Under the pieces are notes generated by a model. The model made no database searches, was not told the DNA's origin, and was given only the letters and a program-made list of their open reading frames with translations. Position numbers and translations under genes: made by a program. From Oscillospiraceae bacterium (GTDB lineage Bacteria; Bacillota; Clostridia; Oscillospirales; Oscillospiraceae): a stretch of 64,000 nt of DNA. Of this stretch, positions 1-64,000 are shown piece by piece (within the stretch, counting starts at the first letter, position 1; every line of letters starts with the position of its first letter). The stretch lies in assembly GCA_902775355.1 (NCBI GenBank), contig CACYLY010000029.1, forward strand, positions 1 to 64,000. Direction: 5' to 3'.

Positions 1-110
1 CGGACGAGGCGAAAAGCGCAGGAATACTGGCTATGTATTCCGAGCATTTTCAACGAAGTTCGGCGCGAAAAGATCCTTTTTGCGGCTATCGCATCCCTTG
101 GCTGCACGCC
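1..110. repeat. Partial copy of a dispersed intergenic element
   Basis: The first ~110 bases carry the core of an element seen again at 57937-58100. Shared words are GACGAGGCGAA near the left and TTCAACGAAGTT further right, with a short stem between them. The copy is cut by the window edge, so its left terminus cannot be seen. A short reading frame across it (from 33) looks fortuitous. Confidence 0.55.
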
Positions 111-141
111 CTTTCGTCGGGGCGTTTCAATTTTCGCGGGC

Positions 142-1260
142 TCATCGGTATTCTCGTTCCTCCACACGGAGAAGGTGGGCCGTATCCGTGTCGATCAGCG
201 TCTCCCGCCGGAGCTGCCGGTCCTGCTCGTCGTACCAGATCCTGGCCTCGGAGAGGTAGTTTTCCTCGAAAACGGCGTTTAACAGATGATTGCGCAGCAG
301 GCAGCTGCGCACGCGGCCGTCCTCCCGCAGGGTATATTCGGCGAAGGGGAGCTCCCGGTACTCTTCCAGCCGCGCGGCCATTTCCTCCGCCTTGCCCCGC
401 CCCTCGACGCGGATCTCGTCCGCGTAGGCCAGGCGCAGGGCCTCGCCCTCCTCGTTCAGACCGCCGTCCTCAAGGCGGAAGCGCAGCTCGATTTGGGAGC
501 CGTCGGGGTAGTAGAGCACCACCCGCCTCAGATAGTTTTGGCCGTCGATCTCCCGGGTGATGCCGCTGGTCTGTATGGTCACATTCTCGACCAGGGGCCG
601 GGTCCATTGGGTGGAGAGGTCCCCGCCGTCCTCCGTCCGGGTGATTTCCGTCTCGTACTGGATCCGATTGTTTTCCGTGCGGCATACGTATACCTGCCGG
701 CCGCCCTCCCAGCGGATCTGCTGCTCCGTTCCTTCCAGGCGCAGGCAGCAGTCCCGGTAGCCGACGTAGTGCTCCAGTGCCGGGAAGAGGATGCCCGCAA
801 GCACCTGGCGGTGCATTTCGCCCCAGGGGAAATCCGGCTCGGCCGCCAGCTCCAGGGGCTCTCCCTCCAGCAGGACCCCCGTGATCACCGCCTCCCGGAG
901 TTGGCCCTCCTCATAGCGGTTTTCCAGCAGCACCCGGAACTCCTGCCCTGCGAACAGGAAGGAAAAGCTCTCCGGATCGCCCTGCTCGTTGAAGTCGTAG
1001 CTCAGCGTGACGGTGATCATGTCCTCGACCATGTTCGCGGCCAGCTTCGTCGCCAGCCCCCGTTCGTCGTATTCCGTCACCCCGCGGTGGATCTCCGTCC
1101 AGGGCTCGTCGTCGGAAAAGAAATAGGTATAGGTCGTGGAGATGCTCTCCCGGGCGACCTCGAAGACCTCCGGCTCCTCCGGCGGCTCCCCGCAGCCTCC
1201 CAGGGCCGGGAGCAGGAGCAGGGCCGACAGCAGGGCCAAACAGCGTTTCAGGGTTTTCAT
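142..1260 (-). CDS. Predicted lipoprotein of unknown function
   Basis: A 372-residue protein with a type II signal peptide: basic MKTLKR start, a leucine/alanine-rich core and lipobox LGGC, with the lipidated Cys at about residue 23. It is therefore expected on the outer face of the membrane. The mature part is acidic and mostly beta-like (alternating E/R/Y segments such as YDERG and YDEQDRQLRRE), which suggests repeated beta-hairpins of the RHS/MORN kind, but I do not recognise a named family. A GGGAGG-type ribosome site lies just upstream of the ATG. It stands alone: about 450 bases of repeat-rich DNA separate it from the next gene. No function is assigned. Confidence 0.8.
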   Translation of the reverse strand: MKTLKRCLALLSALLLLPALGGCGEPPEEPEVFEVARESISTTYTYFFSDDEPWTEIHRGVTEYDERGLATKLAANMVEDMITVTLSYDFNEQGDPESFSFLFAGQEFRVLLENRYEEGQLREAVITGVLLEGEPLELAAEPDFPWGEMHRQVLAGILFPALEHYVGYRDCCLRLEGTEQQIRWEGGRQVYVCRTENNRIQYETEITRTEDGGDLSTQWTRPLVENVTIQTSGITREIDGQNYLRRVVLYYPDGSQIELRFRLEDGGLNEEGEALRLAYADEIRVEGRGKAEEMAARLEEYRELPFAEYTLREDGRVRSCLLRNHLLNAVFEENYLSEARIWYDEQDRQLRRETLIDTDTAHLLRVEEREYR

Positions 1261-1498
1261 GGGGCGTTCCTCCCGAAAAACAGGTTTTCATCCGTATAAC
1301 GTCCGGGCAGTCGAAAAGGTTTCAAGAACCGGGGATTTTTTTGCGCGCGCTCCCCCGCGCCGTCACGGCTTCGCGCAGCGGAGTCGAAGGCGCAATGGGG
1401 GCCGGACGGCGGGGCGTTGGCGCGGATCGGCGGGCCGCCGAGGGCTATCTCGGTCTTGACAGAGGGCGTCGGCCCCTACGGCGGGGGACGGAACGGAA

Positions 1499-1566
1499 GA
1501 CCCCTTCCGTCATCCGGCTTGCGTGGGACGCCGGATGCCACCGCCCCCAATGGGGGAGGCAAGAAG
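1499..1566 (+). repeat. Dispersed hairpin repeat, copy 1
   Basis: Starts CCCCTTCCGTCATCCGGC, runs through an imperfect CCGGC...GCCGG stem and ends in a second stem of the type CCGCCCCC...GGGGGAGG. Related copies lie at 7618-7680 (opposite strand) and 44562-44627. Nothing in it looks coding. Confidence 0.6.
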
Positions 1567-1567
1567 C

Positions 1568-1656
1568 GGGCGACCAAAGGTCGCCCCTACGAACGTAGGC
1601 GCGGGACGGCGGGCGACCAAAGGTCGCCCCTACTACGAACTACGAACTACGAACTA
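1568..1656. repeat. Paired GGGCGACC hairpins followed by a TACGAAC tract
   Basis: Two identical 23-base units at 1568-1590 and 1611-1633 each form a perfect 8-bp stem GGGCGACC-AAA-GGTCGCCC followed by CCTAC. The second runs straight into a tandem tract of the 8-base word ACTACGAA at 1632-1656. The same tract occurs at several other gene ends in the window. The rest of 1261-1667 shows no gene. Confidence 0.65.
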
Positions 1657-1667
1657 AAAACGAAACT

Positions 1668-1708
1668 CCGGCCGCGGCTTGAAAAACACGTTTTCAAACC
1701 GCGGCCGG
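1668..1708 (-). terminator. Hairpin at the 3' end of the PurN-like gene
   Basis: Stem CCGGCCGCGG / CCGCGGCCGG extended inward by TTGAAAA / TTTTCAA pairing. It lies seven bases beyond the stop of the PurN-like gene. There is no long T-run, so this is a likely but not classic intrinsic terminator. Confidence 0.5.
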
Positions 1709-1714
1709 CGCCGT

Positions 1715-2335
1715 TCATTCTTTCACGATGACCCGCTTGCCGTGGACGGAGAGCTTGCCGCCGCAGTAGAGGGCCACGGCCCGGCTCAGCAGCTTCCACT
1801 CGCACTCCTCCATCACTCGGGTGCCCAGGCTCTCAGGCGTATCGTCCGGCAGCACGTCGATGGCCTTCTGCAGGATGATGCCGCCCACGCCCCCGTCCCC
1901 GTCGGCGAAATAGGCGGTGGCGCCGGTGACCTTCACGCCCCGCTCCAGCACGGCCCGGTTCACGTCTCCCTCCACATCCTCAAAGGCGGGGGAGAGGGCC
2001 GGATAGGTGCCGATGATGTGGTTGCGGAACTGATAGGGCACCACGCCCAGGGGCAGGTCGTAGCCCGCCAGGATCACCAGCTCAATGTCCATGTCCCGCA
2101 GCTTGTTCGCCACGGCCATGCTGTGACTGGTCATGTTGGGGAAGAGCTCCGGGTCCACCACATAGGCGGGGACGCCGGCGTTGGCGGCCCGCTTCATGGC
2201 GTAATCCTCCCGCCGGGGGCAGATCACCGCCACCAGCTGAAAGTCCGGGATCTCTTGAAAATACATGGCGTCCAGGATCGCCTGGAGCCGGCCCCCGTCG
2301 CCGGAGGCCAGGATCGCCGCGCGAACCATCGGCAT
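1715..2335 (-). CDS. PurN-like formyltransferase-fold protein lacking the catalytic triad
   Basis: 206 residues with the overall plan of phosphoribosylglycinamide formyltransferase (PurN, the folate-dependent third step of purine synthesis): N-terminal AILASGDGGRLQAI matches the phosphate-binding SGNGSNLQAI, VVLAGF appears as VILAGYD, and the end matches RVxxxE..L...A. Key residues differ. E. coli PurN uses Asn106, His108 and Asp144 (N-I-H-P and L-D-G-G); here the equivalents read G-T-Y-P and G-V-G-G by my alignment. The phosphate loop Asn is Asp and Arg replaces the second Asn. The fold call is good, but normal PurN activity is doubtful. It is divergent from the phosphatase fusion downstream and is not beside other pur genes. 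Confidence 0.7.
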   Translation of the reverse strand: MPMVRAAILASGDGGRLQAILDAMYFQEIPDFQLVAVICPRREDYAMKRAANAGVPAYVVDPELFPNMTSHSMAVANKLRDMDIELVILAGYDLPLGVVPYQFRNHIIGTYPALSPAFEDVEGDVNRAVLERGVKVTGATAYFADGDGGVGGIILQKAIDVLPDDTPESLGTRVMEECEWKLLSRAVALYCGGKLSVHGKRVIVKE

Positions 2336-2463
2336 TCCTCCTAAAAAGGCTTGTGCATTCTGAAAAAAAAGGATATAATGCCTTTATTGATTTGCTGTGA
2401 TGCTTTTTCTGGATGTATTATTATACTGTATTCGACCACTTCGGTCAAGGAAAGTGACAAGTT

Positions 2464-3594
2464 ATGACAGAAATTTATCTGATCCGGCACGCCCAGGCGG
2501 AGGGCAACCGCTTCCGCATCCTCCAGGGCCATTGGGACGGCGGCGTGACGGAGCTGGGGCGGCGGCAGATCGCCCTGCTGTCGGACCGGCTGCTGCCCCT
2601 TTCCTTTGACGCGGTCTATGCCAGCGACCTGTACCGGGCCAGGCTCACCGCCGCCGCGGTGTACAGGCCCCGGCACCTCCCCCTGCGCACGGACCCCGCC
2701 CTGCGGGAGATCCATGTGGGCCCCTGGGAGCAGCAGTTTTTCGGCAACGTCCTGTACGAGGAGCCGGAATCCGCCCAGCTCTTCCTCCGGGATCCCCTCC
2801 GCTGGCGCGAGCCCGGGGCGGAGACCTTTGCCCAGGTGGGGGATCGGGCCCTCCGCTGCCTGGAGGAGATCGCCCGGCGGCACGAGGGGCAGCGAGTGGC
2901 CGTGGTGAGCCACGGGGTCACCCTCCGCTGCCTGCTGTCCCGAATCACGGGCCTGGACCTGCGGGACCGGGAAGCGCTGCCCATGCTGCTGAACACCTCG
3001 GTGACGGTGCTGCGCCGGGAAGGGGGCGGCTGGCGGGTGACGCTTTTCAACGACGTCTCCCACCTGGGGCCCCTGGAGCAGCCGGTGTGGAGCGGCAGCC
3101 CCTCCCTGCGGCACGAGCCCCTGGACCCTCATCGGGACCGGGACTACTACTGCGCCTGCTATCGGGACGCCTGGCTGGCCGCCCACGGAAATCTGAACGC
3201 TTTTCAGGCCGAGCCCTACTGGATCGCCGCCCGGGAGCACCTGCGGCAGGACGGGCAGTCCGTGCTGCGTCTTCTGGACGGGGACAGGCCGGCGGGCCTG
3301 GTGGATCTGGACCCCCGGCGGGCGTCAAGCCTGGGCTGCGGCTGGCTGAGCCTGCTGTATCTCCGCCCGGAATACCGGGGCATGGGCTGCGGCATCCAGG
3401 CCCTGGGCCGGGCCATCGTCCACTTCCGAAAACAGGGCCGCCGGGCCCTGCGCCTGGTGGCGGCGGAGGACAACGCCGCCGCCCTGGCCTTTTACCGGCG
3501 GGAGGGCTTTTCCTGCGTGGGCCGGGAGGACGGCGCCGCCGGCACGCTGCTGGTCCTGGAACGGGCGCTTTCGGAAAGGCGGGATGAGCTGTGA
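2464..3594 (+). CDS. Histidine phosphatase - GNAT acetyltransferase fusion
   Basis: 376 residues with two domains. Residues 1-200 form a histidine phosphatase (phosphoglycerate-mutase-like) domain: RHA at 8-10 supplies the phospho-accepting His, EIHVGPWE is the acid-motif region and VVSHGVT near 148 supplies the second His. Residues ~220-365 form a GNAT acetyltransferase: LYLRPEYRGMGCG is the acetyl-CoA loop and NAAALAFYRREGF the final helix. Both active sites look complete. The substrates are unknown; such fusions occur in Clostridia. The stop overlaps the GTG start of the next gene (GTGA), so the two are translationally coupled. The ATG follows a purine-rich AAGGAAAG site. Confidence 0.85.
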   Translation: MTEIYLIRHAQAEGNRFRILQGHWDGGVTELGRRQIALLSDRLLPLSFDAVYASDLYRARLTAAAVYRPRHLPLRTDPALREIHVGPWEQQFFGNVLYEEPESAQLFLRDPLRWREPGAETFAQVGDRALRCLEEIARRHEGQRVAVVSHGVTLRCLLSRITGLDLRDREALPMLLNTSVTVLRREGGGWRVTLFNDVSHLGPLEQPVWSGSPSLRHEPLDPHRDRDYYCACYRDAWLAAHGNLNAFQAEPYWIAAREHLRQDGQSVLRLLDGDRPAGLVDLDPRRASSLGCGWLSLLYLRPEYRGMGCGIQALGRAIVHFRKQGRRALRLVAAEDNAAALAFYRREGFSCVGREDGAAGTLLVLERALSERRDEL

Positions 3595-4685
3595 ACACGC
3601 CAAGGATCCAGCGCTGGACCCCGGAGCCGGGGAAGCGGCTGCTGGTGGTCTCGGATATCCACGGCAACGTCCCCTATTTCGAGGGGGTGCTGCGCAAGGC
3701 CCGCTTCTGCGACCGGGACGAGCTGATCGTGGACGGGGACTTTCTGGAAAAGGGCCCGGAGAGCCTGCGGATGCTGCGGATCCTGATGGAGCTGAGCCGC
3801 CGGGGCAACACCCGGGTGCTCTGCGGCAACTGCGACGACTGGTATGACATCTACCGCCCGGACTGGGACGACAAGGACGATGAGAAGGTCCTGCAGTACA
3901 TTCTCTGGCGCAAGTGCGGCCTGCTCTGGGACATGTGCAACGCCGCCGGGCTGGACCCCTTCGAGATGGGGGACTTCACCGCCGCCAAGGCGACCCTGCT
4001 GAAGGCCTTCCCGGCGGAGTGGGACTTCCTGAAAAACCTGCCCCACGCCCTGGAGACGGAGAACTTTGTCTTCGTCCACGCCGGCATGCGGCCGGACATC
4101 CCCCTGGAACAGCACAGCGTGGACGAGCTGGTGAAGGTGGAGCGCTTTCTGAAGCTGGACCGCTTTTTCTCCAAGTGGGTCATCGTGGGCCACTGGCCCG
4201 TGATGCTCTACGGCCGGGACCGGGTCTGCGCCAACCCCATCGTGGATCGGAACAAGCGCATCGCCAGCATCGACGGCGGCTGCGTGCTGAAGGATGACGG
4301 GCAGCTCAACTGCCTCATCATCCCCCATCGGGACAGCGAGGACTTCGGCTTTGTGTCCTATGATCCCTTCCCGGTGCGCACCGTGCTGGACGATCAGGCC
4401 GGCGGGGGACGGTCCTATTACATCCGCTGGGGGGACAGCAGCGTGGAGGTCCTGGAGCGGGGCGAGGAGTTTTCCCGCTGCCGCCATCGCCGCACCGGCT
4501 ATGAGATGGATATCCTGACCAAGTATTTATTTACCGACAATCCCATCACCGACTGCAACGACTGTACGGACTATGTGCTTCCCCTGCGGGAGGGCGACAA
4601 GGTCCGGGTGGTGGAGGAATGCTCCCGGGGCTACTTTGTCAAGCACAAGGGCGTCTCCGGCTGGTACTACGGGAGGTTATTATGA
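3591..4685 (+). CDS. Calcineurin-like metallophosphoesterase with C-terminal SH3-like tail
   Basis: 364 residues. Metal-binding motifs occur in order: SDIHGN (~21-26), GDFLEKG (~49), GNCDDW (~81), FVHAG (~165) and GHWP (~200). This is the PP2A/ApaH/PrpE-type phosphoesterase pattern, with Cys in place of the usual His in GN(H/C)D. The last ~60 residues (LPLREGDKVRVVEE...GWYYGRLL) look like a bacterial SH3 barrel. Likely substrates are phosphoproteins or nucleotide polyphosphates, not decidable here. GTG start overlapping the upstream stop; its own TGA overlaps the next ATG. Coupling to a histidine phosphatase hints at a shared signalling or metabolite-repair role (inference). Confidence 0.8.
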   Translation: MNTPRIQRWTPEPGKRLLVVSDIHGNVPYFEGVLRKARFCDRDELIVDGDFLEKGPESLRMLRILMELSRRGNTRVLCGNCDDWYDIYRPDWDDKDDEKVLQYILWRKCGLLWDMCNAAGLDPFEMGDFTAAKATLLKAFPAEWDFLKNLPHALETENFVFVHAGMRPDIPLEQHSVDELVKVERFLKLDRFFSKWVIVGHWPVMLYGRDRVCANPIVDRNKRIASIDGGCVLKDDGQLNCLIIPHRDSEDFGFVSYDPFPVRTVLDDQAGGGRSYYIRWGDSSVEVLERGEEFSRCRHRRTGYEMDILTKYLFTDNPITDCNDCTDYVLPLREGDKVRVVEECSRGYFVKHKGVSGWYYGRLL

Positions 4686-4966
4686 AAATGATTCTGGACA
4701 ATCTGGGGACCGTTCTGGCAATCTGGTTCGGCGTCATGAGCGTGATCCTGTTTTTCATGATGCAGCATGACAAGCGCCTGTCCCGCAGGCACGGCCATCG
4801 GATCTCCGAGCGGGCCCTGTTCCTGCTGGCGATCTTCGGCGGCGCCTTGGGCGGCATCCTGGGCATGCAGATCTTCCGCCACAAGACCCAGCATCCCAAT
4901 TTCTACCTGGGCTTCCCCCTGCTGGCTCTGCTCCAGTGGGGCGCGGTCATCTGGCTGCTGCTGTAG
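4682..4966 (+). CDS. Small DUF1294 family membrane protein
   Basis: 94 residues from the ATG that overlaps the upstream TGA; GGGAGG sits 7 bases before it, which favours this start over an upstream in-frame codon at 4619. It has three predicted membrane segments (about 8-28, 45-62, 75-94) and the DUF1294 hallmarks DK..S, RISE, GG.LGG..GM..FRHKT and a final Q.GAV segment. The function of DUF1294 is unknown. Third gene of the operon starting at 2464. Confidence 0.85.
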   Translation: MKMILDNLGTVLAIWFGVMSVILFFMMQHDKRLSRRHGHRISERALFLLAIFGGALGGILGMQIFRHKTQHPNFYLGFPLLALLQWGAVIWLLL

Positions 4967-5012
4967 CCGGAGCTGACCCGGAGGACCCAAATCAAGCAAG
5001 GAGGAAGCGTTC

Positions 5013-7586
5013 ATGAGCAGCGAGATCCGCATTTCCACCGGCATCGAGGCCCTGGACAAGACCCTGGACTATCTGCGCCAGGGGGACACCGTCACCTGGC
5101 AGATGGCAAGCATCGGCGACTTTGTGTTCATCGCCACCCAGTTCGTCACCAGCATCGCCCTCACCGGGCGGCGCATCGTGTACCTGCGCTTCGGCCAGCA
5201 TCCGGAGGTGGTGCCCGCCGAGGCCCTGGCCAAGCGGGGCGCCAACATCCGCCAGTACGATCTGGACGCCACGGTGGGCTTCGAGACCTTCTCCGTCCAG
5301 GTCCACCGGATCATCAAATCCGAGCCGGAGGACGCCTTCTATCTCTTCGACTGCCTGTCCGACCTGCAGAAATACTGGTTTTCCGACTCCATGGTCTGCA
5401 ACTTTTTCTGCCTGACGGCGGAATTCCTGCGCAAGCGCCAGGCCATCGCCTACATCCCCCTGCGCTATGAGCGCCACACCTACGAGACCATCTCCCGGAT
5501 CCGCCACGCCACCAACGTGCTGCTGAACATCCGCACCAAGCAGGGACGCAGCTACATCCACCCTGTGAAGGTGGACGGCCGCCACACCCCCACCATGTAC
5601 TTCCCCCTGCTGGTGGACGGGCCTCACAGCCGCATCCTCTCCTCCAGCGCGGAGACCTACGCTCTCTTTGACATCTTCACCCAGACCGGCGAGCACCGGG
5701 ACTGCTGGGACAGCATGTTCGACTCTGTGGAGGCCGGCAGCCCCGAGCCCACGGACCCGGACGGCATGGCCCTGAAGGAGAACATTCTGCGCTGCCTGCT
5801 GGGCACCGAGCCCCAGCGCCTGGAGCTCTGCCGCAAGTACTTCTCCGTCCGGGACCTGATGGAGATCAAGAAGCGGGAGGTGGGCACCGGCTGCATCGGC
5901 GGCAAGGCCGTGGGCATGCTGTTGGCCCGCAACATCATCCGGGACACGGATCCGGACTTCTTTGAGCGGCGCATCGAGCCCCACGACTCCTATTTCATCG
6001 GCGCGGACGTGTTCTATACCTATGCTGTGCAGAACAACATCTGGGAATACCGCACCCAAATGGAAACGCCGGAGGATTATCTGCGGGTGGCCCCCGCCCT
6101 GCAGGAGCTGCTGCTGAACGGCAAATTCTCCCACAACATCAAGGAGCAGTTCCGCTCCGTGCTGGAATACTTCGGCCAGTCCCCCATCATCGTGCGCTCC
6201 AGCTCCATTCTGGAGGACGGCATCGGCAACGCCTTCGCCGGCAAGTACGAAAGCGTGTTCTGTCCCAACCAGGGCAGCCCCGAGGAGCGCTATCAGGAGT
6301 TTGAAAACGCGGTGCGCACGGTCTACGCCAGCACCGTCAGCCCCGACGCCATCAAGTACCGGGCCGACCGGAACCTGCTGGAGCGGGATGAGCAGATGGC
6401 CCTGCTGGTGATGCGCGTCAGCGGCGACTGTCACGGGGACTACTACTATCCCCACCTGGCCGGCGTGGGCCACTCCAAGAACCTGTACGTCATGGGCTCG
6501 GAGGACCGGGAGCAGAACAGCGGCATGCTGCGCCTGGTCTTCGGCATGGGCACCCGGGCCGTGGACCGGGAGGCGGACGACTACGCCCGCTTCATCCGGC
6601 TGGACAATCCCACGGCGCCGCCCATGGTGGCCTACGGCGAGGAGTACCGCTACAGCCAGCACAAGGTGGACGCCATCGACCTGACGCAGAACCGCTTCGT
6701 CACCGTCCCCCTGGAAAAGCTGGCCAAGCGGGACATGAACACCGACCCCTCTCTGTTCCTGGAGCCGGATCTGGCCGCCGCGGCCCGTTTCCGGGAGTGG
6801 GGGCTCTACAACGAGCCGGTGCCGGACATCCTGAACTTCCAGAAGCTGCTCAAGCGCACGGACTTCGCCCAGGTCATGAAGCGCATCATGTCCCTGGTGG
6901 CGGAGACCTACCAGTACCCGGTGGACATCGAGTACGCCTGCAACTTCACCCGGGACGGTGAATATCGGGTGAACCTGCTGCAGTGCCGCACCATCCAGAC
7001 CCGGGGCCTGGGCCAGGCCGGCGTCATGCCCAAGGTGCGGGACTTCTTCTGGCACATCAAGGGCAATTTCATGGGCGGCAACGCCTGCATCCCCGTGCGC
7101 CACGTGGTTTTCGTGAAGGTGGGGCCCTATCTGGATCTGCCGGAGCAGCGCAAGTACCAGGTGGCCCGGCAGATCGGCGTGCTGAACAACGCCCTGAAGG
7201 ACCAGCAGGCCATCCTGCTGGGGCCGGGCCGCTGGGGCACCACCACCCCCAGCCTGGGCGTGCCGGTGGGCTTTGCGGAGATCAACCGCTTCGCCTGCAT
7301 CTGCGAGCTGGCCTATCGCTCCCACGGGCTGCGGCCGGAGCTGAGCTACGGCAGCCACTTCTTCCAGGACCTGGTGGAGTCCGGCATCTTCTACGCCGCC
7401 ATCTACCAGGGCGAGGCGGGCTGCGAGTTTGACGAGAGCCTCTTCGACGCCTGCCCGGACCGCTACCGGGAGCTCACCGGGGACGAGATGTTCGAGGGGA
7501 TCATCCGGGTCTGCGACCTGCGGGACCGGGAGGCCATCCTCTATTCCGAAATGGCCAGCCAGGACTGCTTCCTGGGCGCCATGTGA
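5013..7586 (+). CDS. PEP/pyruvate-binding (PPDK N-type) protein with degenerate RecA-like N-terminus
   Basis: 857 residues. Residues 1-260 resemble a KaiC/RecA core (STGIEALDKTLDYLRQGDTVTW), but the expected Walker A is replaced by QMASIGDFVF. Residues ~290-680 match the ATP-grasp domain of PEP synthase/pyruvate phosphate dikinase: GGKAVGM (~294), SPIIVRSSSILED (~389) and a nucleotide-contacting EYACNFTRDG...NLLQCRT near 650. The C-terminal part (GPGRWGTTTPSLGVPVGFAEI, ~735) is of unknown role; the swivelling His domain and PEP-binding barrel of true PEP synthase are absent. It may phosphorylate or bind a substrate using ATP, but the reaction is unknown. GGAGG lies 7 bases before the ATG. Confidence 0.75.
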   Translation: MSSEIRISTGIEALDKTLDYLRQGDTVTWQMASIGDFVFIATQFVTSIALTGRRIVYLRFGQHPEVVPAEALAKRGANIRQYDLDATVGFETFSVQVHRIIKSEPEDAFYLFDCLSDLQKYWFSDSMVCNFFCLTAEFLRKRQAIAYIPLRYERHTYETISRIRHATNVLLNIRTKQGRSYIHPVKVDGRHTPTMYFPLLVDGPHSRILSSSAETYALFDIFTQTGEHRDCWDSMFDSVEAGSPEPTDPDGMALKENILRCLLGTEPQRLELCRKYFSVRDLMEIKKREVGTGCIGGKAVGMLLARNIIRDTDPDFFERRIEPHDSYFIGADVFYTYAVQNNIWEYRTQMETPEDYLRVAPALQELLLNGKFSHNIKEQFRSVLEYFGQSPIIVRSSSILEDGIGNAFAGKYESVFCPNQGSPEERYQEFENAVRTVYASTVSPDAIKYRADRNLLERDEQMALLVMRVSGDCHGDYYYPHLAGVGHSKNLYVMGSEDREQNSGMLRLVFGMGTRAVDREADDYARFIRLDNPTAPPMVAYGEEYRYSQHKVDAIDLTQNRFVTVPLEKLAKRDMNTDPSLFLEPDLAAAARFREWGLYNEPVPDILNFQKLLKRTDFAQVMKRIMSLVAETYQYPVDIEYACNFTRDGEYRVNLLQCRTIQTRGLGQAGVMPKVRDFFWHIKGNFMGGNACIPVRHVVFVKVGPYLDLPEQRKYQVARQIGVLNNALKDQQAILLGPGRWGTTTPSLGVPVGFAEINRFACICELAYRSHGLRPELSYGSHFFQDLVESGIFYAAIYQGEAGCEFDESLFDACPDRYRELTGDEMFEGIIRVCDLRDREAILYSEMASQDCFLGAM

Positions 7587-7617
7587 GATGAGGGAGCGAA
7601 CGAAGCCCCGTCCGCAT

Positions 7618-7680
7618 GACCTCCCCTGTGCAAGGGGAGGTGTCGTCCGGCGTGTCACAGTCCGCCGGATGACGGAGGGG
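7618..7680 (-). repeat. Dispersed hairpin repeat, copy 2
   Basis: Read on the minus strand it begins CCCCTCCGTCATCCGGCGG and ends in a CCTCCCC...GGGGAGG stem, the same plan as 1499-1566 and 44562-44627. It abuts the degenerate first CRISPR repeat. Confidence 0.6.
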
Positions 7681-8042
7681 TAGTACCCTGATCCTTCTTG
7701 GTATGGTATAACAACAAAATCGAGGCGCACCTGCTGGAGCAGGTTGTAGTTCCCTGATCGTTCTTGGTACGGTATAACTCAGTCGGCGGTGATGCAGGGC
7801 GTTCTCCAGTTGTAGTTCCCTGATCGTTCTTGGTATGGTATAACGCCCGTGTCCAGCGCTCCTTATGGCTACGCGTTGTAGTTCCCTGATCGTTCTTGGT
7901 ATGGTATAACAGCGGCGGCGTTGTCACCGACCTGATGGCGGTTGTAGTTCCCTGATCGTTCTTGGTATGGTATAACCCCCTCTGCCCGCCACTTGTGGGC
8001 CACGAGGTTGTAGTTCCCTGATCGTTCTTGGTATGGTATAAC
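7677..8042 (+). CRISPR. Type II-C CRISPR array, six 36-base repeats and five 30-base spacers
   Basis: Repeats begin at 7677, 7743, 7809, 7875, 7941 and 8007; every spacer is exactly 30 bases. The repeat begins GTTGTAGTTCCCTGATCG and ends TTGGTATGGTATAAC. The repeat at 7677 has four changes near its 5' half (GGGG for GTTG, A for T, C for G), as expected for the oldest terminal repeat; the one at 7743 has a single T-to-C. The GTTGTAG start resembles the Neisseria meningitidis II-C repeat and sets crRNA orientation to the plus strand, opposite to the cas genes. Each repeat ends in TGGTATAAC, a good extended -10 element, so each crRNA may be transcribed from its own in-repeat promoter as in Neisseria and Campylobacter (known for those genera, inferred here). 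The cas-proximal end is the likely insertion end. Confidence 0.97.
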
Positions 8043-8054
8043 AGACGATCCCAA

Positions 8055-8087
8055 AAAGCAGCTCAAAGCAAAGCTTTGAGCTGCTTT
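8055..8087. terminator. Perfect hairpin between CRISPR array and cas2 remnant
   Basis: Left arm AAAGCAGCTCAAAG, right arm CTTTGAGCTGCTTT, five-base loop. It can act as a bidirectional terminator, ending the leftward cas transcript and the rightward array transcript. Confidence 0.65.
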
Positions 8088-8134
8088 CCCATGCAACAAA
8101 ATAATGAAACGTGCGCGTGAAAAAAGGATTTCGA

Positions 8135-8440
8135 TCAAAAAACGGAAGGCTGCTCCGGAGAGAAGTCCTCTTCCTCCGTGCTCAGCTTCCCCAGCAGGAT
8201 TTCGATGGATCCATACTGCTTCTCCGTAATCACCAGCATGCGGACCGCGCCGTTGTCCGGCAGATGCGCTTTCAGCCGGGCCTTGTGCTTGCTGGCAGCG
8301 TCGACGCCGTTGCAGATCCGGGCATAGACGGAGTATTGGACCATGTAATAGCCATCCGACAGAAGAAAACTCCGAAAACGCGAGGCGCTTCGGCGCTGAG
8401 CGCCGGTTTTGACCGGCAGGTCGAAAAACACCAGGATCCT
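8135..8440 (-). pseudogene. cas2: cas2 remnant without its own start codon
   Basis: Translation gives RILVFFDLPVKTGAQRR..., a type II Cas2 (ferredoxin fold; FFDLPV contains the conserved Asp, ITEKQY is the typical C-terminal motif). It is nearly full length but the initiating Met is gone: the codon before AGG-ATC-CTG-GTG is TGG. The first usable start is the GTG at 8431, which would begin inside the first beta strand (VFFDLPV). The upstream sequence is the tail of the truncated cas1, so a deletion joined cas1 codon ~85 to cas2 codon 2, out of frame. Spacer acquisition is very unlikely to work. The 98-residue frame from 8431 is otherwise intact. Confidence 0.85.
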
Positions 8441-8444
8441 CCAA

Positions 8445-8699
8445 CGCGCGGCTGTGCTGGGAAAAGGGAGTCAAAACGGCGCAGGGCTAGTGCTTTTCGT
8501 CGCATACGAAGACGGCGCAGCCGCTCTGCCCCAGACGGGACAGAGCGGCTGTGGTCACAGTGGAGCGGCGATCCTCCAGCAAAAGGGCGTTGAGATCCTC
8601 AACAGGAAGACTGTGCTCCCTGTCTGTCTGGACGATCAGCTGATCCCGCCGGAGCGAGATGCGGGCGGGGTTCTCCACGATCACGGCACGAAAAGACAT
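8445..8699 (-). pseudogene. cas1: cas1 remnant, nonsense codon plus large 3' deletion
   Basis: The first 70 codons (MSFRAVIVENPARISLRRD...FVCDEKH) match the N-terminal beta domain of type II-C Cas1. A TAG at 8487-8489 stops it. Beyond the TAG the same frame still reads PCAVLTPFSQHSRA, matching LPCGQWLPYAQYHRQ of meningococcal Cas1, so the stop is a point mutation inside the gene. The remaining ~200 codons, including the Glu/His/Asp metal site needed for integration, are missing; cas2 follows directly. The start overlaps closely with the cas9 stop (two bases apart), showing the ancestral cas9-cas1-cas2 operon. Confidence 0.9.
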
Positions 8700-8701
8700 A
8701 T

Positions 8702-11700
8702 TCAGCTCCTTTTCTGCGTAAAGGGCAGGCGGGGCTCCTGCTCGACCTTATGAATCTCGCCTAATACATCCACTGTGTATTTTTCCAGCTTTCCCAGAGT
8801 TTTGATTCCAAGCCCGCTGATTTGGTATGTGTTGTCGTGCGTTCTGACGCTTATTGCACCAGTAGAAATGTTTGCCGCTGCGTAGTATAGAAACGCCTCT
8901 GTGCATTCCTGGTTCGGAGGAAGGCTGCTCTCTTTGTTTACCAGGCTCAGCTTAATCCCGCGGCGATGGGTGATGCGGATCAGGTCGTTCGGGTAAAGGG
9001 AGAAGAGGAAGTCTTTGTCTTCCATGGGCTTCCATTGTTCATGTGGCTTGAACGCTACACAGGCCTGGTTCGGGAGCTTCGCCTTCAGCGTGTCCGCCAC
9101 GTAGATGGGAACGAAGTAATACCCGTCTCCCTCCACGTGAAACACGTCGATGCGCACCATGGAGCCGTTGTCCGCCGCGCCCTTTCCCCCGTGCACGGGC
9201 ACGTTCAACGTCGTCGGCTCGGTCAGCTTGACCTTCTTGACCAGGGGGCCGGGAGTCCCGTCGCTGCGGGGCTTGAAGAAAGGCTCGGCAAAGGCTTTCT
9301 TCCCGTCTCCGTCAAAGGCGGCAAGCCGGGCTTTCAGGGCCTCGTAAAGCAGGCGGTCGCTGTCCGGCCGGTAGTAGTTTTTGATTTCTCCCTTTTCCAG
9401 CTTCAGGTCGGTCAAGGGCCTTTTGACGATCAGGCTTCCCTCGTCCAGCGCCTTCGGGCTCTTCACCGTGTCCAGATGGGCGGGGCCGGTGATCTTCCGG
9501 CGCGGCATCCGGGAGACGAACAGCGGCTTCGGGAGCGGGCGGCCGCTTTCAAAGTAGAAGGGCAGCTTCAGGTCCCGGATCTTGCGGGCGGGGTCGGGGC
9601 TCAGCCGCGCCTCCAGCTCCTTTCGAAACTGGGGCCAGGGATAGGGGAATTCCCGGAGGACTTCGCCGGTGCTTTCATCAAGGGCCAGGCTGCCGGTCTC
9701 CGTCTGCATATAGCGGCACTCCCGGTAGCCGGCATAGCGGGATATCTGCTGGATCATGGCGTCGGTGGTGCAGGCGACCACCAGGGCGTCCACCGCATGG
9801 TGAAGGTCGCCGTCCTCGCGCAGCTTCACGATACCCCAGCGCTTGCGCATATAAGCGGTGACCGCTCCGTTGACGGCGGTGACCCGCTTTTTCTTCCCGG
9901 CAGCGGAGGGGGCGAATTCCAGATGATCCTGGAAGAGGTTCAGCAGAAAGCGGGAGGCGGTTTTGGTGTCCTGCAGGGCCCGCTCCTTGAACTGCTTTTC
10001 ATCCTCCTCCGTCAGCCGTTCTTTCAGCAGCTTCTGGCGCTTTCTGTAGCTGCGGACGGCGGTATTGACCCAGACGATAAAGTCCTCCCGCCTCTGTCCG
10101 TTCAGATACTGCAGCGGCAGGCGGTTTCCCTTGTTGCGGTTTTCCTCCGCCAGCACCAGGACCTTGTTGTTGTACGAATCGTCGAAGGACAGGCTGTAGG
10201 GGATGATGTGGTCCACTTCCGCGTAGTTTGGCTCAAAGAGACGCGCCGGGTCGATGTGCCGGAGAGAATATGGGCATACGCCGTCCTGCTCTTCAAAGAG
10301 CTTCAGTTTGACCAGATCCAGACCGGTGGCGTTGTGCTTCCCGAACTCCTTTTGGATCCGCTCCATGGCTCGCTCGTTTTTGGCCCGGTTGTCCCGCATG
10401 TCGCGCTCCATGGCCTTGCGCTCGTTGAAGTCCCGGGAGAGCTCTCTGGCCAGCTCCAGATTCAGAAAAACGGGGCTTCCGCCATAGCGGCGGACCAGCG
10501 CGTTCAAGACCTTGACGGTCTGGGATACCGCGCGGCGAACAACCGGGCTGGTGATATCCGCAAGATCGTCTTCGGTGAGACGGAGCCGGCTGCTCTTTTC
10601 CGTGTTCGTGTGGGCGCGGAAGGAGAGCCCCGCTGCGTCGCAGGCTTCGTTATAGGTCATGCCCTGCTCCAGGAAGGGGATCAGCAGCTTGCAGACACGG
10701 ATCGAAATGTGTCCGGTCTTGGAGAAGCCGCCCAGACTCAGCAGGGAATCTATATCACAGGGCTCCAATCCGGCGTCGGCCAGTTCCTGCTTTACCCGCT
10801 CCTCCGACTTGTACAGGGTCAAAACGGTGCCGATCCGATCCCGCTGCTCGGGCGTGATCTGCGCAAAGCGGCCCTTGCCCCCTCGGTCGATCGCCGTACG
10901 CATGGCGTGATAGGCCTGCAGATGATTGAATTTCTCCTTCTTTTCGGCTTTCTCCGGCTCAAGTTCCAGCCGATAGGAAACCGCGTTGAAGCGGCATTCC
11001 GCGGGCAGCGCCAGCTCCTTCCGGATCCTGGCGAAATCCAGATTCGGAGAGCGATGCGCCAGCTCGATCAGCGCCCGGCGCTGCTCTTCGGTCAGCGGCT
11101 CGCTCTTGCCGTCCTGAAGCAGCCGGATGTGGGCAAGCTTCTGCAGAAGGGTGAAATACTCGAAGGAATAGCTGGCTCTCGCCGCCCGGGGCTCCTCGGG
11201 GAAGAAGGTGCATCTCCCCACCATCTTCTCGATCTGGCTGCCGCCGTAGGGGCTCGGGACGCCCGGGCCCTCGTCGAAGCTGCGCTGACTGAGCAGGATC
11301 GCAAGGTAGGCCTCCTCCAGGGAAGCGTCCGCGAAGCTGCAGCCGAAGCCCCGCTGCGCGGCAAACAACTGCCGGACTTCCTCCTCGATCAGGTCTCTGG
11401 ACACGGTGGCCTGATAGTCTCCGCCCTTGTTGCGCTTGTGATCGCGGAAAAGCGGGTCTTTCCAGAGCATTTCGCCCACCGTGCGGTATCCGCCGGCTTT
11501 CATGCGCTGGGCGTTTTCCGAGACCGCTTCCAGCAGCAGGCCGTTTTCTTTGTCGGCGGCAGCGCTGCGGTTGGAGCGGAAGCCCCGCCGCTGGGAAATG
11601 TGCAGCAGGATCCGCGCGAATTCCTGCCGGCTGACCGCCTCATCAAGGGCTCTGGTCCGCAGCGCGTAGATATCCTCCAGCTCTCCCTCGTACAGGCGGG

Positions 11701-11971
11701 CCAGCTCTTCCTCCGAAAGGAGACCGGAGGAGAGCATCAGCTCCCGGATCCGCTCCTTGCGGTGCCGTTTCCGGCGGATCCTGCGGCGGGCGCTTCTGGC
11801 TTCCCTCCGCGGCGCCGCAAGAGAAGCGCCGGTTTTGGGCTGCTCCGCCGCGTCGAAGATCCGGGAGCCCATGTCGAGGATCCCGCAGGGATTTTCCTTG
11901 CTGTCCAGAGCGACCGCGGCCCAGCCCACCGAGGCAACACCCACATCCAAACCAATGGCATATGGAATCAT
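8702..11971 (-). CDS. cas9: CRISPR-associated endonuclease Cas9, type II-C
   Basis: 1089 residues, a typical II-C length. Domains in order: RuvC-I GLDVGVASVGWA with catalytic Asp at 9; Arg-rich bridge helix RREARSARRRIRRKRHR (~55-72); alpha recognition lobe to ~490; RuvC-II FLNLELARELSRD (Glu ~503); HNH EVDHIIPYSLSFDDSYNNK (His ~586); RuvC-III HHAVDALVVA (~723); then a WED/PAM-interacting C-terminus. All nuclease residues are present, so it should cut both strands of DNA matching a crRNA next to a PAM; the PAM cannot be read from this window. AAGGAG lies 7 bases before the ATG. A tracrRNA gene lies immediately upstream on the same strand. The frame is intact although cas1 and cas2 are broken. 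A 1038-codon open frame on the other strand is a GC-driven shadow. Confidence 0.97.
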   Translation of the reverse strand: MIPYAIGLDVGVASVGWAAVALDSKENPCGILDMGSRIFDAAEQPKTGASLAAPRREARSARRRIRRKRHRKERIRELMLSSGLLSEEELARLYEGELEDIYALRTRALDEAVSRQEFARILLHISQRRGFRSNRSAAADKENGLLLEAVSENAQRMKAGGYRTVGEMLWKDPLFRDHKRNKGGDYQATVSRDLIEEEVRQLFAAQRGFGCSFADASLEEAYLAILLSQRSFDEGPGVPSPYGGSQIEKMVGRCTFFPEEPRAARASYSFEYFTLLQKLAHIRLLQDGKSEPLTEEQRRALIELAHRSPNLDFARIRKELALPAECRFNAVSYRLELEPEKAEKKEKFNHLQAYHAMRTAIDRGGKGRFAQITPEQRDRIGTVLTLYKSEERVKQELADAGLEPCDIDSLLSLGGFSKTGHISIRVCKLLIPFLEQGMTYNEACDAAGLSFRAHTNTEKSSRLRLTEDDLADITSPVVRRAVSQTVKVLNALVRRYGGSPVFLNLELARELSRDFNERKAMERDMRDNRAKNERAMERIQKEFGKHNATGLDLVKLKLFEEQDGVCPYSLRHIDPARLFEPNYAEVDHIIPYSLSFDDSYNNKVLVLAEENRNKGNRLPLQYLNGQRREDFIVWVNTAVRSYRKRQKLLKERLTEEDEKQFKERALQDTKTASRFLLNLFQDHLEFAPSAAGKKKRVTAVNGAVTAYMRKRWGIVKLREDGDLHHAVDALVVACTTDAMIQQISRYAGYRECRYMQTETGSLALDESTGEVLREFPYPWPQFRKELEARLSPDPARKIRDLKLPFYFESGRPLPKPLFVSRMPRRKITGPAHLDTVKSPKALDEGSLIVKRPLTDLKLEKGEIKNYYRPDSDRLLYEALKARLAAFDGDGKKAFAEPFFKPRSDGTPGPLVKKVKLTEPTTLNVPVHGGKGAADNGSMVRIDVFHVEGDGYYFVPIYVADTLKAKLPNQACVAFKPHEQWKPMEDKDFLFSLYPNDLIRITHRRGIKLSLVNKESSLPPNQECTEAFLYYAAANISTGAISVRTHDNTYQISGLGIKTLGKLEKYTVDVLGEIHKVEQEPRLPFTQKRS

Positions 11972-12059
11972 GTTTTTTCTCCTTCCGAGCGTTTTGTATT
12001 GGATCTATCATATCATCGAGCCCGTTCCGAGGCAAGAGGCCCGATTTCAAAATGTGGGA

Positions 12060-12154
12060 TTAAAGAGATAACGCCCCGATAATCGGGGCGTTAGAGCTCT
12101 TCGGTGTACTACCTTATTGTAGCAACCTGATCGTTCTTGGTATGGTATAAGAAC
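12060..12154 (-). ncRNA. Predicted tracrRNA
   Basis: The anti-repeat at 12116-12151 matches the CRISPR repeat in 31 of 36 positions: 24 contiguous bases (CCTGATCG...GGTATAA) and TTGTAG, separated by a three-base mismatch (TTC versus CAA) that would form the internal bulge. Read on the minus strand it continues GCTACAATAAGG, the same junction found in the meningococcal tracrRNA, then a short stem and the terminator ACGCCCCGAT-TATCGGGGCGT followed by TATCTCTTT. A -10/-35 pair lies directly upstream. Expected length is ~95 nt. It pairs with crRNA and loads Cas9. Confidence 0.88.
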
Positions 12155-12160
12155 AATTGG

Positions 12161-12189
12161 ATTGTAGCTTAGTTTCGCGGAAAAATCAA
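12161..12189 (-). promoter_or_regulatory. Promoter of the tracrRNA
   Basis: On the minus strand TTGATT (12184-12189), 17 bases, TACAAT (12161-12166). This places the start near 12154, just upstream of the anti-repeat. Confidence 0.75.
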
Positions 12190-12245
12190 GAGGAAAAATG
12201 CGCGGAGGCTCTTGGCGCCATGTGAGATGAGTTTGTAGTTTTTAG

Positions 12246-12365
12246 GTAAACGATGATTAAATCGGCGAGAGCAGATTGCGAGAGAATTTGGGTTCTGATG
12301 AAGGCAGTTTTTCGCAGGAATACTTTGTGTATTGCAAGAAAAAGGGCGATTTAGTCAGCGTTTAC
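12246..12365. mobile_element. 120-bp MITE-like element inserted in a TACGAAC tract
   Basis: Ends are a 19-bp terminal inverted repeat (GTAAACGATGATTAAATCG against CGATTTAGTCAGCGTTTAC) with two mismatches. TTAG flanks both ends as a four-base direct repeat. The surroundings (GTAGTTTTTAG on the left, CTCGTAGTTCGTAG on the right) rejoin to a sequence like the uninterrupted tract at 50303-50333, so an empty site can be reconstructed. The interior contains GCAGGAATAC...GTATT, resembling the window-start element. It encodes nothing. Confidence 0.65.
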
Positions 12366-12384
12366 TTAGCTCGTAGTTCGTAGA

Positions 12385-12420
12385 AAAGGGATCCCTCGGA
12401 GCAATCCGAGGGATCCCTTT
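12385..12420. terminator. Strong hairpin terminator downstream of spoIVB
   Basis: Perfect 16-bp stem AAAGGGATCCCTCGGA / TCCGAGGGATCCCTTT with a GCAA tetraloop. It lies 58 bases beyond the spoIVB stop, separating it from the tracrRNA region. Confidence 0.8.
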
Positions 12421-12477
12421 CGTTTGACTTGTTCCGCGAACCACAAACTGCGAACTACGAACTAAAAATTCTCTCCG

Positions 12478-13479
12478 TCAGGCCGCCCTGGGCTCCAGGC
12501 CGGCGGCGGCCAGCATGTCCCGGATGCCCAGGCCGCAGCCCCGGGTGGGGTCGTTCAGCAGCACATGGGTCACCGCGCCCACCAGCTTGCCCTCCTGCAG
12601 GATGGGGCAGCCGCTCATGCCCTGGACCACGCCGCCGGTGATGGCGCAGAGCTCCGGGTCCGTCACGCTGAACATCAGCTGCTCCCGGCCGTCCTCCCGC
12701 CAGACCCGGCTGATGTGGATCCGGAATTCCCGGACCTGATTGCCCTCCACCGTGGCCAGGATGACCGCCGGCCCGGGCTGGGCCAGGCCCACCTCCGCGG
12801 TGATGCTGCCCAGGGGCCGCTCCGCCACGCCGTAAATGCCCAGCTCGCTGTTGCGCTCCACGCTGCCCAGCACCGCGCCGCTGCCGAAGTCCCCGTTCAG
12901 GGCTCCGGGAGAGCCCGGCGCGCCGGGGGTCACGCCGGTGATCACCGCCTCGCTGATGACGCCGGACTCCAGGGGCACGCAGATCCCCGGCTCCTCATCG
13001 GTGATGCTGTGGCCCAGGGCGCCGTAGACGCCGGTCTCCGGGTCGCAGAAGGTGACGGTGCCGATGCCGGTGACCGCGTCCCGCAGCCACATGCCCAGCA
13101 TCCAGCGCCCATCCGAGGCCAGGGCCGGCCGCACCCAGAGGCGCAGCTTCTCCTCGCCCCGCAGCAGGCTCAGCTCCACGCTCTCGCCTCCCGTCTCCGC
13201 CACCACGGCGATGAGCTCCGCCGCGCCGTGGAGTTCCCGGCCGTTGGCCGCCAGGATCCGGTCGCCCTCCCGGATCCCGGCCTCCTCCGCCGGGGAGCGG
13301 GGTCCCTCTTCGGTCTCCACCGCCGCCGTGCCGGACACCAGCACGCCCTCGGTGCGCACCCGGATCCCCACGGCCTGACCGCCCACGATCAGCTCCTCGG
13401 CCAGGGCCGTGACAGGCAGCGCCGCCGCCAGGATCAGGCCGGTCAGCAGCGTCAATATTGGTTTTTTGATCAGATTCAT
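12478..13479 (-). CDS. spoIVB: SpoIVB serine peptidase of the sigma-K checkpoint
   Basis: 333 residues. Signal/anchor segment 1-27, a PDZ domain (about 35-120, with SPAEEAGIREGDRILAANGREL), then an S55 chymotrypsin-like domain: ALGHSITD carries the catalytic His (~152), VTDPELC the Asp region and QGMSGCPI the nucleophilic Ser (~290, the GxSGxP position). The usual GMSGSP reads GMSGCP; the changed residue is not the nucleophile. In Bacillus, SpoIVB is secreted from the forespore and cleaves SpoIVFA to release pro-sigma-K processing. In many Clostridia it neighbours spo0A; here spo0A is 31 kb away. CATACTG upstream may be the -10 of a forespore (sigma F/G) promoter, weakly supported. Confidence 0.95.
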   Translation of the reverse strand: MNLIKKPILTLLTGLILAAALPVTALAEELIVGGQAVGIRVRTEGVLVSGTAAVETEEGPRSPAEEAGIREGDRILAANGRELHGAAELIAVVAETGGESVELSLLRGEEKLRLWVRPALASDGRWMLGMWLRDAVTGIGTVTFCDPETGVYGALGHSITDEEPGICVPLESGVISEAVITGVTPGAPGSPGALNGDFGSGAVLGSVERNSELGIYGVAERPLGSITAEVGLAQPGPAVILATVEGNQVREFRIHISRVWREDGREQLMFSVTDPELCAITGGVVQGMSGCPILQEGKLVGAVTHVLLNDPTRGCGLGIRDMLAAAGLEPRAA

Positions 13480-13923
13480 AAAAATCTCCCTCCGCGCACA
13501 AAATCTGCACGAGGACAGTATGTGCGCAAAGGGAGTTTTTCGTCTTGGAAGCTTTCGCTAATCGCCGCAAAAGCGCCGGAGCCCGCGCTTTTCCAGTTTT
13601 TGTTTGTTTGCGGAGGCCGCCGGTCTGACACGCGGAGGAAAACCGCGGCCGCCGCGTTTTTCCGGCGGATCCACACAAAAGACCTTTTTTGACACGATAG
13701 TACGGGTTCCAAAAGGACCGGAAAGCGGCGCTCCGGACGCGGAGGCCCGGCCACGGGCTCCTCGGCGGCCGGTGCCGACATTGAAAAAAGATCCTTCGAC
13801 TCGCCCGCTGGGCTCGCGAAGCCATGACCGCGCAGGGGAGGAGTATAGCGACGCGCGGGCAGCGTGAGGAGAGGCAGGCGCATCGTGAACGGGCCGGGGA
13901 ACCGTCCCCTGTCCCCTGTCCCA
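13480..13923. other. Gene-free stretch
   Basis: About 440 bases between two leftward genes. It holds the spoIVB upstream region, several short GC-rich inverted repeats (for example around 13640-13665) and, at its right end, a GGGGAACCGTCCCC-type palindrome also seen near 59960. No convincing gene or RNA was seen. Confidence 0.6.
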
Positions 13924-14757
13924 TTATCCCAGCAGACGGAGAATCGTTTTTCCCACGCCGGCGTCCTTGTTGGACGCGCAGATCTCGTCGGCGACGGCCT
14001 TGAGCCTGGGCTCGGCGTTTTCCATGGCCACGCCCAGGCCCGCCATCTCCAGCATCTCGCAGTCGTTGGTCCCGTCGCCGAAGGCCACGGTGTCCTCCGC
14101 CGGGATGCCCAGCCGGGCCGCCAGGGCCAGCAGGGCCTTGCCCTTGCCGGCCCGGGCGCTGTTGATCTCGATGTTGTTGGACACCGAGGTGGTGCCGCAG
14201 AGCTCCGGAAACAGCGCCGGGAAGCGCTCCAGCTCCCGCGCCCGCAGCTCCAGATCCCGGGGCCGGAAGAACATCTGCATCTTCTGCACCGGCTCGCCCC
14301 GGGCCCGCAGGGTCTCCTTCAGCTCGTCCACGGGAACGCGCAGGCGCTTGACCATCCGGTACATGTGGGGCTCGAAGGGGAAGTAGTCCTCACAGTTCTC
14401 ATACATGCTGCGGGTCATCCAGCCCCGGTCGTTCTGGTAGCAGTCGTAGACCACGGGCAGCGTGTCCATGTGCTCGCAGCAGCGGATGGCCAGCTCCGCC
14501 GGGATCTCCGCCCGGAGCAGGACCTTGTCCTCCCGGGCGTCGTAGACCCCGGCGCCGTTGGAGACGATGTAATACCGGCAGAAGGGCAGGGAGCGGACGT
14601 TTTCCGGGATGCCCGGAACCATGCGCCCGGTGGCCGGGACCAGGACGAAGCCCCGCTCCGCCGCCGCCTCCAGCGCCCGCAGATTCTCCGCGGGGATGGA
14701 CTTGTCGTCGTCGAACAGGGTTCCGTCCAGGTCGAAGGCCAGGAGCAGGCGGCTCAT
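13924..14757 (-). CDS. Cof-type HAD hydrolase (subfamily IIB)
   Basis: 277 residues. Motif I FDLDGTLF (~8-15) supplies the nucleophile Asp and general acid Asp; motif II is ATGR (~43); motif III is the GKGKALL lysine (~205); motif IV is GDGTNDCEML (~230). A C2B cap lies between. All catalytic residues are present. Cof-type enzymes dephosphorylate sugar phosphates, nucleotides, FMN or PLP; the substrate is not predictable. Its ATG overlaps the TGA of the ABC permease gene upstream, so it is translated as the last gene of the GntR-ABC operon. Confidence 0.85.
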   Translation of the reverse strand: MSRLLLAFDLDGTLFDDDKSIPAENLRALEAAAERGFVLVPATGRMVPGIPENVRSLPFCRYYIVSNGAGVYDAREDKVLLRAEIPAELAIRCCEHMDTLPVVYDCYQNDRGWMTRSMYENCEDYFPFEPHMYRMVKRLRVPVDELKETLRARGEPVQKMQMFFRPRDLELRARELERFPALFPELCGTTSVSNNIEINSARAGKGKALLALAARLGIPAEDTVAFGDGTNDCEMLEMAGLGVAMENAEPRLKAVADEICASNKDAGVGKTILRLLG

Positions 14758-15584
14758 GCCAGGTTCAGGCCCTTCTTCAGGCCCAGCACCGTGGCGACGT
14801 AGAGGATCGCCGCCTGGATCAGCTGGAGCACCAGCGCGAAATCAAAGATCCGCACCAGCATGACCATGGCGTCGTCAAAGCCGGCGTAGACGCTGTCGCG
14901 CAGCAGGGCCTGCAGGCCGAAGCTGCCGACCATGCTGAGCACGCTGAAGACCACGTTGATGCCCACGAAGATGAGCACGCTCAGCAGGACCTTGTTCTTG
15001 GGGAAGATGTGGCCCAGGGTCATGGCCGCGTAGAAGTGCAGGCAGGTGACCAGCAGGGACGCCAGGATCATGAGCACGATCTCGAGGATAAGGGTGCTGA
15101 TCCGGGCCTCGGAGATCCCCAGTTGACCCAGGACCTCCACGATCTCCCGCCAGCTGGGGAAGCCGCGGAAGATCTCCGCCAGGTTCAGCTGCCCGGCAAA
15201 GCTCAGGGTCAGCATGAACAGGAGGAAGACCAGCAGGTTGGTGACCACGATCCACACGGCGGAGACGATGATCTTGGACCAGACCAGCTGGTGCACGTTC
15301 ACCGGCAGGGCGTGGGTCAGATAGCCCTCGGGGCCCAGGATGTGCCGGTAGAAGCGCAGCACCATCAGCACGATGGTCAGGATCTCGACGGCGATCACCG
15401 CCACGACGGCGGCAACGATCACCAGCACGAAGAGGGCGCTCAGCAGCCGCAGCTTCTGCGCCAGGGCGTCGCCGAAGCGCAGCAGCAGGTTGGCCAGCAG
15501 GGTGATCCCCGTGACCGCGGCCAGCGCCGGCAGCATGATGCGCCCGGTGGCCGTGAATTCATGTTTCAGCAGTTTTCCTAACAT
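14754..15584 (-). CDS. ABC transporter permease
   Basis: 276 residues with six predicted membrane segments (about 17-35, 45-75, 105-130, 165-190, 200-220, 250-272). It is an ABC-2 type permease of the YtrC/D or bacitracin-efflux-like kind. The N-terminal MLGKLLKHEFTATGR is a typical cytoplasmic elbow helix. Its start overlaps the ATPase stop by seven bases, so the two form one transporter. The substrate is unknown; GntR/YtrA-controlled operons often answer to cell-wall antibiotics (family knowledge). Confidence 0.82.
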   Translation of the reverse strand: MLGKLLKHEFTATGRIMLPALAAVTGITLLANLLLRFGDALAQKLRLLSALFVLVIVAAVVAVIAVEILTIVLMVLRFYRHILGPEGYLTHALPVNVHQLVWSKIIVSAVWIVVTNLLVFLLFMLTLSFAGQLNLAEIFRGFPSWREIVEVLGQLGISEARISTLILEIVLMILASLLVTCLHFYAAMTLGHIFPKNKVLLSVLIFVGINVVFSVLSMVGSFGLQALLRDSVYAGFDDAMVMLVRIFDFALVLQLIQAAILYVATVLGLKKGLNLA

Positions 15585-16273
15585 CTGTACACCTCCCGGA
15601 AATACTGGTCCACGCTCTTGCCCTGCTCCTCCCGGATACTGTCCACCGAGGCCTGGAGGGCAACGCGCCCCTGCTGCAGGAAGATGACCTCGTCCAGCAC
15701 CTGCTCCACGTCGGCGATCAGGTGGGTGGAAATCACCACGGCAGCGTCGGGATTGTAGTTGCGGATGATGGTATCCAGGATGAAGTCCCGGGTGGCGGGG
15801 TCCACGCCGCCGATGGGCTCGTCCAGCAGGTAGAGCCCGGCCTTGCGGCTCATCACCAGGATCAGCTGCACCTTCTCCCGGGTGCCCTTGGACATGGTCT
15901 TGAAGCTCTGCTTGGGGTTGATGCCCAGGCGCGTCAGCATCTCCCGGGCCTTGTCCGCGTCGAAATCCTCATAGAAATCGCCGAAGAAGCTCAGCATCTG
16001 CTCCACCTTCATCCAGCCGGGCAGAAAGTCCCGGTCCGGCAGATAGGCCACGATGGCCTTGCTCTCCACCCCCGGGGCCTGGCCGTTGACGAGGATCTCG
16101 CCCTCCGTGGGCGTCAGCAGCCCCGCGGCCAGCTTGATGAGGGTGGTCTTGCCGCTGCCGTTGGGGCCCAGCAGACCCACGACCCGGCCCGGCTCGATAC
16201 ACAGATTGACCTGATCCAGCGCCGTCACGTACTTGAAGCGCTTGCTCAGTCCCTTACATTCCAGAATCGCCAT
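15578..16273 (-). CDS. ABC transporter ATP-binding protein
   Basis: 231 residues from the ATG at 16273, chosen because GGAGG lies just upstream and homology starts there (MAILECKGLSKRF); a longer frame to 16396 runs back into the regulator gene. Walker A is GPNGSGKTT (~36), the Q-loop is replaced by LPDRDFLPG, the signature reads MSKGTREK in place of LSGGQ, Walker B is YLLDEPIGGVDP and the switch His lies in ISTHL. The altered signature is common in YtrB-like ATPases. It overlaps the GntR gene by 20 bases. Confidence 0.9.
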   Translation of the reverse strand: MAILECKGLSKRFKYVTALDQVNLCIEPGRVVGLLGPNGSGKTTLIKLAAGLLTPTEGEILVNGQAPGVESKAIVAYLPDRDFLPGWMKVEQMLSFFGDFYEDFDADKAREMLTRLGINPKQSFKTMSKGTREKVQLILVMSRKAGLYLLDEPIGGVDPATRDFILDTIIRNYNPDAAVVISTHLIADVEQVLDEVIFLQQGRVALQASVDSIREEQGKSVDQYFREVYRC

Positions 16274-16637
16274 CGTTTTCCTCCTTTTCCTCCTGCAGCA
16301 GGGCCAGAATTTCCTCCCTGCCGTAGCCAAGTCCCGCCATGCCCTCCCGGAACAGGCGAATGTGTTCCGCGGCAAAAGCGCGCTTGACGCTTTCAATACG
16401 CTGCATGTCCTCCGTGACGAAGCGCCCCGCCGTGCGCTGGGAGTAGACCATGCCCTCCCGCTCCAGCTCCTGCAGCGCCCGCTGCATGGTGTTGGGATTG
16501 ACCCCGGCCTCCATGGCCAGGTCCCGCACCGAAGGGAGCCTTCCGCCGGGCGGCAGTTGACCGGAAACGATGCCCTGTTTGATCTGCTGGATCAGCTGAG
16601 AATAGATCGGCTGATCTCCGCGAAAGATCCACTCCAT
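16254..16637 (-). CDS. GntR family (YtrA-type) repressor
   Basis: 127 residues from the ATG at 16637 (GGGAGG eight bases before). Residues ~10-75 are a winged helix: YSQLIQQIKQGIVSGQLPPGGRLPSVRDLAMEAGVNPNTMQRALQELEREG. The short all-helical tail without an effector domain is the YtrA pattern. It is the first gene of the ABC operon and probably represses its own promoter at the palindrome in the -10/-35 spacer. Confidence 0.9.
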   Translation of the reverse strand: MEWIFRGDQPIYSQLIQQIKQGIVSGQLPPGGRLPSVRDLAMEAGVNPNTMQRALQELEREGMVYSQRTAGRFVTEDMQRIESVKRAFAAEHIRLFREGMAGLGYGREEILALLQEEKEENDGDSGM

Positions 16638-16692
16638 GGACAAGCCTCCCTTGTGTTCTTGTGTTAGTTGCTTACTGTATTAGGCGATTAGA

Positions 16693-16721
16693 ACAATACC
16701 ACAGTGGTACAGATTTGTCAA
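16693..16721 (-). promoter_or_regulatory. Promoter and likely GntR operator
   Basis: Minus strand TTGACA (16716-16721), 17 bases, TATTGT (16693-16698). The spacer and -10 edge hold the palindrome TACCACAGTGGTA (16697-16709), correctly placed for repression by the GntR protein encoded directly downstream. Confidence 0.8.
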
Positions 16722-16808
16722 GGGCTTTTTGAAAAATATTTTTTCAAAAGATCGGAAAAAGAAAAACGCGCGCCGCATCATGAAAAATCAAGCGCAAATG
16801 CTAATTGC

Positions 16809-16964
16809 CGCCGTAGGGGAGGGGCTTGTCCCCTCCCGGCAGTGCAAAGCCACATATAGGCAGAAATGTTCGGCGAATTCGCAGCTTGTACGAATTCGCC
16901 GAACATTTCTATCGGGTATACTGCCGTCCCGCCGGGCGGGGCAAAGCCGCCGCCCCTACGGTGG
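16809..16964. repeat. Two convergent dispersed-repeat copies forming a long inverted repeat
   Basis: Left arm starts CCGTAGGGGAGGGGCTTG; the right arm, read in reverse, starts CACCGTAGGGGCGGCGGC. The arms meet in a perfect 18-bp stem (16864-16881 with 16891-16908, sequence AAATGTTCGGCGAATTCG) around a nine-base loop. It occupies most of the gap between the GntR operon promoter and tatD. No gene was seen in 16722-17026. Confidence 0.65.
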
Positions 16965-17026
16965 ATGGTAATCCAAATTGCGCGCTTACATGTTGCGGCA
17001 ACCTCTCTCCGGCGCATCTGCGCTTG

Positions 17027-17965
17027 TCATTCCTCGAAACTTTCCCGGGGGACGCCGAACAGCTCCATCACGGCGGCGCCGGTGATCCGCGCCGTTTCCT
17101 CCGGGGAGCGCCCCTTGAGGTACGCGATCCGATTCACCACCGCCGGGAGGATCAGGCTGGTATTCCTGGCCTTTCTCCAGCGCTTTTGTGACTCCTCCTC
17201 CGGGCAGGGCGGCCGCTGGAAGGGCCCGTCCGTCTCTGGCAGGATATCCTCCAGCCGGGTCTGGCGGACGACTCTCCTGAGCCGCTTGCCCTGCTCTCCC
17301 CCTGCCAGCAGCGCGGCGCCGATGCCCAGCTTCAGGCCCAGGCTCGTGTACAGTTCCGCGGCTCTCGGCGTCCCGTTGAAGCAGTGGCACACACCGCCGT
17401 GGAGGAAGGGCTTCATCAGGCGCAGGACCACCAGCGCCAGCCAGTCCGCCTCCCGGATGTGGAGGATCACGGGAAGCCTTTTCCTGTGCGCCAGGTGCAG
17501 AGACCAGACGAACCAGGCCAGCTGCCGCAGGCGGTGCTGCTCTTTCCGGGGCTGATGAAAGTCCAGGCCGGTTTCCCCGATGGCCACGACCCTCGGGTTC
17601 TCCGCATACGCTGCGATCTGCGCCCGGGATTTCCAGGCCAGGCGCTTCGGCTGCTGTTTTCCGTGCTCATCGAACAAAACATAGGACCAGGTCCTGGTCG
17701 GATGGATCCCGACCGCGGGGAGAACATAGCCCGGGTAGCGTTCCGCCAGCGCCAGCAGCTGCTCATTGGATTCCGGCTCCACCGCCGGCTCCACGCAGAA
17801 GCGGATCCCCTGCTCCTTCATCCGGTCGATCAGGGCCTCTCTCCTGCCGTTCTCTTCCCGGACAAAGCCCTTGCCGTCCCAGCGGTGGAACGGGAAATCG
17901 CCGTTATAAAGTCCGTGGCTCAGGTGGACGTGACTGTCCACATAGAAAGCTTTCTTTTCTTCCAT
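17027..17965 (-). CDS. TatD family metal-dependent hydrolase
   Basis: 312 residues from the ATG at 17965, chosen because GGAGG lies eight bases upstream (an earlier ATG at 17983 overlaps that site). TatD metal ligands are visible: DSHVHL (~10), GETGLDFH with the bridging Glu and adjacent residues (~130), LHIREAD (~168), CHCFNG (~195) and ETDGPF (~245). Family members are 3'-5' DNA exonucleases or deoxyribonucleases, although this one is longer than E. coli TatD (260) and has an extended first loop. Monocistronic, followed by the DUF1934-MurI pair in the same direction. Confidence 0.88.
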   Translation of the reverse strand: MEEKKAFYVDSHVHLSHGLYNGDFPFHRWDGKGFVREENGRREALIDRMKEQGIRFCVEPAVEPESNEQLLALAERYPGYVLPAVGIHPTRTWSYVLFDEHGKQQPKRLAWKSRAQIAAYAENPRVVAIGETGLDFHQPRKEQHRLRQLAWFVWSLHLAHRKRLPVILHIREADWLALVVLRLMKPFLHGGVCHCFNGTPRAAELYTSLGLKLGIGAALLAGGEQGKRLRRVVRQTRLEDILPETDGPFQRPPCPEEESQKRWRKARNTSLILPAVVNRIAYLKGRSPEETARITGAAVMELFGVPRESFEE

Positions 17966-18045
17966 CCGATTTCCTCCTTCCATACAGGCTGGAAAGCCGC
18001 GCGGGATTCCCCGCGCGGCTGAAACTTGAGCAGGCTGCCGAAGCT

Positions 18046-18477
18046 TTACTGCGCTCCGATCTCCCGCACGGTGATCTCAAAGCGGTTGCGGGAGGCCACC
18101 ACGTGTTCCATATCCACCACGTAGTCGATCCGGACGCTGCCGCCGTTCTGGCCCATGTTCTGGACGATGCGGCGGGTGTTGATGCCCAGATTGGCGCTGC
18201 CGAAGGGCGTGGCGTACTGGAAGGCGCTCTTGAGCCCCTCCTTGAAGATCATCCGGCTGGTGACGGTGCCCTCCCGGTCCACCACCACCTGATCCGGCAT
18301 GACGAAAAGGCTGGTGCGTGTGCCCTCCAGCCCGGTGACCGGGCTCTCCTCATAGCTGAGGCAGCCCACCTCGTCCTCATAGAAATAATGTCCGTCGGTG
18401 GTAAACTCCATGCGCTGCTCCTCCCCCTCGTCGAAGGCGAAGGTGCTGTTGATGGAGATGACAACTTCTTTCATCAT
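18046..18477 (-). CDS. DUF1934 (YwiB-like) beta-barrel protein
   Basis: 143 residues. VVISINSTFAFDEGEE..., EFTTDGHYF, LSYEES and the later NLGINTRRI segment follow the DUF1934 pattern; B. subtilis YwiB is the known structural example (a calycin-like barrel). Function unknown. Its ATG overlaps the TGA of murI by four bases, so it is co-translated with glutamate racemase. Confidence 0.85.
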   Translation of the reverse strand: MMKEVVISINSTFAFDEGEEQRMEFTTDGHYFYEDEVGCLSYEESPVTGLEGTRTSLFVMPDQVVVDREGTVTSRMIFKEGLKSAFQYATPFGSANLGINTRRIVQNMGQNGGSVRIDYVVDMEHVVASRNRFEITVREIGAQ

Positions 18478-19277
18478 AGCTCGATCCTCATCACAGGGAC
18501 GCCCCGGACCCTTCCGGCAATGGAGCGGCCCAGCAGCAGGCTTGCGGAAGCGGCAAAGGTCTCCGGGTCTCCGCTGACCAAATACGTTTCTTCTCCGCTG
18601 CCGCCCCGCAGGCCTTCCCGGTCCAGCAGCTCCGCCACGGCCTTGGCGCCGCAGGCGGCGGCGCTGACCAGAGCGGCGTCCTCCGGCAGGAAGCGGCGCA
18701 GGGCCCGCTCCACGATGCCGTAGTGGGTGCAGCCCAGCAGCACCGCGGAAGCGTTCCGCAGGGGCGCGGTATACTCCTCCGCCGCCTCCAGCAGCAGGGG
18801 ATCCTCCGCCCCGGTGTGGCCGGTCTCGATCAGGGGCACCAGCCTGGGGCAGGGCACGGGGACGATCTCCCGGCCCGGGCAGGCTTCCCGCAGGGCCCGC
18901 GCAAAGGCGCCGCTGCGAATGGTGGCGGGGGTGGCGAGGATGCCCAGGGCCCCGTCTCCCGGCGCTTCGGCCATGGCCCGGATGCTGGGCCGCAGCACGC
19001 CGGTGCAGGGGATGGGGAAGGCGTCCAGCTGCTCGGGGGTGTTGCTGGACAGGGTGCCGCAGGCCACCAGAATGGCCTTGACCCCCTGTTGGGCGATGAG
19101 CCGCAGGTCCTGGCCCGCCATGACGCGCAGCTGCGCCAGGGTCTTCTCCCCGTAGGGCAGACGGCCCGTGTCGCCGAAGTAGACGATATTCTCTTCCGGC
19201 ATCAGCCGGCGCAGCTCCAGCAGCGCGGTAAGTCCGCCCAGGCCGGAGTCGAAAACGCCGATAGGCCGAGGATCCAT
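18474..19277 (-). CDS. murI: Glutamate racemase
   Basis: 267 residues from the ATG at 19277 (GGGGG ribosome site); an upstream in-frame codon at 19322 lacks one. It interconverts L- and D-glutamate for peptidoglycan. FDSGLGGLT (~8-16) supplies the Asp-Ser, VACGTLSSN (~72) the first catalytic Cys (usual form VACNTAS) and LLGCTHYGI (~183) the second. GDTGRLPYG is the conserved substrate loop. Gly replaces the usual Asn after the first Cys, a modest departure from the family. Confidence 0.92.
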   Translation of the reverse strand: MDPRPIGVFDSGLGGLTALLELRRLMPEENIVYFGDTGRLPYGEKTLAQLRVMAGQDLRLIAQQGVKAILVACGTLSSNTPEQLDAFPIPCTGVLRPSIRAMAEAPGDGALGILATPATIRSGAFARALREACPGREIVPVPCPRLVPLIETGHTGAEDPLLLEAAEEYTAPLRNASAVLLGCTHYGIVERALRRFLPEDAALVSAAACGAKAVAELLDREGLRGGSGEETYLVSGDPETFAASASLLLGRSIAGRVRGVPVMRIEL

Positions 19278-19364
19278 GGCCGCAGCCCCCTTTCCGAGAA
19301 ATTTTCCCTGATTATAGCGCAAAAGGACGCGCTTGGCAAGAACAAATGAAGATCCTTCGTTCAG

Positions 19365-19669
19365 GAAGAAATGAAGAAACGAAGAAACGAAGAAACGAAG
19401 ACCCCTTCCGGCCTCGCCGCAGGCGGCTCGGCAGCTGTCCGCCTTGCGGTACCCGAAAAATGCTGCGGGCGTACGCTCTTCCTTGCATTTTTCGACCGCT
19501 GCGGAAATTCCGGGCTCGCTTCATCTGCCACCGTCCCCAGTGCGCACACTGGGGAATAGGGGGAATTTCAATCCGTCGCGCAGCGACACCACAATTTCTT
19601 CATTAGCAACGCGTCTTCATTTCTTCATTAGCAACGCGTCTTCATTCCTTCATTAGCGCAGCGTATTCA
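19365..19669. repeat. GAAGAAACGAA tract and three 25-bp tandem units
   Basis: At 19365-19402 the words GAAATGAAGAAAC and GAAGAAACGAAG repeat in tandem. At 19595-19669 three 25-bp units (TTTCTTCATTAGCAACGCGTCTTCA, given here as start TTTCTTCATTAG and end GCGTCTTCA) follow each other; the third has four changes. The two tracts are roughly complementary and could pair. The region between murI and the glycosyltransferase holds no gene. Confidence 0.7.
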
Positions 19670-19674
19670 TTCCT

Positions 19675-20700
19675 CTATTTCCTGTGCTTGATCCTGGTGA
19701 ACAGCCCGGGGAAGTGCTCCCCGGCCCAGGCCACGACCCGGAAGCAGGCCAGGGTCAGGCCCGGTTTTCCGCTGCGCAGCACCGCGCAGAGAGCCCGGGT
19801 GGGCAAGCCCCCGGCGGCGTCCCGGCAGCGGAGATGCACCCGCTCATCGCTGCCGATACGCGCCGTCACAGCCAGCTTTTCCGCCCTGGTCAGGCGGCAG
19901 GAGCGGGCATAAAGGGTGGTCATGCAGGAGAAGACGCTCTTCGCGAACATGTAGCGGAAATCCGCGTCCTCCCGGACGCCCAGCTCCCGGCAGAGGGCTT
20001 CCATGCGCCGGTCTATTTCACAGCATACGTCGAACTTCTTCTCATAATACCTGGTGATGAGGCTTTCTCCCTCGTGCATCACATAGATGTGCCGGCAGCC
20101 CGGCAGCACCTTCAGGCGCTGCAGCCGCTCCAGCACGTCGAAGAGGAAGAGCCGGTCCTCGCCCCAGCGGTAGTCCGGAAAGCGGAGCTCCCGCACCAGG
20201 TCCGCGGCGAAGAGCTTGGCCCAGACCTGGTTGAGCAGATTGGCCTTGTAAAGCCTGGGCAGGGCGGCGGCCAGGTCTTCCCGGTCCAGCAGCTCCTCCC
20301 TCTCGCGGTAGGGCAGCAGGGTCCCGTCCGGCTGCCGGATGGAGAAGCCGAAGATCACCAGCTCCGCCCCCTGGGCGTTTCGCAGGGCGTACTCGATCGC
20401 GTCCAGCTCCAGCAGATCGTCCGCGTCCAGGAACATCACGTAGTCCGTCCCCTCCGGCAGCAGCTCCAGAGCCCGGTTCCGGGCCAGGGCCGGGCCGCCG
20501 TTTTCCACGGTCCGGTAGTCCAGACGCCCGTCCTCCCGCCGCAGCCGCTCCAGGATGGCGGCGGTGCCGTCGGAAGAGCCGTCGTCGATCACCAGGACCC
20601 GGAGCTGACGGTAGCTCTGGTCCAGCACGCTGCGCAGGGTGTTCTCCAGCCAGCGCTCCGCGTTCCAGGCGGGGATGATGACGGTGACCAGCTTATCCAT
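19675..20700 (-). CDS. Family 2 glycosyltransferase
   Basis: 341 residues. A GT-A fold: VTVIIPAWNAERWLENTLRSVLDQ (5-28), VIDDGSSDGT (~37), then the metal-binding DXD as FLDADD (~93). RWGEDRLF (~180) is the acceptor-side ED motif. The C-terminal ~80 residues have helical segments that may touch the membrane. It transfers a sugar from a nucleotide donor to surface glycan; the exact sugar is unknown. The start overlaps the DUF2461 stop by eight bases. Confidence 0.88.
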   Translation of the reverse strand: MDKLVTVIIPAWNAERWLENTLRSVLDQSYRQLRVLVIDDGSSDGTAAILERLRREDGRLDYRTVENGGPALARNRALELLPEGTDYVMFLDADDLLELDAIEYALRNAQGAELVIFGFSIRQPDGTLLPYREREELLDREDLAAALPRLYKANLLNQVWAKLFAADLVRELRFPDYRWGEDRLFLFDVLERLQRLKVLPGCRHIYVMHEGESLITRYYEKKFDVCCEIDRRMEALCRELGVREDADFRYMFAKSVFSCMTTLYARSCRLTRAEKLAVTARIGSDERVHLRCRDAAGGLPTRALCAVLRSGKPGLTLACFRVVAWAGEHFPGLFTRIKHRK

Positions 20701-21394
20701 GGCGCTCCTCCCTCTCCTTGAACAGGCCCGCCTTGCCGGCGGCCAGGTGGACTTCCAGCAGGAAGCGGTACATGGGGGTCAATTCTTCAAAGGCGTCTGC
20801 CAGGATGCGGGGCAGCTCCGGCGTGAAGGCCTCCCCCTCCAGATCCCGCATGGCCTCCACGCCCACCCACTTGCGCTCGTACCAGGAGGCCACGGGCTCA
20901 GTATAGCTCCCCTTGGGCCGGGCGTAGCGGGGGCCGATGACCTTGTATTTTCCCAGGGCCTCGATGTCCTCCGCCAGGCGGGCGAAGCGGGCGGGATTGG
21001 CATCGATGGCCCGGCGGTAAAGCTCCATCTCCGCCGGCGGCGCCTCGAAAAAGCCCATGCCATAGCCGTAGGAGGCGGCGCCGACCTCAAACCAGAAGGC
21101 GGGGCCCTCCTTGCCGGCGGCGCTGTCCCAGATCGTGAACCACAGGTGGTCCTTGTAGGGTCCCCGACCGAAGAGCCGCCGGGCGTCCCGGTAGATGCGG
21201 GAGATATGGCACTGGATCAGCATGTCGGGAAAGCGCTCCTGCAGCAGGGCGGCGCTGTCCCGCGCCAGGGCCTTGAAGGGCTCGTTCAGCACCCGCTCAA
21301 ACTGTTCTTTGTGCGCCAGGAACCAGGGCCGCTCGTTGTGGAAGCTCAGCTCCCACAGGAATTCGCCGGTTTCCTTGGAAAAGCCTTGAAACAT
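20693..21394 (-). CDS. DUF2461 family protein
   Basis: 233 residues. The family pattern is clear: N-terminal F..L..NN..W (here LSFHNERPWFLAHKEQFE), SRIYRDARRLFGRGPYKDHLW (family RI.RD.RF...PYK.h) and FWFEVGAASYGYGMGFF. No enzymatic activity is established for DUF2461. Co-directional and overlapping with the glycosyltransferase gene. Confidence 0.85.
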   Translation of the reverse strand: MFQGFSKETGEFLWELSFHNERPWFLAHKEQFERVLNEPFKALARDSAALLQERFPDMLIQCHISRIYRDARRLFGRGPYKDHLWFTIWDSAAGKEGPAFWFEVGAASYGYGMGFFEAPPAEMELYRRAIDANPARFARLAEDIEALGKYKVIGPRYARPKGSYTEPVASWYERKWVGVEAMRDLEGEAFTPELPRILADAFEELTPMYRFLLEVHLAAGKAGLFKEREERHG

Positions 21395-21459
21395 GGGTCT
21401 GCCTCTTTTCTGAAAGATAACAATTTATTATACCGCGAAGCGGCGTTTTCCGCAAGGGG

Positions 21460-21592
21460 GAGACGCGGCCGCCCCGGGCGCAGAGACGCGGCCGCCCCGG
21501 GCGCAGAGACGCGGCCGCCCCGGGCGCCGCGAACAAATCGCTCTCGCGGACGGAATCATCGTTTACACTCGCGGACGGAATCATCGTTTACC
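21460..21592. repeat. Two tandem repeats upstream of the trk operon
   Basis: Three 23-bp units at 21460-21528 (each begins GAGACGCGGCCGCCCCGGG) are followed by two 25-bp units at 21543-21592 (each begins CTCGCGGACGGAATCATCG). The second set ends six bases before the -35 of the trk promoter. Confidence 0.85.
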
Positions 21593-21597
21593 CTGTC

Positions 21598-21626
21598 TTT
21601 ACAACCCCGGCGAAAAATGATACAAT
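21598..21626 (+). promoter_or_regulatory. Promoter of the trkA-trkH operon
   Basis: TTTACA (21598-21603), 17 bases, TACAAT (21621-21626). The expected start near 21633 rules out the upstream in-frame codon at 21630 and supports the GTG at 21663. Confidence 0.8.
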
Positions 21627-21662
21627 CAATTGTTATTAACGAACCCGAAAGGGGAGATCGCT

Positions 21663-23027
21663 GTGAAAATCATCATTGCCGGCGCGGGAAAGGTGGGCCA
21701 CTCCGTGGCCGCTCTTCTGGCGGAGGAAGGACACGACATCACCATCATCGACCAGGACCCGGAGATCATCCAGACCCTGTCCAACGATCTGGACGTGATC
21801 TGTGTGGAGGGCAGCGCCACCAATGCCGAGACCCTGCGGGAAGCGGGGGCGGAAAAGGCGGATCTGCTGCTGGCCGCCACCGAGCAGGACGAGGTCAACA
21901 TGATCTGCTGCATCTCGGCCCGGAAGCTGGGCACCGCCCATGTGATCGCCCGGGTCCGGGACCCGGAATACCTGCACCAGACCGAGTTTTTGCGGGAGGC
22001 CCTGGGCCTGTCCGTGATCGTGAACCCGGAATACGAGTGCGCCAAGGAGATCTCCCGCACCCTGCGCTTTCCCGGGGCCTCCCGGGTGGACGCGTTTTCC
22101 AAGGGCAGTCTGGAGATCGTGGAGCACCGGGTCCTCACAGGCGGCAAGCTGGAGGGCGTGGCCCTGAAGGAGCTGGTCCAGCGCTTCGGCGCCAAGGTCC
22201 TGGTGAGCCTGGTGGAACGGGGCGGCGAGGCCATGATCCCCAACGGCGATTTCGTCCTCCGGGCCGGGGACAAGATGAGCGTCACCGGCCAGTCTGCGGA
22301 GCTGCGGCGCTTCTTCACCGCCATCGGCAAGTATAAGCGCCCGGTGCGCCGGGTGATGATCATGGGCGGCGGCCGCAGCGCGGTCTACCTGACCCGGATG
22401 CTCCAGGAGAACGGCATGGACGTCACCGTGGTGGAGAAGGACCGGGAGCGCTGCGATGCCCTCTGCGACCTGATCCCCCAGGCCAACATCGTCTGCGGGG
22501 ACGCCACCCGCAGCGACGTGCTGCAGGAGGACGGCCTCTCCTCGGCGGACGCCTTTGTGGCCCTCACCGGCGACGATGAGGACAATATCATCACCTCGCT
22601 CTACGCCAAGACCCGGGGCGTGAACACCGTGATCGTCAAGGTCAACCGGGACTATCTGGACGAGATCCTGGAGAATGTGGGCCTGAGCAGCGTCGTCTCC
22701 CCCAAGGACATCGTCTCCCAGCAGCTGACCCGCTATGTCCGCGCCATGAGCAATTCCATGGGCGGCAGCATGGAGACCCTCTACCGCCTGGCGGACGGCA
22801 AGGTGGAGGCCCTGGAGTTCAAGGTCAGCCCCCACTCCGCCTGCGTGAACATCCCCCTGAAGGAGTTGAAGCTGCGTCCCCAGGTCCTGATCTGCGCCGT
22901 CATCCGGGGCAACAAGAGCATCATCCCCGACGGCAACACCCGCATCCTCCCCGGCGATCACGCGGTGATCGTCACGGCGGCGGGCAAGCTGCAGGATCTG
23001 GACGCGATCGTTGAGGAGAACAGATGA
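21663..23027 (+). CDS. trkA: TrkA, NAD-binding regulator of Trk potassium uptake
   Basis: 454 residues from GTG at 21663 (GGGGAG eight bases before). Two tandem RCK units: Rossmann GAGKVGHSVAALLAEEGHDITIID (2-28) with its RCK-C to ~225, and a second Rossmann MGGGRSAVYLTRMLQENGMDVTVVE (~232) with RCK-C to the end. It sits on the cytoplasmic face of TrkH and gates it in response to NAD(H)/ATP. The stop overlaps the trkH start (ATGA). The double-length form is the bacterial TrkA type, not KtrA. Confidence 0.93.
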   Translation: MKIIIAGAGKVGHSVAALLAEEGHDITIIDQDPEIIQTLSNDLDVICVEGSATNAETLREAGAEKADLLLAATEQDEVNMICCISARKLGTAHVIARVRDPEYLHQTEFLREALGLSVIVNPEYECAKEISRTLRFPGASRVDAFSKGSLEIVEHRVLTGGKLEGVALKELVQRFGAKVLVSLVERGGEAMIPNGDFVLRAGDKMSVTGQSAELRRFFTAIGKYKRPVRRVMIMGGGRSAVYLTRMLQENGMDVTVVEKDRERCDALCDLIPQANIVCGDATRSDVLQEDGLSSADAFVALTGDDEDNIITSLYAKTRGVNTVIVKVNRDYLDEILENVGLSSVVSPKDIVSQQLTRYVRAMSNSMGGSMETLYRLADGKVEALEFKVSPHSACVNIPLKELKLRPQVLICAVIRGNKSIIPDGNTRILPGDHAVIVTAAGKLQDLDAIVEENR

Positions 23028-24475
23028 ACTACCGAATGATCGCCCGCGTTCTGGGCTGGATCCTGCTGATCTACGCGGGACTGATGCTGCTGCCGCTGAT
23101 CGCCGGACTCTGGTATCATCAGCGCGTGCTGAACTTTATCATCTCCATGGCCGTGACCGCCGCCCTGGGCGGCCTGCTGCTGATCCCCAAGCCCAGATCC
23201 GGCTCCCTGGTGGCCAGGGACGGCTTTGTGATCGTGGGCATGGGCTGGATCACCATCTCCCTGCTGGGGGCGCTGCCCTTCGTGCTGTCCGGCAGCATCC
23301 CCAACTATGTGGACGCCGTGTTTGAGACCGCCTCCGGCCTCACCACCACCGGCGCCACCGTGGTGACGGACATCGCCGCCATGACCGCGAATCACCGGGC
23401 CGACATGTTCTGGCGCTGCTTCACCCACTGGATCGGCGGCATGGGCGTGCTGGTGTTCCTGATGGCGGTGCTGCCCATGAGCGGGGAGCACTCCATGCAC
23501 ATCATGCGGGCGGAGGTCCCCGGGCCCACCGTGGGCAAGCTGGTGCCCCGGGCCAGGGAAACCGCACGGATGCTCTACCTCATCTACATCGGCCTGACCC
23601 TGGCGGAGACAGTGCTGCTGCTCTTCGGCGGCATGAGCTTTTACGATGCGCTGCTGCACGCCTGCTCTACCGCGGGCACCGGCGGCTTTTCCACCAACCC
23701 CAACAGCATCGGCGGCTTCGGCAGCGCCTATATCGAAACCGTGGTCACCGTGTTCATGTTCCTCTTCGGCGTGAACTTCAACCTCTATTTCCTGATCCTC
23801 ATCGGGCACTGGAAGGAGGCGCTGAAAAGCGAGGAGCTGCACTGGTATCTGGGCATCATCTTCGCCAGCGTCCTGCTGCTGAGCCTGGGCATCCGCAAGC
23901 TCTTCGGCAGTCTGGGCGAGACGGTGCATCAGGCCTTCTTCAACGTGGGCACCCTGATGAGCACCACCGGCTTCGGCACGGTGGACTTTACCGTGGACTG
24001 GCCGGAGTACTGCAAGTGGATCCTGATGCTGCTGATGCTCTGCGGCGCCTGCGCGGGCAGCACCGGCGGCGGCATCAAGGTCTCCAGGCTGATCATTCTG
24101 GGCAAAAACGGACTGGCCGAGCTGCGGCAGATGATCCGGCCCCGCAGCGTCACCCGGGTCCAGCTGGACGGCAAGCGGGTGGAACGCAGCACCGTCAAGG
24201 CCGCCGGCACCTTCTTCGCGGTGTATTTCGCCCTGCTGCTGTTTTTCTCCCTGATCGTATCTCTGGACGGGGCGGATATCGCCACCAGCTTCAGCGCGGC
24301 TTTGAGCTGCCTCTCCAACATCGGCCCCGGCATGACCAGGGTCATCGGCCCCGCCGGCAGCTTCGCCTTCTTCTCCCACCGGACCAAGATCCTGCTGAGT
24401 CTGGCCATGCTCATGGGCAGGCTGGAGATTTACCCCATCCTGGTGCTGCTGAGCCCCCGGACCTGGAGGAAATGA
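23024..24475 (+). CDS. trkH: TrkH potassium channel subunit
   Basis: 483 residues with about ten membrane segments. The four selectivity-filter loops are readable: TASGLTTTGATV, CSTAGTGGFST, GTLMSTTGFGTVDF and LSCLSNIGPGMT. The gate-lining loop CAGSTGGGIKVSR lies between the third filter and the next helix. It conducts K+ (or Na+/K+) into the cell together with TrkA. Confidence 0.93.
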   Translation: MNYRMIARVLGWILLIYAGLMLLPLIAGLWYHQRVLNFIISMAVTAALGGLLLIPKPRSGSLVARDGFVIVGMGWITISLLGALPFVLSGSIPNYVDAVFETASGLTTTGATVVTDIAAMTANHRADMFWRCFTHWIGGMGVLVFLMAVLPMSGEHSMHIMRAEVPGPTVGKLVPRARETARMLYLIYIGLTLAETVLLLFGGMSFYDALLHACSTAGTGGFSTNPNSIGGFGSAYIETVVTVFMFLFGVNFNLYFLILIGHWKEALKSEELHWYLGIIFASVLLLSLGIRKLFGSLGETVHQAFFNVGTLMSTTGFGTVDFTVDWPEYCKWILMLLMLCGACAGSTGGGIKVSRLIILGKNGLAELRQMIRPRSVTRVQLDGKRVERSTVKAAGTFFAVYFALLLFFSLIVSLDGADIATSFSAALSCLSNIGPGMTRVIGPAGSFAFFSHRTKILLSLAMLMGRLEIYPILVLLSPRTWRK

Positions 24476-24559
24476 ACGGACGCCGGCAGCCCGGCGACGC
24501 GCTTTGCTCGCTCCCCCTGGAGACGAGCGCGACTACATGACAAAAAGGAGAACGGAGCG

Positions 24560-25510
24560 ATGAAGCCTCTGATCAGCGTGATCGTACCGGTTTACAATGT
24601 GGAGCGATTCCTGCCCTGCTGCCTGGAGAGCCTGGCGGCTCAGGGCATGCAGGAGCTGGAATTTCTCCTGGTGGACGACGGCTCCACGGACCGCAGCGGC
24701 GAGATCTGCGCGGACTTTGCCGCCCGGGACGGGCGTTTTCGGCTGATCCGGCAGGAAAACCGGGGCGTGTTCGGGGCCTGGAACCGGGGCCTGGACGAGG
24801 CCAGGGGCGAATACCTGATGTTTGTGGACGGGGACGACTGGGTGGAGCCGGACTTCTGCGAGACGCCCTGGCGCTGCGCGGTGGAGCAGGACGCGGATCT
24901 GGTGCTGTTTCGCTACCGGCGCGCGAACGAAGAGGGGGAGCCCTTCCCCGCGGCTCCTATCTCCGTACCGGTGGGGCGGATCGACCGGGACGCTGCGCTG
25001 GACCTGCTCTTCGGCGCTGCGCGCTCCTATGTCTGGAACAAGCTGTGGAGAAAGAGCCTGTTCGAGGGCATCCGCTTTCCGGAGGTCATCGCCTATGCGG
25101 ATGTGGGCACCACCTACCGCCCTGTCCTGCGGGCGGAGCGGATCCTGTCCCTGGACCGGCCGCTCTACTATTACAGAAAACGCAGAGGGAGCAACGTCAC
25201 CCTGCGCACGGACAGAGCCATGAGGGATTACTACGCCATGCACACCGCGCGCTATGAGGCGCTGCGGGAGCGGGGCTACAATCCCCGGCTCCTGGAAGCC
25301 CGGCGCTGCGCCGTTTGCCTGACCTACGCCATGCGCAGGAGAGAGGATCCCGCCGACCCGGCCTCGCTTCAGGCCCGGCAGGCCCTGCGGGAGCTGCCCG
25401 CCGTTCCGAAGACGCTTCGGCGCTCCCAGCGCCTCCTGATCTTCCTGCTGCGGCGCTGCCCGCCGCTGTTTGAGCTGAGCTGCAGGCTGCTGAAGCTGCG
25501 GACGAACTGA
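24560..25510 (+). CDS. Family 2 glycosyltransferase
   Basis: 316 residues. SVIVPVYNVERFLPCCLESLAAQ (5-27), VDDGSTDRSGEIC (~38) and the metal site FVDGDDW (~92) define a GT-A fold. YADVGTTYR (~175) replaces the usual ED acceptor motif. AAAAGGAG lies before the ATG. It is the last gene of the rightward group after trkH, but separated by 84 bases, so its membership of the trk transcript is uncertain. Confidence 0.87.
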   Translation: MKPLISVIVPVYNVERFLPCCLESLAAQGMQELEFLLVDDGSTDRSGEICADFAARDGRFRLIRQENRGVFGAWNRGLDEARGEYLMFVDGDDWVEPDFCETPWRCAVEQDADLVLFRYRRANEEGEPFPAAPISVPVGRIDRDAALDLLFGAARSYVWNKLWRKSLFEGIRFPEVIAYADVGTTYRPVLRAERILSLDRPLYYYRKRRGSNVTLRTDRAMRDYYAMHTARYEALRERGYNPRLLEARRCAVCLTYAMRRREDPADPASLQARQALRELPAVPKTLRRSQRLLIFLLRRCPPLFELSCRLLKLRTN

Positions 25511-25517
25511 TAAACAG

Positions 25518-25563
25518 AAATCTCCGGTGAATTCGGACTGTGTCCGTTTTCACCGGAGATTTT
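25518..25563. terminator. Bidirectional terminator
   Basis: Stem AAATCTCCGGTGA / TCACCGGAGATTT extended by GTCC pairing in the loop. It lies between the convergent glycosyltransferase and ktrA genes. Confidence 0.75.
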
Positions 25564-25602
25564 CCTGTTCATTTTCCTTTGTGCCGCAGAGGCGAGGGTT
25601 TT

Positions 25603-26244
25603 TCAGAACTGATCCAGATGCTTCTTTTCCAGGACCACCAGCAGCGTGGCGTTTTCCTTGATGGGCGAGTTGGCGTCCAGATAGCTCCAGGTGTTGCCGC
25701 CCTCCTTCATGGCGATGACGTTGATCCCCCGGGTCTGCCGCAGGTTCAGCGCCAGCAGGGTCTTCCCGATCCATTTCTTGTCCGGCACCATCTCGATCAT
25801 GCAGAGGTTGTCCCCCACGTCGAACAGGTCCAGGATCGTGGGAGAGGCCAGGGCCCGGGCGGTGCGCACGCCGCTCTCCGCCTCCGGGTTGATCACCTGG
25901 TCCGCGCCCACCTTCTTCAGGATGGTGGCCATCTGCGGGGAGAGGGCCTTGGCCATGACGAAGGGAACGCCCTGGTTCTTCGCCTCCATGACGCACATGA
26001 CGCTGGGCCCCAGGGACGTGCCCATGCAGACCACGACCATGTCCATATGCTTCAGGTCCAGCTCCTGGATCTCTTCTTCGTTTTCCAGATTGGCACAGAC
26101 GGCCACCGTGGACTTGACGGAAAACTCACGGATCAGATCCGGGTCCCGGTCCACGACCATCAGGTCCATCCCCAGGGAATACAGGCTTTCCGCGAGACTG
26201 CGGCCGAATTTGCCCAGTCCCAGTACTGCGATCGATCTGCTCAT
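25603..26244 (-). CDS. ktrA: KtrA-type potassium uptake regulator
   Basis: 213 residues, a single RCK unit: Rossmann LGLGKFGRSLAESLYSLGMDLMVVD (7-31), NLENEEEIQELDLKHMDMVVV, then an RCK-C domain from ~135. This is the length of KtrA/KtrC, half that of TrkA. It gates KtrB; in Firmicutes its RCK-C domain binds c-di-AMP (family knowledge). Start lies 12 bases after the ktrB stop, same strand, one operon. Confidence 0.9.
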   Translation of the reverse strand: MSRSIAVLGLGKFGRSLAESLYSLGMDLMVVDRDPDLIREFSVKSTVAVCANLENEEEIQELDLKHMDMVVVCMGTSLGPSVMCVMEAKNQGVPFVMAKALSPQMATILKKVGADQVINPEAESGVRTARALASPTILDLFDVGDNLCMIEMVPDKKWIGKTLLALNLRQTRGINVIAMKEGGNTWSYLDANSPIKENATLLVVLEKKHLDQF

Positions 26245-26256
26245 AATTCACCCTTC

Positions 26257-27669
26257 CTATCCCACATAAAACTTGCCTTCGCCGTATGTCACGCTGTTTT
26301 TCCCGGGTCTCGGCCGGGCCAGGAACAGCGCCATGGATATGGGGCCGATGCGCCCCAGATACATCGTCGCGATGATGACGATCCGCCCCGCCGTGTGGAG
26401 CGAGGCCGTCAGCCCCCGGGAAAGCCCCACGGTGGCCACGGCGCTGGTCGCCTCAAACAGCCCGTCCACCAGGGTGACCGGCTCAAGGAGCAGCAGCAGG
26501 AGGGCGGAGACGAACAGCGTGATAAAGCTGATCATCACAATGGCCGAGGCCTTCTGCATCAGCTCGTCGGAAATCCGCCGATGGAACAGGGTGGTCGCCT
26601 TTCTGGCGTTGGCGTAGGAGACGGCGTTGGCAAACACCAGGAACATAGTGACCGTCTTGACGCCGCCCGCCGTCCCGATGGGCGAGCCGCCGATGAACAT
26701 CCAGAGAAAGCCGACCAGGCAGGAGAAGGCGCCCAGATCCTCCTGGGGTATGGCGTAAAAGCCCGCTGTGCGGAAGGTCACGGACTGGAACAGGCTGTTC
26801 ACGATTTTGTCCCCGGTGCTCATATTCCCCAGGGTGGCAGGATTCTGGTATTCCGCCAGAAAGATCAGCACGGCGCCCACCAGGATCAGCCCCAGGGTCA
26901 GCCGCAGCACCAGCCGGGTGTGCTCCCCCAGCCGCCGGAGAGCCTGCCGGGGAGTGTATCGGAAGCGGATCCAGTCCCGCACACAGCGGCCCACGTCAAA
27001 CCAGACGATATAGCCCAGACCGCCCAGGACGATCAGCGCCATGGTCACGAACAGGATCAGCGGAGAGCCGGCGTAGCCGTGCAGGCTGTCCGGGCCGAGG
27101 ATGTCGATCCCGGCATTGCAGAAGGCGGACACGGAGGTGAACACGGAAACCCAGATCCCCTTGGCCAGGCCGAAGCGGGGGATGAATTCGATACAGTACA
27201 GCGCCGCACCCATCCCTTCCACCAGGAAGGTCCATTTGAAGACCCTGGCGAGGAAAGACATCAGGCCCAGGCGGCTGTCCAGATTCAGGGCGTCCAGCAG
27301 CAGGGCCCGGTTCCGCAGGGAGAAACGCCGGCGCAGGAAGAGCATCACCATGGAGATGGCCGTGATGACGCCCAGACCGCCCAGCTGGATCAGGACCAGG
27401 ATGACGATCTTGCCGAAGAGGCTCCAATGGGCGTAGGTATCCACCACGACCAACCCCGTCACGCAGACGGAGGTGGTGGAGGTGAAGAGCGCGGTGAGGA
27501 AATCCGTCTCCGCGCCTTTCGCCGAGGCGGCGGGCAGCAGGAGCAGCAGCGTTCCCACGGCGATGGCCAGCAGAAAGCTGAGCGGGATGATATGCGCCGG
27601 AGACAGGCGGAAGGCGCCCTTGGCAGGCATCAGATTCTGGGATTGTTTTTCTTCGCTGATGGGCCGCAT
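26257..27669 (-). CDS. ktrB: KtrB-type potassium transporter subunit
   Basis: 470 residues, about ten membrane segments. Filter loops: FTSTTSVCVTGLVVVD, SVSAFCNAGIDIL, SVTFRTAGFYAI and ATSAVATVGLSRGLT; MFIGGSPIGTAGGVKTVT is the gate loop. The first P-loop pattern SVCVTGL and the pairing with a single-RCK partner support KtrB over TrkH. It imports K+ under salt stress or K+ limitation. Promoter at 27723-27751; only ~50 nt of leader, too short for a ydaO-type riboswitch. Confidence 0.9.
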   Translation of the reverse strand: MRPISEEKQSQNLMPAKGAFRLSPAHIIPLSFLLAIAVGTLLLLLPAASAKGAETDFLTALFTSTTSVCVTGLVVVDTYAHWSLFGKIVILVLIQLGGLGVITAISMVMLFLRRRFSLRNRALLLDALNLDSRLGLMSFLARVFKWTFLVEGMGAALYCIEFIPRFGLAKGIWVSVFTSVSAFCNAGIDILGPDSLHGYAGSPLILFVTMALIVLGGLGYIVWFDVGRCVRDWIRFRYTPRQALRRLGEHTRLVLRLTLGLILVGAVLIFLAEYQNPATLGNMSTGDKIVNSLFQSVTFRTAGFYAIPQEDLGAFSCLVGFLWMFIGGSPIGTAGGVKTVTMFLVFANAVSYANARKATTLFHRRISDELMQKASAIVMISFITLFVSALLLLLLEPVTLVDGLFEATSAVATVGLSRGLTASLHTAGRIVIIATMYLGRIGPISMALFLARPRPGKNSVTYGEGKFYVG

Positions 27670-27722
27670 GCGCTCACATCCTTCCCCGCGGAACGAAGGT
27701 CCGCTTCTTTTCGTATACCGGT

Positions 27723-27751
27723 ATTGTATTTTACTTGGGGAAAGATGTCAA
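27723..27751 (-). promoter_or_regulatory. Promoter of ktrB-ktrA
   Basis: Minus strand TTGACA (27746-27751), 17 bases, TACAAT (27723-27728). Confidence 0.82.
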
Positions 27752-27897
27752 GAGCGCAGATCGCCCTTCGGCCCCGATCGGCCGGGAACAGCCGTCTCGG
27801 CGGTTTTTCTTTCCAAACGCATGAAAGAGGCGTTTTCCGGGCAAAATGACAACAGTCGGACCCGATCCGGCAAATCGAAGGACGAGGAGTAAAAGTC

Positions 27898-28071
27898 ATG
27901 ACGACAAAAGAGCTCTTGTACGTGGAAGACGCGCTCAATCACGTGCAGTATCTGATGGCCCAGTACCGCAGCGCGGCCGGCCAGCTGCGGGATCAGCACC
28001 TGCGCAGCGAAGCCCTGCGCATGGCGGACGAGCAGCAGAAGCTGTTTACCAGCTTCTACAATCTGGTGTGA
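27898..28071 (+). CDS. Small CotF-like spore coat protein
   Basis: 57 residues, MTTKELLYVEDALNHVQYLM...LFTSFYNLV, with GAGGAG before the ATG. The T-K-E-LLYVEDALxH start and terminal FY.LV are typical of the short spore-coat (CotF/YhcQ-like) proteins of Clostridia. It is amphipathic helical and probably pairs with the next gene product. Expected expression is in the mother cell; no clear sigma E/K promoter was identified. Too short for common ORF cut-offs. Confidence 0.8.
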   Translation: MTTKELLYVEDALNHVQYLMAQYRSAAGQLRDQHLRSEALRMADEQQKLFTSFYNLV

Positions 28072-28083
28072 GGAGGAAAAGGC

Positions 28084-28332
28084 ATGAACGACAAGGAAAT
28101 CATGGAGGGCCTGCTGGTGAGCATGAAGCAGACCTGCGGCCTGATGCTCAACGGCTCCATCGAGGCGGCCACCCAGAACGTGCACGACACCTTCCACTCC
28201 GCCCTGAACAGCACCCTCTGTATGCAGAGCGAGCTGTACAAGGACATGGCGGATCAGGGCTGGTACCCGCCGGACACGGCGCCCCAGCAGAAGATCCAGC
28301 AGACGAAGCAGAAATTCTCCGCCGTCTGCTGA
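28084..28332 (+). CDS. CotF-like spore coat protein
   Basis: 82 residues. MNDKEIMEGLLVSMKQTCGLMLNGSIEAATQNVHDTF is the CotF-type helix, and DMADQGWYPPDTAPQQKIQQ the conserved C-terminal 'GWY' tail. AGGAGG lies before the ATG, 12 bases after the upstream stop. The pair forms a two-gene coat operon ended by the strong hairpin at 28355. Confidence 0.85.
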   Translation: MNDKEIMEGLLVSMKQTCGLMLNGSIEAATQNVHDTFHSALNSTLCMQSELYKDMADQGWYPPDTAPQQKIQQTKQKFSAVC

Positions 28333-28354
28333 CGCATACCCGGACAGAACGCCG

Positions 28355-28394
28355 AAAACCCCGAAGATCCGAAAAGCCGGATCTTCGGGGTTTT
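28355..28394 (+). terminator. Strong terminator after the coat genes
   Basis: Perfect 16-bp stem AAAACCCCGAAGATCC / GGATCTTCGGGGTTTT with a T-run in the right arm. Confidence 0.88.
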
Positions 28395-28475
28395 CGCGCG
28401 GGAGAGGATCCCGCGCTTCATACGGATACCCGATAGAAAGCAGACAAAGATTGTCTTGTTTTTTGGGTATCAGCA

Positions 28476-30077
28476 TCAGAAGCTGATGCTCTTCAGCAGG
28501 CCGCGGAGCCCCTCGTCCCGGAGGACGGAGCGGTAGTAGACCACCTCGCCGCGGATCAGGTCGTCCATCACCTGCATGCTCAGAAGCTCCACCGGCGCCC
28601 GATCGTCGGTCATCACGCGGCCGCCGGGCGTATAGCGCTCCAGGTGGGAGGAGACCCGGGTCATCATGCGCAGCAGCTCCGGGTCCTCGCAGCGGGGAAG
28701 ACCCCGCTCCAGCGCGGCGGCCAGATCCAGGCCGTTTGCCGCGAAGAGCTCCCGGTTGGTGCCGCCGGACACGTCCACGGTGTAAACCTCTTCAAACACG
28801 GCGGAGACGGTGTCGGCCAGATACTGGTTGATGCTGTCCTCCTCGCCGCGCATGTTCATGTTCACCACCAGCACGCCGCCCTCCTTCAAGTGGTCCCGGA
28901 CCAGGGTGAAAAACTCCACCGAGGCCATCTGAAAGGGGATGGTGATGTCCTGATAGGCGTCCACCAGGATCACGTCGTACTTCGTGTCCACCGCCTGGAG
29001 AAAGGCGCGGCCGTCGTAGGTGTGCACGGGGATCTCCTCCGGCAGGGCAAAATAGTCGTGGGCCAGGGCGGTGATCTTCTCGTCGATCTCCACGCCCTCC
29101 ACGGCGACGCCCGGGTAATAGCGCAGGCACTGGCTGCCGTAGGTGCCGGTGCCCATGCCCAGCACCAGCAGGTCCAGGCTCTCCTTCTCCCCGGCGCCGG
29201 CCATCAGAGGCGCGGCCAGAGCGTAGTCGTAGTACATGCCGGTGAGCCCCTCGTCCTTCATGCGGATGGACTGGACCCCGAAGAGCACGTTGGTGGACAA
29301 AACGGTGCTGCGCGCCGTGTCCTCCACCTGCAGGTAGTTGTAAACCGACTCTCCCTCATAGCTCAGGTCCGTTTTCCAGAAGGCGAAGTCGGACTTGTGG
29401 CCGAAGGCGCAGCAGAGCAGAAAGATCAGCAGCGCCGCGGCGGCGGAGCCGGGGCGCTTGCCCTTGCCGCTGAGAAAATAGATCAGGGCCAGGAGCAGCA
29501 GGATCCCGGAGAAGATCAGGAAGGTCAGGGCGGTGCCCACCGCGGGGATGGTGACGAAAGTGGGAACAAAGGTGCCGATGATGCTGCCGATGGTGTTGGC
29601 CGCGCCCAGGGAGCCCACGATCCGGGCGTTGTCCTCCAGATTCTCCATGGTGTATTTGGCCAGAGAGGGGGTCACCGTGCCCAGGAGGAAGAGGGGGAAG
29701 ACGAAGACCGTCATGCAGGCGGCGAAGGCGGCCCAGATCAGGTAATTGGCGTTCACGGAAAAGATCATCAGCGCGGAGATGCCCAGGATCACATACTTGC
29801 CCAGCACCGGGATCAGGCCGATCCACACCGCGGCGATCAGGATGCGGCGATAGAGCTTGTCCGGGTCCGGGTCTTTGTCGGCCTTGCGGCCGCCGTAGAC
29901 GTTGCCCAGGGCCATGGCGATCATGATGGTGCCGATCACGATGGTCCACACGATCTGGGAGGAGCTGAAATAGGGCGCCAGCAGCCGGCTGGCCCCCAGC
30001 TCCACCGCCATGACCGACATGCCGGCGAAAAATTCCGTGAGATAGAGATAGACCTTGTTTTTCAGGATGGGGCGCAT
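28476..30077 (-). CDS. Membrane-fused spermidine-synthase-like methyltransferase-fold protein
   Basis: 533 residues. Residues ~12-225 hold seven membrane segments of the MFS-like 'fused spermidine synthase' type (FFAGMSVMAVELGASRLLAPYF is the family signature). Residues ~240-510 are a Rossmann domain: LLVLGMGTGTYGSQC replaces the usual GGGDG, and VEGVEIDEKI, VHTYDGRAFLQ and YDVILVDAYQD follow the spermidine synthase order. Polyamine synthesis is not assured for this fused family. Last gene of the leftward polysaccharide operon. Confidence 0.82.
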   Translation of the reverse strand: MRPILKNKVYLYLTEFFAGMSVMAVELGASRLLAPYFSSSQIVWTIVIGTIMIAMALGNVYGGRKADKDPDPDKLYRRILIAAVWIGLIPVLGKYVILGISALMIFSVNANYLIWAAFAACMTVFVFPLFLLGTVTPSLAKYTMENLEDNARIVGSLGAANTIGSIIGTFVPTFVTIPAVGTALTFLIFSGILLLLALIYFLSGKGKRPGSAAAALLIFLLCCAFGHKSDFAFWKTDLSYEGESVYNYLQVEDTARSTVLSTNVLFGVQSIRMKDEGLTGMYYDYALAAPLMAGAGEKESLDLLVLGMGTGTYGSQCLRYYPGVAVEGVEIDEKITALAHDYFALPEEIPVHTYDGRAFLQAVDTKYDVILVDAYQDITIPFQMASVEFFTLVRDHLKEGGVLVVNMNMRGEEDSINQYLADTVSAVFEEVYTVDVSGGTNRELFAANGLDLAAALERGLPRCEDPELLRMMTRVSSHLERYTPGGRVMTDDRAPVELLSMQVMDDLIRGEVVYYRSVLRDEGLRGLLKSISF

Positions 30078-30081
30078 GGAA

Positions 30082-31173
30082 TCACCTCAGGAGGATATCG
30101 CAGATCCGGTCCGCGTCGGCCAGGTCCAGGTCCGCGTAGAGGGGCAGGGTCAGCACCCGGTCGGCGAGATGGGCGGCCACGGGAGTGTCCGCCGGGTCGA
30201 AGCCGGGCCGGCCCCGGTAACAGGCAAAGCTGTTGGTCAGGGGGTAGAAATACTTGCGGGCGCAGATCCCGTTTTCGGCCAGACGGGCAAAGACCTGGTC
30301 CCGATCCAGCCGGAAGCCGTCGAAGACCACGGGGAAGTAGGCGTAATTGCTCTTGACGCCCTCCTGCACGGGGTTGAGCTGCAGGCCGGGAACACCCTCC
30401 AGCCGCTCCCGATAGCGCTCCGTCACCCGGCGGCGCTTTTCGATCTCGCCCTCCAGATGGCGGAGATTGCACAGGCCCATGGCCGCGCAGAACTCGTTCA
30501 TCTTGGCGTTGCCGCCCACGAAGGGCACCTCCTCCGGGCTGTGGATGCCGAAGTTCTTCAGATCGTTCAGGGTCTGGAGCGTGGCTGCGTCCCGGCAGAC
30601 CGCCAGGCCGCCCTCCACACTGTGGAAGACCTTGGTGGCGTGGAAGGAGAACATGGCCGCGTCCCCGAAGGCGGCGGAGCTGACCCCGTCCTTGAACACG
30701 CCGAAGGCGTGGGCTGCGTCGTAGATCACCGGCAGGCCATGGCGCTTCGAGAAGTCGGCGATGGCCTCCACGTCGCAGAGATTGCCGTAGACGTGGACCG
30801 GGACGATGGCGACCGTATCCTTCGTGAGCCGGCGCTCCAGCTCCCCGGGGTCCAGGGTGAAGCTCACCGGGTCGACGTCGCAGAACACCGGCCTGCAGCC
30901 GCAGCGGACGATGGCGTGGGTGGTGGAGGCGAAGGTGAAGGGGGTGGTCAGGACCTCGCCCTTGAGCCCGAAGGCCTCCAGCAGGTTTTCCAGGGCCAGG
31001 TGGCCGTTGGTGCACAGGGCCAGATACGCGCAGCCCAGATAGTCCCGCAGGGCCTGCTCCAGGGCCTGGTGCTTCTTCCCCATGTTGGTCAGCCAGCGGC
31101 TGTCCCAGATCTCCCGGATCTCGTCGCAGTACTCCTCAAAGGGGGGCATGGAAGAACGGGTGACGTTGATCAT
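30082..31173 (-). CDS. DegT/DnrJ/EryC1 family sugar aminotransferase
   Basis: 363 residues. PLP-dependent fold type I: TNGHLALE (~58) binds phosphate, YDAAHAFGVFKDG (~155) stacks on PLP, and SFHATKVFHSVEGG (~180) holds the Schiff-base Lys. The C-terminal NYAYFPVVF and RKYFYPLTNSFACYR are typical of the family. It transaminates a keto-nucleotide sugar for surface glycan. GGAGAG-type site before ATG; two bases separate it from the ATP-grasp stop. Confidence 0.92.
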   Translation of the reverse strand: MINVTRSSMPPFEEYCDEIREIWDSRWLTNMGKKHQALEQALRDYLGCAYLALCTNGHLALENLLEAFGLKGEVLTTPFTFASTTHAIVRCGCRPVFCDVDPVSFTLDPGELERRLTKDTVAIVPVHVYGNLCDVEAIADFSKRHGLPVIYDAAHAFGVFKDGVSSAAFGDAAMFSFHATKVFHSVEGGLAVCRDAATLQTLNDLKNFGIHSPEEVPFVGGNAKMNEFCAAMGLCNLRHLEGEIEKRRRVTERYRERLEGVPGLQLNPVQEGVKSNYAYFPVVFDGFRLDRDQVFARLAENGICARKYFYPLTNSFACYRGRPGFDPADTPVAAHLADRVLTLPLYADLDLADADRICDILLR

Positions 31174-31174
31174 A

Positions 31175-32395
31175 TCAGTTCTCTCCTTTCTCCGCGGACG
31201 CGGGCTCTGCCTGAATGCGCAGCCAGCTGTCCAGATCCGCCATGTGTGCGTCCCGGCTGGCCTGATCCGGCCAGTTCAGGATCAGGGTTCCAATGGTCTT
31301 GTTGGCGCCGGTGAAGGCCTCCACCCGCTCGCCGGGCTTGACCCACAGGTCCTCCTCCACCAGGGCGGCCCGGGCCTCCGGGGCCAGGTCCAGGCCCCGG
31401 AACACGCCGCTCTCGTAGCTGTGCAGGGCCACGTAGGACCAGTGGCCGGTGTAGACCGGAGGCGCCGGCTCGTCCACCGGCAGGCCCAGGGCCGCCTGCA
31501 CCGCGGAGCGGATCAGATTCACCCCGGTGGTGTACTGCAGCATCTCGCACAGCCGGTTGCCGCCGCCCCGGGGGGAGACCTCCATCAGATAAGGCACGCC
31601 GTCCTGTCCCAGGCGGCTTTCGATATTGTAGACCGCGGTGCCCATGTGCAGCAGGCGCAGGAGCCGCTGCAGCTGCTCGGTCAGATCCCGCTGGGCGCTC
31701 TCCGGCATGGAGGAGGGCCAGGTGAAGCCCGCCGGGGTATAGGGATTGTCCGCCTTGGGGTCAAAATACTGGTTGTTGTAGGACACGAAGCGCAGTTCCC
31801 CGTTCAGGACAAAGCATTCCGTGTCCGAGGGAAAGCCCACCGAGGCGATATAATCCTCCAGAATGACGCGGCCGCAGCGGGAGAAGCCCAGGGCATAGCG
31901 GATCGCCCCGGGAAGCGCCTCCGCGGAATCCACCCGGCTCACGCCCTTGCTGCCCGCGGAGTCCACGGGCTTGACCATCAGGGGGAAATGCAGCTCCCCG
32001 GCCAGGGCCTCCTCCAGGGAGGAGCAGCTGCGGGAGCGGGGCACGGGAAAGCCGTTTTCCTCCAGAAAGCGGCGGAAGCTCCCCTTGTCCTGCAGCAGCT
32101 CCACGGAAGCCAGAGGCCCCACGTTGGGAAGCCCCAGTTTTTCGGCCACATAGGCCGCCGTGACCACGCCCGGGTCGCAGGCGAAGGACATGACCCCGTC
32201 GATCTTCTGTTCTTTCGCCAGGGCCAGCACCGCCTCCCGGTCCACGATGCTCACGTTGGCATAGACGTCGGCATAGCGGTGGGCGTAATTGTCCGGCAGA
32301 TAGTCGCAGGTGATCACCCGGCAGCCCAGGGCTCGGGCTTCCCGGATCACCGGCAGCAGATAGCGGGAGCCGCCCAGAAGCAGCAGTGTTTTCAT
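31175..32395 (-). CDS. ATP-grasp ligase, glycan cluster
   Basis: 406 residues from ATG at 32395 (GGAG upstream; start overlaps the flippase stop as ATGA). A much longer in-frame extension to 33271 runs through the flippase gene and is not real. Fold order: pre-ATP-grasp LLLGGSRYLLPVIREARALG, a central ATP-grasp with FPLMVKPVDSAGSKGV (~140) and VILEDYIASV (~183), then the metal site LMEVSPRGGGN (~290). It forms an amide or acyl-phosphate bond; in glycan clusters such enzymes often add amino acids to sugars. Substrate unknown. Confidence 0.85.
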   Translation of the reverse strand: MKTLLLLGGSRYLLPVIREARALGCRVITCDYLPDNYAHRYADVYANVSIVDREAVLALAKEQKIDGVMSFACDPGVVTAAYVAEKLGLPNVGPLASVELLQDKGSFRRFLEENGFPVPRSRSCSSLEEALAGELHFPLMVKPVDSAGSKGVSRVDSAEALPGAIRYALGFSRCGRVILEDYIASVGFPSDTECFVLNGELRFVSYNNQYFDPKADNPYTPAGFTWPSSMPESAQRDLTEQLQRLLRLLHMGTAVYNIESRLGQDGVPYLMEVSPRGGGNRLCEMLQYTTGVNLIRSAVQAALGLPVDEPAPPVYTGHWSYVALHSYESGVFRGLDLAPEARAALVEEDLWVKPGERVEAFTGANKTIGTLILNWPDQASRDAHMADLDSWLRIQAEPASAEKGEN

Positions 32396-33846
32396 GATTC
32401 GGTCGTCTCCTTTCGGTGGAGGTATTTTTTCAGCAGATCCAACAGGACCCGGAAGCTTTCGATCTGAAAGAGCCAGGAGCCCAGCACATAGACCGCCGCG
32501 CCCAGGAGCACCTGCAGCAGCAGGGTGGGCAGATCGCCCAGACCGCAGAGAAGCAGCAGGCCCACCAGGGCCGCCATGGCAGCCGACAGCAGGATGGCGG
32601 GCAGCATGTCCCGCAACTGGTGCAGATAGGAGTAGTCCAGCAGCTTCCGGTTGGGCCAGGCGTTGATGAGCTGGGAGGCGATGCTGCAGCCCAGCTCGCC
32701 CAGGGCCATGGCCAGCACGGAGTAGCGCAGCGTGATGAGCAGCACCGAGGTCTCCAGGACCTTTTTGACGATCTCCAGCTTCAGGAACACGTCGCTGCGG
32801 CCCATGGCCTTGATGGCGTTCAGGTTTGCCGTGTGCAGGGGATAGAAGGCGAAGATCACGCAGAAGATCTGCAGAAAGGGCACGCAGCGCATCCATTCCT
32901 CCCCCAGCAGCAGGTGCACCAGGGGCTTGGCACAGGCCGCCAGGCCCAGCATCAGGGGCATCATCACGTAGGAGCTGGTTTTGATGGCCCGGCGGGTCAT
33001 GTCCCGCACCCGGCTCCTGTCGTCCTGCTCGGCGGCGAGCACCGGCAGCAGCACCGCGTCGATGGAGGCGTTGATGCTCTGAGTGATCTGGTCGGGCCAG
33101 TTGCGGCCCTTGTCGAACTGGCCCAGCTCCTCCTTGGGGAAGCGGGCGCCGATGATCAGGGGGTAGACCTGCAGATACACCGCGTCCAGAAAGGCCGCGG
33201 CCAGCAGCTTCCAGCCGAAGGAAAGCAGGGATCTCAGTCTTGCGAAGGAGAACATGCGCTTGGGCCGCCACTCCACCGTGAACCAGAGGATCACGGTGTT
33301 CACCGCGAAGCTGGACAGCTGCAGGGCCACCAGAGACCAGATGCCAAAGCCGTTGTAGACCATGGTGAGGCTCAGGGCCGCGGAGACCAGAGTGCCGCCC
33401 AGGGTGGCGAAGAAGAAGCGCTTGAACTGCAGGGTTTTGGCCACATAGGCCTGCTGCACGTTATACAGGCCCGACACCACCACCATCAGGCCCAGCACCC
33501 GCAGGATGGGCACGTACTCCGGCGCCTGGTAGAGCCGGGAGATGGCCGGGGCGGCGAAAAAGAGCGCCGCGTACAGGAGCAGGCTGAGGCCCAGGTTGAA
33601 GAAGAACACCGAGGAGAAGTCCAGATCGTCCGGCTCCTTCTTCTGGATCAGGGCGTTGGCCATGCCGCTGTCGGCAAAGACCTTCAGGATATTGATCACC
33701 GCCATGATGACGGCGATGTCTCCGGCGGGGCCCGGGCCCAGCTCGCGGGCCAGGAGGATCCCCACCACGAGGTTCACCGCCTGGGCGCCGAAGCGCTCAA
33801 AGAAGCGCCATATCAAATTGCTGACGACTTTGCTTTTCTTGTCCAT
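32392..33846 (-). CDS. Oligosaccharide flippase (Wzx-like, MOP superfamily)
   Basis: 484 residues, about 14 membrane segments. The N-terminus SNLIWRFFERFGAQAVNLVVGILLARELGP is the classic polysaccharide-flippase signature. It would move lipid-linked repeat units across the membrane. Flanked by a glycosyltransferase and an ATP-grasp enzyme on the same strand. Confidence 0.92.
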   Translation of the reverse strand: MDKKSKVVSNLIWRFFERFGAQAVNLVVGILLARELGPGPAGDIAVIMAVINILKVFADSGMANALIQKKEPDDLDFSSVFFFNLGLSLLLYAALFFAAPAISRLYQAPEYVPILRVLGLMVVVSGLYNVQQAYVAKTLQFKRFFFATLGGTLVSAALSLTMVYNGFGIWSLVALQLSSFAVNTVILWFTVEWRPKRMFSFARLRSLLSFGWKLLAAAFLDAVYLQVYPLIIGARFPKEELGQFDKGRNWPDQITQSINASIDAVLLPVLAAEQDDRSRVRDMTRRAIKTSSYVMMPLMLGLAACAKPLVHLLLGEEWMRCVPFLQIFCVIFAFYPLHTANLNAIKAMGRSDVFLKLEIVKKVLETSVLLITLRYSVLAMALGELGCSIASQLINAWPNRKLLDYSYLHQLRDMLPAILLSAAMAALVGLLLLCGLGDLPTLLLQVLLGAAVYVLGSWLFQIESFRVLLDLLKKYLHRKETTES

Positions 33847-33858
33847 ACGATAATCCTG

Positions 33859-34839
33859 TCAGTCCTGATAGCCCCGCTTTTTTCGATACCAGCGGTGCAG
33901 CGGGGGAAAGGCGTTTTTCAGCCGGGTGGAGAGCCGGAAGCCCAGGGGCTTTTTCCGAAACAGCTCCCGGTAGGGGGGCTTCACCAGCTCCTCCGTCCTG
34001 CCCTGCAGGTACAGAAGCTCGAATTCCCGCTCCCGGATCACCTCGTCCAGCAGGGCCTGCCGCCGGGCGTCCACATGGGGCTTCACCGCCCGCAGCATCT
34101 CCCGCTCGCCGGTGACGAAGCGGATGCGCTTGGCGTAGTGCCTGTCCAGGCCGCTGCTCCAGGCCCCGGGGTTGGAGCCGATGCGGTAGAGGGACATGCA
34201 GCGGTCCAGGAAGCGGATCTTGCCGTTCATGCTCAGCCACACCGCCACGGCGTAGTCGGTAAAGTCGTGGTCCCAGGCCACATAGCGGAAGTCCGGGGAC
34301 TGCACGATCCACTCCCGCCGGGCCACGATGGAGCTGGTGTGGAAAGAGCGGCTCATGCCCTGGATCACGGTCTCGAAGCCGATGTCCCGGTCCCCGGTCC
34401 GGGGGAAGAGGGGCTGTGGCTCTTCGCCGGAGCCGATGTACTCCCCCAGGGAGTTGTGGACGCAGGCGGAGTAGTCCGGATGGGCGTCCAGAAAGTCCAC
34501 CTGGCGCTGGAGCTTGGTAGGGTCGATCCAGCAGTCGTCCCCCTCGCAGGCGGCCAGATACTGCCCCCGGGCCGCCGGGAAAAGCACCGCGTCCAGGGGA
34601 TCGATATGCTGGGAGAAGAGGTTTTTCTCCTGGAAAAAGGGCCGGATGATGCCCGGATATTTCTCCGCATACTCCCGGATGACGGCGGCGGTGCCGTCGG
34701 TGGAGACGTCGTCGTTGATCAGCACCTCAAAGGGGAAGTCGGTCTGCTGGCTGACAAAGCCCTCCAGGGTCTGGCGGATGTATTTTTCATGGTTATAGGC
34801 CATGCAGGTCACGGAAAGCTTAATGGGTCTATCCTCCAT
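33859..34839 (-). CDS. Family 2 glycosyltransferase
   Basis: 326 residues. LSVTCMAYNHEKYIRQTLEGFVSQ (8-31), INDDVSTDGT (~40) and the metal-binding ACEGDDCWID (~96) define a GT-A enzyme of the capsule type. WDHDFTDYAV (~205) is the acceptor-side motif. Its start lies inside the last 31 bases of the DUF951 gene, an unusually long overlap. Second gene of the leftward polysaccharide operon. Confidence 0.88.
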   Translation of the reverse strand: MEDRPIKLSVTCMAYNHEKYIRQTLEGFVSQQTDFPFEVLINDDVSTDGTAAVIREYAEKYPGIIRPFFQEKNLFSQHIDPLDAVLFPAARGQYLAACEGDDCWIDPTKLQRQVDFLDAHPDYSACVHNSLGEYIGSGEEPQPLFPRTGDRDIGFETVIQGMSRSFHTSSIVARREWIVQSPDFRYVAWDHDFTDYAVAVWLSMNGKIRFLDRCMSLYRIGSNPGAWSSGLDRHYAKRIRFVTGEREMLRAVKPHVDARRQALLDEVIREREFELLYLQGRTEELVKPPYRELFRKKPLGFRLSTRLKNAFPPLHRWYRKKRGYQD

Positions 34840-35042
34840 GGTTCTGCTCCTTTTCCCCCCCCGGCGGGACGCTGTACCTGCCGGACGTTTTTTTCGAATT
34901 TGGCCCGGGGGCCCATCACCTCATGGCCGCAGCCCAGGCAGCGGAGCTTGAAGTCCGCCCCGATGCGCAGCACCAGCCAGTCCCTGCTCCCGCAGGGATG
35001 GGGCTTTTTCATGGTGAGGATATCGCCGATCTGAATGTCCAT
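34809..35042 (-). CDS. DUF951 family small protein
   Basis: 77 residues. IGDILTMKKPHPCGSRDWLVLRIGADFKLRCLGCGHEVM follows the DUF951 consensus exactly, with KKPHPCG and CLGCG giving three Cys that may bind zinc. The tail after PRAKFEK (~49) is longer than usual and reads through the next gene's start, which suggests its original stop was lost. Function of DUF951 unknown. Confidence 0.85.
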   Translation of the reverse strand: MDIQIGDILTMKKPHPCGSRDWLVLRIGADFKLRCLGCGHEVMGPRAKFEKNVRQVQRPAGGGKGAEPWRIDPLSFP

Positions 35043-35051
35043 GCTGCCTCC

Positions 35052-35243
35052 AATTCGGAATTCGGAGTTCGGAATTCGGAATTTAGATTACGAAGAACTG
35101 CGCACGGTTTCTTGCTTCCGTCCAAATACGTACGTGCCGCCTGCTCGTTCTTTTTTCCGTATTCGTAAGGAAAATCGGGATCTCCCTCCCGCCAGGCAAG
35201 GCCCCCGCGTCCCCGTCTCCAAAAAACTACGAACTACGAACTA
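35052..35243. repeat. TTCGGAA tract and TACGAAC tract
   Basis: 35052-35084 is a tandem of AATTCGGAATTCGGAG-type words. 35225-35243 is AACTACGAACTACGAACTA, which overlaps the last codons and stop of rarA (35241). The gap between rarA and the DUF951 gene holds no gene. Confidence 0.7.
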
Positions 35244-36485
35244 TTTCTTGATCTGTTCCCAATACGCCCGCGCGGCCTGCTCGGTCTTGTTGTCCCCGTA
35301 CTCGTAGTAGCGGGCGTCCTTCAGATCGTCGGGCAGGTACTGCTGCTTCACCCAGCGGTGGGGGAAATCGTGAGGATAGAGGTAGCCCTGCTCCCGCTCG
35401 AAGCCGGTCCCGTCGGCGTGGACGTTCTGCAGCTCCCGGGGGAAGCCCCTGCCCCGGCCGGCCCGCACGTCGGCAATGGCCCGGTCGATGGCCACGCAGC
35501 CGGTGTTGGACTTGGGGGCGGTGGCCAGCAGGATGCAGGCCTCGGCCAGGTGCAGCCGCCCCTCCGGCAGACCCAGCTGCAGGGCGGAATCCACGCAGGC
35601 CTTCACGATGGGCACCGCCTGGGGGTAGGCCAGGCCGATATCCTCGCTGGCAGAGCAGAGGATGCGGCGGCTGGCGCCGATCAGGTCCCCGGCCTCCAGG
35701 AGCCTTGCCAGATAGTGGAGCGCCGCGTCCGCATCCGAGCCCCGGAGGGACTTCATCAGGGCGGAGAGGCAGTCAAAATGCTCGTCCCCGTCCCGGTCGT
35801 AGCGCATGGCGCTGCGCTGGGTCACGTCCCGGGCGTCAGAGAGGGTCACGGTATCGGCGGAGGTGGAAAACAGCAGCTCCACCGCGTTCAGGGCCTTGCG
35901 CACGTCGCCCCCGCAGGCGTTGGCGATGCGCTTCGTCACGCCCGCCTCCAGGGTCAGGGGCTTTTCCCGCCGGGCGTTCAGCAGCTCCACCGCCCGCTGC
36001 ACCGCGAGCTCCGCGTCCTCCGGGGAAACGGGCTTGAACTCAAAGACCGTGGAGCGGCTCAAAATGGCGTTGAACACGCAGAAATATGGGTTTTCCGTGG
36101 TGGAGGCGATGAGGGTGATGCGCCCGTCCTCGATGAACTCCAGCAGGGACTGCTGCTGCTTTTTGTTGAAGTACTGGATCTCGTCCAGGTACAGCAGCAC
36201 GCCGCCGGGGGTCAGGAAGGTGTCCAGCTCGTCGATGATGCGCTTGATGTCCGCAATGCCGGCGGTGGTGGCGTTGAGCTTGCGCAGGCTCCGGTTGGTC
36301 CGCTGGGCGATGATCCGGGCCACGGTGGTCTTGCCGGTGCCGGAGGGGCCGTAGAAGATCATATTGGGGATCTGCCCGCTTTCGATAATGCGGCGCAGCA
36401 GCCCCTTGGGGCCCAGGATGTGCCGCTGGCCCACCACGTCCTCCAGGGACGCAGGGCGGATCTCGTCGGCAAGGGGTTTGTACAT
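35241..36485 (-). CDS. rarA: RarA (MgsA) replication-associated recombination ATPase
   Basis: 414 residues from ATG at 36485 (GGAGGG eight bases before); a codon at 36512 lacks a site. AAA+ clamp-loader-like core: Walker A YGPSGTGKTT (~45), Walker B LYLDEIQYF (~97), sensor 1 ASTTENP, Arg finger SRSTVFEF, then the tetramerisation domain with PRELQNVHADG. It acts at stalled forks and binds SSB. The stop codon lies within a TACGAAC repeat tract, so the extreme C-terminus could be repeat-derived. Confidence 0.93.
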   Translation of the reverse strand: MYKPLADEIRPASLEDVVGQRHILGPKGLLRRIIESGQIPNMIFYGPSGTGKTTVARIIAQRTNRSLRKLNATTAGIADIKRIIDELDTFLTPGGVLLYLDEIQYFNKKQQQSLLEFIEDGRITLIASTTENPYFCVFNAILSRSTVFEFKPVSPEDAELAVQRAVELLNARREKPLTLEAGVTKRIANACGGDVRKALNAVELLFSTSADTVTLSDARDVTQRSAMRYDRDGDEHFDCLSALMKSLRGSDADAALHYLARLLEAGDLIGASRRILCSASEDIGLAYPQAVPIVKACVDSALQLGLPEGRLHLAEACILLATAPKSNTGCVAIDRAIADVRAGRGRGFPRELQNVHADGTGFEREQGYLYPHDFPHRWVKQQYLPDDLKDARYYEYGDNKTEQAARAYWEQIKK

Positions 36486-36512
36486 AGGAAAGCCCTCCAC
36501 AGAAGATAACAA

Positions 36513-37189
36513 TTCAAAATATTATAACACAGAAGCCCCGGTTTGGAAAGCTTTTCTTCTCGTCCCCTCTCGCGGAGCTTCTCTGCGGGACAATAGCGCC
36601 CCTGTCCCACGTCCGGACCCCGTAGCGCCGAGCATCCCGACGCGCGGGAAGCATAGCGACGCGCGAGAAACGCGCGACGAACCAAGCTTGTCTGCGACGT
36701 TCCAAGCTCTGCTTGCTCGGCGAAAAACGGAGCGAAACGGCAGAACGAAGGAACGCCGAGCGATGCTCGGCGCTACGAGCGCTTACCTGCGTTTCGTCTG
36801 CTGTCGTAGGGGCTGACGCCCTCGGCAGCCCGCCCGATCCGCGCCGACCTTCCGTCTCTCGCCCGTAGGGGTCGACGTCCTCGGCGACCCTGGACGTTGG
36901 AAAACAGGAGACGCAGGGCCGTCGGGGGCGCCGGCCCCTACGGGCAGCTTGTCCCATGATACAAGACGCCGAGCGATGCTCGGCGCTACGGGTGCGCGGC
37001 TGCGTTTCGTCTGTCGTAGGGGCTGATCCCACACGATCGGAACATGCAGGCGCTTCTCCAGCCGGGAGGCAGGGGAGCCGTCCCCGCTTTTTCTTTCTCC
37101 CGGCTCCCCGCGGACGACCGGATTCCGCCGGTTTTGCACAAGATGTGGTGTATGATAGCGGCAAAGACTACAAGATAGGAGGTCTTGTT
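36513..37189. other. Gene-free, repeat-rich stretch
   Basis: About 680 bases upstream of the noc-like gene. It holds two copies of GAGCGATGCTCGGCGCTACG (around 36757 and 36969), two related GTAGGGGCTGACGCCCTCGG / GTAGGGGTCGACGTCCTCGG units near 36805 and 36867 and a third, CTACGGG-type unit near 37008. Reading frames here are short, overlap on both strands and lack ribosome sites. Confidence 0.6.
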
Positions 37190-38047
37190 ATGCCCATCAC
37201 CCGCGCGCGTCCCGGACTGCACCGGGGCGGCGTCCTGTCCCTCCGGCTGGAGGACATCTCCCCCAACCCGGTGCAGCCCCGCCGGCACTTCGACGAGGAG
37301 GCCCTGCGGGAGCTCAGCGACAGCATCCGCAGCTACGGCATCCTCAATCCCCTGACGGTGCGGCTGCGCTGCGGCAAATACGAGCTGGTGGCCGGGGAGC
37401 GCCGGCTGCGGGCGGCGAAGCTGGCGGGGCTCACGGAGGTGCCCTGCATCCTCATGGACGTGAACATGGAGGACGCCGGGCTGCTGGCCCTGGTGGAAAA
37501 CCTGCAGCGGAAGGATCTGGACTATCTGGAGGAGGCGGAGGGCCTGCGCCGCCTGATCCGCATGTTCGGCCTGAGCCAGGAGGAGGCGGCCCGGCGGATC
37601 GGCAAGTCCCAGAGCGCCGTGGCCAATAAGCTGCGGCTTTTGAAGCTGCCGGAGGACGTGCTGGAGGCTCTGCGGAAAAACGGCCTCTCGGAGCGCCACG
37701 GCCGGGCCCTGCTGCGCCTGCCGGACCCGGAGCGCCAGCGGGCGGCCCTGGCGGCGATGCTGGAGCAGCGCATGAACGTGGCCGCCGCCGAGGCCTATGT
37801 GGAGGCCCTGCTCTCTCCCCCGGAGCCGGAGCCGGAGGAGCCGCCGCCCACAGAGAAAAAGGGCCGGAAGAAGACCTTCGTGATGAAGGACCTGCGGCTC
37901 TTCCTCAACACCGTCAGCCGCAGCGTGGATCTGATGAAGCAGGGGGGCGTGGCGGCGGACATGCGCCGGGAGGAGACCGAGGATGCCCTGATCCTGACCA
38001 TCTCCATCCCCAAGGCCCGGAGCGACAGCGCCCCGCAGACGACATAA
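37190..38047 (+). CDS. noc: ParB/Noc family DNA-binding protein
   Basis: 285 residues from ATG at 37190 (AGGAGG seven bases before); an in-frame extension to 36956 lies in repeats. Residues ~20-110 form the ParB N domain with PRRHFDEEALRELSDSIRSYGILNPL, GERRLRAAKLAG (CTP-binding box) and ENLQRKDLDYLEEAEG. The HTH is LSQEEAARRIGKSQSAVANKLRLLKLP (~125-150). The length equals B. subtilis Noc (283), and there is no adjacent parA, which favours Noc (nucleoid occlusion) over Spo0J/ParB. The C-terminal VMKDLRLFLNTVSRSVDLMKQGG is the usual dimer domain start. Confidence 0.8.
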   Translation: MPITRARPGLHRGGVLSLRLEDISPNPVQPRRHFDEEALRELSDSIRSYGILNPLTVRLRCGKYELVAGERRLRAAKLAGLTEVPCILMDVNMEDAGLLALVENLQRKDLDYLEEAEGLRRLIRMFGLSQEEAARRIGKSQSAVANKLRLLKLPEDVLEALRKNGLSERHGRALLRLPDPERQRAALAAMLEQRMNVAAAEAYVEALLSPPEPEPEEPPPTEKKGRKKTFVMKDLRLFLNTVSRSVDLMKQGGVAADMRREETEDALILTISIPKARSDSAPQTT

Positions 38048-38092
38048 AAAGCAAAAACGCCCCATATACTTGCGGTATCTGGGGGTGTTTGG

Positions 38093-38371
38093 ATGATCCT
38101 GTATTATTCGGACCTGCGCTACAAGGAGGTCATCGACGTGCACACGGGCTTTCGCCTGGGCTACGTGTGCGACGCGGAGTTTGACGACAAGGAGGGGCGG
38201 CTGGTCTCGCTGGTGACCCCCGGGCGCAGCAAGTTCTTCGGGCTGCTGGGCCGGGAGGACGACTATGTGCTGCCCTGGACGGCCATCGTGCGCATCGGCA
38301 CGGACATCATCCTGGTGGACCTGCAGGAGAGCTGCCAACGCCGCAAGCGGCCCAAGCGGGGCTGGCTGTGA
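38093..38371 (+). CDS. YlmC/YmxH family PRC-barrel sporulation protein
   Basis: 92 residues. LRYKEVIDVHTGFRLGYVCDAEFDDKEGRLVSLVTPG is the PRC-barrel of the YlmC/YmxH family, and WTAIVRIGTDIILVD its second half. Members are linked to sporulation in Clostridia and Bacillus but have no settled biochemical role. The 45-base gap after noc holds an imperfect hairpin (AACGCCCC...GGGGGTGTT) that may attenuate read-through. Confidence 0.85.
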   Translation: MILYYSDLRYKEVIDVHTGFRLGYVCDAEFDDKEGRLVSLVTPGRSKFFGLLGREDDYVLPWTAIVRIGTDIILVDLQESCQRRKRPKRGWL

Positions 38372-38377
38372 CAAAAC

Positions 38378-38408
38378 GCGCAGGAGCGGACGCTCCTGCG
38401 CGCTTTTT
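38378..38408. terminator. Terminator between ymxH-like and ECF genes
   Basis: 11-bp stem GCGCAGGAGCG / CGCTCCTGCGC followed by TTTTT on the plus strand and AAAA on the left, so it can serve both convergent genes. Confidence 0.85.
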
Positions 38409-38422
38409 GCTGTGATATCGTT

Positions 38423-38959
38423 TCAGAGATCCTCCAAACCGTCCCGGTTCAGGAGCCTGCGCAGGACCTTGCACAGGGGCCGGTAGAGGACCAGGGTGAA
38501 CGCGAAGTTCCCGGCACAGTGGATCAGATCGAAGGGGATGCCGTTGAGCCACATGAGCCAGAAGCCCTTCCAGCCGCCCATGATGCAGAAATAGGGGATG
38601 TACATCAAGGGACCGAAGCTCAGCCCCCAGAGGGCCGCGATCACCGCCCAGATCAGGGCGGAGTCGTTCTTCCGGAAGAGCATGGCCACCACCACCAGCA
38701 GGGGCCAGATGAAGAGATAGCTGACCCACCAGACGTGGAAGCCGAAGATCAGCCCCTCCAGCAGCACGTAGATGCCCACGGAATACAGGGCCTTCCAGCC
38801 GAAGAACACCGTGGTCAGGATGATGAGCACGGCGTTGATGTTGATGTTGGGCAGGCTCGCCAGGGCAAACTTGGCCGCAAAGATCAGCGCCCCCATCAGG
38901 GACAGGGTGGTGATCTCGATGGCGGAGAGTTTACCAGCCGACTGTGAGGACGATCTCAT
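38423..38959 (-). CDS. ECF transporter S component, probably for cobalamin or a precursor
   Basis: 178 residues with six predicted membrane segments (about 17-38, 42-60, 62-78, 82-100, 105-125, 145-168). The IEITTLSLMGALIFAAKFALASLP start and KALYSVGIYVLLEGLIFG are ECF S-component features. Position after a cobalamin riboswitch and a DUF4430 (transcobalamin-like domain) gene indicates a corrinoid substrate (inference from context). It needs the shared ECF-A/T module encoded elsewhere. Its start overlaps the DUF4430 gene by 29 bases. Confidence 0.82.
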   Translation of the reverse strand: MRSSSQSAGKLSAIEITTLSLMGALIFAAKFALASLPNININAVLIILTTVFFGWKALYSVGIYVLLEGLIFGFHVWWVSYLFIWPLLVVVAMLFRKNDSALIWAVIAALWGLSFGPLMYIPYFCIMGGWKGFWLMWLNGIPFDLIHCAGNFAFTLVLYRPLCKVLRRLLNRDGLEDL

Positions 38960-39329
38960 ACTTGTCGCCGTCCTGGATCATGGTGCTGTCCACGCCCGTG
39001 GGGAGCATATTCCCTTCCCCGTCGTTGAAGCACCACCACTCCTGGGCGGCCTCGTCGGCGGTCTCCCCGTCCACGGTCAGGACATAGAGGCCCCACTCGC
39101 TCTCGGTGCCCTCGATCAGCTTCTCCTGCTCCAGGGCGCCCCGCAGGGTCTCGGCATCCGTGTGGATGACGAACTCCTTCCTGCTCTCGTCCTTGTGCAC
39201 GACCTCCACGGTCACGGTTTTGGCGCCCTCCGACGCCTGGGGTCTGAAGTGCAGGTACAGCAGTACCGCCGCGGCCGCGACCACAAGCAACAGGATCACG
39301 GCAAGAATTTTTTTGGTTTTGTTGGACAA
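38931..39329 (-). CDS. Secreted/anchored DUF4430 (transcobalamin-like) protein
   Basis: 132 residues with a TTG start at 39329, eight bases after AGGAGAG. An in-frame upstream ATG at 39419 would put unrelated leader-derived residues before the signal, and the ATG that follows the ribosome site directly is in another frame. SNKTKKILAVILLLVVAAAAVLLYL is an N-terminal membrane anchor. The rest is one DUF4430 domain: LRGALEQEKLIEG..WGLYVLTVDGETAD...WWCFNDGEG. DUF4430 is the C-terminal fold of transcobalamin/intrinsic factor, so it may bind corrinoids outside the cell and hand them to the S component encoded next. Confidence 0.8.
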   Translation of the reverse strand: MSNKTKKILAVILLLVVAAAAVLLYLHFRPQASEGAKTVTVEVVHKDESRKEFVIHTDAETLRGALEQEKLIEGTESEWGLYVLTVDGETADEAAQEWWCFNDGEGNMLPTGVDSTMIQDGDKYEIVLTVGW

Positions 39330-39475
39330 AAAACATCTCTCCTTTCTTTGTTCGGCCCGAAGGCCATCGGAAATCGCACAAAGAAAAAGAGAGACGGGCA
39401 TGGCAAAGCCACGCCGCATCGTTCTTTGACCGGGTTCCGCGGTTCCTTGTACGACACAGCGTTTGTAAGATTCAC

Positions 39476-39612
39476 TGTCCGGGCAGGTCTTCTGACTTCG
39501 GGAGACACAAGCGCCTCCGCTTCACAGTGGCGGCCCCGCGAGGGATTTTCACCCAGATTCCCCTGTTGAGTACGACGGAGGGCGCTCCGCGTACATCCCG
39601 GTCCGATTTGCT
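39476..39612 (-). ncRNA. Cobalamin riboswitch
   Basis: Read on the minus strand it contains GGGAATCTGGGTGAAAATCCC, the B12 box GCCACTGTGA and AGTCAGAAGACCTGCC in the right order and spacing for the adenosylcobalamin riboswitch class. The DUF4430 + ECF S component operon follows after a ~145 nt leader, so cobalamin should repress it. Confidence 0.95.
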
Positions 39613-39621
39613 TGCGGCAAG

Positions 39622-39650
39622 AGTATAGCACGCCCCGCCGCCCTATGCAA
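39622..39650 (-). promoter_or_regulatory. Promoter upstream of the cobalamin riboswitch
   Basis: Minus strand TTGCAT (39645-39650), 17 bases, TATACT (39622-39627); start near 39615, just before the riboswitch. Confidence 0.82.
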
Positions 39651-39656
39651 GAAGGA

Positions 39657-39876
39657 ACGCCGGACGGGCAGTCCGGCGTCAGACTGTAGACAAAGTGGGG
39701 TTGCTGTCATCGCGAACCAGTGACCGATGTCACTGGTGTGGCGATCCGCAACTCAAAGCCGTGGAATTATGACATTTTTAAGAGAACGGATTGCCACGCC
39801 AGTTTGCGCACTGGCTCGCAATGACAGACTTTTGGGCTTTGTCTACATATTGAACGCCGGACGGATAGTCCGGCGT
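39657..39876. repeat. TAGACAAA element between duplicated terminator hairpins, site 1
   Basis: The element 39684-39847 starts CTGTAGACAAAG and ends CTTTGTCTACA. Inside are two halves of a known-looking dispersed repeat (GTCATCGCGAACCAGTG / CACTGGC..GCAATGACA). On both sides stands nearly the same hairpin: 39657-39679 and 39854-39876 (ACGCCGGAC..GTCCGGCGT). A second site with different hairpins is at 44304-44488. The right hairpin also terminates the double-DUF4430 gene. Confidence 0.7.
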
Positions 39877-39919
39877 TCCTTTTACATGGTCCTTTGGGCT
39901 TTTGTTTTCGAAAAACGGC

Positions 39920-40738
39920 TCAGTAGACCCCCTTGACGAAGCTGAGCTCATAGCGGTCCCCGTCGGCGATCTGGATGTGGTCCACCCCCAGCTCGGACAG
40001 TTCGCCGTTTTTGGTGAGGCGCCACCAGTCGTGATGGCTCTCGTGGATGGTCTCCCCGTCCACGGTGTAGATATAGAGACCGTAATCGCCCTCGACGCCC
40101 TCGATCAGGCCCTGCTGCTCCAGGGCGGCCCGCAGCGTGGTCTCCGTGGTGGTGATGGTGAAGACCTTCTCGCTCTCGTCCCCGTGGATCACCCGGAGGG
40201 TAAAGGTGACGGAGGCCGGCTTAGAGACGGCGTCCTCGGTGCCCGAGCCGGTGATGAGGGTATAGGTGAAGTGCTCTCCCCCGGCGATCACCGTGCCGTC
40301 CACGCCGACTGTGCTCACCTCTCCGTCTCTGGAGAGGCACCACCACTGCTGCAGGCTCGTGTCGGCGGTCTCTCCGTCCACCGCGAGGACATAGAGGCCC
40401 CAGTCATACTCCACGCCGGCGATCAGCCCCTCCTTTTCCAGGATCCTGCGCAGGTTCCGCTCCTTGGTGGCGATGGAAAAGTCCTGCCTGCTGCCGTCCC
40501 CGTGGACGACGGTGAGGAGGATGGCCACGCCGGGGGGCTCCTCCGTGGGCGCCGGCTCCTCGCCGGCCGCGCCGGAGGCGGGCCGGACCTGGGCGTTCTG
40601 CTGCGGGGCGGGGGTCCGCCGGGTCTCCGCGGCCCAGAGCTGCACTGGGTTTCCCCAGTGAAACCAGATGTACGCCGCGCCTCCCGCGGCTGCAAGCAGC
40701 AGGATCACGACCAGCAGCTTTTTGGCTCTTTTGGACAA
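39920..40738 (-). CDS. Protein with two DUF4430 (transcobalamin-like) domains
   Basis: 272 residues, TTG start at 40738 after GGGAGAG, the same unusual start arrangement as the single-domain paralogue. Anchor AKKLLVVILLLAAAGGAAYIWF (5-26), a proline-rich linker (~40-68), then two DUF4430 domains: LRRILEKEGLIAG..WGLYVLAVDGETAD..WWCL (~90-165) and LRAALEQQGLIEG..YGLYIYTVDGETIH..WWRL (~190-268). Likely an extracellular corrinoid-binding or related ligand-binding protein. Monocistronic with its own promoter and a long leader that lacks the cobalamin riboswitch. Confidence 0.8.
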   Translation of the reverse strand: MSKRAKKLLVVILLLAAAGGAAYIWFHWGNPVQLWAAETRRTPAPQQNAQVRPASGAAGEEPAPTEEPPGVAILLTVVHGDGSRQDFSIATKERNLRRILEKEGLIAGVEYDWGLYVLAVDGETADTSLQQWWCLSRDGEVSTVGVDGTVIAGGEHFTYTLITGSGTEDAVSKPASVTFTLRVIHGDESEKVFTITTTETTLRAALEQQGLIEGVEGDYGLYIYTVDGETIHESHHDWWRLTKNGELSELGVDHIQIADGDRYELSFVKGVY

Positions 40739-41065
40739 ACAGCATCTCTCCCTTCCCTGTTCGGCCCTGCGGCCCTTGGAAATCGCAGAAAGAAAAAGAG
40801 AGACCGGCGCGGCAGCGCCTCATCGTTCTTTGACCGGATTCCGCGGTTTCTTGTACGGCAAGCGTGTATCCTGCAAGGATCATCGCAGGGAGAAAACCAT
40901 CGAGGTTTCGACTGTTTTCTCCGCCAAACGGCAGGTTTGGCGGCAAAGGATGCATTTCATCCTTTGCGCGATGTTCCTTGCAATGATGATATGGCAAAAC
41001 AGCCGCGCTGTTTTGCTGAGCCGCAAAGCGGCTCGGCGAAATGCCTTGCGACATTCCGCCATCTT
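40739..41065 (-). promoter_or_regulatory. Long structured 5' leader of the double-DUF4430 gene
   Basis: About 325 nt between the predicted start site and the TTG. It folds into successive stems: GCCGAGCCGCTTTGCGGCTC, GCAAAACAGCGCGGCTGTTTTGC, AAAGGATGAAATGCATCCTTT and CCGCCAAAC..GTTTGGCGG. The gene-proximal 130 nt (from AACCGCGGAA to CGGCCCTGC) are ~80% the same as the leader between the cobalamin riboswitch and the single-DUF4430 gene. No B12 box is present. Confidence 0.6.
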
Positions 41066-41071
41066 ATCATC

Positions 41072-41100
41072 ATTATAGCACGATCCGCGCCGCGCTTCAA
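41072..41100 (-). promoter_or_regulatory. Promoter of the double-DUF4430 gene
   Basis: Minus strand TTGAAG (41095-41100), 17 bases, TATAAT (41072-41077). Confidence 0.8.
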
Positions 41101-41239
41101 GGCCCGTCGGCGACGGAACGTATTTCCTTTTACAGGCAGAAGAAACCGGAGAGGCGCCGCCTCTCCGGTTTCCGGTCTCCCCCGCGCCCAATGAAACGCC
41201 GGAAATCCGGCGTCTCTGCGCTTCGGGGGCCTTTCGTTT

Positions 41240-41535
41240 TCAGCTCAGGGCCAGGATGATGCCGGTGGCGACGCCGCCGGCGATGGCGAGGAAGCTCCAG
41301 AATTTGACCCAAAAAGCGATGGATTTCACATTTTTCGCGATCTGCTCCAGCGTTCCGGGGTTGATCTCTCCGGGCGCGGGGCGGGAGCAGCGGGAGCGGG
41401 AGCCTGGGGCGGTTCTTCCGCCGTTACGGGCTTCGGTTCTTCGACGACGCCGGTAACCAGATTGTAATGGCACCTGGGGCATTTCTTTTCGGCAACGGAG
41501 CCGACCAGCTCCACGCCGCAGTTCGGGCACTTCAT
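41240..41535 (-). pseudogene. Zinc-ribbon membrane protein broken by a one-base frameshift
   Basis: From ATG 41535 the frame reads MKCPNCGVELVGSVAEKKCPRCHYNLVTG..., a CxxC-CxxC zinc ribbon with an Ala/Pro linker. The linker then runs off into RPERSTPERW and a stop at 41326. In the next frame from about 41375 the sequence continues as GEINPGTLEQIAKNVKSIAFWVKFWSFLAIAGGVATGIILALS, a linker plus one membrane helix ending at 41240. Adding one C in the C-rich linker would restore a ~98-residue zinc-ribbon/TM protein. It may be a true mutation, slippage variation or a sequence error. Confidence 0.75.
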
Positions 41536-41898
41536 GTTTTCTATACTCTTTTCTTCATATTTTCCGTGCCTTCCGGGAAGCGGAAAGCACAGACTCTCCG
41601 CGCTTCGAAGCCGTCTCCCCGGCGAACGGCGGGCATGCCGCCGCCGAAACAGCTTCGCTGTGCAGAAAGATTTTCCTATGGATGTGCGGATAATGCAGTC
41701 CTTCTTCCGCCCGGTTCATCTTAACAAAACCGCCCGGCAAAAGCAATGAACTCTCTGCATCGTGTGGAAAGATTTTTTCGTTTTTCCGGGCCTTACCCGC
41801 CGGTCCGGCCGTCGAAACCTGTTGCCTTGTATGCGGGGGTTCTGGTATACTTGTCTATACGGGACGACCCATGATCCCGGGAGGAGGGTGCGAGAGAG

Positions 41899-43752
41899 AT
41901 GAAAAAGAGCAGAAACTCCGCTTATCAAAAGTCTTTTTCCGTAAAAGACCGCTTCCGATACTGGTTTGACAACAAGATGACCCGGGGCTCGCTGGGCCTG
42001 ATCCGGATCCTGATCATCGCTTCCGTTTTGCTGGCGGCCATCATCGCCGGCCTGATCATCCTCTTTGGATTCAATGAGGATGGGGAGGTCGCCTCCGTTT
42101 TCTGGGACAGCATCGCCACCGTCATCAACGCCTGGATGCCCTCCTTTGAAGACGGGAGCCCGGGCTATCTGATCCTGATGTCGCTCACCGCCATCGCGGG
42201 CGTTCTGTTCACCAGCGTGCTGATCGGTATCATCACCAGCGCCATCGAGGAGAAGATCGACAATCTGAAGCGCGGCAATTCCCTGGTTCTGGAAAGAGAG
42301 CATATCGTGGTCCTCGGTTTTTACCCCGGCAACTTCACCCTGCTGCAGCAGCTCATCCTCGCCGCCGCGGGAAAGCCCGCCTGCATCGTTTTGGCGGAGG
42401 ACATGGAGCGGGAGGAGATGGAGCAGGCCATCCGGGACAATCTGGATGTTCCGAAAAACTTCCGGATCGTCTGCCGCACCGTGGATATCACGGATCCGGC
42501 GTCTCTGGAGAAGTGCTCCGTCGAGACCTGCAAGACCATCATCGTCAGTCCGACGGAGGACATGCGGACCATCAAGGCCGTCCTGGCCGTCTCCGCCCTT
42601 CTCGAGGAAAAGGGCGTGCCGGAGATCAGCATCAACGCCATCATCTCCAAATCCGCGCACCGCTTCCCGCCCTCCATCGCGGAGGCAAATCACATCACGA
42701 CCCTGCAGACCAACAGCATCCTGGCGAAAATGATCGCCCATTCCTGCACCCAGACCGGCCTTTCCGAGGCCTTCCGGGAGCTGTTCAATTTTGAGGGCTC
42801 CGAGTTTTACCTGATCGAGCTGCGGGGGATCGACGGCCTGTCCTTTGAGGAGCTCCAGCTGCGCCTGAACAACGCCGTTCCCGCCGGCGTTTACCGGGAC
42901 GGAAAGGTCACCATGAACCCGCCCGCCGCGTATACGCTGAAAGAGACGGATAAGGTCCTGGTGTTCTCCGAGGAAAACGATTCCGCCGTGCTGGAGGCCG
43001 ACTGTCCGCCGCTGCAGACGCCCTCCGGGGACCTGCGGATGAAGCACCTGGACACGACGGACACCGTCATCATCGGGCACAACGAGACACTGCCCATCAT
43101 TCTCCACGAATTGCCGGAAAACGTGTCCCATGTCTATCTTGCGGGCCAGAACGCCACGCAGGAGGAGCGGGAAGAGCTCCGGCAGGTCGCGGAGGCCAGG
43201 AATCTCCAGATCAATTATCTGCCGGGGGACCCCCGGTCCGAAAGTGTTCTGCTGAAGCTGGCCCGGATGGCGGAGCACATCGTCATCCTGAACGATCACA
43301 ATCAGGACCCCGAGGAAGCGGACATGGAGGCCATTTTCCTGCTTTTGAACCTGCGGGATATCCGCAAGCGCTACGATCTGCGCTTCAACATCACCGTCGA
43401 GATGCAGCTGGAAGCAAATCAGAAGCTGGTCGGCAGCGGGGACCACACCGACTTTCTCGTGGCCTCCAGCATGTCCTCTCTGTTTCTGGCCCAGCTGGCC
43501 GAGAGCCCGGAGCTGGTGGACGTGTTCCGCGAGATCCTCTCCAACGAAGGCAACGAGCTCTACCTGAAGAACGTCGGCCTGATGCATCTGGAGGGAGAAT
43601 ACACCGTCCGGGAGCTCCGGCAGATCATGCTCCGCCAGGGCTATATCCTCATGGGCGACCTGAACAAAGACAAGTACAGCACCTTTAACCGCAAGCTTGA
43701 CGAAAAGATCACCCTGACCCGGGACGACGATCTGATCGTCATCGGCGAATAG
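41899..43752 (+). CDS. CASTOR/POLLUX-like ion channel protein with TrkA-N domains
   Basis: 617 residues. Two membrane helices (~38-62 and ~85-110) enclose a short pore-like loop (WDSIATVINAWMPSFEDGSPGYL), followed by LIGIITSAIEEKIDNLKRGNSLVLEREHIVVLGF, the hallmark of the CASTOR/POLLUX/DMI1 family. Two cytoplasmic RCK-like halves follow (~130-330 and ~385-610). Bacterial members are thought to be ligand-gated cation channels; selectivity is unknown here. Strong GGGAGGAGGG ahead of the ATG. Third potassium-type system in the window. Confidence 0.88.
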   Translation: MKKSRNSAYQKSFSVKDRFRYWFDNKMTRGSLGLIRILIIASVLLAAIIAGLIILFGFNEDGEVASVFWDSIATVINAWMPSFEDGSPGYLILMSLTAIAGVLFTSVLIGIITSAIEEKIDNLKRGNSLVLEREHIVVLGFYPGNFTLLQQLILAAAGKPACIVLAEDMEREEMEQAIRDNLDVPKNFRIVCRTVDITDPASLEKCSVETCKTIIVSPTEDMRTIKAVLAVSALLEEKGVPEISINAIISKSAHRFPPSIAEANHITTLQTNSILAKMIAHSCTQTGLSEAFRELFNFEGSEFYLIELRGIDGLSFEELQLRLNNAVPAGVYRDGKVTMNPPAAYTLKETDKVLVFSEENDSAVLEADCPPLQTPSGDLRMKHLDTTDTVIIGHNETLPIILHELPENVSHVYLAGQNATQEEREELRQVAEARNLQINYLPGDPRSESVLLKLARMAEHIVILNDHNQDPEEADMEAIFLLLNLRDIRKRYDLRFNITVEMQLEANQKLVGSGDHTDFLVASSMSSLFLAQLAESPELVDVFREILSNEGNELYLKNVGLMHLEGEYTVRELRQIMLRQGYILMGDLNKDKYSTFNRKLDEKITLTRDDDLIVIGE

Positions 43753-43876
43753 ACCGGACCGGGCGGAGAAGTTTTCCCTTTTTCTGTTTTTTCGGAAACT
43801 TTCCGCCCGTTTTTTCGTCTGCAGATACCGCGGGGCTTCAAGCCCGCTTCCGCCACAGAGAAAAGGAGGACAAGCC

Positions 43877-44291
43877 ATGACCTGCCTTCGCCTGATCCGC
43901 ACCGCCGCATTGGACGACCGATTGTGCGGCTCTATACTGTAACAGGAGCTGCTCCGGGCTCAGTTTGCCGCGCCGCCCGGGGCTTACCGCAGCCTTGTCA
44001 AACGGAGGCATCATCCTTTCCAAAGGCCGCCGCATCCGCGTCGGCGCCCTTCTCCGCTTTGCGGCAGGTCTCCCCGTCGACGGCGCTGATCTCGCCCGTT
44101 TCCGTCTCGCCGCCCGCGGCAAAGTCCGCTACGCCGCAGAATTCGCCGGCGATCCGGATAACGGCGACTTCCGCGCACGCCGCAGCAGAGGCTGGAAATC
44201 TCACAAACACCGCCGCCAATGGGAGCACAATCTCATCCAAGCGGAAAAACACGCCAAAAACCGCCGCCGCAAAGCCGAAAGAAGAGCATAA
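43877..44291 (+). other. Uncertain small reading frames
   Basis: A 108-codon frame from 43965 ends in a strikingly basic stretch (RGWKSHKHRRQWEHNLIQAEKHAKNRRRKAERRA), while an 84-codon frame on the other strand (43998-44252) is acidic and small-residue rich. Neither has a good ribosome site nor a family I recognise, so this may be a decayed gene. The only other content of 43753-44300 is a short run-off after the channel gene. Confidence 0.25.
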
Positions 44292-44303
44292 ACAGAACGC
44301 GGA

Positions 44304-44488
44304 AGCCCTCTCCCGAAAACGGGAGAGGGCTTGAGACTGTAGACAAAGTCGGTTTTTGTCATCCTGAGCGAAGCGCAGCGAAGTCGAAGGATCTAAAAAG
44401 CCCGTGTTTTCAAGACTTTAGATCTTTCGGACATTCTTTTCGGTTTGTCTACACATTGAAGCCCTCTCCCGAAAACGGGAGAGGGCTT
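44304..44488. repeat. TAGACAAA element between duplicated terminator hairpins, site 2
   Basis: Identical 30-base hairpins AAGCCCTCTCCC..GGGAGAGGGCTT stand at 44304-44333 and 44459-44488. Between them the element 44338-44453 starts CTGTAGACAAAG and ends TTTGTCTACA, carrying a GTCATCCTGAGCGAAGCG-type dispersed sequence. Ends match site 1 (39657-39876); hairpins and payload do not. Confidence 0.75.
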
Positions 44489-44561
44489 CCGTGTTTTATG
44501 GACAAACTACAAAAGGCTGTCATTCCGAGCCGCAGGGAGCGATCCCCTGCGTCCCGTGACC

Positions 44562-44627
44562 CCTTCCGTCACCCGGCTTGCGGGAGACGCCGGGCGACAC
44601 CTCCCCCGGCGGGGGAGGCAAGACGCG
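44562..44627 (+). repeat. Dispersed hairpin repeat, copy 3
   Basis: Starts CCCCTTCCGTCACCCGGC, then a CCGGC..GCCGG stem and CACCTCCCCCGGCGGGGGAGG. Same family as 1499-1566 and 7618-7680. The rest of 44489-44898 is repeat-like with no gene seen. Confidence 0.65.
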
Positions 44628-44898
44628 CCATAGGGGCGACCTTCTGTCGCCTGCAGACTCGCGGCAACGCCGGTTCCTGTCCTAGGGGCCGACGCCCTCG
44701 GCGGCCCGCTGTTGACCCCTCGCGTGCGTGATTCGCGGCGCGGCGCGGGCATCGCGCCCGACGCGGGGAAAGACAAGGGCGCGGGGAGAACGGCCGCCTG
44801 CGCACCAGTTCGTGATGCCGCGAAACAACCAATGTTTACAGTCTGATATCCGCTATATGGTTCTTCCTCTCGAATACGAAACCGAATCTCCAGATGTT

Positions 44899-45696
44899 TC
44901 ACCGTCTCGCCTGCTTCTGGCGGAGGGTGAGGGAATCCGCGATCATGGCGATGAATTCCGAATTGGTGGGCTTGCCCTTGATATTCGACACCGTGTAGCC
45001 GAAGTACTTCTGCAGCACCTCGATATCGCCCCGGTCCCAGGCCACCTCGATGGCGTGGCGGATGGCCCGCTCCACCCGGCTGGGGGTGGTGGAGTAGCGC
45101 TTGGCCACCTCCGGATAGAGGACCTTGGTGACGGCGTTGATGATATCCATGTCCTGGATGGTGAGGATGATGGCCTCCCGCAGGTACTGATAGCCCTTGA
45201 TGTGGGCGGGGACGCCGATCTCGTGGATGATCTCGGTGACCGTGGCTTCCAGATCCGCCCCCCGGCGGCTGAGCTGGGCGGCGGAGCGGCAGTCGATGCC
45301 CTCGGGGGACAGACCGCCGTCCCGGGACTGGGAAAGCTGGCGGATCCGCTGGAGCAGCGAGGCGATGTCGCAGGGCTTGGGCATGAAGTAGGCCGCGCCC
45401 AGGGCCGCGCAGTCCGCCACCACCTGTGCGTTGATGAAGCCGGAGAGCACGATCACCGCGCAGGAGCAGCCCGTCTCCGGCAGGCGGCGTAGCAGCTCCA
45501 GCCCGTCCAGCCTGGGCAGCACCAGGTCCATCAGCAGCACGTCCGGCCGCAGCTCCCGGAGCTTGGCCAGGGCTTCCGGCCCGTCCGCGGCGATCCCCGC
45601 CAGCTCCAGATCGCGCTCGGGGCGCAGCGTTTCTTCCAGGAGCTTGCCGAATTCCGAATTGGCGTCGGCAAGCAGGATGCGGGTTTTGGTTTCCAT
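44899..45696 (-). CDS. spo0A: Spo0A, master regulator of sporulation
   Basis: 265 residues. The receiver domain (1-125) has the acidic pocket, the phospho-Asp in [10 protein letters not shown] (~56) and the switch VLSG and Lys in MPKP. A short linker leads to the Spo0A C-terminal DNA-binding domain (~150-262) with [51 protein letters not shown] (recognition helix) and [16 protein letters not shown]. Phosphorylated Spo0A binds TGTCGAA boxes; four lie just upstream of this gene. Its presence marks an endospore-forming lineage. Confidence 0.97.
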
Positions 45697-45810
45697 AACT
45701 TTTTCCTCCCATCAAAGCGGTATGCGGATCGTCCGGAACTTCCGGACGCGTTTTCTCCGTTAAGTCGCATGAATTTTACCATAGCTGACACTTTCGGAAC
45801 AACAGAATCC

Positions 45811-45924
45811 TGTCGAAAACCGCGGGGATCTTGTTGACATAATATCGGACGATTCTACATATCACAAGAGCTTTCGACAAAATTTTTCCAAGAATTTCTA
45901 CAGGCTTTGTCGAATTTTGTCGAA
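45811..45924 (-). promoter_or_regulatory. spo0A control region with promoter and four 0A boxes
   Basis: Exact TGTCGAA boxes lie at 45811-45817, 45908-45914 and 45918-45924 (plus-strand orientation), and the reverse TTCGACA at 45873-45879. On the minus strand TTGTGA (45862-45867), 17 bases, TATTAT (45839-45844) is a likely sigma-A promoter. Boxes both upstream and downstream of the promoter indicate direct autoregulation by Spo0A. Confidence 0.8.
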
Positions 45925-45981
45925 AAGCATGCCAAGAAAAACCCGGAGCAGGTCAAAGGGACTTGCTCCGGGTCCTGTTTC

Positions 45982-46533
45982 TCAAGGTTTGCCGTACAGC
46001 AGCTGGAAGCTCTCGTAATGGTCGCCGGTGTAATAGATCAGGCCGTCGTTGGAAAAGACGATCCGCTCCGCCCCCCGGGAGCGGGCGCCCAGGGTGTTGA
46101 TGTCGCACTCGGTCCAGGTCCGGCCTTTGGCCTTGGGCAGCAGGCCCTCCCGGTTGCCGAAGCGGTCGCCCCCGATGCACTTGCCGGGGCAGTATTTCTC
46201 CAGGGAGCCGCCCTCCCAGCCGGCGGCGCGGGCCTGGTCCTTGGTGATGAAGTTGGAGGGCAGGTGCCCGTAGGCGATCAGATAGGCGCAGACGTCCTCC
46301 TTGGTGGTGTAGCTGCCGTCTTCGTCCAGGGCCGCCGGGGCGGCGGATTCCTCCGGCAGAAGAGTCAGCCCGTCCTCCGCCGGGGCGGTATCGGCGTCGT
46401 TCGGCAGCAGGGTCAGCTGCTCCTGGGCCGGGGACTGGCTCGGCGCGGCCGGAATGGTCACGCAGCCGCACAGCAGCGAGGCCAGCAGGCCCAGCATCAG
46501 CAGCAGCGCCGTCAATTTTCTCGCTTTGCCCAT
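45982..46533 (-). CDS. Barnase-type ribonuclease, lipoprotein form
   Basis: 183 residues from ATG at 46533 (GGAGC-type site; an extension to 46668 crosses the promoter). Signal peptide ending LLCGC makes it a likely lipoprotein with Cys ~22. After a ~55-residue linker the barnase fold is complete: YLIAYGHLPSNFITKDQARAAGW, PGKCIGGDRFGNREGLLP, GRTWTECDIN with the general-base Glu, RIVFSNDGLIYYTGDHYESF with the acid His. All barnase catalytic residues (Lys27, Glu73, Arg87, His102 equivalents) appear present. It would degrade RNA outside the cell. No barstar-like inhibitor is adjacent. Confidence 0.9.
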   Translation of the reverse strand: MGKARKLTALLLMLGLLASLLCGCVTIPAAPSQSPAQEQLTLLPNDADTAPAEDGLTLLPEESAAPAALDEDGSYTTKEDVCAYLIAYGHLPSNFITKDQARAAGWEGGSLEKYCPGKCIGGDRFGNREGLLPKAKGRTWTECDINTLGARSRGAERIVFSNDGLIYYTGDHYESFQLLYGKP

Positions 46534-46589
46534 GATCTCCGCTCCCTTCGGGACTTGAGATGGCTTACAAATGCTTACGGGATAACAGC

Positions 46590-46618
46590 AGTGTAGCACA
46601 TTCCGCCGCCGGGCGCAA
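46590..46618 (-). promoter_or_regulatory. Promoter of the barnase-like gene
   Basis: Minus strand TTGCGC (46613-46618), 17 bases, TACACT (46590-46595). Confidence 0.72.
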
Positions 46619-46628
46619 GGCAAACGGA

Positions 46629-46657
46629 TTGCAGGCGGCAAAAATGTATGATATACT
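46629..46657 (+). promoter_or_regulatory. Promoter of the divergent lipoprotein gene
   Basis: TTGCAG (46629-46634), 17 bases, TATACT (46652-46657). Confidence 0.75.
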
Positions 46658-46688
46658 CCTTTTATCAAGAGAAAGAGAAGGAAGCCCT

Positions 46689-47720
46689 ATGAAAGCACGT
46701 TCCATCCTGCCCGTGCTGCTGCTGGCGGCGCTGCTGCTGGCCGGCTGCGGCGCGGGACAGTCCGGGGGATCGGCCCCGGAGCCCTCCCCCGACCCGACCC
46801 CGGCGGAGCTGCGGCTGCCCGAGCCGCTGAGCGAAGAGGAGTCCCAGGCCATGGCCATGGTGCTCAATGCCAACCGGGTCCTTTTGGGGGACGAGATCCT
46901 CTTCTGCTATGACTTTGACGAGGACTGGAAGCCCGTTCTGGCCCGATACCGCTGGAAGGACGGGGAGCTGAGCGGTTTTGCCGTGGTGGCGGAGGGCTGC
47001 GTGCCCGAGTACCTGTGCCGGACCGGGAGCAAGCTCTATTACATCGACCGCAGCAGCGGCGCCCTGGAGCGGGTGTCGGAGTGGGGCGGCAAGCGGGAGG
47101 TCCTGAACGCCGGGCCCTGCCGCTGGCTCTGCCTGCGTCAGGGACTGCTGTACTTCTGTGACAGAGAGGGCCGCTTCCTCTCCCTGGACCCGAAGACCCG
47201 GGAGGAGACGGAGCTGCTGGCGGGGCCCTGCGCCTTTGCCTATCCTCTGGAGGGGGCCATCCTCTGGCAGGACGCCGCCGAGCGGGGGATCTTCCTCACC
47301 GACACGGTCAACCAGGTCACCCGCCAGCTGAGCCGGGGCCCCGTCGGGGCGCCGCTGCTGCTGGAGGGCCGGCTCTGGTTCTACTGTGCCGGCGCCGTAC
47401 ACGGCCTGAGCCTGGAGGGGGACAGCCCCAAGGTCTACTGGGTGCCGGAGACCGACGGGGCGGTGGAGCTGCTGCCGGAGAGCGGCGGACTTCTGCTGCG
47501 GGGCATCCGGGAGACCAAGGGCACGGCCCAGTGGTCGGGAGCGCCTCACGGTCCCTTCAGATTCCTGCCCCGGGGCTACCGGGTCTGCGACTGGCTGGGG
47601 GACGGGCTGCGGGTGGACACGGTCTACGAGCCGGACGGGCGCATCCTCTGCTACGAACTGCGGGACGGAGAGGGGCGCGAGCTCCGCTTCCTGGCGGGAA
47701 ACGTGGAGCCGGAAACATAA
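46689..47720 (+). CDS. Predicted lipoprotein with beta-propeller-like repeats
   Basis: 343 residues from ATG at 46689, inside the transcript predicted from the promoter at 46629. Signal peptide with lipobox LAGC (Cys ~19), then a proline-rich linker. The body has repeated strands of the type KLYYIDRSSGALERVS, GLLYFCDREGRFLSLD and RLWFYCAGAVHGLSLEG, each ~40 residues apart, as in DUF5050-like propellers. Function unknown. Divergent from the barnase gene. Confidence 0.8.
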   Translation: MKARSILPVLLLAALLLAGCGAGQSGGSAPEPSPDPTPAELRLPEPLSEEESQAMAMVLNANRVLLGDEILFCYDFDEDWKPVLARYRWKDGELSGFAVVAEGCVPEYLCRTGSKLYYIDRSSGALERVSEWGGKREVLNAGPCRWLCLRQGLLYFCDREGRFLSLDPKTREETELLAGPCAFAYPLEGAILWQDAAERGIFLTDTVNQVTRQLSRGPVGAPLLLEGRLWFYCAGAVHGLSLEGDSPKVYWVPETDGAVELLPESGGLLLRGIRETKGTAQWSGAPHGPFRFLPRGYRVCDWLGDGLRVDTVYEPDGRILCYELRDGEGRELRFLAGNVEPET

Positions 47721-47738
47721 CAAACAAGCAAAGCCCAT

Positions 47739-47763
47739 ACTACGAACTGCGAACTGCGAACTA
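47739..47763. repeat. TACGAAC-type tract
   Basis: ACTACGAACTGCGAACTGCGAACTA, overlapping the stop codon of the MBL gene at 47761. Confidence 0.75.
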
Positions 47764-48378
47764 CTTCCCCGGGCAGCGGAGCACCGCCGTCACCGGGGTC
47801 TCCAGCTCCTCGGGCCGCAGCACGTTGCCCTCCAGCCGCAGTACCCGCTCCCGCCGCTGCAGGAAGGGCTCCACGGGGCCGATCACGTCATAGCCGAAGC
47901 CGGGGCCCCGGTAGTGCATGGGCACGGTGATCCGGGCGCCGATCGCCGCCGCCAGCTCCGCCGCGGTCTCCGGGCCGATGGTGTAATGCCCGCCCACGGG
48001 GATCAGCAGCAGGTCCACCTTGCCCAGGGCCGCGATCTGCCCGGCGTCCAGCATATGGCCCAGGTCCCCCAGGTGGACCAGGCGCAGGCCCTCCGCCTCC
48101 AGAATGTGCACGGTGTTGGGCCCCCGCAGGGCGCCGCCCTGTTCGTCGTGGAAGGTCTCCAGGGTCGAGACCCGGACGCCGCAGGACCTGCCGCTGAGCC
48201 GGGCCGCCTCCCGGTATCCGTGATCCCGGTGGCCGTGACTGCAGAGGACCAGATCCGCCGTCAGCGCCGGCAGCTTGAGCCCCGGCACGCTGCCCGGGGC
48301 GTAGGGGTCCAGCAGCACCGAGCCCTCCGCCGTCTCCGCCAGGAAGCAGGAATGTCCTAACCAAGTGAGCTTCATCAT
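47761..48378 (-). CDS. MBL-fold metal-dependent hydrolase (UPF0173-like)
   Basis: 205 residues from ATG at 48378 with GGAGG just upstream (a second ATG three bases on is equally possible). KLTWLGHSCFLAE, CSHGHRDHGY (the HxHxDH site), HLGDLGH (~115) and VPMHY (~170) are the metal ligands of the YtkL/UPF0173 group. No substrate is known. An extension to 48435 lacks a ribosome site. The stop lies in a repeat tract. Confidence 0.85.
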   Translation of the reverse strand: MMKLTWLGHSCFLAETAEGSVLLDPYAPGSVPGLKLPALTADLVLCSHGHRDHGYREAARLSGRSCGVRVSTLETFHDEQGGALRGPNTVHILEAEGLRLVHLGDLGHMLDAGQIAALGKVDLLLIPVGGHYTIGPETAAELAAAIGARITVPMHYRGPGFGYDVIGPVEPFLQRRERVLRLEGNVLRPEELETPVTAVLRCPGK

Positions 48379-48490
48379 GCGCTCCTCCTTTGCCGTTGGT
48401 ACTGACAGTATACCAAAAGCTCCGCCGAAGGGCAACAGAAAAGCCAGGGCAGCGGGAAAAAAGCCTCCGCCGAGGCGAGAAAAAAGGGTG

Positions 48491-48519
48491 TTGACCCCCG
48501 GCGGGCAAAATGCTATGAT
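48491..48519 (+). promoter_or_regulatory. Promoter of the vanY-like pair
   Basis: TTGACC (48491-48496), 17 bases, TATGAT (48514-48519). Start near 48526, which excludes the in-frame codon at that position as start. Confidence 0.78.
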
Positions 48520-48567
48520 TAGATATTGATGATGGAAAAAACTCTTGTCGTTTCGGAGGATACTGTT

Positions 48568-49578
48568 ATGCGTGAATCCCGCGGGAAACGGATCGTGCTG
48601 GCGCTGCTGGTGCTGGCGCTCCTTTCCTCTTATCTATACCTGGAAATCGCGGGGGCCCAGAGCCTGCCCCTGCCCGAGAAGGTCACCGCCCCCGTGCAGA
48701 GCGAGGCGTCGGCCGCCGCGCCGGGTCAGGTCCCGGCGGCGCAGGAGGGGCTGAGCCCCGCCGCCCCGGAGCAGTCCGCGGCCTCCGCGCCCCAGCCGGA
48801 GCAGGGGGCAGCGGCGGAGGGGCAGAGCGCCCAGGAGGGCGCCTCCGGCCTGATCACCTCGCTGCCGGCCCTTGCCACCCCGGAGCCGGTCCCCACGGTG
48901 GACCCCAACACGCCCTACGGCAAGGCCCTGGCCAAGGCCGCCGAGCTGGGCCTGCCCACGCCGCCGGAGATCGACGTCAGCAGCTGGGAGTTCACCCTGG
49001 TCAACGGGGACCACTCCATTGACCGCTACGAGCCGGAGCAGCTGGCCTATCTGCACCAGACCCTGGCCGAGACCGATATCCAGACCGCCTACAACGGCAA
49101 CCGCTGCCCGGTGGACATCCGCATCGCCGAGCCGCTGATCGCCATGGGCCAGGGCTGCAAGGAGGCGGGGTACACGGTGTACCTGTCCTCCGGCTACCGC
49201 AGCTACAACGACCAGGCCGCCAACTTCCAGCGCGTCTGCCAGAACAACGGCATCAGCGACGGCAAGGACTACGCCGGGCACTACATCACCATGCCCCCCG
49301 GCTGCAGCGAGCACCAGCTGGCCCTGTGCTGCGATATCACCGACAGGTACTATGAGACCAAGACGCCCGAGAAGGTCGCCAGTCCCACCATCGACTGGCT
49401 GCTGGAGCACTGCGCCGAATACGGCTTTGTGCAGCGCTTCCCCTCCGGGAAGGAGGATATCACCGGCGTCATGAACGAGACCTGGCACTTCCGCTATGTG
49501 GGCGTGGAGGCTGCTGCGTATATGACGGAAAACGAGCTGACTCTGGAGGAGTTCCTGAGTCTCTACGGTGTGGAATGA
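48568..49578 (+). CDS. Membrane-anchored VanY-type D,D-carboxypeptidase
   Basis: 336 residues from ATG at 48568 (GGAGG ten bases before). Anchor helix ~9-25, a long Ala/Pro/Glu-rich spacer (~30-115) across the wall, then a VanY domain: YLSSGYRSYNDQ (~210), CSEHQLALCCDIT (~248-260; SxHQxxxxxD gives the Zn His and Asp) and MNETWHFRYVG (~308-318; catalytic Glu and third Zn His). The usual Gly after HQ.G is Ala. It should trim D-Ala from peptidoglycan. Ten bases before the paralogue at 49589. Confidence 0.87.
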   Translation: MRESRGKRIVLALLVLALLSSYLYLEIAGAQSLPLPEKVTAPVQSEASAAAPGQVPAAQEGLSPAAPEQSAASAPQPEQGAAAEGQSAQEGASGLITSLPALATPEPVPTVDPNTPYGKALAKAAELGLPTPPEIDVSSWEFTLVNGDHSIDRYEPEQLAYLHQTLAETDIQTAYNGNRCPVDIRIAEPLIAMGQGCKEAGYTVYLSSGYRSYNDQAANFQRVCQNNGISDGKDYAGHYITMPPGCSEHQLALCCDITDRYYETKTPEKVASPTIDWLLEHCAEYGFVQRFPSGKEDITGVMNETWHFRYVGVEAAAYMTENELTLEEFLSLYGVE

Positions 49579-49588
49579 GGGTGCTGTT

Positions 49589-50299
49589 ATGAAAAAACGC
49601 TTTTTGTCCGTTCTGCTGCTGTGCGCGCTGATGATGACGCTGGGGATCGGCGCCGTCACCGCCTCCGCGGAGGACCAGCCGGAGGATCTGCCGGATATCG
49701 ACATCCACAGCTGGGAGTACCGGCTGTGCAACGCCTACAACTCCGTGGCCTTCTACATCTGCGAGTACGGCCCCATCGAGGGCCAGGGCCTGGATCCCCG
49801 GGTGGTGCCCCACGCCCAGGAGCTGCTCCGGGACGCCCGGGCCCAGGGCTACACCATCTACATGGCCCAGGCCTTCCGGAATCTGGAGTGGCTGGAGAAC
49901 AACTACAACAGCGTGTTCCGGGACTGCGAATACGACCCCGTCGTCACCGCCCAGGCCTTCCAGGGCATCGGCGTCAACGAGCACCAGACGGGTCTGGCCA
50001 TCGACTTCACGGACCAGATGAAGAACCGCTCCAATTACTACCGCTTCACCGACCCGGAGATCTTTGACAGCGAGCTCTATACCTGGCTGCTGGAGAACTG
50101 CGCGGACTACGGCTTTGTCCCCCGCTACCCGGAGGGCAAGGAATATTTCTACGGCGTGGCCTGCCCCCATGCCCACTTCCGCTACGTGGGCGAGGAGGCC
50201 GCCCATTACATGATGGAGCACGACCTCTGCCTGGAGGAGTTCATCATGCTCTACGATCCCAGCATCGTCTTCATCCCGGAGCACGGGAGATTTGCGTAG
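49589..50299 (+). CDS. Secreted VanY-like protein, probably lacking the catalytic Glu
   Basis: 236 residues from ATG at 49589. Sec signal peptide cleaved after VTASA (~26). It is a paralogue of the preceding gene: DIHSWEYRLCN matches DVSSWEFTLVN, VNEHQTGLAIDFTD retains the Zn His and Asp, and HFRYVGEEAAHYM retains the last His. The segment before that His reads ACPHAHF where active VanY enzymes have E-(P/T)-W-H, so the catalytic Glu seems lost. It may bind peptidoglycan without cutting it, or modulate its partner. Confidence 0.8.
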   Translation: MKKRFLSVLLLCALMMTLGIGAVTASAEDQPEDLPDIDIHSWEYRLCNAYNSVAFYICEYGPIEGQGLDPRVVPHAQELLRDARAQGYTIYMAQAFRNLEWLENNYNSVFRDCEYDPVVTAQAFQGIGVNEHQTGLAIDFTDQMKNRSNYYRFTDPEIFDSELYTWLLENCADYGFVPRYPEGKEYFYGVACPHAHFRYVGEEAAHYMMEHDLCLEEFIMLYDPSIVFIPEHGRFA

Positions 50300-50302
50300 G
50301 AT

Positions 50303-50333
50303 TAGTTCGTAGTTTTTAGTTCGTAGTTCGTAG
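50303..50333. repeat. TACGAAC-type tract, uninterrupted form
   Basis: TAGTTCGTAGTTTTTAG followed by TTCGTAGTTCGTAG, four bases after the vanY-like stop. It serves as the empty-site counterpart of the MITE insertion at 12246. Confidence 0.7.
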
Positions 50334-50340
50334 AAGAATG

Positions 50341-50569
50341 AAACCCGCCTCTCCGAGGAGCTGAACCTCGGAGAGGCGGGTTTACTATAGACAAACTCAT
50401 GCGGCAAGGCCGGGACACGCATGGGGGGATTGTGAAGGGGGGAGGGTATGCCCCCCTTCATGTTCAATCTTGCAAAAAGGGAAACTTTTTCGGAAGTTTC
50501 CCTTTTTGCCGCTCAGACTGTCGACACTTTGTCGACAGTCTGAGCGGGGATGCGCTTGCGCATCCCCGC
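50341..50569. terminator. Run of four strong hairpins
   Basis: Hairpins at 50341-50383 (AAACCCGCCTCTCCGAGG stem), 50472-50509 (GCAAAAAGGGAAACTT stem), 50511-50545 (GCTCAGACTGTCGACA stem) and 50544-50569 (GCGGGGATGCG stem). The first ends the vanY pair; the last lies 40 bases beyond the galK-like stop. TATAGACAAAC at 50386 resembles the end of the TAGACAAA elements. Confidence 0.7.
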
Positions 50570-50584
50570 TCTATCCGTTTTGTT

Positions 50585-50609
50585 TACTACGAACTACGAA
50601 CTACGAACT
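50585..50609. repeat. TACGAAC tract
   Basis: TACTACGAACTACGAAC... tandem that ends at the stop codon of the galK-like gene. Confidence 0.75.
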
Positions 50610-51688
50610 CACGTCAGCCGGATCTCCCGGCAGGAGCCCTCGCCGAAGCTTTTTTCCATCTCGGTCTTGTAGGTCTCGAAATAGTCCGTGGGCATCAGGG
50701 CCTGCACGCAGCCGGCGAAGCCGCCGCCGTGGACCCGCCAGGCGCCCCGGCCCTCCAGGAGCTTTTGGCTCTTCTCCAGGCCCTGGGCCAGCTTGGTATC
50801 CCCGGTGGCGCTGGTGATGATGTTGTTCAGCAGCTTCTCCGAGGAGCGGCCGGACTCGTTCATCAGGCGCAGATAGGTCTCCCCGTCCCGGTTCTGCAGC
50901 GCGTCCCGCATGAGGGGGACCCGCTCGTTTTCGTCAAAGAAATGCATGGCCCGGCGCACGGGGCGGTTGGCCGGATCCCAGCCCTTGGCTCGGAAGGCCG
51001 CCGGGTCCACGTCGGCCAGAACGCCCTTGTCAAAGAGATTGGCGATATAGGTCATGTCCGCCGGGATGCGGGCATAGGAGCTGTCCAGCCCGGCGTGGCT
51101 GCCGCCGGTCTCCGTCAGGCAGAGGGTCAGGCCCATGGCGCCGAAGTCCGCGTCCAGCCGCCGGATCTCCCGGGTCTTGAAGTCCACGTACAGGGTGTGG
51201 CCCATGGCGCAGACCAGCTGGCTCATCAGCCCGCAGGGCTTGCCGAAGAAGCGGTTTTCCGCCTCCTGCCCCGCCCGGGCGATGACCATGGGGTCCACCT
51301 TCCCGTCGTTGTAGAGCTCGCTGAGGATGCGGCCGATCAGCACCGAAAAGGCCGCCGAGGACGAGAGCCCCGCGCCCACGGGCAGGGTGCTGCGGATCTC
51401 GGCCTCAAAGCCGCCGATCTTCAGGCCCATGCCCTTGAAGCTGGCCGCCACGCCCCGCATCAGGGCCTCCGGCGTGCCGAATTCCCGGGGCCGGACGCTC
51501 AGCTGGTTCAGCGCGACCTCCCGCAGGCCGAAGCCCTGGGACTTGACGGTCATCCTGCCGCTGTCCGCCGCCTCCGCCCGGGCGGTGAGGCCCAGCTGGA
51601 TGGTGGCCGCCAGGATCCGGCCGTTCTGGTGGTCGGTATGGTTGCCGGCCAGCTCCGTTCTGCCGGCCACGTGGATGGTATTCTTCAC
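50609..51688 (-). CDS. Galactokinase-like GHMP kinase
   Basis: 359 residues from GTG at 51688 (GGGGAG six bases before). A frame to 51820 is longer but crosses the predicted promoter. The start matches the galactokinase sugar loop in the Clostridia form GRTELAGNHTDHQNG (classic GRxNLIGEHTDYxxG); ATP motif PVGAGLSSSAAF (~110) and C-terminal HGGGFAGCVQA (~325) complete the GHMP fold. The protein begins almost at the sugar loop, 30-50 residues shorter than usual GalK, so activity or sugar choice may differ. No other Leloir genes are nearby. Confidence 0.82.
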   Translation of the reverse strand: MKNTIHVAGRTELAGNHTDHQNGRILAATIQLGLTARAEAADSGRMTVKSQGFGLREVALNQLSVRPREFGTPEALMRGVAASFKGMGLKIGGFEAEIRSTLPVGAGLSSSAAFSVLIGRILSELYNDGKVDPMVIARAGQEAENRFFGKPCGLMSQLVCAMGHTLYVDFKTREIRRLDADFGAMGLTLCLTETGGSHAGLDSSYARIPADMTYIANLFDKGVLADVDPAAFRAKGWDPANRPVRRAMHFFDENERVPLMRDALQNRDGETYLRLMNESGRSSEKLLNNIITSATGDTKLAQGLEKSQKLLEGRGAWRVHGGGFAGCVQALMPTDYFETYKTEMEKSFGEGSCREIRLT

Positions 51689-51736
51689 AAGCTCCCCCTG
51701 TTCTCCGCCGCTGTTTCCCGCTGCTATCTTATCCAG

Positions 51737-51763
51737 AATATACCATGCTTTGTACAAAGTCAA
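51737..51763 (-). promoter_or_regulatory. Promoter of the galK-like gene
   Basis: Minus strand TTGACT (51758-51763), 15 bases, extended -10 TGGTATATT (hexamer 51737-51742). Confidence 0.6.
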
Positions 51764-51813
51764 CCGAAAATCCGGGTATTCCGGGCGGATTTTTACGGAA
51801 AAACACAAAGTCC

Positions 51814-51842
51814 TTGCCATTTCCCCGCCCGGGCGGTATAAT
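51814..51842 (+). promoter_or_regulatory. Promoter of the aminotransferase gene
   Basis: TTGCCA (51814-51819), 17 bases, TATAAT (51837-51842). Confidence 0.82.
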
Positions 51843-51897
51843 CATGATATGCAAAAAATATACTTCTCGAAAAACCAGGAAAGGGAGAGTTTTTGAC

Positions 51898-53082
51898 ATG
51901 CTTCCAAACACAATCCTCGGCTTCGGCCTCAGCAAGAGCTGCATCCGCGAACTGGCCGCCTACGGCGCAAAGCGCAAGGCGGAGATCGGTGCGGACCAGG
52001 TCTTTGACTTCAGCCTCGGCAATCCCAGCGTCCCCGCGCCGCCCTGCGTGGAGGAAGCCATCCGGGAGCTGCTGGCGCTGGACAGCACCTCGCTCCACGG
52101 CTATACCGCCGCCACCGGCCTGCCCAGTCTGCGCAAAACCATCGCCGCCGATCTGCAAAAGCGCTTTGATCTGCCCGCCCGGGAGGATCTGATCTACGTC
52201 ACCTGCGGCGCCGCCGCGGGCCTGGCCATCTGCATGCACGCCCTGCTGCTCCCCGGCGAGGAGGTCGTGGCCTTCGCCCCCTTCTTCCCCGAATACCGCA
52301 TGTTCACCGAGGGCGTGGGCGGCAAGCTGGTGGTGGTGCCCCCCGCCGCCGGTCTGCAGCCGGACCTGGAGGCCCTGGCCGCCGCCCTCACGGAAAAGAC
52401 CAAGGTGGTCATCGTGAACACCCCCAACAACCCCTCCGGCGTGATCCTGTCCGAGGAGAGCCTGCAAAAGCTCTGCGGCATCCTGCATGAGGCGGAGCTG
52501 CGCTTCGGCCACCCCATCTACCTGATCTCCGACGAGCCCTATCGGGAGCTGGTCTACGACGGGCAGAAGGTCCCCTGCGTGCTGCATTACTACGACAACG
52601 CCATCCTGGACTATTCCTACAGCAAGAGCCTGTCCCTGCCCGGCGAGCGCATCGGCTATCTGGCCGTCAGCACCCGGATGGAGGAGGCCGCCAAGGTCTT
52701 CGCCGCCATCTGCGGCGGCGGGCGGGTCTGCGGCTTCGTCAACGCCCCCAGTCTGATGCAGCGGGTCATCGAGAAGTGCATCGACAAGACCTCGGACATC
52801 AACATGTACAAAGTCAACCGGGACCTGCTATACAACGGCCTGAAGGAGCTGGGCTACGACTGCGTGTATCCCGACGGGGCCTTCTACCTCTTTGTGAAGA
52901 CCCCGGAGCCCGACGCCAAGGCCTTCGCCGAGCGGGCCAAGAAGTACGAGCTGCTGCTGGTGCCCAGCGACGATTTCGGGGTGCCCGGCTATGTGCGCAT
53001 CGCCTACTGCGTCTCCGCCGAGCAGATCACCCGCTCCATGCCCGCTTTCCGGAAGCTGGCGGAGGAGTACGGGCTGCTTTGA
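51898..53082 (+). CDS. Class I/II PLP-dependent aminotransferase
   Basis: 394 residues from ATG at 51898 (GGGAGAG before it). Fold type I: FDFSLGNPSVPAPP (~38), GYTAATGLPSLR (~67), TPNNPSGV (~180; Asn contacts PLP), ISDEPYRELVYDG (~208; Asp to the pyridine N) and SYSKSLSLPGERIGYL (~241; Schiff-base Lys). This is the aspartate/aromatic aminotransferase family; substrate is uncertain. Divergent from the galK-like gene. Confidence 0.9.
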   Translation: MLPNTILGFGLSKSCIRELAAYGAKRKAEIGADQVFDFSLGNPSVPAPPCVEEAIRELLALDSTSLHGYTAATGLPSLRKTIAADLQKRFDLPAREDLIYVTCGAAAGLAICMHALLLPGEEVVAFAPFFPEYRMFTEGVGGKLVVVPPAAGLQPDLEALAAALTEKTKVVIVNTPNNPSGVILSEESLQKLCGILHEAELRFGHPIYLISDEPYRELVYDGQKVPCVLHYYDNAILDYSYSKSLSLPGERIGYLAVSTRMEEAAKVFAAICGGGRVCGFVNAPSLMQRVIEKCIDKTSDINMYKVNRDLLYNGLKELGYDCVYPDGAFYLFVKTPEPDAKAFAERAKKYELLLVPSDDFGVPGYVRIAYCVSAEQITRSMPAFRKLAEEYGLL

Positions 53083-53107
53083 TCCCCGGCGCGTGATTTG
53101 TGATTGA

Positions 53108-53143
53108 AAACGCGGCCTGACGCAGCTTCGTCAGGCCGCGTTT
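53108..53143 (+). terminator. Terminator after the aminotransferase gene
   Basis: Perfect 15-bp stem AAACGCGGCCTGACG / CGTCAGGCCGCGTTT. Confidence 0.85.
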
Positions 53144-53207
53144 GCCGCAGCGGCGGCCCCGGGCGGGCCGATCCCGGGCAGAAATCGACAAAGCGAGAGA
53201 ATTTTTG

Positions 53208-53236
53208 TTGTCATTGCCCGCGTCCCGGGATATAAT
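53208..53236 (+). promoter_or_regulatory. Promoter of the NEF-Hsp70-like operon
   Basis: TTGTCA (53208-53213), 17 bases, TATAAT (53231-53236); about 90 nt of leader before the ATG. No CIRCE element was seen, so control by HrcA is unlikely. Confidence 0.8.
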
Positions 53237-53329
53237 CGAAGCAAGGCGGCGCCGCCGCAAGATCAGGCGCATACAAATTCGGGACGGAAGCAGATCCCGT
53301 CCTTCCGACCGCAAGAGAGGTGAATCGGC

Positions 53330-54172
53330 ATGGAAAGGAAAGATTCCTCCGTGACAGGCCTGCTTTCCGCAGACCGGGAGCGGGTTCAAAACACGCTGAA
53401 AGCCAACCGGAGCGTTGACCGGAGCCGGGAGCAGAGCATACAAACCCTCGACGACGAGCTCAGCGCGCTGCTGCTGCGCAGCAACGCCGCCTGCGTCGGC
53501 GATCGCCGCCGCCAGGCGGAGACCGACGCCATGACCGCGGTGGCCCGGGACAGTCTGGGCTTTCTGAAGGCCTCCGGCGCCGTGCTGGAAAAAGGTCCCG
53601 CCCAGCGCCGCGCGGGCGCGCCCTATCTTCTCGTTCTCTCGGCGCTCCTGTGCGCGCCTGTGGTCCTCACCGTCAAAACCCAGCCCGTCATCGCCTATAT
53701 CTGTCTGGCGGCGGCGGTGATCTGCGCCTTCCTGTCCGGCCTGCTCTGGGTCAAGGCGGGCGAGGGGCGGGTCGTGAGCACCCTGGAGCCGGATGAGCTG
53801 TGGCACACCCTCACGCGCATCGCGGAGACCATGGACCGGAAGCTGGAGGATCTGGCCGCCTTGCCCGCGGACAACGGGACCCCGGACCCCGCCGACGGGG
53901 ACAAGGGCCCCCTCGAGCAGGATGAGCTGGCGCTCCTGGCGGAGCTGCTGGAGGCCCTGTATACCGAAAACGGAGAATTCGCGCTTCAAAAGCTGAAAAA
54001 GCTGCGCGCTTATCTGCGCGGGAAGGAGATCGAACTGCTGGACTTCCAGAGCGACACGGAAGCTTACTTCGAGATCCTGCCCTCGAAGCAGCGCACGGCA
54101 ACGCTCCGTCCGGCGCTTCTGTATCACGGGGAGCTGCTCATGATCGGGCGGGCGGCCCGGCCCGAAAACTGA
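53330..54172 (+). CDS. Membrane protein with GrpE-like C-terminus, partner of an Hsp70-like protein
   Basis: 280 residues. Residues 1-90 are charged and helical (SREQSIQTLDDELSALLLRS). Two adjacent membrane helices (~97-112 and ~118-137) form a hairpin. The cytoplasmic C-terminal half has a long helix (LLAELLEALYTENGEFALQKLKKLRAYL) and then AYFEILPSKQRTATLRPALLYHGELLMIGRA, which resembles the beta domain of GrpE (VLRPALV). It may be a membrane-anchored nucleotide exchange factor for the Hsp70-like protein encoded 16 bases downstream (inference). Confidence 0.65.
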   Translation: MERKDSSVTGLLSADRERVQNTLKANRSVDRSREQSIQTLDDELSALLLRSNAACVGDRRRQAETDAMTAVARDSLGFLKASGAVLEKGPAQRRAGAPYLLVLSALLCAPVVLTVKTQPVIAYICLAAAVICAFLSGLLWVKAGEGRVVSTLEPDELWHTLTRIAETMDRKLEDLAALPADNGTPDPADGDKGPLEQDELALLAELLEALYTENGEFALQKLKKLRAYLRGKEIELLDFQSDTEAYFEILPSKQRTATLRPALLYHGELLMIGRAARPEN

Positions 54173-54188
54173 GAATGTGGTGGATGAA

Positions 54189-56297
54189 ATGTATTATTGG
54201 GGTTTTGATCTGGGCGACGGGGAAAGCGCCGTCGCCCGCGTAAGCGAAGACAGGCTGAAGCTGCCGGAGATCATGGAGGTCGAGGGCAACAAGGTTTTCA
54301 TTACCGCCTGGGCGCTCATGAAAAACGGCGAGGTCCGCATCGGGGAAAACGCGGCCAAGGCCGCTTCCGCGGCCCTGCGCAGCGCGGTGCGCTTCAAAAG
54401 CCGCTTTTTGAACGCGAACGCGGACTGCAACGGTCTGATCCGCGACTTTGCGGCCCGGGCGCTGGAGTCTCTGCGCGCAAGCAGGAAGCTGGTGGGCGGC
54501 GAGACCGAGAACCGCTTCTACATCGGCTGCCCCGCCGGCTGGGACGCCGCGGCGCGGGAACGCTATCGGATGATTTTTGAGACCCTGGGCTGCCCGGCGC
54601 CTCACATCGTGTCCGAATCCCGGGCGGTCATGGTCGGCTCCGTTCAGTCCAACTCCCTGAGCGATTATGTGGATTACCGCACAAAATCGGTGCTGGTGAT
54701 CGACATCGGCTCCTCTACCACGGATTTCGCATACATCCACAAGGGGAAGGAGTCGGAGATCAGCACCGGCGGCGAGGTCCGTCTCGGCGGCGGCATCATG
54801 GACGAGCTGCTGCTGGAGCGCTGCGTCGCCGCGTCCCCCAACGCAGACGCGCTGCGCCGGGTCTTTGACGAAAGCCCCTCCTGGCAGGTGGACTGCGAGC
54901 TGCACGCCAGAAGGCTGAAGGAGCGGTATTACGCGGCCAGGCCGGAGGAGCGGGATCCGGAGGACTTTGTCGATTCCCTGCTGGTGTACTACGACGAGCC
55001 CCTCGTCCTGAAGCTCTTTATGGACGCGGAGATGTCGAAGACGCTGACGGACAAGCCCTGCGCCGCCCTCGGCGGACGGTCCTTTCACGAGGTTTTCCGT
55101 CAGGGGCTGGAGGCCGTTCGGCAGAGCATCGGCGAGGAGACGCCGGAGCTGCTGTTTCTGACCGGCGGCGTGTCGAAAATGGAGGCCGTCCGCGCCTGGT
55201 GCGCCGAGGTGTTCCCGGAGGCCGTCATCTACAACGACTGCGAGCCGGAGTTCAGCGTCGCCCGGGGTCTGGCCTGGTGCGGCCGGGTGGACGAAGAGCT
55301 CTCCCGCTTCCGCTCGGAGGTGGACGAGCTGATCCGCTCCGACACGATCGAGAGCATCGTGTCCGGGCACCTGAAGGATCTGTACCGCAGCGCCCTGGAC
55401 CAGCTGCTGGATCCCATGATGGATCAGGCGGTCAAGCCCGCGCTGCTGGACTGGCGCTCCGGCGCCATCGGAAAGATCTCGGAGCTTGCGCCGGCCCTGC
55501 GGGAAAAGGTGCGCACCTTCCTCTATTCCGAGAAGGCGAAGGAGCTGCTGTACAAGATCGTGGAGGACTGGCTCTATCTGGTGTCCGCGGATCTGGAGAA
55601 GATCACCTCTCCGATCTGTCGGCGCTATCACGTCCCGGACCATTCGCTGAAAATCACCTCCGCCATTACCGCCAGCGACTTTCACGTGCTGGAGCGGGTA
55701 AAGACCGAGGATATCTTCGCCGGGGACGCGCTGCGCGGCGCGGCGGTGCTGGTGGAGGCGATCGTTTCCGTGCTTGTGGCCCTGCTGTGCGGCGGCAGCG
55801 GAGTGGCGCTGATCGCCGAGGGGCCGCTGGGCCTCGCGGTGGGCTTCGTCGTCTCCGTCCTGCTGATGGCAGTCGGTCACGTCATGGGAAAGAAGGCCTT
55901 CGACCAGACGCTGATGGACGCCAATCTGCCCCTTTTCGTGCGGCGGGCCGCGCTGTCGAAGCCCCTGCCGAAGCTGGAGCTGCCGGAGATCAGCATCCCC
56001 AACCCGGTCAAGCTGCTGCAGCGCAGAGAGAAGCCGGAGGGGGAGGGCGAAAGCCCCAAAACGCCGGGTTTGAAGCTCCACCTCCTGCCTCGGCTCGTCC
56101 CCGTGGATGAAAACGCCATCGCGGAGGGGCGGATGAGGCGCATCCGCAACAAGGTCCACGCCAGTTATACCAAGCTGCTGGAGGACGAGAACAGCGAGGA
56201 GGTCCAGGCGCTGAACGAGACGATGTGCGGCGAGATCTCCCGTCAGATCGACAACTGTCTGAAAGCTCTGGCCGAGCAGGTGGAGATCCCGCTGTAA
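54189..56297 (+). CDS. Membrane-anchored Hsp70-like (DnaK-fold) ATPase
   Basis: 702 residues from ATG at 54189 (GGTGG five bases before); an in-frame GTG at 54177 has no site. Actin/Hsp70 ATPase motifs: FDLGDGESAVA phosphate-1 loop (~5), FYIGCPAGWDAAAR (~108), SESRAVMVG (~140), phosphate-2 DIGSSTTDFAYIHKG (~174), GGVRLGGGIMDELL region (~200) and LFLTGGVSKM adenosine loop (~325). No Hsp70 peptide-binding domain follows; instead come a helical region, a two-helix membrane hairpin (~520-565) and a charged tail. Known Hsp70 relatives with such tails are poorly studied. Confidence 0.8.
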   Translation: MYYWGFDLGDGESAVARVSEDRLKLPEIMEVEGNKVFITAWALMKNGEVRIGENAAKAASAALRSAVRFKSRFLNANADCNGLIRDFAARALESLRASRKLVGGETENRFYIGCPAGWDAAARERYRMIFETLGCPAPHIVSESRAVMVGSVQSNSLSDYVDYRTKSVLVIDIGSSTTDFAYIHKGKESEISTGGEVRLGGGIMDELLLERCVAASPNADALRRVFDESPSWQVDCELHARRLKERYYAARPEERDPEDFVDSLLVYYDEPLVLKLFMDAEMSKTLTDKPCAALGGRSFHEVFRQGLEAVRQSIGEETPELLFLTGGVSKMEAVRAWCAEVFPEAVIYNDCEPEFSVARGLAWCGRVDEELSRFRSEVDELIRSDTIESIVSGHLKDLYRSALDQLLDPMMDQAVKPALLDWRSGAIGKISELAPALREKVRTFLYSEKAKELLYKIVEDWLYLVSADLEKITSPICRRYHVPDHSLKITSAITASDFHVLERVKTEDIFAGDALRGAAVLVEAIVSVLVALLCGGSGVALIAEGPLGLAVGFVVSVLLMAVGHVMGKKAFDQTLMDANLPLFVRRAALSKPLPKLELPEISIPNPVKLLQRREKPEGEGESPKTPGLKLHLLPRLVPVDENAIAEGRMRRIRNKVHASYTKLLEDENSEEVQALNETMCGEISRQIDNCLKALAEQVEIPL

Positions 56298-56340
56298 AAG
56301 GCCCGGCGTCTCCGGAGCGCAGCAAAACCAAATAAGAACA

Positions 56341-56384
56341 CAAAGGCGCCGGTCGGGTCCGAACTGACCCGACCGGCGCCTTTG
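56341..56384 (+). terminator. Terminator of the Hsp70-like operon
   Basis: 18-bp perfect stem CAAAGGCGCCGGTCGGGT / ACCCGACCGGCGCCTTTG. Confidence 0.85.
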
Positions 56385-56531
56385 GTTTATTCATTCAGAT
56401 AACGGGCGCGCTTTCAAATCGGCCGTCCGCCCTCACTGCCGGAAAACCGCTCTGCCAGCCAGTCCGGCCCCGCCCAAAAGAAAAGCCCCGCCCTGCGGCC
56501 TTTCCCTCCCCGGCTTTTCGCTCCCCCGTCT

Positions 56532-56569
56532 CCTAAAACCTAAAACCTATAACCTATAACCTATAACCT
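56532..56569. repeat. CCTAAAA / CCTATAA tandem tract
   Basis: Five and a half 7-base units: two CCTAAAA then CCTATAA copies. It lies in the 340-base gap before the FUSC fusion gene, which otherwise holds no gene. Confidence 0.8.
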
Positions 56570-56638
56570 CTCCCCGCCCACTTGCGCTTTCTTTTCCTTC
56601 CCGGTATAATGGGCCTATGAAGAATCGGGAGGTTCCCC

Positions 56639-57937
56639 ATGGAACGACTCAAAAAGATCCCCATTCCCGGGCAGCGGATCCTGCGCAGCATGATCGCCGT
56701 GTGGCTGTGCATGCTGGTCTATGTGCTGCGGGGCCGGCAGGGCGAGCCGCTGTACGCGGCGCTGGCGGTGCTGCAGTGCATCCAGCCCTATACCAAAAGC
56801 ACCCGCGCCGTGGGACGCAAGCGCATCATCGGCACCTTCATCGGCGCTTTCTGGGGTCTGGCCCTGCTGCTGTTTGAGGTTTGGCTGAACAGCCGCGGCC
56901 ACAACGAGCCCTGGCTGCACCTTGTCCTGATCGGCGCCTTCACCGGGATCGTGCTGTACTCCACGGTGCTGCTGAAGGTCAGCGAGACGGCCTATTTCTC
57001 CGCCAGTGTGTTCCTGGTCATCACCATCAAGCATTTCGACGACGTGAGCCCCTATCTCTACGCCTTCAACCGCACCCTGGACACCATCATCGGCGTGGCG
57101 GTGGCGGAGATCGTGAACCGGGTCCACCTGCCCCGCCTGCGGAGGACGGACACCCTCTTCGTCTCCGCCATCGGGGACACGATCCTGGGCGCGGACCGGC
57201 AGCTGACGCCCTATTCCAAGGTAGAGCTGAACCGCCTGCTGGCGGACGGGGCTCAGTTCACCCTGGCCACCTCCGAGACCCAGGCCACCGTGCGGGAGCT
57301 GCTGCCGGGGGTGGAGCTGAACCTGCCGGTGATCACCATGGACGGGGCCGCCCTTTACGACATGAAGACCATGGAATATCTGGAAACGGTGCCCATGAGC
57401 GAGGAAAAGGGCCGCCGTCTGAAGGCCTGGGCCCACGAGGCGGGCCTGCCCTTCTTCTCCAACAGCGTGGACAAAAACCTGCTGGTGATCCGCTTCGAGG
57501 CCCTGCCCAACCCCGCCATGCAGCAGCTCTTTGAGCAAAAGCGCAAATCGCCCTACCGCAACTACATCCACAGCTCCCTGGACCTGGACCGGGGCCTGCT
57601 GTATCTGCTGATTTTGGAGAAAACGGAGCTTCTGGAGGAGAAATACCGGGACTTTCTGGCCCTGCCCTGGGCGGGGGACTACCGGGCGGTGCTGAGCGCC
57701 TCCCCCTTCGCCGGTTATTCCGCGCTCAAAATCTACGACGCCGCCGTCAGCCGCCGGGCCATGCTGGAAAAGCTGCAGGCGCGGCTGAAGCCGGCGGATA
57801 CCGTGACCTTCGGCTCCGTCCCCGGGCAATACGACGTGGTCATCGAGAGCGCCGACCGCAACCGCATGGTCCGGGAGCTGAAGCGCCGCTTCGAGCCGGT
57901 GGATCTCCGGGGCTGGCGCAACATGTTTCACAGCTGA
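56639..57937 (+). CDS. FUSC/ArAE-type membrane protein fused to a degenerate HAD domain
   Basis: 432 residues. Residues ~8-165 are an aromatic-acid-exporter (FUSC) half with about five helices (LAVLQCIQPYTKSTRAVGRKRIIGTFIGAFWG is the family core). Residues ~170-425 follow the Cof-type HAD plan, but each catalytic motif is altered: motif I FVSAIGDTILG has Ala and Gly where DxDGT is required, motif II is ATSE (not TGR) and motif IV FGSVPGQYDVV lacks GDxxND. The soluble part is therefore probably a ligand-binding pseudo-phosphatase that controls the membrane part. Confidence 0.8.
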   Translation: MERLKKIPIPGQRILRSMIAVWLCMLVYVLRGRQGEPLYAALAVLQCIQPYTKSTRAVGRKRIIGTFIGAFWGLALLLFEVWLNSRGHNEPWLHLVLIGAFTGIVLYSTVLLKVSETAYFSASVFLVITIKHFDDVSPYLYAFNRTLDTIIGVAVAEIVNRVHLPRLRRTDTLFVSAIGDTILGADRQLTPYSKVELNRLLADGAQFTLATSETQATVRELLPGVELNLPVITMDGAALYDMKTMEYLETVPMSEEKGRRLKAWAHEAGLPFFSNSVDKNLLVIRFEALPNPAMQQLFEQKRKSPYRNYIHSSLDLDRGLLYLLILEKTELLEEKYRDFLALPWAGDYRAVLSASPFAGYSALKIYDAAVSRRAMLEKLQARLKPADTVTFGSVPGQYDVVIESADRNRMVRELKRRFEPVDLRGWRNMFHS

Positions 57938-58100
57938 TACTGATACCTGATAGAAAGGTCGCTCAAGATTTCCGAGCAGAATTTGCGCCAGACGAGGCGA
58001 AGGCCGCAAAGCATAATGGACATATATGGTCAAGGACTTCAACGAAGTTTGGCACGAATTCTGCCGGAAAGAATCCGAGATTTCTATCAGATATCAGTAT
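57937..58100. mobile_element. 164-bp MITE-like element with 20-bp terminal inverted repeats
   Basis: Left end ATACTGATACCTGATAGAAA, right end the inverse of ATACTGATATCTGATAGAAA (one mismatch in 20). Pairing continues inward imperfectly for ~20 bp (CCGAGCAGAATTTG with CGAATTCTGCCGG). The core (GACGAGGCGAA...CTTCAACGAAGTT) recurs at window positions 1-110. The left terminus overlaps the last base of the FUSC stop codon and the right terminus abuts the ribosome site of the next gene. Confidence 0.7.
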
Positions 58101-58115
58101 GAAAGGGGGCTCGCC

Positions 58116-59126
58116 ATGAACAAACGGCTTTTGACCTGCAACGGCCTGGCCCATCTGCTGGTGGACGCGGTCTGCGCCGCGGCGGTGCTGAGCGGCCCGC
58201 CGGAGGAGCTGCTGCGGGCGGCGCTCATCTATAACAGCTTCGCCTTTTCCACCCAGTGCCTGGTGGGCCTGGTCACGGACCGGACCGGCCATTGCCTGCG
58301 CATCACGCCCTTTGCCTGCCTCTGGGTGGCCCTGGCCGGGCTGCTGCCCCTGCCGGGGGCAGCCGGGGCGGCGATCATCGGCCTGGGCAACAGCCTGTTC
58401 CACGTCTCCGCCGGCACGGTCACCCTGGAGGACGCCGGCGACAAGGCCGCGCCCCTGGGCCTCTTCGTCGCCCCCGGCGCCCTGGGCGTCTTCCTGGGCA
58501 AGGCCTTCCCCTCGGCCCGCCTGATCCTCTGCGCGCTGCTGCTGGCCTGCGCCGTCGCCCTCTATCTGGAGGGGCGGCGGGAGCGGCCCGCTCCGGCTCC
58601 GAAGTCTGCGGCCCCGGAGTCCCCCGACAAGGCCCTGTCGCTGAGCGCCCTGCTGCTGACCCTGGCGGTGGCGGTGCGGGCCGTGGGCGGGAGCGTCTCC
58701 GGCTCCGCGGGGCAGCAGAGCCTGTGGCTGGCGGCCCTCCCGGTGCTGCTGGTCTTTCTGGGCAAGAGCGCCGGCGGCTTTGCCTGCGACCGGCTGGGTG
58801 GCGGCAAGACCGCCCTGGCCTCGGTTCCCCTGGCGGCGGCCCTGATTCTTCTGGGCGGCGGGAGCTTTGCCGTGGGTGCCGCGGGGCAGTTTTTCCTGAA
58901 CCTGAGCATGCCCATCACCCTGTTCCTGCTCTATCGCTGCCTGCCCGATTCCCCCGGCTTTGCCTTCGGGCTGGCGGCCTCGGCCCTCTGGCCCGGGTTT
59001 CTGCTCGGCGGGCTGATCCCCGCCGGCGGTGCCTTCCGTGTTTTACTGGTCCTGCTGTGCTTTGGTCTTGCCCTGTTTGCCGTTTTGTTTGCCGAAAGGA
59101 GATTGTCAAATGAAAAAGAGTCTTAG
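58116..59126 (+). CDS. MFS-like membrane transporter
   Basis: 336 residues from ATG at 58116 with AAAGGGGG before it. About 10-12 hydrophobic segments, with LVTDRTGHCLRI and ACDRLGGGKT as the two cytoplasmic loop 2/8 motifs typical of the major facilitator fold. It is short for MFS (usually ~400). Substrate unknown. The next small gene starts inside its last codons, suggesting coupling. Confidence 0.72.
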   Translation: MNKRLLTCNGLAHLLVDAVCAAAVLSGPPEELLRAALIYNSFAFSTQCLVGLVTDRTGHCLRITPFACLWVALAGLLPLPGAAGAAIIGLGNSLFHVSAGTVTLEDAGDKAAPLGLFVAPGALGVFLGKAFPSARLILCALLLACAVALYLEGRRERPAPAPKSAAPESPDKALSLSALLLTLAVAVRAVGGSVSGSAGQQSLWLAALPVLLVFLGKSAGGFACDRLGGGKTALASVPLAAALILLGGGSFAVGAAGQFFLNLSMPITLFLLYRCLPDSPGFAFGLAASALWPGFLLGGLIPAGGAFRVLLVLLCFGLALFAVLFAERRLSNEKES

Positions 59127-59304
59127 CTTTCTCGCGGTTATGATCCTGCTGCTGGGGTTTTTCCCCGTCTTCGCCTATGCGGACTTGCTCACCCCGGAGC
59201 AAGCCTTTTTCAGGGAGCTCCGCTCCAACGGGGTGCTGATCATCGCCGCGGCGGTGCTCGTCATCGCCTTTATCCTCTGGCGGGTCCTGCGGAAAAAGAA
59301 ATAA
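59110..59304 (+). CDS. Small single-pass membrane protein, paralogue A
   Basis: 64 residues from ATG at 59110 (GGAG site), overlapping the transporter gene by 17 bases. Sec signal MKKSLSFLAVMILLLGFFPVFAYA, a ~17-residue extracellular stretch, one membrane helix (VLIIAAAVLVIAFILW) and an RVLRKKK cytoplasmic tail. The mature product would be a ~40-residue membrane peptide. No known family. Confidence 0.75.
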   Translation: MKKSLSFLAVMILLLGFFPVFAYADLLTPEQAFFRELRSNGVLIIAAAVLVIAFILWRVLRKKK

Positions 59305-59341
59305 GCGCAGCCATTTAAAGCTGCCGAAAGGAGAATGCATC

Positions 59342-59551
59342 ATGAAAAAGAGTCTTTGCCTTCTTGCGGTCTGCGTCCTGCTGATCGCGCTGTTCCCGCT
59401 CTCCGCCTCCGCGGACCTGCTCCCGCCGCCCGAAGCCAGCCCGGCGCCCGCTCCGGCCCAGGGCTGCTCGTCGCTGCCGGTCCTGCTGATCGCCGCGGCG
59501 GTGCTGGTCGTCGCCTTCGTGCTCTGGCGGATCCTGCGGAAAAAGGCATGA
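59342..59551 (+). CDS. Small single-pass membrane protein, paralogue B
   Basis: 69 residues; GAAAGGAG before the ATG. Same plan as paralogue A: signal MKKSLCLLAVCVLLIALFPLSASA, a proline-rich outer part (PPPEASPAPAPAQGC), helix VLLIAAAVLVVAFVLW and tail RILRKKA. The two are tandem duplicates. Its stop overlaps the next ATG. Confidence 0.78.
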   Translation: MKKSLCLLAVCVLLIALFPLSASADLLPPPEASPAPAPAQGCSSLPVLLIAAAVLVVAFVLWRILRKKA

Positions 59552-59889
59552 GCCTGTATTGGGCCTGCGGCCTCACCATGGCGCTGGAAACCGGGTATTT
59601 CCTGCTGCGGGGCTATCGGGGCCGGGATTTCGTGATTCTGTGTCTCGCGGCCAACGCCGCCACAAATCTGAGCCTGAACCTGCTGCTGGGCCTTCTGGGC
59701 CGGCCGCTCTGGCTGATCGTGCTGCTGGAGCTGGCCGCGGTAGGCCTGGAGTACGCGGTGTACCGCCCGGCGGTGGGGCCGAAAAAGGCCCTGCTCCCCG
59801 ATACGCTGGCGGCCAACCTGGTCTCCCTGGTCCTGGGCGGCATCCTCCTGCGCCTGATGATGGGCCTGCCCCCCGGCGTCGTCTCTTAG
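59548..59889 (+). CDS. Small polytopic membrane protein
   Basis: 113 residues from ATG overlapping the TGA of paralogue B (ATGA). Three or four membrane helices (MSLYWACGLTMALETGYFLL; VILCLAANAATNLSLNLLLGLL; LIVLLELAAVGLEYAVY; LAANLVSLVLGGILL). No family recognised. Translational coupling suggests it works with the two small proteins. Confidence 0.72.
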   Translation: MSLYWACGLTMALETGYFLLRGYRGRDFVILCLAANAATNLSLNLLLGLLGRPLWLIVLLELAAVGLEYAVYRPAVGPKKALLPDTLAANLVSLVLGGILLRLMMGLPPGVVS

Positions 59890-60032
59890 GCGGCGCATCG
59901 GTGCAAAAGGCGAGCGGCCAAAGGTCGCCCCTGCGGCGAACAACGAACGAAAAACTATAGGACAGGGGACCGTCCCCTGTTCCATTCACAAGGGTCGCCC
60001 CTGTGAAGGAAAACGAACTGTCGGCGCGCCGA

Positions 60033-60067
60033 AAGGGGCCACTTCCGAAAACCGGAAGCGGCCCCTT
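60033..60067. terminator. Hairpin terminator
   Basis: Stem AAGGGGCCACTTCCG / CGGAAGCGGCCCCTT with one mismatch and an AAAAC loop. The rest of 59890-60199 holds a CAAAGGTCGCCCCTG repeat, a CAGGGGACCGTCCCCTG palindrome and no gene. Confidence 0.7.
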
Positions 60068-60199
60068 AAGCCTGTCAAGGACCCCGCGAAAGCGTCAGAG
60101 GTCAGAGCGGCGGGAGAGCGCGAGGGGGCGAGAATCCGTGCCCGCCTTGCCGCATCGGATGGTCCTCCGTGGGTAAAGCCTTGGTTTGCAAGGCTTTTC

Positions 60200-60652
60200 T
60201 CAGCTTTCCATCTGCTTTCCCAAAAACAGGGCCACGGTCTGGGCCAGCTTGTATTCCACCTCCGTGCCCGGGACGCTGCCCCGGGGCGTCACGAAGAGCA
60301 CGCAGCCCAGCACGTCCCCCTCCGCCAGCACCGGCGCCGCCACGGACAGGCAGTAGCTTTCATCCTCGCTTGTCACGGGAAGGCTGCTGCCGCCGCTCTG
60401 GTGGCGATAGACCCGGCGATTTTCCATGATCTCGTGGAGCTGGGGACTGAGGGGCTTCTCCAGCAGCTCCCGCTTGGCGCCTCCCGCCACGGCGATCACC
60501 GCGTCCCGGTCGCAGACGACGGCGATGCCGTCAGTAGCCTTGCGCAGGCTGTCGCAGATCTGGGCCGCGAAGTCCGAGAGCTCCCCGATGGGCGAGTACT
60601 TCTTGAAAATCAGCTCCCCGTCCTTGTCCGTGAAGATCTCCAGCGGGTCACC
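60200..60652 (-). pseudogene. spoVT: 3' part of spoVT split by the element
   Basis: 150 codons equivalent to residues ~29-178 of SpoVT, a forespore regulator that modulates sigma-G genes and spore germination. Homology begins exactly at GDPLEIF, in the middle of the AbrB DNA-binding domain. The missing ~28 codons (MKATGIVRRIDDLGRVVIPKEIRRTL-type, carrying the DNA-binding hairpin) should lie at the far end of the element, beyond 64000. Without excision no full SpoVT can be made from this locus. Confidence 0.88.
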
Positions 60653-62398
60653 GTCACAGATAACATTGGCACGAAAAACCTTGTCCGGACGCTTCTCGGT
60701 TTCCTGGACTATTGTGACTTGTAAGCTATCTTTCGTGCCGAAATTAAAAGTGTCTGCGCTCTTTTCTGACTTTTCAGACGCATTTGCATCTTCCGGCAGC
60801 GTACCGCAGCGCAAAATGCTGTCGATGTCGGCCTTGAGCTTGATTTGGACATGATCCTCGTAGACATAGATTTTGTCAATGATCAGGTGCAGATCCTTCG
60901 GATCAAGCTTGTCCTTCTCCAGGATCTCATCGAAAACCTCGATAGCAGTCTTGGCCGCCCGGTTGACCCGAATGATGGTGCTCTCCCGATCCTTTGTCAG
61001 CTCGATCTGCTTTTCCAGGCTGGAAATCCGATTTTCGATGTCCGCCTCCATCTCGTCATAGGTCTGGTTGATGATGGACTCGTTCTGCGGCCGCTTGGTC
61101 AGGTCCCGCACCCGCTGCCGCTTTGCGATCCGCAGCTCGTCCCGGAGCTCTGTGAGGATTGCTTCCATGTTGTCGGCGGCAGTTTCCCGTTCCGCCAGGT
61201 CCCGGTCCTGATTTTGAATGTCGGCCTGCAGCTTTTCGATCATCTCCGCCGAGGTCTCCCGCACTTTTCGAAGGTAATCCTTCAGCAGAGAGTCCAGGGT
61301 CTCCACCCGGATGTAGTGGCTGGTGCAGCCCTTCAGCCCGTGGCGGTGATAGGTGCCGCAGCGGTAGGCATCCCGCAGATCCGGCCGGCTCATGGAAAAC
61401 ATGGGGCTGCCGCAGTCTCCGCAAACGAGAAAACCGGTGTAGGTGTTCTCGTATTTTTTGACCCCGCGGTAGTCGCTCCTGGAGCGCGAGCGCCGCAGCT
61501 CCTCCACGATCCGGAAGTCCCGGTACTCGATGATCGCCTGATGGTGGTTCTCGATGACGATCTGCTCGTCTTCGTCCTTCTTCACGTCCTTGCCGTTGAT
61601 CTTCTGACGGGTGTACTTGCTCTGGCGCAGGGTGCCGATGTAAAAGTCGTTTTCCAAAATCCCCTGCACAGAGACGATGGCCCACTCCGACTTGACCGTG
61701 CGCTTGTACTCTTTGCCCTCGGCCTCCTTGCGCTCGCGCTCGGACATGCGCGGGGTGGGGATGCCCTCGTCGGTGAGGTAGTTGGCGATCCGCTTGTAGC
61801 CCCAGCCCTCGATGTACAGCTGGAAGATCTTGCGCACGATCTCAGCCTCCGTGGGCACGACCTCGAACTCCTGCCGCGCGTTGATCTTGTAGCCGTAGGG
61901 CGCGGCGCAGATCCACTTGCCGTCCTTCTGGCGGCGGTTGACCACGGCGCGCACCTTTTTGGACGCGTCCGTGACCGGCATCTCGTTAATGAGAAACTGG
62001 AACTGGATCTTCAGCCAATCGTCATCGTTGGGAAAGTCGATCCCGTCCCCGATAGAGATGATGCGTACGCCGGCGTCGCGCAGATCCTCCAGCTCCACCA
62101 GCCCGCGGCTGTTGCGGCGGGAGAAACGGGAGAAATCCTTGACCACTAGGATGTCGTAAGTGTGATTGAGCAGTCCCTTGCGCATCATCTGATACCCTTC
62201 CCGCTGCTCAAAGGTGTAACCGGAGCGGTCGCGGTCTTCAAAGAAGCTCAGGCTGCTGCCGGGGAATTTTTCTTTGACGAAGTCGGCAATGATCGCCTTC
62301 TGGTTTTCGATCGAGGTGTTGTCCCGATCCAGCTCTTCATCGACGGAAATCCGGCAGTATCCCGCAATATCGAAGGTTTCTATCACAACAATCACCAA
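60200..62398 (-). CDS. Large serine recombinase fused in frame to the C-terminus of SpoVT
   Basis: 732 residues. Residues 1-150: resolvase catalytic domain, YCRISVDEE with the nucleophilic Ser, SIENQK, DRDRSGYTFEQREGYQMM and VVKDFSRFSRRN. Residues ~165-300: recombinase domain. Residues ~325-365: zinc ribbon CGDCG...CGTYHRHGLKGC. A long coiled coil follows (~370-480). From GDPLEIFTDKDGELIFKKYSPIGELSDF (residue ~583) to the end it is SpoVT: the end of the AbrB swapped-hairpin plus the GAF domain (VAGGAKRELLEKPLSPQL, EGDVLGCVLF). The recombinase (~582 residues) is thus joined to 150 residues of a split host gene. TTG start is tentative; a GTG follows at once. Confidence 0.9.
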   Translation of the reverse strand: MVIVVIETFDIAGYCRISVDEELDRDNTSIENQKAIIADFVKEKFPGSSLSFFEDRDRSGYTFEQREGYQMMRKGLLNHTYDILVVKDFSRFSRRNSRGLVELEDLRDAGVRIISIGDGIDFPNDDDWLKIQFQFLINEMPVTDASKKVRAVVNRRQKDGKWICAAPYGYKINARQEFEVVPTEAEIVRKIFQLYIEGWGYKRIANYLTDEGIPTPRMSERERKEAEGKEYKRTVKSEWAIVSVQGILENDFYIGTLRQSKYTRQKINGKDVKKDEDEQIVIENHHQAIIEYRDFRIVEELRRSRSRSDYRGVKKYENTYTGFLVCGDCGSPMFSMSRPDLRDAYRCGTYHRHGLKGCTSHYIRVETLDSLLKDYLRKVRETSAEMIEKLQADIQNQDRDLAERETAADNMEAILTELRDELRIAKRQRVRDLTKRPQNESIINQTYDEMEADIENRISSLEKQIELTKDRESTIIRVNRAAKTAIEVFDEILEKDKLDPKDLHLIIDKIYVYEDHVQIKLKADIDSILRCGTLPEDANASEKSEKSADTFNFGTKDSLQVTIVQETEKRPDKVFRANVICDGDPLEIFTDKDGELIFKKYSPIGELSDFAAQICDSLRKATDGIAVVCDRDAVIAVAGGAKRELLEKPLSPQLHEIMENRRVYRHQSGGSSLPVTSEDESYCLSVAAPVLAEGDVLGCVLFVTPRGSVPGTEVEYKLAQTVALFLGKQMES
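60640..60670. other. Predicted attachment-site junction (att) in spoVT
   Basis: Homology to SpoVT stops at 60652. The minus strand reads GTTATCTGTGACGGTGACCC across the junction; the core exchanged by the recombinase should lie within about GACGGTGACCCGC. The exact core cannot be set without the other end of the element. Confidence 0.6.
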
Positions 62399-62422
62399 CT
62401 TTCTATTTTGCTTGTTGATAGT

Positions 62423-62450
62423 ATTGTAACATGTTTTTTCGGGATTGCAA
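62423..62450 (-). promoter_or_regulatory. Promoter of the recombinase gene
   Basis: Minus strand TTGCAA (62445-62450), 16 bases, TACAAT (62423-62428). Start only ~15 bases before the coding region. Confidence 0.7.
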
Positions 62451-62577
62451 GAGTTTTTTTGTTGTCGGCAAAAGGGCCGCGCCCTTCATGGGTGCAGCTC
62501 AAATTATCATTACTTAATATGGAATCTGTATCTTGTACCTCCGCAGTATGCAAGGACGCCATTTTTCGGCTCGATAC

Positions 62578-62611
62578 TTGACAAAACGATAATTACTGGT
62601 TATAATACCAG
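62578..62611 (+). promoter_or_regulatory. Promoter and likely operator of the element repressor
   Basis: TTGACA (62578-62583), 17 bases, TATAAT (62601-62606). CTGGT and ACCAG flank the -10 (62596-62611) as an inverted repeat, suited to autorepression by the Xre protein. Confidence 0.82.
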
Positions 62612-62634
62612 CAGAATTTGAAAGGAGGAAGACC

Positions 62635-62967
62635 ATGAGCACAGAAAGGAACCCTTTCAGCGTAAGGCTGGAAGAATTGCTTAAAGCCCGACGCATGACG
62701 CAAAAGGAGTTGGCAGAAAAGGCCGAGGTCACGGAAGCGGCCATGTCCCACTATATCAAAGGGGATCGTACCCCTCGTTCCTCTGTTCTCGCCCGGATCG
62801 CAATGGCTCTCGGTACTACATCGGAATACCTAATGGAGGGTGTTCCCCAGAGCTACGTTGATGAAATCGGCTATGCCAAAAGGTTGATTGCCCGCAATGT
62901 GGATCAGATGACTACCGCCGAGAAAAGAGAGATTTTGAGCATCTTGCTCGGTGACCGGGAGGGCTGA
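62635..62967 (+). CDS. Xre family repressor of the mobile element
   Basis: 110 residues after AAAGGAGG. HTH_3 domain at ~9-65: RLEELLKARRMTQKELAEKAEVTEAAMSHYIKGDRTPRSSVLARIAMALGTTSEYL. The C-terminal ~40 residues are helical without a peptidase. With the ImmA/IrrE protease gene six bases downstream it forms the ICEBs1-like ImmR-ImmA switch, where the protease destroys the repressor to induce the element. Lower GC than the flanking chromosome supports transfer. Confidence 0.92.
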   Translation: MSTERNPFSVRLEELLKARRMTQKELAEKAEVTEAAMSHYIKGDRTPRSSVLARIAMALGTTSEYLMEGVPQSYVDEIGYAKRLIARNVDQMTTAEKREILSILLGDREG

Positions 62968-62973
62968 TACCGC

Positions 62974-63522
62974 ATGAGATTGTCCGCCGAACAGTATGAG
63001 TTCATCAAAGGGGAGGTCGTCGCCCTCTTTGAACGCTATGACGTCCGATGTATTCCCATAAGTGGCTTCGAGCTGGCATATAAGATGGGGATTGCCCTCA
63101 TCCCCTACTCGGCGTTGACGGAAAAACAACGGTCAGCTGCTATGAAGGTCAGTACCGACGGTTTTTACATGGAGGATCGGCTTGGGAACGACCTTATCTA
63201 TTACAATGATGACGAGGGCATTTCCTATGAACGTACAAATATGACCATCCTCCACGAAATTGGTCATTGCGTGCTGGATCATACGGGAGAGTCCGATGCG
63301 GAGGAAACAGAGGCGGGCTTCTTTGCCAAGTACGCAGCTGCCCCGCCCCCCCTTATCCATCGGATCAAACCGGAAAGGCCAGAAGAAATAGCCGATATAT
63401 TCAACATCAGCTACGAGGCTGCCTGTTACGCCATGGAGTATTACCAGAAATGGCTGGCCTTTGGCGGCAAGGACTATACGGAATATGAAGTCAGACTGCT
63501 TCGACTGTTCGATGTGGCGTAA
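62974..63522 (+). CDS. ImmA/IrrE family metallopeptidase
   Basis: 182 residues. Zinc site ILHEIGHCVLDHTGESDAEETEAGFFAKYAAAPPPLI: HEIGH (~93) and the downstream Glu of EAGFFA (~110). The usual reading is E-A-(N/D)-xF-A-x-xLL-P, closely followed here. It should cleave the adjacent Xre repressor. Six bases separate the two genes, so they are co-transcribed. Confidence 0.93.
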   Translation: MRLSAEQYEFIKGEVVALFERYDVRCIPISGFELAYKMGIALIPYSALTEKQRSAAMKVSTDGFYMEDRLGNDLIYYNDDEGISYERTNMTILHEIGHCVLDHTGESDAEETEAGFFAKYAAAPPPLIHRIKPERPEEIADIFNISYEAACYAMEYYQKWLAFGGKDYTEYEVRLLRLFDVA

Positions 63523-63566
63523 AATTGAAAGGGGGAATGCGTATGCTTGTGCGTGAACAAGAAAAA

Positions 63567-63604
63567 GCGCCGCTGTGACTGTTACCAGCAATCACAACAG
63601 CGCC
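63567..63604. terminator. Hairpin after immA-like gene
   Basis: GCGCCGCTGTGA / TCACAACAGCGCC stem, with AAAAA on the left, so strongest for minus-strand transcripts. An 11-codon frame with a GGGGG site (63543-63578) runs into it and is probably not a gene. Confidence 0.55.
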
Positions 63605-63615
63605 GTTTCTCCGAA

Positions 63616-63742
63616 TATCTCTATTCGTGATAGGACAATATCAGTATAGTGATATTCGGAGAGAAAGTCAATATTTTTGTAAATCGGGTATTGACAAAAT
63701 CCTTGCAACACGCTCCGGGTATCTCTATTCGTGATAGGACAA
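63616..63742. promoter_or_regulatory. Operator-like direct repeats in the element
   Basis: The 23-base sequence TATCTCTATTCGTGATAGGACAA occurs exactly twice (given as start TATCTCTATTCG, end GATAGGACAA) at 63616-63638 and 63720-63742. Between them lies TATCAGTATAGTGATA, and TTGACA at 63691-63696. These look like binding sites controlling the next operon. Confidence 0.6.
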
Positions 63743-63838
63743 CTCGATATGAGATACCTTGGAGCGCAGGACTCAGGGCAAAATCTTACTAACGAAGCGC
63801 GATTGCCCTGTTTTATGCGCAGATGGGAGGGTTGTACC

Positions 63839-63901
63839 ATGTACGACTCCAATCACTATACGAGGTATCGTTATGAGACGCAGAAAAACCATATTCGATG
63901 A
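63839..63901 (+). CDS. 20-residue leader-like peptide
   Basis: MYDSNHYTRYRYETQKNHIR after GGGAGGG at a seven-base spacing, by far the best ribosome site here. It overlaps the next gene's start in another frame, so it may couple its translation. Rich in Tyr and Arg. Confidence 0.4.
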   Translation: MYDSNHYTRYRYETQKNHIR

Positions 63902-64000
63902 CGGCTTCCAAGAGCGGCTGACGAAGGGCGCTACCATAGTCGGTGCGCCGGGTATCCCGATGCTGATGGATCTTGACAACGTACAAGTTCCGAGAGACAT
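63873..64000 (+). CDS. Partial element gene, possibly DUF4417
   Basis: Frame from ATG at 63873 runs off the window: MRRRKTIFDDGFQERLTKGATIVGAPGIPMLMDLDNVQVPRD. The order 'FxDGF...GIP(M)L' recalls DUF4417 proteins of mobile elements, but only 42 residues are visible. Weak ribosome site of its own; translation may depend on the overlapping 20-codon frame. Confidence 0.4.
   Translation, partial: MRRRKTIFDDGFQERLTKGATIVGAPGIPMLMDLDNVQVPRD

What the first reader, a model, noticed from the sequence alone, without database searches (positions are those of the whole stretch)
60200..64000. Mobile element with a serine recombinase splits the sporulation gene spoVT and leaves an in-frame recombinase-SpoVT fusion
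Residues ~583-732 of the recombinase frame are unmistakably SpoVT from GDPLEIFTDKDGE onward, while the first ~28 SpoVT codons are absent. The recombinase is followed by Xre and ImmA/IrrE genes of an integrated element. Known precedents are elements inside sigK (skin) and several other spore genes that are excised in the mother cell; I know of no described one in spoVT, which acts in the forespore. Because SpoVT is a forespore regulator, developmental excision here would have to work in the compartment destined for inheritance, or the insertion simply disables SpoVT. The fusion also gives the recombinase a GAF domain only in the integrated state, a possible built-in sensor of integration.
Basis: partly seen in the sequence, partly recalled or inferred. 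Interest (0 to 1): 0.93.

Follow-up and report, generated by a model that had tools for sequence, protein, structure and literature searches.

The report
Mobile elements that split gene spoVT
A widespread family of apparently mobile DNA elements in gut bacteria sits at one exact point inside spoVT, a gene likely needed to make spores, cutting it in two and fusing the element's recombinase to part of SpoVT; cutting the element out would restore the gene, so it likely works as a reversible off-switch for spore formation.

Summary
Window 60200-62398 (-) is an open serine recombinase-SpoVT fusion. The missing 30-codon spoVT start lies on contig C25 of the same genome, joined in frame to a 25-codon element tail. 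In 14 other genomes both halves lie on one contig and strand, 12-81 kb apart, and again in the one-contig genome G298. Joining the flanks in silico gives a 179-184 aa SpoVT frame in 15 of 15 cases; one has lost its first 10 codons. The two element ends combine into a dyad-symmetric predicted attP overlapping the recombinase's 3' end. A recombinase ending in such a tail, without SpoVT, exists in public data (P0121). Recombinase and SpoVT histories disagree, so the element appears to move between species. All 80 best loci kept from 424 relatives carry the fusion. Likely an integrative mobilizable element family and a reversible spoVT switch; two elements examined carry anti-phage genes. When and where excision happens is not shown. 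spoVT is not among the split sporulation genes in the paper passages I saw.

The parts
60200..62398 (-). Recombinase-SpoVT_C fusion ORF (732 codons, TTG start)
   Evidence: Open frame; Pfam Resolvase, Recombinase, Zn ribbon and SpoVT_C
60200..60652 (-). 3' part of spoVT (codon 31 to stop; 150 codons) from the crossover core on
   Evidence: Aligns with SpoVT of solved structure 2w1t and with intact relatives
60645..60652 (-). Shared core GGTGACCC (attR), spoVT codons 31-33
   Evidence: Same core or a near variant at both element ends and in intact spoVT genes
60653..62398 (-). Recombinase proper; its 3' end is the recombinase-side half of the predicted attP
   Evidence: dyad symmetry; P0121 continues from the same point into an element tail
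62423..62450 (-). Vegetative-type promoter-like site of the recombinase (TTGCAA-16-TACAAT, 9 of 12, TG before the second hexamer)
   Evidence: Consensus scan only
62578..62606 (+). Promoter-like site upstream of the Xre gene (12 of 12 matches)
   Evidence: Consensus scan only
62635..62967 (+). Xre-family HTH regulator of the element
   Evidence: HTH_3, E 6.7e-11
62974..63522 (+). ImmA/IrrE-like metallopeptidase
   Evidence: Peptidase_M78, E 1.5e-5
63759..64000 (+). Start of a DUF4417 protein, runs past the window to contig position 64532
   Evidence: The element continues to the contig end at 67614 with a MobA/MobL relaxase fragment (L002:6736-7614 -)

Best explanation
The window shows a serine recombinase gene running in frame into the 3' part of spoVT, which is one end of a likely integrative mobilizable element; the recombinase is predicted to insert it at codons 31-33, and the 5' part of spoVT, found on another contig joined to an element tail, likely marks the other end. 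In 14 other genomes both ends are seen on one contig. The predicted attP overlaps the 3' end of the recombinase gene: in the free circle the recombinase would end in its own tail of about 25 residues, and on integration it would trade that tail for the C-terminal (GAF) part of SpoVT, while the first 30 SpoVT residues plus GDP are joined to the tail. Precise excision would restore both genes. Because the promoter and the SpoVT parts of most split copies look maintained, the insertion is likely a reversible off-switch: most cells carry the element and cannot make SpoVT, and a minority that have lost it, before or during sporulation, would make the spores. Excision is predicted to use the recombinase, made from a vegetative-type promoter, plus an unidentified directionality factor.
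For: N-terminal spoVT pieces joined in frame to an element tail in the own genome. Both halves on one contig and strand in 14 genomes, 12.0-80.7 kb apart, and in the one-contig genome G298 (15,604 bp); by coordinates also in G249 (one contig) and G154. Joined flanks give a 179-184 aa frame in 15 of 15, with an intact start region in 14. Predicted attP symmetric at 14.4 of 20 arm positions (range 10-16), against a median of 5.1 over the centres tried and 8.1 for attB at the same centre. P0121 (602 aa recombinase, no SpoVT_C) ends in the predicted kind of tail. Tail evolves as coding sequence in the recombinase frame: pN/pS 0.24 against 0.93 and 1.44 in the other frames for six congeneric tails; 0.43 against 0.88 and 1.14 for 17 tails. 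Recombinase and SpoVT-C distances: Spearman 0.22, against 0.63 between recombinase halves (76 of 80 loci). Fused L099 against intact L033: dN 0.006, dS 0.30. Forespore-type promoter upstream of the 9 N fragments examined. G533 keeps an old N|tail end beside a complete spoVT with a duplicated 5' region. Relaxases in this element and in two others.
Against: No attP pattern in 102 genus genomes, no junction-spanning long frame listed in 400 family genomes, no exact match in viral contigs; P0121 is the only free form and its contig was not seen, so a tandem insertion could also explain it. Timing and compartment of excision not shown; no forespore-type promoter followed by an ORF in 15 element stretches. 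G149 (Flintibacter muris) has lost the first 10 spoVT codons, so excision could not restore it; the recombinase of G037 is in two frames; the tail of G068 is frameshifted. dN/dS medians are higher for pairs with fused copies (0.40 and 0.40) than for intact pairs (0.18), with saturation not resolved, and single fused pairs reach 0.93. No N fragment with tail was found in 5 of 25 and 5 of 12 fused genomes. In this genome the two ends are on different contigs.
Confidence: 0.82

Rival explanations
1. Plain parasitic insertion: the element uses spoVT only as a landing site, SpoVT is lost for good, and the host lineage stops sporulating or will be replaced.
For: G149 has lost the start of spoVT; the G068 tail is frameshifted; the G037 recombinase is in two frames; no excised junction in assembled genomes; no sporulation-type promoter found at element genes.
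Against: SpoVT parts and the spoVT promoter are intact in most split copies examined; a free-form recombinase exists; sigG is at full length in 19 of 26 genomes with the fusion; G533 has a complete spoVT beside an old element end.
Confidence: 0.22
2. Developmentally timed excision inside the forespore, as skin does in the mother cell: the spore would carry the restored gene and the excised circle, which reintegrates after germination.
For: spoVT is a forespore gene in C. difficile, controlled by sigmaF and sigmaG (PMC3789822, passages seen), and a forespore-type promoter precedes the split copies examined; the known SPbeta system times excision through its directionality factor (PMC4191935, passages seen).
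Against: No forespore-type promoter tied to an element gene in 15 stretches; the recombinase has a vegetative-type promoter-like site; SPbeta excision in PMC4191935 is mother-cell specific.
Confidence: 0.2
3. A fixed, vertically inherited recombinase-SpoVT fusion protein used by the host as a regulator.
For: Very common and open in frame.
Against: Recombinase and SpoVT histories disagree; 10 of 50 congeners with a match have a fused frame of 510-816 codons while the others have 127-269; cargo and size differ between elements; N-terminal half at the other end.
Confidence: 0.02
4. Assembly or binning artefact.
For: Mostly metagenome-assembled genomes; in the window's own genome the two ends are on different contigs.
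Against: Same arrangement in the one-contig genome G298 and, by coordinates, in the one-contig genome G249, and in records titled as strains or isolates.
Confidence: 0.01

Closest known systems
skin element in sigK (B. subtilis, C. difficile)
   Same: Serine recombinase element inside a sporulation gene; excision rebuilds the frame
   Different: skin sits in a mother-cell sigma factor gene and is excised during sporulation (PMC10747680 passages; start of the PMC5025042 abstract); here the target is the forespore regulator gene spoVT, timing is unknown, and the recombinase is fused to the target
SPbeta prophage in spsM (SprA/SprB)
   Same: By sequence, the nearest solved recombinase is YokA of SPbeta (that YokA is SprA is recalled). 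Recombinase expressed in vegetative cells, attachment sites with inverted repeats (PMC4191935 passages)
   Different: SPbeta is a phage; no phage structural family was found here in the 10 proteins scanned; relaxases are present instead
gin element in gerE (B. cereus)
   Same: Non-phage element; inverted repeat around a 9-nt core shared with the target gene (PMC5595907 passages)
   Different: Other target gene (mother cell), three serine recombinases; no recombinase-target fusion in the passages that I read
yin element in yabG and vfbin in spoVFB
   Same: Elements in sporulation genes; yin also seen as a circle (PMC10747680 passages)
   Different: yin reported from one strain; the spoVT family spans many genera
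Gut integrative mobilizable elements such as IME_Rho_tet
   Same: Relaxase plus serine recombinase, spread among gut bacteria (PMC12904643 passages)
   Different: spoVT and sporulation do not occur in that paper's main text

Membership tests
Sporulation-gene intervening elements (skin type) | Element lies inside a sporulation gene, same core at both ends | tested here: met
   14 same-contig pairs, core GGTGACCC or a near variant at both ends
Sporulation-gene intervening elements (skin type) | Precise excision restores the reading frame | tested here: met
   In silico: 179-184 aa frame in 15 of 15, start region intact in 14 of 15
Sporulation-gene intervening elements (skin type) | Excision happens during sporulation | not testable with these tools
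   No expression or read data; a free form exists (P0121) but says nothing on timing
Sporulation-gene intervening elements (skin type) | Recombination directionality factor | tested here: inconclusive
   No small protein common to all 12 elements compared; one small-protein family in 6 of 12, role unknown
Sporulation-gene intervening elements (skin type) | Excision in the mother cell only | not testable with these tools
   Target gene has a forespore-type promoter, unlike the mother-cell targets described in PMC4191935 and PMC10747680
Large serine recombinases | Resolvase, Recombinase and zinc-ribbon domains, conserved N-terminal serine | tested here: met
   R16 and S18 invariant in 9 sequences; that S18 is the catalytic serine is inferred
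Integrative mobilizable element | Integrase plus relaxase on the element | tested here: met
   MobA/MobL fragment on this element's contig, MobA/MobL in G049 and relaxase PF03432 in G298; not checked in every element
Integrative mobilizable element | Transfer with a helper element | not testable with these tools
   Horizontal movement inferred from discordant histories only
Prophage | Phage structural genes | tested here: inconclusive
   No structural PHROG among 10 proteins from this element and G298; the other elements were not scanned for it

The most novel reading that the evidence does not exclude
The swap of C-termini is the control device: the free recombinase, ending in its own tail, integrates; the integrated recombinase, now ending in the SpoVT GAF domain, is held in check until the GAF domain meets its forespore signal or partner and then excises the element in the compartment that becomes the spore, with the circle carried along and reinserted after germination. 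The element would thus read spore development through the very gene part that it took from its host.
Probability: 0.13. Interest if true: 0.94.

Novelty: new variant of a known kind. Interest (0 to 1): 0.8.

Why it matters
The split sporulation genes in the paper passages I saw are mother-cell genes, in a cell that dies, so losing the element there costs nothing. spoVT acts in the forespore in C. difficile, and its mutant there gave no heat-resistant spores (PMC3789822). An element that closes and may reopen this gene would decide whether a lineage can make spores, hence likely spread between hosts, and must solve how to survive in the inherited genome. It is common across Oscillospiraceae and neighbours, two copies examined carry anti-phage genes, and records titled as strains carry it, so excision can be tested by PCR. 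A recombinase that exchanges its own C-terminus with its target on each integration is also a testable idea on directionality.

Tried and rejected
Synteny of the two contig flanks with four intact relatives: uninformative, beyond spoVT itself almost nothing matched. attP patterns in genus genomes and viral contigs: nothing (exact or near-exact patterns, so low sensitivity). P0121 in viral contigs: nothing. Plasmid records: best matches all under 60% identity. Phage records: the two best-covered hits are human-fecal 'Bacteriophage sp.' contigs; one (L291, 73%) stops just before the junction, the other (L292, 51%) shows the fusion again. Sigma-G family cut-off: only 1 of 26 genomes passes it, so I judged sigG by score gap and length. 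My first sigG reference was a wrong-strand ORF, redone. AlphaFold model of the fusion: poor overall (mean pLDDT 61.7); the SpoVT domain is confident (block means 82-92 over 611-730) after a low-confidence stretch at 532-604; no fold search made. Vertical fusion protein: rejected. Assembly artefact: rejected. Not tried: a scan of the elements for drug-resistance genes.

Papers: passages seen of PMC3789822, PMC10747680, PMC5595907, PMC12904643, PMC10083194 and PMC4191935; PMC5025042 only as a listing with the start of its abstract. That spoVT is not described as a split target rests on searches; subscription papers and supplements were not seen.
Full report
WHAT IS IN THE WINDOW. ORF 60200-62398 on the minus strand is 732 codons long and open. 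It holds Resolvase, Recombinase and zinc-ribbon domains and then a full-length SpoVT_C domain. Residues 583-732 are SpoVT from codon 31 on; the core GGTGACCC lies at 60645-60652. The window is positions 1-64000 of contig C29 (67,614 bp) of a 2.86 Mb, 87.5% complete assembly. To the right follow Xre, ImmA/IrrE-like and DUF4417 genes and, at the contig end, a MobA/MobL relaxase fragment.

THE MISSING HALF. A SpoVT N-terminal query found two N-terminal-only fragments in the same genome, both on contig C25. Copy B (L011:11499) begins MKATGIVRRIDDLGRVVIPKEIRRTLRIREGDP and then runs in frame into SQTTLEKWQKFAFSMLDLANRMGLE and a stop. Copy A, 2.3 kb upstream, is decayed: its ATG has become AGG. The SpoVT C-part has a single match in this genome. 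Among the loci of relatives, 24 showed an unfused spoVT start; 22 of these are genes of 179-180 codons, one is 174 and one is broken after 21 codons; the intact ones carry GGTGACCCG or a synonym at codons 31-33.

BOTH ENDS ON ONE CONTIG. In G045, G049, G054, G068, G149, G155, G156, G157, G159, G160, G161, G165, G168 and G170 the N fragment with tail and the fusion lie on the same contig and strand, 12.0 to 80.7 kb apart. G298, a one-contig genome, shows the same with a 15,604-bp element and only one SpoVT C-part. By coordinates only, G154 and G249, also one contig (N|tail match at 2538855, fusion at 2578993), are further pairs. Joining the flanks in a script gives a 179-184 codon frame in 15 of 15 cases (the 14 plus the window's genome) and 180 in G298. 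Of the 15, 13 start with ATG, G161 starts with a leucine codon, and G149 has lost its first 10 codons and could not be restored. The pair in the window's own genome comes from two contigs and is therefore an inference.

THE ATTACHMENT SITE. Putting the recombinase-side half next to the tail-side half gives a predicted attP with 14.4 of 20 symmetric arm positions on average over 15 elements (range 10-16). The median over the centres tried is 5.1; at the same centre attB scores 8.1 and the N|tail junction 9.1, and the best value of the fusion junction, at another centre, is 10.3. So the recombinase's 3' end and the tail were likely one site. The prediction is that the free element encodes a recombinase ending in that tail. 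A database search with the predicted end returned 25 proteins, of which one lacks SpoVT_C and matches across the junction: P0121 (602 aa), whose end reads ...RANVISDGDPSQTTLAWWEQFSFGILNLEKRQGWDRTS. A second search with P0121's own end found no other. Its DNA was not seen, so a circle and a tandem insertion cannot be told apart. The tail evolves like coding sequence in the recombinase frame: pN/pS 0.24 among six congeneric tails (five genomes), against 0.93 and 1.44 in the other frames; 0.43, 0.88 and 1.14 over 17 tails, the frameshifted tail of G068 left out.

MOBILITY. Over 76 of the 80 kept loci (four missed by my pattern), recombinase and SpoVT-C distances correlate weakly (Spearman 0.22), against 0.63 between the two recombinase halves. 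Example: L177 and L142 differ by 12% in the recombinase and 57% in SpoVT-C. In pairs such as L172/L174 the recombinases are much closer than the hosts' SpoVT (20 pairs given, 19 computed). Sizes and cargo differ: G045 carries DruE1 (Druantia) and AbiEii, G049 carries MzaB, MzaC, a cytosine methylase and Vsr (10 proteins of two elements); G298 carries a relaxase, an AAA ATPase, a RhuM-family protein and S-layer-domain proteins. No phage structural family appeared among 10 proteins scanned.

HOW COMMON. In 119 relatives, 91 have a SpoVT C-part; a frame of 500 codons or more is seen in 10 of 50 congeners with a match and 3 of 41 others, and all 13 have recombinase sequence in front of the SpoVT part, that of G037 in two frames. 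A scan of genome contigs found 519 stretches, 424 confirmed relatives; all 80 kept rows, the best-scoring ones, reach query residues 730-732, the SpoVT end. Records not titled as MAGs include Flavonifractor sp. An100 and An306, Flintibacter muris DSM 110149, Butyricicoccus pullicaecorum DSM 23266, Pseudoflavonifractor sp. An85, Lachnoclostridium sp. MSJ-17 and Ruminococcaceae bacterium P7. In 25 of these genomes, 20 have an N fragment with tail (17 over its whole length, 3 partial) and 5 have none. In the 12 fused relatives searched, 7 have one (that of G068 with a shifted tail) and 5 have none. In 28 genomes SpoVT_C occurs exactly once in each; 27 are fused and G533 is not. Turned round, of 26 family genomes with an N|tail or recombinase-end match, 20 have a SpoVT C-part: 15 fused, 4 cut by a contig start, 1 complete (G533). 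Some handles denote the same genome (G322 = G157, G371 = G154, G455 = G170, by identical coordinates), so counts across calls must not be added.

IS SPOVT STILL USED? For: fused L099 against intact L033 has dN 0.006 and dS 0.30, and 15 of the 23 closest fused-fused pairs listed have dN/dS below 0.2. A forespore-type promoter (GCATA-17-AATACTA; consensus recalled, pattern drawn up after looking at this genome) precedes the 9 N fragments examined and 18 of 23 intact genes, against 11 of 1600 shuffles. G533 holds an old N|tail end and, 12.6 kb further, a complete spoVT whose 5' and upstream sequence is a second copy, with no recombinase match in the 19.5 kb stretch, as if the gene had been rebuilt; extra N|tail copies in G000, G049 and G153 fit repeated rounds of loss and rebuilding (inference). 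sigG is at full length in 19 of 26 genomes with the fusion, including the window's; in 4 it is in two pieces and in 3 only weaker, paralogue-like matches were found. Against: median dN/dS of all usable pairs is 0.40 for fused-fused and fused-intact pairs and 0.18 for intact-intact pairs, with saturation and codon bias not resolved, and the highest fused pair reaches 0.93; G149 has lost its start region; no attP or junction-spanning site is seen in 102 and 400 genomes.

MECHANISM. Shown: the split, the shared core, the in-frame fusion, the tail, the symmetry of the predicted attP, the discordant histories. Inferred: integration by this recombinase, excision, restoration of SpoVT. In C. difficile spoVT is controlled by sigmaF and sigmaG and its mutant gave no heat-resistant spores (PMC3789822, passages), so split cells would likely fail to make spores. 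The cut falls after residue 33, inside the N-terminal DNA-binding domain, so neither half should work alone (inference; domain layout recalled, alignment with 2w1t). The recombinase has a vegetative-type promoter-like site, as SPbeta's recombinase is expressed vegetatively while its directionality factor sets the timing (PMC4191935, passages). Three forespore-type promoter matches were found in 15 element stretches against 1.3 expected, none followed by an ORF by my criteria. I therefore favour excision in a minority of vegetative or predivisional cells over strictly forespore-timed excision.

COMPARISON AND NOVELTY. Split sporulation genes named in the passages seen are sigK, spsM, spoVFB, gerE and yabG, with vrin as a further element; PMC4191935 calls such targets mother cell-specific sporulation genes. 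spoVT was not found as such a target in searches. I file this as a new variant of a known kind: it meets the structural tests of an intervening element, the timing test could not be made, and it differs by its forespore target, its wide spread and the exchange of the recombinase C-terminus.

Noticed in passing
L258 and L259 (G160); L260 and L261 (G049); L262 and L263 (G037); L264 and L265 (G027): sigG, the forespore sigma factor gene, is also in two pieces on different contigs in 4 of 26 genomes searched, broken near ...STYGVP/xIxGE..., with a serine recombinase gene directly beside the 3' piece: likely a second family of forespore-gene intervening elements.
   Followed up: partly
L011:9233-9406 and L011:11499-11675 (contig C25): Two spoVT-N|tail copies 2.3 kb apart in the window's genome, the upstream one decayed; similar double copies in G049 and G153. 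Origin unexplained.
   Followed up: partly
L256:1940-14985 (G533): Relic element end plus a complete spoVT whose upstream region duplicates sequence from beyond the relic: spoVT seems to have been rebuilt after the recombinase was lost.
   Followed up: partly
upstream of spoVT in many of L015-L042 and of the split copies: A recurring inverted repeat (such as AAATCCTCCTGC...GCAGGAGGATTT) overlaps the spoVT ribosome binding site, possibly hiding it (seen by eye).
   Followed up: no
L081:8736 and L081:15110 (G027); L091:2795 (G049): Tails without spoVT-N inside the element region: likely relic ends of earlier insertions at the same site.
   Followed up: partly
L073, L074 (G045); L077, L078 (G049): spoVT elements carry anti-phage genes: Druantia DruE1 and AbiEii; MzaB, MzaC, cytosine methylase and Vsr.
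   Followed up: partly
protein P0105: Of the few named fusions listed, this 714-residue recombinase fusion is called 'stage V sporulation protein T' by its source, a likely misannotation.
   Followed up: no
L011:9741-11159 (-): An AAA/DUF4143 ATPase gene sits between the two spoVT-N copies on C25; an ORF with similar stretches ends the contig.
   Followed up: no
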